Below are positions 1-7,564 of a stretch of 7,564 nucleotides of DNA, one piece after another. The position numbers were made by a program, and so were the translations under genes. Numbering within the stretch: position 1 is the stretch's first letter; each line of letters begins with the position of its first letter. Under the pieces are notes generated by a model. It saw nothing but the letters and a program-made list of their open reading frames with translations, ran no database searches and had not been told where the DNA came from. This stretch comes from JBDRGX01 sp043817485 [NCBI: bacterium] (GTDB taxonomy: Bacteria > JBDRGX01): the NCBI GenBank assembly GCA_043817485.1, contig JBDRGX010000043.1, forward strand, positions 1 through 7,564. The letters run 5' to 3'.

Positions 1-47
1 TATATTTTTATTTATATATTTATAAAAGATTATTCTTTTACAAAAAA

Positions 48-96
48 TTAACATTTCTATTTAGTAATTATCGTTAACATTTTGATTTAGTAATCA
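48..96. repeat. Tandem direct repeat upstream of the tldD promoter (possible operator)
   Basis: Two 23-nt copies lie at 48-70 and 74-96, separated by TCG, giving a 26-nt period. They share TTAACATTT and ATTTAGTAAT and match at 20 of 23 positions. The second copy ends 17 bases before the -35 box of the tldD promoter. Paired direct repeats at about 2.5 helical turns, just upstream of a promoter, are typical of transcription-factor sites, but no known regulator motif is recognised. The surrounding DNA is A+T-rich, so regulatory function is inferred; the repeat itself is directly visible. Confidence 0.5.
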
Positions 97-113
97 CAAT
101 TGATACAAAAAAC

Positions 114-142
114 TTGACAAAAGATTTAGATAAAAATATAAA
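114..142 (+). promoter_or_regulatory. Sigma70-type promoter for tldD-tldE
   Basis: A perfect -35 hexamer TTGACA (114-119) is followed after exactly 17 bases by TATAAA (137-142), one base from the consensus -10. Transcription would start near 149-150, about 20 bases before the GTG start of tldD. This is the best promoter match in the window and is placed correctly for the tldD-tldE pair. Confidence 0.8.
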
Positions 143-157
143 ATTTAAGAATAAAAT

Positions 158-161
158 GGAG
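158..161 (+). promoter_or_regulatory. Shine-Dalgarno supporting the GTG start of tldD
   Basis: GGAG at 158-161 lies 7 bases before the GTG at 169. The ATG at 156 overlaps this site and is in another frame, so it cannot start tldD. The spacing decides for the GTG. Confidence 0.65.
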
Positions 162-168
162 AATCATA

Positions 169-1536
169 GTGAAACAAAAATTACAAAATATAATTAAAAA
201 AAGTAAAGCTGATTTTACAGAAATACGAATAGAAAAAAAAGTTTCTACAAAAATTCAATTTAGGGGAAAACTTTTAGAAATGGCTAATTCAAATCAAGAA
301 GTAGGAGGATTTATTCGCTGTTTAATTTACAATAAAGGCTGGGGAATATCAATTTTTAACTCTATTGATGATATTGAAAAATTTTTACAAAAAGCTTATG
401 AATCTGCTTCTTTAATTAAAACTGAAAAAATTGGATTAGCTCAAATTCCTCCAATTGAAATTGAAATTTTTGCTAATATGCAAGAAGATTTTAGAAAAAT
501 TTCTCTTAAAAGAAAAAAAGAATTAGTAGAAAAATATAACAAAATTATATTAGAAGAAAATGAAAAAATAAAAGATACTTCTGTATTTTATGCAGATGTT
601 TTTACTGAATATTATTATGCTAATTCTGAAGGGACTTATATTAAAGAAGAAAAACCATATATTTGTCTTTCTATGAAATCTTTAGCAAAAGAAAAAGATA
701 ATGTTCAAATAGGAATGGAAAGTATTGCTAAAAAAAAAGGTTTTGAAGCAGTATTAAATTTAGATAATTTAGCTAAAAATGCTGCAAAAAAATCTGTGGA
801 TTTACTTTCTGCTCAAGAGATAAAAGCTGATAAATACACAGTAATTTGCAATCCTAAATTGGCTGGTGTTTTTATTCATGAAGCATTTGGTCATTTAAGT
901 GAAGCAGATCATATTTATGAAAATGAAAAAGCTCGAGAAATGATGGTTTTAGGAAAAAAGTTTGGATCTCCAATTTTAAATGTATTTGACGATGGTAGTA
1001 AAGATGATTTAATTGGTGGATATCAATTTGATCAAGAAGGAGTAAAATCTCAAAAAACTTATCTTATTAACAATGGTATTTTAACAGGAAGGCTTCATTC
1101 AAGAGAAACTGCTTTTAAAATGAATGAAAAACCTACTGGAAATGCTCGTGCTATTTCTTATGCTTTTTCTCCTATTGTAAGAATGACAAATACAGCCATT
1201 GAACAAGGAAAATCTTCTTTTGAAGAAATGATTAAGGATATAAAATTAGGTGTTTATGCTTGTGATTATTTTGGTGGACAAACTATGTTAGAAAAATTTT
1301 CATTTTCATCAGCTTATGCTTATATGATTAGAAATGGAAAAATTGAAGAAATGGTTAAAAATGTAGTTTTATCTGGAAATATTTTTTCGACTCTTTCTAA
1401 TATTGAAAAAATTGGTAATGATTTTAAATGGTTTGAAACTGCTGGAGGATGTGGAAAACAAGATCAATCTCCTTTGCCAACAGTGGAATGTTCTCCACAT
1501 ATTAGAATTAAAGATGTAATTATAGGAGGCAAATAA
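169..1536 (+). CDS. tldD: Metalloprotease TldD, catalytic subunit (PmbA/TldD family, M103-type)
   Basis: This is a 455-residue TldD, the zinc-bearing subunit of the cytoplasmic TldD/TldE protease. In enterobacteria that complex trims microcin B17 precursor and degrades unfolded peptides such as the CcdA antitoxin. The HExxxH motif appears as HEAFGH at residues 237-242. The C-terminal GGCGK with C428 matches the third metal ligand position known in the family. N-terminal features (RGKLLEMANSNQ, then GWGISIFNS) match the pore-lining half of the family. The length is slightly below the roughly 480 residues of the E. coli protein, with no visible break. Translation starts at GTG with GGAG 7 bases upstream. 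The stop overlaps the tldE start by one base, so equimolar production is expected. The physiological substrate is unknown here, as no RiPP precursor or toxin-antitoxin gene is adjacent. A run of nine A residues lies at 730-738 within the gene. Confidence 0.93.
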   Translation: MKQKLQNIIKKSKADFTEIRIEKKVSTKIQFRGKLLEMANSNQEVGGFIRCLIYNKGWGISIFNSIDDIEKFLQKAYESASLIKTEKIGLAQIPPIEIEIFANMQEDFRKISLKRKKELVEKYNKIILEENEKIKDTSVFYADVFTEYYYANSEGTYIKEEKPYICLSMKSLAKEKDNVQIGMESIAKKKGFEAVLNLDNLAKNAAKKSVDLLSAQEIKADKYTVICNPKLAGVFIHEAFGHLSEADHIYENEKAREMMVLGKKFGSPILNVFDDGSKDDLIGGYQFDQEGVKSQKTYLINNGILTGRLHSRETAFKMNEKPTGNARAISYAFSPIVRMTNTAIEQGKSSFEEMIKDIKLGVYACDYFGGQTMLEKFSFSSAYAYMIRNGKIEEMVKNVVLSGNIFSTLSNIEKIGNDFKWFETAGGCGKQDQSPLPTVECSPHIRIKDVIIGGK

Positions 1537-2804
1537 TGAAAAATAAAGAAATTTTTAAAATTACATCTTATCAAACAGAAGTTTTATTTCAAGGAAATAA
1601 ACTTAAATCTGCAATAGAAAAAGAAAATAGCAGTATTGCTGTTAGAGTTATAAAAAATAATAAATTAGGATTTGCAAGTGGTATCGGAATAAAAGATGAA
1701 AAAAAAATAATTAAACAAGCTGAAGAAAATTCTCTGTTTGGAGAAATAACACAATTTGATTTTCCTTCTAATAATTCTTTTATCAAATTAAATACTTATG
1801 ATATTGATACAGCAAACTTATCTTTATCTAAAATGACAGAAATTGGTAAAGAAATATTAGAACCAATAAAAGCAAAATATAATAAATCAAACATTAATAT
1901 AAAAATAAACAAAGCAATTTGTTTATCAGAAATTACAAATACTTCTAAATTAAAAGCATCAAGTAAAAATACTTTTTTTACAGCTGTTTGTGAATTAGAA
2001 AAAATGGAGCAAAATGATATTTTATTAGTTTATGATTATATAGTCGATTATAAAGAAAAAAATGAACATAAAAAAATTGCAAAAGAAATTTTTCGTAAAT
2101 TACAATTATCTGAAAAAATAGTTAAACTTTCTTGTAAAAATATTCCCGTGATTTTTACTCCAGAAGCTGTTTCTATTTTAACTTTACCTTTATTGCAAGG
2201 ATTAAATGGAAAAGCAATAGCACAAAAAATTTCTCCAATGTTTGATAAATTAGGTAAAAAAATATTTGATGAAAAATTAAGTTTATGTGACAATCCTCAT
2301 ATAGATAAAAAACCTGCAAGTATGGGTTTTGATGATGAAGGTGTTCCTACAAAAAAAAATATTTTAATTGAAAAAGGAAAAATTAAAAACTTTTATTTTG
2401 ATTTAAAAACAGCAGCATTTTGTAAAGAAAAAAGTACGGGAAATGGGAAAAGAAGTTCTATTACTTCTATTCCGTCTCCAGAAATTCACAATCTTATTTT
2501 TAAATCTGGAAATAATTCTTTAAAAGAAATGATTGGATCTATAAAAAATGGGTTAATTGTAGATACAGTATTGGGATTAGGACAAGGAAATACTATTAGT
2601 GGGGCATTTTCTACTCCTTTAGATTTGGGATTTAAAATTGAAAATGGTGAAATAATTGGTCGTGTAAAAGAAGTTTTTATATCTGGAAATATTTATGATT
2701 TATTAAAAAATATTTTTTGCATAAGCAAAGAAAAAAAATGGGTAAATGGTAATTGTTTGTTTCCTTATGTATTGTTAGAAAATGTTTCTGTAATCGAAAA
2801 ATAA
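1536..2804 (+). CDS. tldE: TldE/PmbA, non-catalytic partner of TldD
   Basis: This is a 422-residue member of the PmbA/TldE branch. It lacks an HExxxH motif, as expected for the subunit that pairs with TldD to form the closed heterodimer. Recognisable family stretches are SIAVRVIKNNKLGFASG (33-49), the central PVIFTPEAV region, MGFDDEGVPTKKNILIEKGK, and the glycine-rich GLGQGNTISGAFS (347-359), followed by GEIIGRVKEVFISGNIYDLL. Start choice is firm: the ATG overlaps the tldD stop as TAATG, and a full AGGAGG (1524-1529) sits 6 bases upstream inside tldD. Known biology of the pair is peptide maturation and degradation in the cytoplasm; the role in this organism is inferred only from the family. 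A run of nine A residues at 2351-2359 is a possible slippage site, but the frame is intact to a TAA stop. Confidence 0.92.
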   Translation: MKNKEIFKITSYQTEVLFQGNKLKSAIEKENSSIAVRVIKNNKLGFASGIGIKDEKKIIKQAEENSLFGEITQFDFPSNNSFIKLNTYDIDTANLSLSKMTEIGKEILEPIKAKYNKSNINIKINKAICLSEITNTSKLKASSKNTFFTAVCELEKMEQNDILLVYDYIVDYKEKNEHKKIAKEIFRKLQLSEKIVKLSCKNIPVIFTPEAVSILTLPLLQGLNGKAIAQKISPMFDKLGKKIFDEKLSLCDNPHIDKKPASMGFDDEGVPTKKNILIEKGKIKNFYFDLKTAAFCKEKSTGNGKRSSITSIPSPEIHNLIFKSGNNSLKEMIGSIKNGLIVDTVLGLGQGNTISGAFSTPLDLGFKIENGEIIGRVKEVFISGNIYDLLKNIFCISKEKKWVNGNCLFPYVLLENVSVIEK

Positions 2805-3090
2805 TATAATACAAAAAAGAGAATTCAGGAGTCAGAATCCAGAATTCAGAATAATTCAAAGATAAATACAATATATAATTAAAAATTAGAAATTATGAAT
2901 TAAAAATGAGGGAAAAAGAAATAGAATTTAGGAGTCAAAATGAAGAAAAGATAATACAATATAAAGAAAGAATACAGAATTCAGAATAAAGCAAGTATTT
3001 TCATTTTAATTTTTGTATTTTGACTTTTTGCTTGAGCATAAGCTTTGATGACAACTTAATATAACATATTTTTATTGATAGAATTAAATC
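2805..3090. other. Repeat-rich intergenic region after tldE, no gene seen
   Basis: No coding region is supported here. The first half consists of degenerate short repeats (GAATTCAGGAGTCAGAATCC-like at 2821-2840 and again at 2924-2943, and CAGAATTCAGAATA at 2840-2853 and 2975-2988). The second half, 2989-3090, is plain A+T-rich sequence in which I see no promoter, RNA gene or U-tract terminator. No clear transcription terminator for tldE was found. Confidence 0.6.
2871..2988 (+). repeat. Dispersed composite repeat, copy A
   Basis: The copy begins with ATATATAATTAA, continues with an AATTA-rich block ending GAATTAAAAATGAGGGAA (2897-2914), and closes with CAGAATTCAGAATA (2975-2988). The same modules in the same order and orientation recur at 3560-3616, so the two copies are direct repeats flanking the GIY-YIG module. 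Copy A carries about 60 extra bases between the modules. Similar low-complexity repeats are common in several bacterial genomes and carry no known product. Confidence 0.6.
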
Positions 3091-3130
3091 TTTATGTCAA
3101 TTAAATTAAGTTATTGTATATAACATTTTG
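3091..3130. repeat. Degenerate outer inverted repeat, left arm (tentative)
   Basis: This stretch matches the reverse complement of 3505-3548 with gaps: TTTATGTCA against TTTTTGTCA (8 of 9), AGTTATTGTATATAA against AGTAATTCAATATAA (12 of 15), then CATTTTG exactly. The right arm has 5 extra bases before the last block. It brackets the strong inner repeat symmetrically, but in DNA this A+T-rich part of the match may be chance. Confidence 0.35.
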
Positions 3131-3138
3131 CTTTATTA

Positions 3139-3168
3139 TTGTCATCTCGACCGAAGGGAGAGATCTCA
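3139..3168 (+). repeat. Inner terminal inverted repeat, left arm (hairpin)
   Basis: This arm is the reverse complement of 3462-3491 except for one base. It also folds alone: ATCTC (3144-3148) pairs with GAGAT (3160-3164), and CC (3151-3152) pairs with GG (3157-3158) around a GAAG loop. GAGATCTC (3160-3167) is a perfect palindrome. The arm contains the Shine-Dalgarno of the nuclease gene. Confidence 0.85.
3156..3160 (+). promoter_or_regulatory. Shine-Dalgarno of the GIY-YIG gene, inside the repeat arm
   Basis: GGGAG (3156-3160) lies 7 bases before the ATG at 3168 and fixes that start. In RNA the site would be partly paired within the left-arm hairpin, which could keep translation low. At the matching place in the right arm the sequence reads GAGAG, the only difference between the arms. 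Confidence 0.6.
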
Positions 3169-3464
3169 TGGCCAAAGAACATCATTATTATGTATACCTG
3201 TTGACAAACAAAAGCAACAAAGTTATGTATATTGGCATAACCAATAATCTTCAGCAACGAGTGTATGAGCACAAAATGAAAATGGGTTTAGGTTTTACGG
3301 AAAAGTACAATGTAAATAAACTGGTTTATTTTGAAGAGACGACTGATGTCTATTCTGCAATAGCAAGGGAGAAGGAACTCAAAAAATGGCGTCGAGAGAA
3401 AAAAAATAATCTGGTTATTGCTGTCAATTCTAAGTGGAAGGATCTAAATGAAGAGGTATTTTGA
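3168..3464 (+). CDS. Small GIY-YIG nuclease-domain protein (UPF0213/COG2827-like)
   Basis: This is a 98-residue single-domain protein made of a GIY-YIG endonuclease fold and little else. The first motif is VYLL (9-12) with Y10, the second is YIG (21-23) with Y21, and the catalytic arginine is in QQRVYEH (R31, with H35). The acidic metal ligand is E68 in AREKELKKWRRE. All catalytic positions are present, so it is probably active on DNA. The C-terminus has no added DNA-binding domain, so specificity would have to come from the domain itself or a partner. The ATG at 3168 is preferred over the in-frame TTG at 3114. The extra 18 residues would be a translation of the inverted repeat, and the family begins near the YYVYLL strand. 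The gene fits exactly between two inverted-repeat arms. Its codon use (CTG, CTC leucines) and G+C content differ from neighbours, suggesting transfer. The in vivo function of this family is not settled. Confidence 0.85.
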   Translation: MAKEHHYYVYLLTNKSNKVMYIGITNNLQQRVYEHKMKMGLGFTEKYNVNKLVYFEETTDVYSAIAREKELKKWRREKKNNLVIAVNSKWKDLNEEVF

Positions 3465-3491
3465 GATCTCTCTCTTCGGTCGAGATGACAA
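3462..3491 (-). repeat. Inner terminal inverted repeat, right arm (hairpin with UUCG loop)
   Basis: This arm is the inverted copy of 3139-3168 with one mismatch, and it starts at the TGA stop of the nuclease gene. It can fold on its own: ATCTC (3466-3470) pairs with GAGAT (3482-3486), closing near C(UUCG)G at 3474-3479, a very stable tetraloop. There is no following T-run, so it is not a classical terminator, although it would protect a 3' end. Confidence 0.85.
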
Positions 3492-3504
3492 GAGAGATGA
3501 TGGT

Positions 3505-3548
3505 CAAAATGCCAGTTTATATTGAATTACTATATTAATGACAAAAAA
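3505..3548. repeat. Degenerate outer inverted repeat, right arm (tentative)
   Basis: This is the inverted counterpart of 3091-3130. The exact CAAAATG block (3505-3511) mirrors CATTTTG (3124-3130), and TTATATTGAATTACT (3517-3531) mirrors 3109-3123 at 12 of 15 positions. TGACAAAAA (3539-3547) mirrors 3091-3099 at 8 of 9. Together with the left arm it could mark the true outer limits of a roughly 460-bp palindromic element. Confidence 0.35.
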
Positions 3549-3566
3549 TAGTTGTTTATATATAAT
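3538..3566 (+). promoter_or_regulatory. Candidate promoter for the ispF operon
   Basis: ATGACA (3538-3543, one base from the -35 consensus) is followed after 17 bases by a perfect TATAAT (3561-3566). Transcription would begin near 3573 and read about 228 bases of repeat leader into ispF. It is the best promoter match between tldE and ispF. The -10 lies inside repeat copy B; copy A has the TATAAT but no matching -35. Confidence 0.5.
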
Positions 3567-3616
3567 TAAGAATTAAAAATGAAGGAAGAATATAATAAAA
3601 GACAGAATTCAGAATA
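3560..3616 (+). repeat. Dispersed composite repeat, copy B
   Basis: Copy B contains ATATATAATTAA, then GAATTAAAAATGAAGGAA (3570-3587, 17 of 18 identical to 2897-2914), then CAGAATTCAGAATA (3603-3616, identical to 2975-2988 and 2840-2853). It is shorter than copy A and in the same orientation. Confidence 0.6.
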
Positions 3617-3640
3617 TAGAATGAAATTTTGATAGAAAAA

Positions 3641-3690
3641 TTCCACCCTCTGTCCTAATGGACAACCATGCCAGCAGGGGACATTAGGAG
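3641..3690. repeat. Hairpin-forming, locally G+C-rich repeat upstream of ispF
   Basis: A G+C-rich patch in A+T-rich DNA holds two alternative hairpins. One is TGTCC (3651-3655) with GGACA (3660-3664) around TAAT. The other is TCCTAATG (3653-3660) with CATTAGGA (3682-3689) around 21 bases. The CCACCC...GGACA...CCAGCAGGGGAC layout reminds me of another dispersed palindromic repeat seen in other bacteria; this is recollection, not a search result. It lacks a T-run, so it is not an obvious terminator. If transcribed it would sit in the ispF leader. Confidence 0.45.
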
Positions 3691-3790
3691 TATTGAAAAA
3701 TTTTATATTTTCAATCCAAAATCTAAATTCTAAAATTGAAAAAGCCGTAATAAAATCAACACAGTTAGTGTTTGAATACAATTTGGGAAA

Positions 3791-3794
3791 GAGG
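3791..3794 (+). promoter_or_regulatory. Shine-Dalgarno deciding the TTG start of ispF
   Basis: GAGG (3791-3794, within AAAGAGG) lies 6 bases before the TTG at 3801. The upstream in-frame TTG at 3693 has AGGAG only 2 bases before it, too close for normal initiation. The 3801 start also places the family residues at their usual positions. Confidence 0.7.
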
Positions 3795-3800
3795 CATATT

Positions 3801-4268
3801 TTGAAAATAGGAATAGGTTATGATATTCATTGTTTAAAAAAAAATAGAAAATTAATTTTAGGTGGCGTTGAAATTCCTTATCTTTTTGGATTGTTTGGAC
3901 ATTCTGATGCTGATGTTTTACTTCATGCTATTTGTGATGCTATATTAGGTGCTTGTGGACAAGGTGATATTGGAATACATTTTCCTAATACAAATCCAGA
4001 ATATAAAAATATTTCAAGTTTAATTTTGTTAAAAAAAGTAAATGAACTTCTAAAAAAAAGAAAATTAAAAATCAATAATATTGATACTACAATTTTAGCA
4101 GAAGAACCAAAATTAAGTCCTTATTATGAAGAAATGAAAAAAAATATTGCTAAAACATTAAACACAATATCAAAAAACATAAATATAAAATCTACTACTA
4201 TGGAAAAATTAGGATCTATTGGTAAAAAAAAAGCTATAGCTGCTTATGCTATTGTAAGTATAAAATAA
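3801..4268 (+). CDS. ispF: 2-C-methyl-D-erythritol 2,4-cyclodiphosphate synthase
   Basis: IspF converts CDP-methylerythritol 2-phosphate to MEcPP with release of CMP, the fifth step of the MEP isoprenoid pathway, as a cytoplasmic homotrimer. With the TTG start the product is 155 residues, the normal family length, and the metal ligands fall at D8, H10 and H42 exactly as in E. coli. The opening GIGYDIH, the signature GHSDADVLLHAICDAILGA (33-51), GDIGIHFPNTNPEYK and the C-terminal TTMEKLGSIGKKKAIAA are all present. It is the first gene of a tight row leading to the rib and pan genes; the next start is 10 bases after its stop. The common partner ispD is not adjacent. Nine-A runs at 3836-3844 and 4224-4232 are possible slippage points. 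Extending the protein to the TTG at 3693 would add 36 residues with no family resemblance. Confidence 0.94.
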   Translation: MKIGIGYDIHCLKKNRKLILGGVEIPYLFGLFGHSDADVLLHAICDAILGACGQGDIGIHFPNTNPEYKNISSLILLKKVNELLKKRKLKINNIDTTILAEEPKLSPYYEEMKKNIAKTLNTISKNINIKSTTMEKLGSIGKKKAIAAYAIVSIK

Positions 4269-4278
4269 AAGGAAAGAA

Positions 4279-4953
4279 ATGAAAAAATATATTTTAATTA
4301 TGATATTTGTTTTTACTTTTTGTTTTCAAAGTTTTGCTGAGTTTAAAAATCCTTCAAATATAGGAACTGATGGTTTTTCATTAGGTATAAATATAATTGT
4401 TCCTTTTGTTGTAGGACATGGATTAGGGATAAAAGAAATACTTTTGCAAAATTCATTTCTTGAACTTTTACCTTTTGTTTCATTAGAAATAAAAAAAGCT
4501 TTAGGAGCAAATGCTGTTTTTGGATGTGAAGTATTTCCAATAGGAATTTCTCTTTTTACTCAATTTAGAATTTTAGATGAAAAAAGTATTTTTCCAATAT
4601 CTGGCTATACTAAATTTTCTTTTAACAAAGAAGGAGATTTAAGTATAATGTTTTATGGATTATTCGATAAATTTATTGGTGAGGAAAAAAAATATAGAAT
4701 ATATTTAGGTCCTGGTTTTGGCATTAGTACAGGGAAAAATATTTTATCTCAAAATACTGTAATAATGTTAGGAAATATAAAAAGCATTGTTTGTGGAATT
4801 GAATCTACTTCTAAATTAGGGAAAAATAATAAATTAATTGGTGAATTAAATTATAGAATGGTTAAATTTGCAAATTTTCAAGAAAAACAAAAAACATTTC
4901 CTTTTGTTTTCATAGGAACAAATTTTTATAATTATAATAAATATGATAAATAA
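4279..4953 (+). CDS. Unrecognised exported protein, possible outer-membrane beta-barrel
   Basis: I do not recognise this 224-residue protein. It opens with a clear signal peptide: KK at 2-3, a hydrophobic core at 4-16, and a likely cleavage after S18-F19-A20. The cysteine at 15 is not in a lipobox. The mature part has no helix-like membrane spans. Instead it shows alternating short stretches rich in aromatic residues, glycine and hydroxylated residues (LGINIIVPFVVGHG, FPIGISLFTQFRIL, YRIYLGPGFGISTG, PFVFIGTNFYNY) that fit beta strands of a small barrel or other envelope protein. The start is well supported by AAAGGAAAG just upstream. It lies between ispF and ribD, 10 bases after the first and overlapping the second by 11 bases, so it is probably co-transcribed. 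A role in the two pathways is not implied. Barrel assignment is inference. Confidence 0.75.
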   Translation: MKKYILIMIFVFTFCFQSFAEFKNPSNIGTDGFSLGINIIVPFVVGHGLGIKEILLQNSFLELLPFVSLEIKKALGANAVFGCEVFPIGISLFTQFRILDEKSIFPISGYTKFSFNKEGDLSIMFYGLFDKFIGEEKKYRIYLGPGFGISTGKNILSQNTVIMLGNIKSIVCGIESTSKLGKNNKLIGELNYRMVKFANFQEKQKTFPFVFIGTNFYNYNKYDK

Positions 4954-6055
4954 AAACATTTCTAAATCTATATTTTTTATGGAAAAAGCGTATAAATTAG
5001 CAAAGTTAGGCATAGGAAAAACTAATCCTAATCCTTTAGTCGGTGCTATTATTGTTAAAAATGATACCATTGTTGGGCAAGGATATCATAAATGTGCAGG
5101 AGATGCTCATGCAGAAATATATGCTTTAAACCAAGCAGGAAAAAAAGCTAAAAATGCTGATTTATATGTAACATTAGAACCTTGTTCTCATTATGGAAAA
5201 ACTCCACCATGTACTGAAGCAATAATTAAAGCAGGTATTAAAAAAGTTTTTATTGGAATAAAAGATTCTAATCCTTTAGTCAATGGGAAAGGAATTAAAA
5301 TTTTAAAAAATGCTAATATAGAAGTAAAAATTGGTATTTTAGAAGAAAAAATAAAAGAAATGAACCAATTTTATGCAAAATATATTACTCAAAAAATTCC
5401 TTATGTTATTTTGAAAGTAGCTACAAGTTTAGATGGAAAAATTTGTACAGAGACTGGTGATTCAAAATATATTACTAATGAAATTTCTCGAAATTATGTA
5501 CATAAATTACGTAGTCAAATAGACGCTATTATTGTAGGAATAGAAACTATTAAAAAAGATAATTCTAAACTTACTTGTAGATTAAAAAAAGGGGGAAATC
5601 CTATAAGAATAATTTTAGATACAAAAGGAAAAATTCCTTTAAACTCCAATGTTATTACTCAAAATTTTGATAAAAAAACTTATGTTGCTCTTACTGATTT
5701 AGCTTCTTTTGAAACAATAAAAAAATTAGAACAAAAAGATATAAAAATTCTTAAAATAAAAACAAAAAATGGACAAATAGATTTGAATGATTTGTTGAAA
5801 AAATTGTGGGAAATGAAAATATCTAATGTTTTAGTAGAAGGTGGAGAAAAAGTTTTTACTTCTTTTTTAGAAAATAAATTAGTTGATAAAATTATGGTAT
5901 TTATTGCTCCAATGCTAATAGGAGGAAAATCTAAAACTTTTTTTTCATCTCAAAAAATAAAAAAAATAACTGAAAGTATAAAACTTACAAAAACTTCTTT
6001 TAAAAAATTTAGAGAGGATATTTTAATAAATAATTATGTTTACTGGTATAATTGA
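4943..6055 (+). CDS. ribD: Bifunctional riboflavin biosynthesis deaminase/reductase RibD
   Basis: This 370-residue protein carries two steps of riboflavin synthesis: deamination of the pyrimidinone phosphate from GTP breakdown, and NADPH-dependent reduction of its ribosyl side chain. The N-terminal deaminase domain (about 1-145) shows TNPNPLVGAIIV, the zinc motif HAE (56-58, with E58 as proton shuttle) and PCSHYGKTPPC with C81 and C90. The reductase domain (about 150-370) shows KVATSLDGKI (158-167), GDSKYIT, IDAIIVGIETIKKDN and VEGGEKVFTSFLENKLVDKI (298-317). Both domains look complete and the length is typical. The ATG at 4943 overlaps the preceding gene by 11 bases and has no visible Shine-Dalgarno, so translation probably depends on coupling. 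The internal ATG at 4979 would remove residues that match the family N-terminus. No FMN riboswitch precedes it. Confidence 0.95.
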   Translation: MINKNISKSIFFMEKAYKLAKLGIGKTNPNPLVGAIIVKNDTIVGQGYHKCAGDAHAEIYALNQAGKKAKNADLYVTLEPCSHYGKTPPCTEAIIKAGIKKVFIGIKDSNPLVNGKGIKILKNANIEVKIGILEEKIKEMNQFYAKYITQKIPYVILKVATSLDGKICTETGDSKYITNEISRNYVHKLRSQIDAIIVGIETIKKDNSKLTCRLKKGGNPIRIILDTKGKIPLNSNVITQNFDKKTYVALTDLASFETIKKLEQKDIKILKIKTKNGQIDLNDLLKKLWEMKISNVLVEGGEKVFTSFLENKLVDKIMVFIAPMLIGGKSKTFFSSQKIKKITESIKLTKTSFKKFREDILINNYVYWYN

Positions 6056-6626
6056 AGAAATAGGCATTATTGAAAAATTAGAAAGAAAAAACAATTTAAT
6101 TACCATAAAAATTGAAGCAAAAAAAATCACACAAGAATTAAATATAAGTGATAGTATTGCTATAGATGGTATTTGCTTAACTTGTGTTAATTATTATGAT
6201 AAAAAAAATTTTACTGTTAATGTAATGGAACAAACTTTTAAAAAAACTACTTTATTATCTAAAAAAATTGGAGATAAAGTTAATTTAGAAAAAGCATTGA
6301 AATTAAATGGAAGGTTAAATGGACATATTGTTACTGGACATATTAGTGGAATTGGAAAAATAGTAAAATTGATAAAATCTAATGAAACTGGAAAAATAGA
6401 AATTTTGGTAGATAAAAATTTATCTAAATACATTGTTTTCGAAGGTTCTATTGCTATTGATGGGATTAGTTTAACTATCGGAGAAATAAAAAGCAATATT
6501 TTTTCTATATATTTAATTCCGCATACATTAGAAAATACAACTTTATTATCTAAAAAAATTGGGGAAATGCTAAATATTGAAGTAGATATTCTTGCAAAAT
6601 ATTTAGAGAAATTAATAATTAAATAA
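6036..6626 (+). CDS. ribE: Riboflavin synthase, alpha subunit
   Basis: Riboflavin synthase converts two molecules of 6,7-dimethyl-8-ribityllumazine to riboflavin and the pyrimidine substrate, as a cytoplasmic homotrimer. The 196 residues form the family's two tandem lumazine-binding domains. Domain 1 starts MFTGIIEEIG and contains SIAIDGICLT with C48. Domain 2 starts near GHIVTGHISGIG and contains SIAIDGISLT, ending with VDILAKYLEK (D184 at the position of the conserved C-terminal aspartate). The symbol ribE follows common bacterial use (ribC in E. coli nomenclature). Its start lies 20 bases inside ribD, and the nearest purine-rich site (6012-6018) is 17 bases away, so coupling to ribD is likely. 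The two domains carry an identical 23-base stretch at the equivalent place. The lumazine synthase ribH and ribA/B genes are not in the window. Confidence 0.95.
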   Translation: MFTGIIEEIGIIEKLERKNNLITIKIEAKKITQELNISDSIAIDGICLTCVNYYDKKNFTVNVMEQTFKKTTLLSKKIGDKVNLEKALKLNGRLNGHIVTGHISGIGKIVKLIKSNETGKIEILVDKNLSKYIVFEGSIAIDGISLTIGEIKSNIFSIYLIPHTLENTTLLSKKIGEMLNIEVDILAKYLEKLIIK

Positions 6627-6645
6627 ATTTACCAATTAGGAAAAA

Positions 6646-7488
6646 ATGAAATTAATAAAATCTATTAATTTAATGCAAAGAGTTATAAAGGATTTAAAAA
6701 AGCAATATACTATTGGATTTGTGCCTACTATGGGATTTTTACATGAAGGACATATTTCTTTAATTAAATCTGCTCGAAAAGAAACAGAAAAAGTTATTGT
6801 AAGCATTTTTATTAACCCTATTCAATTTAACGATAAAAAAGATTTCAACAAATATCCAAAAAATATTCAAAAAGATATAAAAATTCTTGAACAAGAAAAT
6901 GTTGATTATGTTTTTTTACCTCAATCTACAAAAATATATCCACAAAATTTTTGTACTTATATTAACATTGAAAATTTATTTTCTAAATTATGTGGGAAAT
7001 CAAGGCAAGGTCATTTTCAAGGGGTTGCAACAATAGTTTTAAAATTATTTAATATTATTCATCCTAATATTGCTTATTTTGGACAAAAAGATGCTCAACA
7101 AACTATAATTATTAAAAAAATGGTAAAAGATTTGAATGTTGATGTAAAAATAAAAATACTTTCTACTATAAGAGAAAATAGTGGATTAGCTTTAAGTTCT
7201 CGAAATACTCATCTTTCTAATTTAGAAAAACAACAAGCTTTATGTTTATATCAATCTTTAAAAAAAGCAAAAGATTTAATGAAAAAAGGAATAAGAAAAT
7301 CTAATATAATTAAAGATGAAATGCAAAAAATTATTTCTCAATTTAAAAATGCAAAAATTGATTATATTGCTATTGTTAATTCTCAAAATTTAGAAGATGT
7401 AGATTTTGTTCAAAACAAGGATTTGATTGCTTTAGCAGTAAAAATAGGGAATACAAGATTGATTGATAATATAATATGTAATTTTTAA
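6646..7488 (+). CDS. panC: Pantothenate synthetase (pantoate--beta-alanine ligase)
   Basis: PanC joins pantoate and beta-alanine with ATP to give pantothenate, the precursor of coenzyme A, in the cytoplasm. The 280-residue product has the family length and its motifs in order: VPTMG (26-30), the HIGH-type HEGH (33-36), FINPIQF (55-61), GKSRQGHFQGVATIV (117-131), FGQKDAQQ (145-152) and the KMSKS-like LSSRN (183-187). Before the last motif the protein reads RENSG where family members often have an acidic residue next to the glycine; this looks like a tolerated change. AGG at 6638-6640 lies 5 bases before the ATG and 19 bases separate it from ribE, so it ends the operon. panB and panD are not present here. 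Confidence 0.95.
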   Translation: MKLIKSINLMQRVIKDLKKQYTIGFVPTMGFLHEGHISLIKSARKETEKVIVSIFINPIQFNDKKDFNKYPKNIQKDIKILEQENVDYVFLPQSTKIYPQNFCTYINIENLFSKLCGKSRQGHFQGVATIVLKLFNIIHPNIAYFGQKDAQQTIIIKKMVKDLNVDVKIKILSTIRENSGLALSSRNTHLSNLEKQQALCLYQSLKKAKDLMKKGIRKSNIIKDEMQKIISQFKNAKIDYIAIVNSQNLEDVDFVQNKDLIALAVKIGNTRLIDNIICNF

Positions 7489-7513
7489 ATGTAAAATATT
7501 CAAAAATTACATT
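7488..7513 (+). terminator. Weak hairpin after panC (possible terminator)
   Basis: AATGTAA (7488-7494) can pair with TTACATT (7507-7513) around 12 bases, starting at the last base of the panC stop. The stem is short and A+T-rich. A T-run appears only at 7529-7534, so this is a poor intrinsic terminator and may be chance. The remaining bases to 7564 hold no gene. Confidence 0.25.
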
Positions 7514-7564
7514 AAGCATTTAACAAAATTTTTTATAAAAAATATATTTTAAAATTATTTATTG

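What the first reader, a model, noticed from the sequence alone, without database searches (positions are those of the whole stretch)
3139..3491. A one-gene GIY-YIG cassette whose start and stop codons are built into a 30-nt inverted repeat
The two arms match at 29 of 30 positions and abut the coding sequence with no slack: the left arm ends on the A of ATG, the right arm begins on the TGA. A 98-residue GIY-YIG nuclease is the only content. This packaging suggests the nuclease and its palindromic ends move or spread as a unit, parallel to REP/RAYT pairs but with a different nuclease fold. Family knowledge: GIY-YIG enzymes act as homing endonucleases and in the transposon-like Penelope elements, so a mobility role is plausible. 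Mobility of this compact form is inference.
Basis: partly seen in the sequence, partly recalled or inferred. Interest (0 to 1): 0.82.

Follow-up and report, generated by a model that had tools for sequence, protein, structure and literature searches.

The report
Nuclease paired with scattered DNA hairpins
A tiny bacterial gene for a DNA-cutting enzyme sits between two copies of a short hairpin sequence, and related enzymes in many bacterial phyla mostly lie beside hairpins of the same design that are scattered through their genomes, so the enzyme may be the missing partner that spreads this class of repeated DNA.

Summary
In detail: 30-nt arms (29/30) at 3139-3168 and 3462-3491 enclose a 98-aa GIY-YIG nuclease gene (3168-3464). 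Each arm is one tagged hairpin, TGTCAT-nnn-GA..GA-n'n'n'-ATCT. Of 80 usable homologous genes, 69 have such a hairpin within 250 bp and 52 on both sides (2 of 262 distant control genes). Stem pairing covaries (165 of 173 sites; shuffled mean 32). Host genomes carry 0-762 copies (median 23.5). In a Bifidobacterium sample all 5 gene-bearing genomes are hairpin-rich, against 3 of 107 gene-less ones. Where a genome has several such nucleases, each has its own hairpin type (22 of 23 loci). Some homologs lie between CGTC-tagged REPs of the kind that a 2013 survey said lack a dedicated transposase. Y1 (RAYT-type) transposases were not found in 11 of 36 hairpin-rich genomes. The cassette is missing at the same site in relatives (Azospirillum, Shinella, Bifidobacterium); the window copy has foreign codon use. 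It looks like a REP/RAYT-like partnership built on an unrelated nuclease. Cleavage and transposition are inferred, exact ends unresolved, and the fusion of start and stop codon with the arms is a detail of this copy.

The parts
3139..3168 (+). Left tagged hairpin: tag TGTC 3140-3143, stem ATCTC 3144-3148 with GAGAT 3160-3164, GA/GA 3149-3150 and 3158-3159, CC/GG 3151-3152 and 3156-3157, loop GAA 3153-3155, tail CTCA 3165-3168 (its A is the A of ATG)
   Evidence: class defined
3168..3464 (+). 98-aa minimal GIY-YIG nuclease gene; Y10, Y21, G23, R31, H35, E68, N87 kept in 80-81 of 81 aligned homologs; GC3 36% against 6-10% in 7 other window genes
3462..3491 (-). Right tagged hairpin in inverted orientation (tag outward, TGTC = 3490-3487); begins with the TGA stop codon; one base differs from the left arm

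Best explanation
The cassette is a cognate pair: a minimal GIY-YIG endonuclease and the tagged DNA hairpins that it recognises. As with REP sequences and their RAYT nucleases, the nuclease (one to a few divergent copies per genome) probably acts in trans on many gene-less hairpins, cutting at or next to the TGTC/CGTC tag of a hairpin extruded in single-stranded or supercoiled DNA, so that hairpins (often as inverted pairs) are copied or moved to new intergenic sites. The gene with its own flanking hairpins is gained and lost at sites and passes between phyla. Shown: specific association, arm specificity within genomes, covariation, co-distribution in one genus (and weakly in one family), presence/absence at syntenic sites, foreign composition. 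Inferred: recognition, cleavage, mobilisation and its chemistry.
For: 69 of 80 homologous genes have a tagged hairpin within 250 bp, 52 on both sides; control ORFs over 750 bp away in the same loci: 2 of 262 on both sides; 211 hairpins near the genes against 1-10 for eight control tag/outer-pair choices. Density 5.3 per kb within 250 bp, 0.08-0.40 per kb beyond 500 bp. Stem covariation 165 of 173, shuffled mean 32, max 47 of 1000. Hairpin pattern in 79 of 80 host genomes, 57 with 10 or more, max 762, reversed-pattern control at most 3. Bifidobacterium, 112 genomes: 5 with gene hold 38-583 hairpins; 3 of 107 without gene hold 10 or more (Fisher 4e-7, kinship ignored). Within genomes the left and right arms of one gene match each other better than any cross pair of family members in 22 of 23 loci of 10 genomes (mean 0.87 against 0.56). 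Hairpin and protein distances correlate, r 0.27, for cross-phylum pairs r 0.25, 0 of 5000 permutations each. Other GIY-YIG genes of at most 41% identity in the same genomes: 0 of 12 with hairpins (the cut was set after the fact, see Tried and rejected). Presence/absence at one site: Azospirillum suf operon, Shinella, Bifidobacterium. Foreign GC3 in the window.
Against: 11 of 80 genes have no hairpin within 250 bp by the strict search, and 13 of 32 further family members have none. Hairpin-rich genomes in which the gene was not found exist: Bifidobacterium G067, G099, G112 and three of 247 in the Lachnospiraceae sample, one with 264 copies; that sample rests on only 3 gene hits, one weak and with no hairpins. 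Some hosts have few copies (23 of 80 under 10, one none), and the hosts were chosen for having the gene. Tags of the nearest hairpins point outward, as in the window, in 32 of 52 genes flanked on both sides, not in all. Exact insertion ends and target duplications were not resolved. No cleavage data exist here. Folding energy of the window arms is no better than shuffles. Labels on the protein tree are clustered by phylum (36 changes, shuffled mean 49.6), so transfer is not unlimited. Whether the window's own genome holds more hairpins could not be tested.
Confidence: 0.7

Rival explanations
1. Hairpin housekeeping: the nuclease is a domesticated or defensive enzyme that resolves or trims these hairpins (Slx1-like structure-specific nuclease), and its gene is kept next to its substrate; something else spreads the hairpins.
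For: Nearest solved folds are UPF0213, then Slx1; nuclease matches number 1-3 in 40 of 44 genomes; the specificity data fit a substrate relation without mobilisation.
Against: Patchy distribution, many phyla, foreign codon use and presence/absence at sites look like a selfish element; 104 of 107 gene-less Bifidobacterium genomes have 0-5 hairpins.
Confidence: 0.17
2. Classical REP/RAYT or IS200-type movement: a Y1 tyrosine transposase moves the hairpins and the GIY-YIG gene is only a passenger.
For: 25 of 36 hairpin-rich genomes hold some Y1_Tnp match; RAYT-flanking repeats are similar in kind (PMC3116915 passages).
Against: 11 of 36 hairpin-rich genomes gave no match, including all 8 Bifidobacterium genomes tested, with up to 583 hairpins; the arm type goes with the individual GIY-YIG gene within genomes.
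Confidence: 0.05
3. The hairpins are regulators (terminators or mRNA stabilisers) of the nuclease gene, or merely mark intergenic insertion hot spots.
For: REPs are reported to lie mostly downstream of genes and to be plausibly transcribed (abstract, PMC3733652); some right arms carry the stop codon.
Against: Other genes in the same loci seldom have them on both sides (2 of 262); arms match their own gene within genomes; other GIY-YIG genes of at most 41% identity lack them (0 of 12). Other acquired intergenic genes were not used as controls.
Confidence: 0.05
4. A homing-type element: the nuclease cuts hairpin-free alleles and repair copies the cassette in.
For: GIY-YIG homing enzymes do this (PMC1564403 passages); cassette presence/absence at conserved intergenic sites.
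Against: Homing of the cassette does not explain many unlinked hairpins or arm-nuclease matching; no further domain in the 98-aa protein.
Confidence: 0.03

Closest known systems
REP / REPIN sequences with RAYT (TnpA-REP) tyrosine transposases
   Same: Short tagged imperfect palindromes in many copies, mostly inverted neighbours, beside a one-to-few-copy nuclease; lineage-specific pairing; patchy distribution
   Different: Nuclease is GIY-YIG, not HUH/Y1; tag is TGTC/CGTC, not GTAG; no Y1 match in 11 of 36 hairpin-rich genomes
CGTC-tagged REPs (Di Nocera 2013), including Neisseria dRS3 and Rickettsia RPE-4/RPE-6
   Different: The window type has a short stem with tandem GA mismatches and a CTCA tail; the survey found no dedicated transposase
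UPF0213/YhbQ and prokaryotic Slx1-like standalone GIY-YIG proteins (family names recalled)
   Same: Minimal single-domain fold, nearest solved structure 1zg2
   Different: 26% identity to 1zg2; 12 GIY-YIG genes of at most 41% identity to the query in the same genomes have no hairpins
GIY-YIG homing endonucleases and Penelope-like elements
   Same: Same nuclease superfamily in selfish DNA (PMC1564403 passages)
   Different: No reverse transcriptase or extra domain in the 98-aa protein; many hairpins apart from the gene

Membership tests
GIY-YIG nuclease superfamily | Pfam PF01541 match and conserved catalytic residues | tested here: met
   E 7.2e-18, over the curated cut-off; Y10, Y21, R31, H35, E68, N87 in 80-81 of 81 (mapping to known catalytic residues is recalled)
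REP/RAYT | Partner nuclease is a Y1/HUH tyrosine transposase | tested here: not met
   Partner is GIY-YIG; no PF01797 match in 11 of 36 hairpin-rich genomes
REP/RAYT | GTAG tag | tested here: not met
   The window arms begin TTGTCAT; T before GTC in 190 of 211 (GTC itself was required by the search)
REP/RAYT | High-copy repeats with single- to few-copy nuclease | tested here: met
   In related genomes: median 23.5 copies, max 762; 1-8 nuclease matches per genome in 44 hosts. Not testable in the window's own genome
CGTC REPs (Di Nocera 2013) | CGTC, TGTC or CCTC tag and AT as first stem pairs | tested here: met
   Window arms TGTC-AT
CGTC REPs (Di Nocera 2013) | Stem of 8-9 bp | tested here: not met
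   Window left arm: 5 bp, tandem GA, 2 bp; longer-stem forms flank homologs, e.g. L229, L230
CGTC REPs (Di Nocera 2013) | CCA tail (most) | tested here: not met
   Window tail CTCA; CCA tails beside homologs in L003, L177, L218, L229, L230, L232
Insertion sequence or MITE | Terminal inverted repeats with target-site duplication | tested here: inconclusive
   Inverted arms present; ends not resolvable in the compared relatives
Homing endonuclease | Encoded in intron or intein, or cuts only the uninterrupted site | not testable with these tools
   Cleavage needs biochemistry; introns and inteins were not searched for

The most novel reading that the evidence does not exclude
A class of mobile DNA not described before: GIY-YIG-dependent palindromic repeats, in which a nuclease of about 95 residues, without tyrosine chemistry, mobilises tagged hairpins in trans in at least eighteen named bacterial phyla, and which accounts for the CGTC REPs, Neisseria dRS3 and perhaps the Rickettsia palindromic elements.
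Probability: 0.5. Interest if true: 0.95.

Novelty: new variant of a known kind. Interest (0 to 1): 0.85.

Why it matters
The 2013 survey of tagged palindromic repeats left open what moves the CGTC superfamily. The data here name a specific candidate enzyme, small enough for direct biochemistry, with its likely substrates written next to each gene. If it mobilises them, a second, unrelated nuclease fold has evolved a REP/RAYT-like life, and common intergenic repeats of many, largely uncultured, bacteria gain an origin.

Tried and rejected
Exact empty site: Bifidobacterium, Azospirillum and Shinella show presence/absence, but flanking spacers are too diverged to fix the ends or a target duplication. 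The four Rhizobium tumorigenes-group plasmids aligned all carry the gene. In Anabaena the two flanks lie apart in the relatives. For Aeromonas no other record covered the site. The flank search for Rhizobium CIAT894 was listed but its sites were not read.

Viral contigs gave one distant homolog, phage records none.

Hairpin stability: DNA folding of the window arms is not better than shuffles; the case for pairing rests on covariation. RAYT as mobiliser was tested and weakened (the 36 genomes were the 27 of 80 hosts with 50 or more copies, 7 more from the Bifidobacterium sample and 2 of the Lachnospiraceae sample).

Corrections: two of the 28 'paralogs' (L225, L235) were the loci L074 and L084 fetched again; they were dropped and 6 more added, giving 32 of the 34 further matches at E up to 1.5e-17 (G050:C35 and G049:C97 were not fetched). 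Of the 15 weaker matches 14 were fetched: 12 at no more than 41% identity had no hairpin; 2 short matches (42% over 80 aa, 50% over 32 aa) had hairpins on both sides, and I take them, after the fact, for broken family members. With all 14 as controls the comparison is 19 of 32 against 2 of 14, Fisher p 0.009. In one search one control match (G056) was mistyped as 0, so the reversed-pattern total is 25, not 24.

Full report
Observation. The inverted repeat and the gene are as described: arms 3139-3168 and 3462-3491, 29 of 30 complementary, no chance match in 200 shuffles of the window, a 98-aa ORF between them that matches Pfam GIY-YIG at 7.2e-18. The rest of the window is an AT-rich gene run (TldD, TldE, IspF, an unnamed protein, RibD, RibE, PanC; names recalled from the translations, not from a search). 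The cassette lies between TldE and IspF. The gene's third-codon-position GC is 36%, against 6-10% in the seven others, so it looks like a newcomer.

What the arms are. Each arm is an imperfect hairpin with an unpaired tag: TGTC, then AT plus three variable bases, GA, a short inner stem and loop, GA, the complement of the three bases, AT, and a tail. I searched the flanks of these and of the window for GTCAT-nnn...n'n'n'-AT with 5-30 nt between, measuring from the start of the protein match and from the next in-frame stop. Of 80 genes with at least 100 bp on both sides (79 database loci and the window; L045 dropped, its contig ends at the gene), 57 have one on the left, 64 on the right, 52 on both, 69 on either, within 250 bp. 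Of 262 control ORFs more than 750 bp away in the same loci, 22 have one on the left, 22 on the right and 2 on both; with nearer ORFs included, 67, 75 and 13 of 399. Eight other tag/outer-pair choices gave 1-10 sites against 211. Density falls from 5.3 per kb next to the gene to 0.08-0.40 per kb beyond 500 bp. Features not required by the search are conserved: T before GTC in 190 of 211, G and A after the stem in 198 and 192, A and G on the far side in 189 and 176, C after the closing AT in 204. The 70 loci with a hairpin, the window included, carry 18 named phylum labels, with 4 unlabelled among the 69 used.

Pairing. When sites are taken by tag and GA signals without asking for pairing, 165 of 173 sites (61 loci) have all three variable stem positions complementary; shuffling the right halves gives a mean of 32 and a maximum of 47 in 1000. 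The energy of the window arms alone is unremarkable. Neighbouring hairpins within 100 bp, the pair across the gene excluded, are inverted in 124 of 150 cases, which recalls the doublets called REPINs (PMC3116915, passages).

Copies in the genomes. A degenerate pattern for the commonest form finds 0-762 copies in the 80 host genomes, 5142 in all, median 23.5, 57 genomes with 10 or more, 1 with none. The same pattern read backwards totals 25 (24, corrected) and never exceeds 3. Nuclease matches number 1-8 in the 44 of 80 hosts that I searched, 1-3 in 40 of them. This resembles the RAYT situation: many repeats, few nucleases.

Association. In a Bifidobacterium genus sample (112 genomes) the gene was found in 5; these have 38, 205, 171, 151 and 583 hairpins; of 107 without it 3 have 44, 187 and 64 and the rest 0-5 (with a pattern slightly different from that; Fisher 4e-7, which ignores kinship). 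In two of the three exceptions the only GIY-YIG match lies in a long frame (UvrC by its length, my reading), in the third there was none. In 250 genomes of the family of the Lachnospiraceae locus L044, three have a match at E up to 1e-10: two clear ones (383 and 74 hairpins) and a weak one at 38% identity (none); of the other 247, three have 264, 22 and 16 and the rest 0-3.

Specificity. In the same genomes I took 32 of 34 further family members: 19 have hairpins, 15 on both sides. Of 15 weaker GIY-YIG matches 14 were taken: the 12 at no more than 41% identity have none, while two short matches at 42% and 50% identity have them on both sides. Where a genome has two or more members flanked on both sides (10 genomes, 23 loci), the left and right arms of one gene match each other better than any cross pair in that genome in 22 of 23 (mean 0.87 against 0.56). 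Over 69 loci hairpin distance follows protein distance (r 0.27; for cross-phylum pairs r 0.25; 0 of 5000 permutations each). Phyla are mixed on the protein tree, though not at random (36 label changes, minimum 18, shuffled mean 49.6; few columns, many open forks), and the five nearest rows to the window protein come from four phyla.

Sites with and without. In Azospirillum lipoferum 4B the gene lies between sufB and sufC, with a pair of CGTCATCCCCGCGAAGGCGGGGATCCA-type hairpins on each side. The 11 other Azospirillum records in the listing that align across the site cover only 72-74% of that query; five were aligned and have short spacers without the gene. In Shinella three plasmids carry the gene; in the one examined it lies within a 139-nt inverted repeat made of two hairpin pairs; two others, aligned at the same spot, lack it. 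In Bifidobacterium two genomes have it between an FtsX-like and a response-regulator-like gene (named from translations); of 13 further relatives fetched, nine had both anchors and none of these has it there, four could not be judged. Ends could not be fixed to the base.

Link to known repeats. Di Nocera and colleagues (PMC3733652; abstract, passages and section 6 seen) describe CGTC-tagged REPs, the tag often TGTC or CCTC, stems opening with AT, mostly head-to-head pairs, including Neisseria dRS3 and Rickettsia RPE-4/6, and conclude that they apparently lack a dedicated transposase. The window's own arms differ (short stem with tandem GA, CTCA tail), so I place them in a wider class and not in the published families. 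Y1 transposases gave no match in 11 of 36 hairpin-rich genomes, among them 8 of 8 Bifidobacterium, and a match in 25.

Protein. The model is confident (pLDDT 90). The best solved match is UPF0213 1zg2 (E 3e-4), then, above E 0.03, Slx1 and the UvrC N-domain; the catalytic residues are kept (their roles recalled). It has no extra domain, so recognition must lie in the small domain itself or in the hairpin shape.

In print. Ten searches of the held open-access library listed no title or abstract opening that links GIY-YIG proteins to such repeats; several of them listed only part of their hits (20 of 37, 15 of 33, 20 of 249). A 2025 REP survey does not contain 'GIY' (PMC12306157, term search), nor a GIY-YIG survey 'palindrom' (PMC1564403, term search). 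Subscription papers and preprints were not searched.

Mechanism proposed. Shown here: a specific, lineage-matched partnership of nuclease and tagged hairpin, with gain and loss at sites. Inferred: the nuclease recognises the hairpin of its own type, cuts near the tag, and host synthesis or repair places the hairpin or hairpin pair elsewhere; the gene's own cassette moves rarely or by horizontal transfer. The main rival is a housekeeping nuclease acting on hairpins spread by something else.

Noticed in passing
window 3653-3689: A palindrome, TCCTAATG...CATTAGGA with a 21-nt loop, in the same intergenic region: possibly another repeat element.
   Followed up: no
window 2821, 2842, 2977, 3605: Four copies of GAATTCAG, three of them within CAGAATTCAGAAT, on both sides of the cassette.
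   Followed up: no
L150 (G123), FtsX to response-regulator spacer: In this Bifidobacterium relative the spacer is filled with an array of palindromes resembling GGTCACGCGATGG...CCATCGCGTGACC, a different repeat family.
   Followed up: no
G067, G099, G112: Bifidobacterium-sample genomes with 44-187 hairpins in which no short GIY-YIG gene was found: possible recent loss, useful for testing whether hairpin turnover stops.
   Followed up: partly
L251 and L252; G001:C70:3540-3653: Short or truncated matches of the nuclease: two lie amid hairpins, and a partial match lies near the intact gene of L005.
   Followed up: partly
L002 1492-1776: Planktothrix plasmid homolog (57% identical) lies between an MmeI-type restriction gene and DISARM drmA, with no inverted repeat found around it.
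   Followed up: no
L175 2448-2610 and related plasmids: CCTC-tagged hairpin pairs beside the Rhizobium tumorigenes gene, two pairs in three of the aligned plasmids and one in L51/94; part of this stretch also matches other plasmids.
   Followed up: partly
13 of 81 homologous loci: Right-hand hairpins supply the stop codon of the nuclease gene, 9 from the tail and 4 from the tag.
   Followed up: yes
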